Shown here piece after piece: positions 1 through 8,253 of a stretch of 8,253 bases of DNA. Every line of letters begins with the position of its first letter. The stretch's first letter is position 1. This stretch comes from Myxococcales bacterium. Lineage in GTDB: Bacteria > Myxococcota > Myxococcia > Myxococcales > Myxococcaceae. The stretch spans positions 1 through 8,253 of the forward strand of contig PMBV01000198.1 of assembly GCA_003153055.1 (NCBI GenBank), read 5' to 3'. A model generated the notes under the pieces. It was not told the DNA's origin and ran no database searches. It saw only the letters and a list, made by a program, of their open reading frames with translations. Both the position numbers and the translations under genes were made by a program.

Positions 1-171
1 AGAGAGTTTACCCGGCTCGTCATCGACCCCAAGAAGACGCTTGGCCTGAAGATGTTCCGACTTCACGAGAGGCCAACCGTCCTCATCATCAACGAGGAGG
101 TGAAACAGAGCATCGAGGCTGCGGGAGTACGAGGCATCAGGGCTGATGCCGTGGCGTTAACAAAGAGGTGA
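1..171 (+). CDS. Imm11-family immunity protein, C-terminal fragment (cut by the window edge)
   Basis: The first reading frame is open from base 1 to a TGA at 169-171 and encodes the last 56 residues of a protein that starts outside the window. The tail parallels the C-terminus of the complete gene at 744-1310: EFTRLVIDP matches DFERLVLTS, MFRL matches IFRL, and IEAAGVRGIR matches AEAAGLTGVR. This 'FRL ... E.v...EaAGltGvrf' pattern is what I recognise as the end of the Imm11 (DUF1629, PF07791) family, cytoplasmic proteins of myxobacterial polymorphic-toxin loci predicted to neutralise a cognate nuclease toxin. It is followed at once by remnants of a toxin gene, so it is probably the immunity gene of the preceding cassette. 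The family call depends on a short segment but is supported by the paralogue. The cognate toxin is outside the window. Confidence 0.7.
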   Translation, partial: REFTRLVIDPKKTLGLKMFRLHERPTVLIINEEVKQSIEAAGVRGIRADAVALTKR

Positions 172-179
172 CCTGATGA

Positions 180-725
180 TGCCCAGAAGGTACCCGCGAT
201 GACCGCATCGTGCTCGACGCGATGACGCGATGACGCGATGACGCCCCGGGGGAACCGGCCGACCGGCAACGCGCTGCGCCACGAACTCAACCGGAAGTAC
301 CTCTACTAGAGCAAATCCGTGGGCCCACAAGGGGACCTATGACATCAACAATGGGGGCAATTGCATCTTCTTGCCTTCTTCGGCAAGCCAGTTTCTCGTT
401 GCCTACTACTACTGGAAGCTCCGCAAGACCGGGAAAGCACTTCAGGGCCACCTCGGCGCACATCGAAAGGCCTACTCCCAGAGTGCGATGATATCGACAC
501 CGACAAGAAGAAGGAGCTCTTGCAAAATCTGTCGAGAAGAAACTCCAAGAACTTGAAGGCCGACTCTTCGCAAAGCTCGCTGCACACAGACCCGAACCCA
601 ACTTTCAACTCGGGGGAGAAAGCTACATCGAAGTCCCGGAGGAGACACTCGACTTCCATGTCCCGCCAAGGGTGAGCGAACTTCTCCAGAAGCCATACGA
701 AACACTGCCAAAGTTCGACGCATAA
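180..725 (+). pseudogene. Decayed C-terminal domain of a polymorphic nuclease toxin (HNH/AHH-like), frameshifted
   Basis: No single frame is open, but protein-like segments follow one another in three frames. Bases 180-230 read ...RDDRIVLDAM. Bases 226-306 read TPRGNRPTGNALRHELNRKY. Bases about 312-490 read ANPWAHKGTYDINNGG, then NCIFLPSS, then a stretch rich in Tyr and Lys ending HLGAHRKAYSQS. Bases 492-725 read ...VEKKLQELEGRLFAKLAAHR and continue to a TAA at 723-725. The 'DINNGgNciFLPs ... H....Y' order is typical of C-terminal halves of HNH/ENDO VII-type toxin nucleases in bacterial polymorphic toxins. A frame change is needed inside the 8-bp repeat (217-244), near 303-315 and near 488-505. 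The first frame opens at 180 after a stop and has no ATG, so the N-terminal part is missing too. The gene ends 18 bases before an Imm11 gene, as expected for a toxin-immunity pair. The nuclease class is inferred; sequencing errors could explain some shifts. Confidence 0.55.
217..244 (+). repeat. 8-bp tandem repeat (GATGACGC x3 plus leading ACGC)
   Basis: Three exact head-to-tail copies of GATGACGC occupy 221-244, preceded by a partial unit ACGC at 217-220. The unit length is not a multiple of three, so every gain or loss of a copy changes the frame. With three copies, the upstream toxin frame hits TGA at 231. Removing two copies (229-244) joins it in frame to the next protein-like segment, as ...RIVLDAMTPRGNRPTG. 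The simplest reading is that copy-number expansion by replication slippage broke this toxin remnant. Confidence 0.85.
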
Positions 726-743
726 TTAGCCCAGGGAGCCAGT

Positions 744-1310
744 TTGCTCTACAACCTCTTGATTGCCGACACGGAAGGCTACCCAATGCTTCCGCTGGTA
801 ACGCCGTTTGAGCACAACTTCTGGTGCGACGGGAAACCAATACTGGAGGCGGTGCCATTGCTCCGCTTCGACTGCACCCCGCAGGCAGGCGAGCCAGTCT
901 CGTGGTGGGACTACCTTATGCCTGCGGTGCACATCCCTCTCGTCTCCAAGAGAATGCGCGAAGTGCTAACCCGCGCTGGTGCAGACAACATTCAATACTT
1001 CCCAGCGGAAGTGCTCGACCCCTCCACGAAGACCCCTCGGACTTACTACGCAATGAATATAGTGGGTCTTTGTAGTTGCGTTGACAGAAAGCGATCCGTG
1101 TTCACACCAGCCGAAGGACACGAACTGCTCATCACGGACTTCGAGCGCCTGGTTCTGACCTCTGACTTCATTCCGTCGCGGATATTCCGTCTTGCCGAGC
1201 AAGGCGTTCTCGCAATTGTGGACGAAACCGTGCGGCAGTCAGCGGAAGCTGCCGGACTCACCGGTGTCCGGTTCGTCCTCCCAGAGAATCTCGACTACTT
1301 CGACTTCTAA
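744..1310 (+). CDS. Imm11-family (DUF1629) immunity protein
   Basis: This is a 188-residue cytoplasmic protein with no signal peptide or membrane segment. The family-typical pattern runs along its whole length: an N-terminal sheet start (MLYNLL), RAGADNIQYFPAEVLDP at residues 77-93, MNIVGLCSCVD at 104-114, ITDFERLVL at 130-138, and a C-terminal IFRL...AEAAGLTGVRF at 147-177. Imm11 members occur beside toxin domains in myxobacterial polymorphic-toxin loci and are thought to bind and block the toxin. Length fits the family. The start is a TTG with GGGAG at 734-738, five bases upstream; there is no in-frame ATG between the preceding TAA (723-725) and this codon. It follows a degraded nuclease-toxin tail and is a paralogue of the fragment at 1-171, so the locus looks like tandem toxin-immunity cassettes. 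Its lower GC than the genes to the right suggests horizontal transfer. With the partner toxin broken, it may be an orphan immunity gene. Confidence 0.8.
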   Translation: MLYNLLIADTEGYPMLPLVTPFEHNFWCDGKPILEAVPLLRFDCTPQAGEPVSWWDYLMPAVHIPLVSKRMREVLTRAGADNIQYFPAEVLDPSTKTPRTYYAMNIVGLCSCVDRKRSVFTPAEGHELLITDFERLVLTSDFIPSRIFRLAEQGVLAIVDETVRQSAEAAGLTGVRFVLPENLDYFDF

Positions 1311-1326
1311 CACTAGCCGCTCGAAC

Positions 1327-2022
1327 TCAACTTCCACGACGGTTGAGGACAGGCACTGCGTCGCAGAGCGGGCACGACCCCGGCGGGTGCGTCACCCGTC
1401 CCCGGTGGAGGTCGAGGACTGCGCGGCTCACCTCGGCGAGCTCTCGGCGCACCTCCCGTCGTGCGCCCTTCACCCGAGCGACCTTCATCGAGTCATAGGC
1501 AGTCGTCTGGTGTCGCATCCACGCGATGACGGCGGCCTCGGCACGCCGCTCGATCGGAATGCGCTCGGTCCGCGCCACGGTCCCGCTGCCCACGGGGGTG
1601 GCGTGCGCGGTGACCCGCTGAGCCATCTGCTGCTCCAGCGAGGCGAAGGCCGAGGTGAAGCGGAGGAAGCGACGAACCTCGCCCTCGAAGTCCTCGACGT
1701 ACTGCACCTGCTCGGCCTGGCGCTTCGCCCGGGCGCTCTCGAGCTTCTTGGTGTACCGCGGCGTGGCTCGCTCGGCCTCGAGCTGAGCCTTGGCCGCCGT
1801 GATGTTCGCGGACGGAGCCCACACGCCCTTGGAGAAGACCTTGCGGCCCACCTTCTCCACCACGGCCCAGCTCGGGCCAGCGGCTTTCACCCGCCGTGTG
1901 AGGCCCGCGTCGCCGGGGGCCAGGCAGCTCCAGTCAGCCGGTACGGTCAGCACCCGGCCATCGGGCGCGCGAACGTGCCGGGGATCCTTCGTCGGCGCAC
2001 ATATGAGGGACTGCGTCATCAT
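1327..2022 (-). CDS. DUF2293 domain-containing protein
   Basis: The product is about 231 residues and soluble, with no signal peptide. The N-terminal part contains RAPDGRVLTVPADW and a stretch rich in small and basic residues ending GRKVFSKGVWAP. A charged, probably helical or coiled-coil central part follows, with many Glu, Arg, Lys and Gln. Residues about 159-207 hold the DUF2293-like segment: AVIAWMRHQTTAYD, then RVKGARREVRRELAE. The extreme C-terminus has a CPLC pair with few other cysteines, possibly half of a metal site. DUF2293 has no established function that I know of; the Arg-rich helices could suit nucleic-acid contact, but that is speculation. It is convergent with the Imm11 gene (16 bases between stops) and lies 45 bases downstream of the lipoprotein gene, so it may be read from the same transcript. 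The start is uncertain: ATG at 2022 or 2019, or GTG at 2040; none has a clear Shine-Dalgarno. Confidence 0.7.
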   Translation of the reverse strand: MMTQSLICAPTKDPRHVRAPDGRVLTVPADWSCLAPGDAGLTRRVKAAGPSWAVVEKVGRKVFSKGVWAPSANITAAKAQLEAERATPRYTKKLESARAKRQAEQVQYVEDFEGEVRRFLRFTSAFASLEQQMAQRVTAHATPVGSGTVARTERIPIERRAEAAVIAWMRHQTTAYDSMKVARVKGARREVRRELAEVSRAVLDLHRGRVTHPPGSCPLCDAVPVLNRRGS

Positions 2023-2067
2023 GCGGCCGGGAAGGACCACAGCCGGCGCCCAGTTTCAACTCGAGAC

Positions 2068-2475
2068 TCAATCCCAGCAAGCCTCGCTCACGGCCAACAC
2101 CCCACCGTCGAAAGCGAAGACGCTGCAGGCCAGGCTTCCTCCGAAGGAGCCACAATCTCCGTTGTAAGGAGCACCCAGGCGCAGGAGGTCGAGCCCCTGG
2201 TACGCCTCACAGTTGATGGGACACCCGCACTCCCCTACCCCCGCGTCGTGCTCCCGACCGACAAAGCACCGATCACAGCAGAGGAGCTCCTCCCCTGGTC
2301 CCTTCCAGGTGAGCGCGATGAAGGTCGGACTCCCACGCGGCATGGCCGGCAACGACGCAACAGGCGCCCCCAAGGCGATCGAGCGACACATGCTCCCCGA
2401 ATCAAGCCACCCACACGAGGCTCCGAGCCCCACCAGCAGTCCTCCGGCCAGTCCAGCCAAGACCTTGTGCCTCAT
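2068..2475 (-). CDS. Cysteine-rich exported protein, probable lipoprotein
   Basis: This 135-residue protein belongs to no family I recognise. Residues 1-20 form a signal sequence: basic MRHK, then a hydrophobic LAGLAGGLLVGLGAS stretch ending at Cys21, which reads as a lipobox with non-ideal positions before the Cys. The mature part has ten further cysteines (30, 66, 67, 70, 83, 85, 89, 108, 117, 133), including CCDRC at 66-70 and CGCPINC at 83-89, so it is probably disulphide-bonded or metal-binding in the periplasm or outer membrane. The ATG at 2475 is chosen over the upstream ATG at 2532 because AGGAGG lies ten bases before it and the signal peptide begins there. It sits 84 bases downstream of the six-cysteine-repeat gene on the same strand and may be a distal member of the bufferin operon. 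Function unknown. Confidence 0.65.
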   Translation of the reverse strand: MRHKVLAGLAGGLLVGLGASCGWLDSGSMCRSIALGAPVASLPAMPRGSPTFIALTWKGPGEELLCCDRCFVGREHDAGVGECGCPINCEAYQGLDLLRLGAPYNGDCGSFGGSLACSVFAFDGGVLAVSEACWD

Positions 2476-2485
2476 CTTTGAACGC

Positions 2486-2491
2486 CCTCCT
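2486..2491 (-). promoter_or_regulatory. Shine-Dalgarno AGGAGG that fixes the lipoprotein start
   Basis: AGGAGG on the minus strand, with ten bases to the ATG at 2475-2473. It decides against the upstream in-frame ATG at 2532, which would place 19 polar, Cys-containing residues before the signal peptide. Confidence 0.7.
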
Positions 2492-2559
2492 GAGGCCGGG
2501 CAGAAGCAGGTTGCGTGCCTACGCCAACCCATGAAAATGAGGCCCCGATGACACCGCCG

Positions 2560-3171
2560 TCATGGCAGCCGCGTCGCGGGTGGAGCGTGCGACACGGGCG
2601 GCACGGGGGGCTCGAAGCAATACAACCGCCCATCTTGCGACGAGCAGGTGCCGCGCGGGCTCTGGGCGCACTGCGCCTCGCTGCGCACTTGTTTGCAATT
2701 CCACCCGCAGGCGTAGGCGGTCTCGGTCGAGATGCAGCTGGCTCCCTTCAGCTCATCGGTGAAGTGGTGAATGATGGCCGGGGGCGGGTCCCAGCAGACG
2801 ACCTCGTCATAGCGCGTGGTGCACACGCCCCACGGTGTCTGGGCACACGCCAGCTTGGTCTCCGAGGTCGCGCAGGAGTAGCCGCAGGCGATCTCACCGC
2901 GCTTCGCCTTGCACCGCGGTGTATGGGAGCTGTCGTGGAGCCGCACCTCCTCCGGTGGATCCCAACAGACCAGCTGCCCCTCGAGGCGTTGACAGATCCC
3001 CTCAGGGGTCTGGGCGCACCGAACCTCGCCCAGCTCCGCGCGACAATGGTAGCCACAGGCAACGGCTCCCCCCGAGGTGTGGCACGAGGGAGACTGGCTA
3101 TTCTGCGTCAAGAGAATCGTGATGAGCGTCGCAAGCATTGGGGCCCATGACGAGACTCCCCAGCGGCGCAT
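2560..3171 (-). CDS. Exported protein with three six-cysteine repeats
   Basis: This 203-residue protein has an N-terminal export signal (MRRWGV, then a hydrophobic core at residues 12-21, MLATLITILL). Three repeats of 40 residues follow at 30-69, 87-126 and 146-185. All share the exact spacing C-x8-C-x3-C-x8-C-x7-C-x8-C, with conserved ACGY/ACGW before the third Cys, CAQTP or CAQSP at the fourth, and CWDPP or CFEPP at the sixth. A Pro-rich tail (PPVPPVSHAPP) ends the protein. All 18 cysteines belong to repeats, which suggests disulphide-stabilised modules or metal-binding sites outside the cytoplasm. I do not recognise a named family. It begins 27 bases after the bufC stop on the same strand, so it is very likely in the bufferin operon, where many such operons instead carry a DoxX-like gene. 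The start at 3171 keeps the basic n-region; ATG 3138 is an alternative that would leave an uncharged signal. No strong Shine-Dalgarno precedes either. Confidence 0.75.
   Translation of the reverse strand: MRRWGVSSWAPMLATLITILLTQNSQSPSCHTSGGAVACGYHCRAELGEVRCAQTPEGICQRLEGQLVCWDPPEEVRLHDSSHTPRCKAKRGEIACGYSCATSETKLACAQTPWGVCTTRYDEVVCWDPPPAIIHHFTDELKGASCISTETAYACGWNCKQVRSEAQCAQSPRGTCSSQDGRLYCFEPPVPPVSHAPPATRLP
2617..3084 (-). repeat. Triplicated 40-codon six-cysteine module within the exported protein
   Basis: Three coding repeats lie at 3084-2965, 2913-2794 and 2736-2617, separated by linkers of 17 and 19 codons. The cysteine spacing is identical in all three. Outside the Cys and the ACG, CAQ and DPP positions the residues differ a lot, so the duplication is old and the spacing is under selection. 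Confidence 0.85.
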
Positions 3172-3198
3172 TCACTGAGCCTGCGCTTTGCCATTCTG

Positions 3199-3972
3199 TC
3201 ACTCTTCGACGTGGAGCTCCGACATCATGCCCTCGGCGATCCAGCTCCCAATGGCCTGGAACGCGGCCGCGACCGGCTCTGGCCCATCGACGAAGGCCTC
3301 GCACACCGACGGCATGTCGTGCCCTGAGAGTACGCCGCTCAGCGCCCTCGCCTCCGCCGCGCTCACCGCCGAGTGGAACACCTGGAACCCCTTGCGCCAG
3401 ACGACGAGGGGCACCACAGCCTCCGGCACCTCGGGCCGCTCCACCGGCCCATCGACCTCGAGGGCGCGCCAGAGCGGACGGAGGTCATACGACAGGCGCA
3501 GCAGCCTCACCGACGGGCTGGGGACCAACGTTGCCCTGGTGAAGGTGTCCGCCGTCAGCTCCCGGAGCTCTTCGGTGGACAGCACCGGCGCGTCGATGGC
3601 CACGAAGCTCTCGGCGCGCGCCCACTCCAGCGCCGCGAGGTCTGCCAACCACGGCTTCCCCTCCATGGGGCGCTCCCGAAGGGTGTCAGCCAGGCCGACG
3701 CCCAGCCGCCCCAGCGAGTAGTGCCTCGAGGGCTGGCGGCGCACGTGCCGGGCCACCAAGACGTCGAAGTCGTCCGCTCCCAACACTCGAGCGACGAGCG
3801 GGTAATCGGACGAGAGGGCGTCACGCATGCGCAACCAATACATCTCGGCGTAGATGCCGACTCGGTCGGCCGCCTCGAGCGCGCCCCCGTGCACCAGGGC
3901 CGCCGTCTCCTCGAGGGCCCCTTCACCGGTGACCGCCCGGAACATCGTCTCCTGCAGCTCGGCGAGCGTCAT
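3199..3972 (-). CDS. bufC: BufC-type DUF2063 partner protein of the DUF692 RiPP enzyme
   Basis: This 257-residue protein matches the DUF2063 (putative DNA-binding domain) family. The N-terminal domain starts LAELQETMFRAVTG, and residues 35-58 carry the hallmark ADRVGIYAEMYWLRMRDAL...DYP. FDVLVARHVRRQPSRHYSL follows at 69-87, and a WLADLAALEWARAESF helix at about 107-122. The C-terminal half is a less conserved domain usual for the family. In bufferin and related RiPP operons this protein binds the precursor and presents it to the DUF692 enzyme in the cytoplasm, despite its 'DNA-binding' label. The ATG at 3972 overlaps the bufB stop as ATGA, implying translational coupling. A longer in-frame reading back to 4074 is rejected because its extra residues are low-complexity and lie wholly inside bufB. 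Confidence 0.85.
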   Translation of the reverse strand: MTLAELQETMFRAVTGEGALEETAALVHGGALEAADRVGIYAEMYWLRMRDALSSDYPLVARVLGADDFDVLVARHVRRQPSRHYSLGRLGVGLADTLRERPMEGKPWLADLAALEWARAESFVAIDAPVLSTEELRELTADTFTRATLVPSPSVRLLRLSYDLRPLWRALEVDGPVERPEVPEAVVPLVVWRKGFQVFHSAVSAAEARALSGVLSGHDMPSVCEAFVDGPEPVAAAFQAIGSWIAEGMMSELHVEE

Positions 3973-4814
3973 TGGGCGAATGCTTTCTGGCGGCCCAGCA
4001 CTTCGTCGGCCGTCTGGCGCGCCAGTCGGCTCTCGGCAAGCAGCACCTCGAGCTCGGGCACCTGGTCGTCCCACTCGACCAGCGAAGGGACGTCTCCGAA
4101 GCGCCGCACCGCGTGCCGGTAGAGCTCCCAGACCGCGTCGACCACGTGACCATCATGGGTGTCGATGACGATGGTGCCTCGGTCCTGGTGCCCGGCGAGG
4201 TGGAACTGGCCGACCCGCTCCACCGGCACGGCATCGATGTACGCCACTGGATCGAACCCGTGGTTCCGAGCGCTGACATAGACATTGTTGACATCGAGGA
4301 GGATGCCGCAGTCGGCCCGCTCGGCCACAGCGGCGAGGAACTCGGCTTCGGGAATGACCGACTCCTTGAAGGCCAGGTACGTCGAGGGGTTCTCGATGAG
4401 AATCTGCCGGTCGAGGCGCCCCTGGACTCGCTTGACGCGCTCCACCACGTGCTCCAGCGTCACTCGGGTGTACGGCATGGGCAAGAGGTCGTGCGCGTAG
4501 CGGTCGTGCGCTCGGCCCCAGCAGAGATGGTCCGACACCATCACCGGCTCGATGCGGTGAATGAGCGCAGCGAGGTCTGCCAGGTAGGCCTCGGAGAGCG
4601 GCTCGATGCTGCCCACCGCCAGCGAGACCCCATGCAGCACCACGGGCCTTTCCCTCCTGGCCTTCTCCAGCACAGCCAGCGGTCGACCGCCGAGACCCAT
4701 GAAGTTCTCGCTGATGGCCTCGACCCAGGCGATGTCGGGCGACCCGTCGAGGAACTGCGAGTAATGCCTGGGTCTCAAACCAACTCCGTGACCGAGCTTC
4801 GGGCGAGCGTACAT
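3969..4814 (-). CDS. bufB: BufB-type DUF692 multinuclear non-heme iron oxidative enzyme (MNIO)
   Basis: This 281-residue TIM-barrel enzyme shows every DUF692 signature in order: GHGVGLRPRHY (8-18), WVEAISENFM (30-39), LHGVSLAVGS (60-69), SDHLCWG (94-100), HDLLPMPYT (108-116), ENPSTYL (141-147), LLDVNNVYVSARNHGFDP (172-189), FHLAGH (204-209), DTHD (218-221) and EWDDQVPEL (247-255). His61, His96, Glu141, Asp174, Asn177, His205, Asp218, His220 and Glu247 are the likely iron-site ligands by comparison with MbnB-type enzymes. MNIOs oxidise cysteines or other residues in ribosomal precursors; in bufferin systems they convert cysteines into thiooxazole-type groups that bind copper. The precursor gene lies 15 bases upstream and the partner gene overlaps downstream, so substrate and enzyme are co-transcribed. 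The ATG at 4814 has a modest AGAGG five bases upstream. Length is normal and no motif is missing. Confidence 0.92.
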   Translation of the reverse strand: MYARPKLGHGVGLRPRHYSQFLDGSPDIAWVEAISENFMGLGGRPLAVLEKARRERPVVLHGVSLAVGSIEPLSEAYLADLAALIHRIEPVMVSDHLCWGRAHDRYAHDLLPMPYTRVTLEHVVERVKRVQGRLDRQILIENPSTYLAFKESVIPEAEFLAAVAERADCGILLDVNNVYVSARNHGFDPVAYIDAVPVERVGQFHLAGHQDRGTIVIDTHDGHVVDAVWELYRHAVRRFGDVPSLVEWDDQVPELEVLLAESRLARQTADEVLGRQKAFAQ

Positions 4815-4829
4815 GGGAGCCTCTGACGA

Positions 4830-5108
4830 CTACTTGTTGAAGGCGATGACCTTGCCGCCCTTCGCCTGGCATTCCTTCTCGGACAGCGAGACCCAGCCCT
4901 TCGCCTTGCACTCGTTCTGTCCAGCACAGTCGTGGGTCGGGCCTCCGCATTCTCCTTTGCCCTTGCACTCGTTGACGCCGGAGCAGCTCACCTTGGCGCT
5001 GGCGTCCTTGGCGCCCTTCTTCGGGGCCTTGTCGCCGGCGAAGGCGCCCGAGGCGAGCAACGAGGCGACGGCCGAGGCAATCACGATTCCCTTGGTGGAC
5101 TTCATCAT
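4830..5108 (-). CDS. bufA: Bufferin-type RiPP precursor (BufA2-like), periplasmic metal-binding peptide
   Basis: This 92-residue precursor has a Sec signal peptide (MMKSTKG, hydrophobic core, likely cleavage after AFA at residue 24), a Lys/Ala-rich linker (25-40) and a compact core with six cysteines at 42, 48, 54, 61, 67 and 80. The core contains a duplicated motif, CSGVNECKGKG (42-52) and CAGQNECKAKG (61-71), then GW and a final C...KGG. This matches, from memory, the BufA2 family of bufferin-type metallophores (C-x-G-x-N-x-C-K-G). Bufferins are modified on cysteines by the DUF692 enzyme, exported, and shield the periplasm from excess copper; copper specificity here is inferred. It is the first gene of the operon, 15 bases before bufB. 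ATG 5108 is chosen because AAGGAG lies eight bases upstream; reading back to 5147 would add 13 polar residues before the signal peptide. A second ATG directly follows. Confidence 0.85.
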   Translation of the reverse strand: MMKSTKGIVIASAVASLLASGAFAGDKAPKKGAKDASAKVSCSGVNECKGKGECGGPTHDCAGQNECKAKGWVSLSEKECQAKGGKVIAFNK

Positions 5109-5116
5109 GTGAGCAA

Positions 5117-5122
5117 CTCCTT
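5117..5122 (-). promoter_or_regulatory. Shine-Dalgarno AAGGAG of the bufferin precursor
   Basis: AAGGAG on the minus strand with eight bases to the ATG at 5108-5106. It is the strongest ribosome-binding site in the operon, fitting high translation of the precursor relative to the enzyme genes, and it settles the start against the longer upstream reading. Confidence 0.75.
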
Positions 5123-5155
5123 GGTGGGTGGACGCGCGGGGCGCCACGAAGGTGG

Positions 5156-5181
5156 TACGGGGACCCCGACGAAAGGGTTAC
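5156..5181 (-). promoter_or_regulatory. Putative ECF-sigma promoter of the bufferin operon (GTAACC-N17-CGTA)
   Basis: On the minus strand GTAACC (5181-5176) is followed after 17 bases by CGTA (5159-5156). GTAACC is a classic -35 element of ECF sigma factors, and CGTA/CGTC/CGAA are usual -10 elements. The -10 lies 47 bases upstream of the bufA ATG, giving a short leader that contains the Shine-Dalgarno. Bufferin operons of Caulobacter are controlled by the ECF factor SigF, whose promoters carry GTAACC (recalled knowledge). No sigma factor gene is in this window. Confidence 0.55.
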
Positions 5182-5256
5182 GGCGTACCGTGTGTAAGGA
5201 GGTGGCCGAGGAATTTCACTGCGCGCCTACAGCCCGCTCTCAGACGGGCCGCCGCG

Positions 5257-5277
5257 ACATGACGCGTCGCATCATGT
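5257..5277. promoter_or_regulatory. 21-bp near-palindrome, putative operator of the acetyltransferase gene
   Basis: ACATGA (5257-5262) and TCATGT (5272-5277) are perfect inverted arms nine bases apart. The inner bases are also symmetric except for one mismatched pair and the centre. The element ends eleven bases before the ATG at 5289, a position where a dimeric repressor would block transcription or initiation. Size and symmetry suit an ArsR-, MarR- or TetR-type dimer, but no regulator gene is present here. It could instead be an RNA hairpin masking the ribosome-binding site. Confidence 0.45.
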
Positions 5278-5288
5278 AGGATGACGGC

Positions 5289-5726
5289 ATGACCATCACC
5301 ATCCGAGCGGCGCGCAGTGAAGACCTCGCGGTCGTGGAAGGGCTCTTGGTGGAGGCGAAGCTCCCCGTCGGCGGCCTGGGTGACCAGTTCCCGTCGAGCT
5401 ACTTCGTGGTGGAGGACGGAAGCGAGCTCATCGGAGCAGCCGGCCTCGAGGCGTACGCTGGCCATGGGCTGCTCCGGTCCGTCGTGGTGCGAGCTGACCG
5501 CCGGGGCAGCGGCGTCGGGCGGGCGGTGATGGAGCGAGTGCTCCAATCGGCCCGAGACCAGGAGCTCCATGGCGTGTACCTGCTGACCCAGACGGCGCCG
5601 GAGTACTTTCGGCGGCTCGGCTTCTTCGGCTACCCCCGCGGCGACGCTCCCGACGCCGTGCAGAAATCTCCCGAGTTCGCCTCGGTCTGTCCCTCGACGG
5701 CGACGTGCATGCGCTGGACGGCCTGA
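5289..5726 (+). CDS. arsN2: ArsN2-like GNAT-family N-acetyltransferase
   Basis: This 145-residue single-domain GNAT protein starts with the usual TITIRAARSEDL strand-helix. Strands around FVVEDGSELIGAAGLE (39-54) follow, and the acetyl-CoA motif A, RSVVVRADRRGSGVGRAVM, spans about 63-81 with the R-x-x-G-x-G/A loop as RRGSGVG. The C-terminal part, VYLLTQTAPEYFRRLGFF and then SPEFASVCPSTATCM, matches what I recall of the ArsN2 group, which often lies in arsenic-resistance operons and ends in an 'EF..lCP.sa..M' motif with conserved cysteines. It would transfer an acetyl group from acetyl-CoA in the cytoplasm; the true substrate of ArsN2 is not firmly known. It is divergent from the copper-related bufferin operon across 180 bases, so the region may be a metal-stress divergon. 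It lies 44 bases upstream of the sugar-phosphate mutase and could be co-transcribed. No other ars gene is in the window. Confidence 0.75.
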   Translation: MTITIRAARSEDLAVVEGLLVEAKLPVGGLGDQFPSSYFVVEDGSELIGAAGLEAYAGHGLLRSVVVRADRRGSGVGRAVMERVLQSARDQELHGVYLLTQTAPEYFRRLGFFGYPRGDAPDAVQKSPEFASVCPSTATCMRWTA

Positions 5727-5770
5727 GCCGGGCTCGCGGGGCTCGTCCTCCCCGTGGTAGAGCCTGGGCC

Positions 5771-7138
5771 ATGAATCCTCAGATTTTCCGCGAATACGAC
5801 ATTCGTGGCGTGGTGGACCGCGACCTCACCGACGACGTCGTCGAGAAGCTCGGGCGGGGGCTGGCGACGATGGTGAAGCGGCAAGGCGGTACGACGGTGG
5901 TGGTGGGCCGTGACGCGCGGCTGTCGGGCCAGCGCTTTCGCGACGCCTTCGTCTCGGGTGTCACCCGCACCGGCGTCCACGTCTACGACGTCGGCATCGT
6001 CCCCACGCCGGTCGTCTACCACGCGGCCAACAGCCTCCCCATCGACGGCCTGGCCGTCATCACCGGCAGCCACAACCCTTCCGAGTACAACGGCTTCAAG
6101 ATGGGCGTCGGCAAGACGACCTTCTACGGCGAGACGATTCAGGCGCTGCGCCAGCTCATCGAGAAGAACGACTTCGAGTCAGGCAAGACAGGCACGGTCA
6201 CGCCCTTCGACGCCGTCACTCCGTACCTCCACTTCGTCACCACTACGGTGAAGCCAGCCGGCCGCCGTCTCAAGGTGGTGGTCGACGCGGGCAACGGCGT
6301 GGGCGGCATCGTGGCGCTCCCGATGCTCGAGAAGCTCGGCTACGACGTGGTGCCGCTGTTCTGCGAGCCCGACGGCCGCTTCCCCAATCACCACGCTGAC
6401 CCGACGGTGGCCAAGAACCTCGAGCACGTCATCGCCGAGGTGAGGAAGCAGGGCGCCGACCTCGGCATCGCCTTCGACGGAGACGCGGACCGCATCGGCG
6501 TCATCGACGAGAAGGGAGACATCATCTGGGGAGATCGACTGATGATCGTCCTCTCCCGTGCCGTCTTGAAAGAAGTGCCCGGCGCCTCCATCGTCGGCGA
6601 GGTGAAGTGCAGCTTCACGCTCTACGACGACATCCGTGCCCACGGCGGGGAGGCCATCATGTGGAAGACCGGCCACTCCCTCATCAAGGCGAAGATGAAG
6701 GAGGCCCACGCCATGCTCGCAGGAGAGATGAGCGGCCACATCTTCTACAAGCACCGGTTCTTCGGCTTCGACGACGCGCCGTACACCGGGGCCCGGTTGC
6801 TCGAGCTGCTCTCCCACCAGAAGGCGCCCCTGTCGTCGATGCTGGCCGACGTGCCGGTGACGTACTCCAGCCCTGAGCTCCGGTTCGACACGGTGGAAGA
6901 GAAGAAGTTCGCCCTCGTCGCGCGCTGCACTGAGATGCTGCGGGCCAAGGGGCTCAACCTCCTCGAGGTCGACGGCGTACGCGTCACCTGGCCAGACGGC
7001 TGGGGGCTCATTCGCGCGTCCAACACCACCCCGCTCTTGGTGGTTCGCTACGAGGCCAAGACGAAGGAGCGCCTGGCTGAAATCCAGGCCCTCATCGACG
7101 GCACCATCCACGCCGCCAAGAAGGAGCTGGGAGGATGA
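5771..7138 (+). CDS. Phosphomannomutase/phosphoglucomutase (alpha-D-phosphohexomutase family)
   Basis: This 455-residue cytoplasmic enzyme interconverts hexose 6-phosphates and 1-phosphates, supplying mannose-1-P and glucose-1-P for nucleotide sugars, LPS and exopolysaccharide. All four domain signatures of the PMM/PGM family are present: IFREYDIRG at 5-13; the phosphoserine loop TGSHNP with Ser100; the Mg-binding DGDADR at 236-241; the sugar-specificity loop GEMSGH at 318-323, a form typical of dual PMM/PGM enzymes; and the phosphate-binding RASNTTP at 415-421. Length is normal for AlgC/ManB-like proteins. The ATG at 5771 is chosen because it directly precedes the family N-terminus; an in-frame ATG at 5705 would add 22 residues lying mostly inside the upstream gene. 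Its stop overlaps the start of the ROK kinase as ATGA, linking hexose phosphorylation to mutase activity in one transcript. It could be called algC, manB or pgm; sequence alone does not choose. Confidence 0.93.
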   Translation: MNPQIFREYDIRGVVDRDLTDDVVEKLGRGLATMVKRQGGTTVVVGRDARLSGQRFRDAFVSGVTRTGVHVYDVGIVPTPVVYHAANSLPIDGLAVITGSHNPSEYNGFKMGVGKTTFYGETIQALRQLIEKNDFESGKTGTVTPFDAVTPYLHFVTTTVKPAGRRLKVVVDAGNGVGGIVALPMLEKLGYDVVPLFCEPDGRFPNHHADPTVAKNLEHVIAEVRKQGADLGIAFDGDADRIGVIDEKGDIIWGDRLMIVLSRAVLKEVPGASIVGEVKCSFTLYDDIRAHGGEAIMWKTGHSLIKAKMKEAHAMLAGEMSGHIFYKHRFFGFDDAPYTGARLLELLSHQKAPLSSMLADVPVTYSSPELRFDTVEEKKFALVARCTEMLRAKGLNLLEVDGVRVTWPDGWGLIRASNTTPLLVVRYEAKTKERLAEIQALIDGTIHAAKKELGG

Positions 7139-8013
7139 CGCTGCACCTGGGGGCCGACATCGGTGGCACCAACGCCCGCGTGGCGCTGGTGGAGTCATCA
7201 GGGCGACTGGTGCGTGCGTTGAAGGCACCCCTGCCCGACCGGAGCCTCGAGGCCGTCGTCGCCACCGTACAGTCTCTCGTCGCTCAGCTGGGAGAGCACG
7301 GGCCCACTGGCTCGACGCTCGGAGTGGGGCTGGCGGCGATGCTGCGCGGCTCGCTCGTCGTCAACGCCCCCAACCTCGGGTGGCGCGACGTCGACTTCGG
7401 CACGGCCCTGGCGCACGCGGTGCGTCTGCCGGTTCGCCTGGTGAATGACCTCTCGGCCGCGGCCTGGGGCGAGCGGCTGGCTGGCGTGGCGCGAGGCCTC
7501 GATGACACCTTCACCGTCTTCGTGGGCACCGGAGTGGGCAGCGCCATCATCAGTCAGGGCCGCCTGATTCACGGCGCCACTGGCGTCGCCGCCGAGTTCG
7601 GCCACACCAAAGTCGTCGCTGAAGGAGGTCGGCCGTGTGGCTGTGGAGAGCACGGCTGCCTCGAGGCCTATGTCGGCGGCGCCAGGCTCCTCCAGTGGAT
7701 GCGTGAGTCGGGCCTCCAGGGCACCCCGGGAGACCTGGAGCGAGCCGCTGCCCAGGGAGACGCCACCGCCAAGTCGCTCCACGACACGGCCTCGGGTTAC
7801 CTCGCCCTCGCCATCGCAAACCAGGTGACGATGCTCAACCCTGCCATGGTGGTGCTGGGAGGCGGCGTGCTGATGCACACCCCAGGCATCGTCAAACACA
7901 TCCGCGAGGTCATCGCTCAGCGGAGCGGTGCGGCTGCGCGCGAAGGGCTGCGCGTCGAGCTCGCCGAGCTGGGCGACGACAGCGGCATCGTGGGCGCGGC
8001 CCTGTTGGGTTGA
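7135..8013 (+). CDS. ROK-family glucokinase
   Basis: This 292-residue cytoplasmic sugar kinase is predicted to phosphorylate glucose (or a related hexose) with ATP at the 6-position. It has the N-terminal phosphate loop LGADIGGTNARVALV (5-19), the catalytic-base motif VND with Asp105, the adenosine-binding loop GTGVGSAI and the glucose-contacting EFGH at 154-157. The ROK zinc site is His157 plus the cysteines of CGCGEHGC (168-175). A C-terminal LGGGVL completes the ATP site. Together these mark ROK rather than the Glk (E. coli type) family. No helix-turn-helix domain precedes the kinase, so it is an enzyme and not a ROK repressor. Its ATG overlaps the mutase stop (ATGA), with GGGAGG just upstream inside the mutase gene. 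Glucose, N-acetylhexosamine or mannose kinase activity cannot be told apart by eye; glucokinase is most likely. Confidence 0.9.
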   Translation: MTLHLGADIGGTNARVALVESSGRLVRALKAPLPDRSLEAVVATVQSLVAQLGEHGPTGSTLGVGLAAMLRGSLVVNAPNLGWRDVDFGTALAHAVRLPVRLVNDLSAAAWGERLAGVARGLDDTFTVFVGTGVGSAIISQGRLIHGATGVAAEFGHTKVVAEGGRPCGCGEHGCLEAYVGGARLLQWMRESGLQGTPGDLERAAAQGDATAKSLHDTASGYLALAIANQVTMLNPAMVVLGGGVLMHTPGIVKHIREVIAQRSGAAAREGLRVELAELGDDSGIVGAALLG

Positions 8014-8016
8014 GAC

Positions 8017-8253
8017 TCAGGCTTCGATCTCAGCCTTCTTCGGCTGGCGGGTCGCCATCTCTTCTTTGATTTTCTTCATGTCCAACCCGCGGACCTGGGA
8101 GATGGCGTCTTCCAGGGCGGTCCCCGGGAGCGAGCCAGCGTTCTGCCCGACGAGGACGCCGTCGCGGAACACGGCCAAGGTCGGAATGGCCTGGATCTCG
8201 AAGGCCTGCGCCAACCCCTGCTGCTCGTCGGTGTTGACCTTGGCGAAGGTGAT
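8017..8253 (-). CDS. Thioredoxin, C-terminal part (start outside the window)
   Basis: The last 78 residues of a thioredoxin-fold protein are encoded, open to the window edge. They begin ITFAKVNTDEQQGLAQAFEI, the strand and helix after the active site, followed by AIPTLAVFRDGVLVGQNAG with the conserved cis-Pro loop (IPT) and the beta-hairpin glycine. The closing helix is LEDAISQVRGL. The redox CxxC would lie upstream of base 8253 and is not visible, so activity as a disulphide reductase is assumed from the family. A Lys/Glu-rich extension of about 20 residues (MKKIKEEMATRQPKKAEIEA) follows the fold and is longer than in classic TrxA. The gene is convergent with the ROK kinase, with only three bases between stops and no terminator visible. 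Confidence 0.85.
   Translation of the reverse strand: MTFAKVNTDEQQGLAQAFEIQAIPTLAVFRDGVLVGQNAGSLPGTALEDAISQVRGLDMKKIKEEMATRQPKKAEIEA

Follow-up and report, generated by a model that had tools for sequence, protein, structure and literature searches.

The window analysed here, a stretch of 8,253 nucleotides, carries within positions 2560-5108 four genes on the minus strand: bufA, bufB, bufC and a gene encoding a protein with three six-cysteine modules. bufA (4830..5108) encodes a BufA2/Buf2 bufferin precursor of 92 amino acids, which matches the NCBIfam BufA2 model NF050166 with 76.3 bits (cut-off 60), contains six cysteines and begins with a hydrophobic stretch ending in AFA-G that, by eye, resembles a signal peptide. 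The product of bufB (3969..4814) is an MNIO (DUF692) bufferin maturase, scoring 367.4 bits against the NCBIfam BufB model NF050167 (cut-off 310) and matching Pfam PF05114 with an E-value of 4e-105, while bufC (3199..3972) encodes the DUF2063 partner protein (Pfam PF09836, E 3e-15), which also matches the NCBIfam HvfC model NF050145, below its cut-off. The six-cysteine precursor, the MNIO enzyme, the DUF2063 partner and the gene order A-B-C are those of Buf2 clusters as the published survey describes them in the parts used here (PMC12452194), and bufABC is a standard operon of the Buf2 bufferin type. The initial annotation had already recognised a bufferin-type operon from the sequence, and the curated models bear this out; its coordinates, the 15-base gap between bufA and bufB, the ATGA overlap between bufB and bufC and the cysteine spacings of the fourth gene hold as well. 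By analogy with published bufferins, BufA would be made with a signal peptide, BufB together with BufC would oxidise its cysteines, and the exported product would bind copper. As a side observation, the bufC product of the window is missing among the best 120 of 154 protein-search rows (best listed 81%); the repeat protein is present at 100%.

Upstream of bufA, and starting 73 bases ahead of it, lies a motif typical of ECF sigma factors (GTAACC-N16-CGT, 5157..5181, minus strand), these positions being the first 25 bases of GTAACC-N16-CGTA. In Caulobacter, the sigma-F binding sequence is GTAACC-N16-CGAA, and sigma-F controls a DUF2282-DUF692-DUF2063-DoxX cluster, CC3254-CC3257, according to the portion of that study drawn on here (PMC3511200). 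The window thus shares with this regulon GTAACC-N16-CG.. before the precursor gene but differs from it in having a Buf2 instead of a DUF2282 (Buf1) precursor, no DoxX and, among the eight window proteins scanned with Pfam, no sigma factor. A widened form of the motif was found ahead of bufA in 14 of 20 loci, the window included (13 of 19 related loci), a count to be read with the fact that the motif had been widened on these same 20 stretches; dinucleotide shuffles gave a mean of 0.19 and a highest value of 3. It is absent before bufA in the nearest relative (L095) and in L103, L109, L112, L113 and L114. Among held-out upstream stretches, from which L089 was left out for having too little upstream sequence, 3 of 10 contain it (shuffles: mean 0.08, highest 1). 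A search of 2000-5300 for sigma-70-type consensus sites gave none. On this sequence evidence, an ECF (sigma-F-like) promoter probably drives bufABC. This suggests that Buf2 clusters come under sigma-F-like control, which the published survey, in the parts consulted, ties to Buf1: sigma and NrsF genes are reported there with Buf1 only and not with Buf2 (PMC12452194), whereas the window has the ECF-type motif and 3 of 18 related loci have a sigma gene.

Regarding the fourth gene, the open reading frame spans 2560-3171 and encodes 203 amino acids, with a short hydrophobic stretch at the N-terminus followed by the three modules. The first module cysteine is preceded by 29 residues when counted from the first ATG and by 18 when counted from Met12. 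In the 35 closest homologues (P0002-P0036), 15-25 residues precede this cysteine (15-21 in 33 of the 35), and the true start is therefore probably at 3138 (Met12), so that the gene probably covers 2560..3138 and begins 60 bases behind bufC, not 27. The initial annotation was right about three six-cysteine modules of identical spacing, but its 27-base gap probably has to be revised. The 18 cysteines fall into module 1 (C30-C69, 2965..3084), module 2 (C87-C126, 2794..2913) and module 3 (C146-C185, 2617..2736), numbered on the 203-residue frame and all on the minus strand, each being exactly C-x8-C-x3-C-x8-C-x7-C-x8-C, with 17 and 19 residues separating the modules.

The AlphaFold2 model of the repeat protein is confident (mean pLDDT 93.1, pTM 0.81) and shows two paired strands at each of the nine C-x8-C units, so that each module comprises three C-x8-C hairpins. 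In module 1, strands 29-33/36-46, 36-46/49-53 and 59-63/66-70 are paired, in a register that sets C30 by C39, C43 by C52 and C60 by C69; modules 2 and 3 are alike. Cysteine pairing was read from this strand register and from the joint loss of cysteines across the family, not from atomic coordinates. Only 2 of 619 modules lack some cysteine, and each lacks a hairpin pair, C1 and C2 in P0257 and C3 and C4 in P0008; single-cysteine loss occurs in 0 of 619 modules, although two joint losses are few. In nine modules with an apparent gap at C1, inspection by hand located a cysteine further upstream in every case, that is, a longer first hairpin. The model together with these losses suggests that every C-x8-C hairpin holds one disulphide, and speaks against an enzyme substrate or a metal site. 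Each module would then consist of three beta-hairpins stapled by a disulphide between the C-x8-C cysteines, and the protein would therefore be a rigid, disulphide-braced beta repeat. Searches of PDB and BFVD with the repeat protein returned no match, which is no proof of a new fold.

The 18 cysteines next to a copper-linked operon might also speak for a copper-binding relay or store working alongside the bufferin. CxC or CxxC spacings are the mark of metallothionein-like thiolate clusters, but neither occurs in the repeat reading frame, where the smallest spacing is x3, and the modules are poor in histidine (1.8%) and methionine (0.5%). Moreover, the modelled strand register gives each module cysteine a partner on the neighbouring strand, and the family is unlinked to bufferins elsewhere, as detailed below. 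We consider such a role very unlikely.

The repeat protein is one of many. A protein search retrieved 86 proteins, the window's own included, and hence 85 homologues, and a profile search retrieved 462 proteins; among the matches listed (the best 120 of 462), organism names are myxobacterial or 'Deltaproteobacteria'. The nearest homologues, P0002 (82%) and P0003 (69%), lie on metagenome contigs, and the closest one in a whole genome is that of G001, with 57-60% identity. In all, 172 family proteins, among them that of the window with its three modules, contain 576 strict modules, and the module is therefore not a chance pattern; the hairpin consensus over 588 modules is C-x-A-x-x-G-x-V-x-C. 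The family was found (E up to 1e-5) in 82 of 195 genomes, all from the phylum to which G001 belongs; G001 had supplied the single locus (L001) obtained by a contig scan with one sequence. The window protein has the same module spacing and, as in its closest homologues, a short N-terminus, and it differs as the only member located behind bufC among those with readable surroundings. In 21 neighbourhoods examined, 19 of whose repeat genes were called by a simple gene finder, the genes next to the repeat gene recur inside small groups of related genomes and differ between groups. The reading frame has no Pfam or NCBIfam match at E up to 0.1, and literature searches found no paper on the six-cysteine repeat family. 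Most likely the gene comes from an independent Myxococcota family that is uncharacterised and whose proteins are probably exported. This cysteine-repeat family is broad and unnamed, has a confident structural model and lacks a match in the PDB searches described above. Its size range is illustrated by P0207, which has 455 residues and 50 cysteines against the usual 18 to 26.

The initial annotation had proposed that the fourth gene provides a second substrate, a metal-relay partner or a scaffold for the bufferin, and had named homologues lying mostly away from DUF692 genes as the outcome that would speak against this. Such is the distribution observed in the genomes searched, and none of these three roles is supported. 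BufB-like matches (E up to 1e-10) are present in 124 of the 195 genomes, and BufA2 in 41, of which 36 are over the cut-off. Among the matches listed, 0 of 133 repeat places (second rows of one repeat locus being left out) lie within 60 kb of a BufB-like match on their own contig; 40 of the 133 are on the same contig as such a match, at distances of 62,928 bases or more. Six of the 82 genomes with repeats (G001, G060, G061, G149, G151 and G158) have no BufB-like match. Using tblastn on longer flanks, the repeat gene was found in 0 of 19 bufferin loci and, conversely, bufA, bufB or bufC in 0 of 21 repeat loci (L096 and L115-L134, L001 being the same place as L115), and a pattern scan of 60 bufB and bufA loci, many overlapping and with about 1.5 kb per side where the contig allows, returned no six-cysteine module. 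BufA2 and repeats occur together in 10 of 195 genomes versus 17.2 expected, on different contigs in 10 of 10; the one-sided Fisher p for fewer is 0.007, uncorrected for kinship and not taken as proof of avoidance. In G110, which has the nearest BufB, the repeat family is represented by a single match, to a shorter protein encoded on a different contig. A same-contig check of 84 and 85 new repeat rows against 119 BufC rows (best 120 of 154) gave three cases in which the longest contigs are of equal length: two (of 1062 and 1058 bases) leave no room for a repeat gene plus bufC, and P0060 comes from jgi while P0179 comes from ncbi and lgn (both 17175), so that these are probably different records. 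As a control for this check, P0101 matches G110:C2 in size and P0177 matches G147:C99. The linkage comparison rests on uneven genome sampling with many short contigs, and the metagenome contigs of P0002 and P0003 fall outside it.

These data speak against the proposal that BufB and BufC modify the repeat protein as a second substrate. The protein is probably exported, rich in cysteines and encoded next to an MNIO gene, and tandem as well as very long precursors are on record in the portion of the survey used here (PMC12452194). An MNIO substrate would be expected to belong to a family linked to MNIO genes, to match a known precursor model and to be encoded ahead of the MNIO gene, yet this family is unlinked (0 of 133 places, among the matches listed), the protein matches no precursor model (0 Pfam and 0 NCBIfam families) and its gene follows bufC, in clusters whose bufABC order is given as strictly conserved in the same portion of the survey (PMC12452194). 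Furthermore, the cysteines are conserved in G001, which has no BufB-like match, and in unlinked copies, and cysteines paired within hairpins suit disulphides. Modification by BufB thus appears highly improbable.

The comparison of related operons places the fourth gene in a position of variable content. Among 19 related bufferin loci, 18 are readable past bufC, L112 offering 168 bases only, and none of the 18 has repeats following bufC beside its DUF692/DUF2063 pair, an arrangement that the initial annotation had suggested looking for in Myxococcota. Instead, Pfam identifies an ECF sigma gene in 3 of 18 (L095, L104 and L106) and DoxX in 2 of 18 (L107 and L109); L098 has a phosphodiesterase-type gene, as by eye do L102 and L105, L103 has a porin-like gene, and in L099-L101 a convergent SecF-like gene comes, by eye, after bufC. 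The remaining loci have other genes or no recognisable close same-strand gene. The nearest relative, G110 (BufB 76%, BufC 57%; locus L095), is among those with an ECF sigma gene. The slot behind bufC in Myxococcota Buf2 clusters is variable, and a gene found there should therefore not be taken as a bufferin partner without comparison across relatives. DoxX is counted in the Buf2 cluster core, though not in every cluster, in the parts of the survey drawn upon (PMC12452194), and the window departs from such clusters in having the repeat gene behind bufC and no DoxX found. Its absence had been singled out as unexpected; indeed, no DoxX match is present among the eight window proteins scanned with Pfam, but this is not peculiar given that DoxX stands behind bufC in just 2 of 18 related loci. 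Of the ECF sigma genes directly behind bufC in BufA2-type clusters (L095:8388-9014, L104:6065-6574 and L106:6236-6775), those of L104 and L106 are accompanied by an NrsF-like protein, below the Pfam cut-off.

We therefore favour, with a probability of roughly two in three, a normal bufferin operon followed by a passenger gene that is specific to this lineage and stems from an uncharacterised family of Myxococcota; the cysteines of its product would be engaged in hairpin disulphides. The repeat protein would stand outside the bufferin pathway and would not be an MNIO substrate; it probably has a structural or binding role in the envelope, export and function both being predicted, and its gene, lineage-specific in its place behind bufC, is probably co-transcribed with the operon. 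The short packing (60 or 27 bases) and the lack of a consensus promoter in between fit co-transcription, and hence a functional link is possible. This opens the way to another explanation, according to which the protein was recruited in this lineage and, co-transcribed under ECF control, supports the envelope during copper or redox stress while not being modified by BufB. The same strand, the spacing behind bufC with no sigma-70 consensus site between, the ECF-type motif upstream of bufA and the related functions that can occupy the slot (ECF sigma in 3 of 18 loci, DoxX in 2 of 18) all agree with it. Against it, no second example of repeat-bufC linkage appeared in the searched genomes, among the matches listed, and repeat genes do not carry the ECF motif of their own: none of 34 sequences upstream of repeat genes (33 genes, one taken twice, the window's included) contains the widened motif, and the 200 bases ahead of the repeat frame in the window have no ECF-type motif. 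We regard recruitment as unlikely, but it keeps its place because the comparison does not extend to how genes are arranged in the closest relatives. In a bolder version, slightly more doubtful still, the ECF (sigma-F-like) bufferin promoter would in this lineage have captured a gene of an unnamed Myxococcota family, whose C-x8-C hairpins, stapled by disulphides and arranged as a ladder, may amount to a new fold; the protein would now take part in the copper response from within the envelope.

Next downstream of the repeat gene, a cysteine-containing gene whose product looks by eye like a lipoprotein (2068..2475, minus strand) is matched in only two of the 195 phylum genomes (G110 and G111), and in G110 this homologue and bufABC are on different contigs; the gene is at most a putative member of the operon. 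Further along, an Imm11-type immunity protein (Pfam E 3e-15) is encoded at 744-1310 on the plus strand, and the region ahead of it (1-740) holds only short overlapping frames, degenerate-looking by eye. Finally, on the other side of the operon and divergent from bufA, a plus-strand gene at 5289-5726 encodes a GNAT protein that matches the NCBIfam model of the arsenic resistance acetyltransferase ArsN2 with 138.3 bits (cut-off 125).
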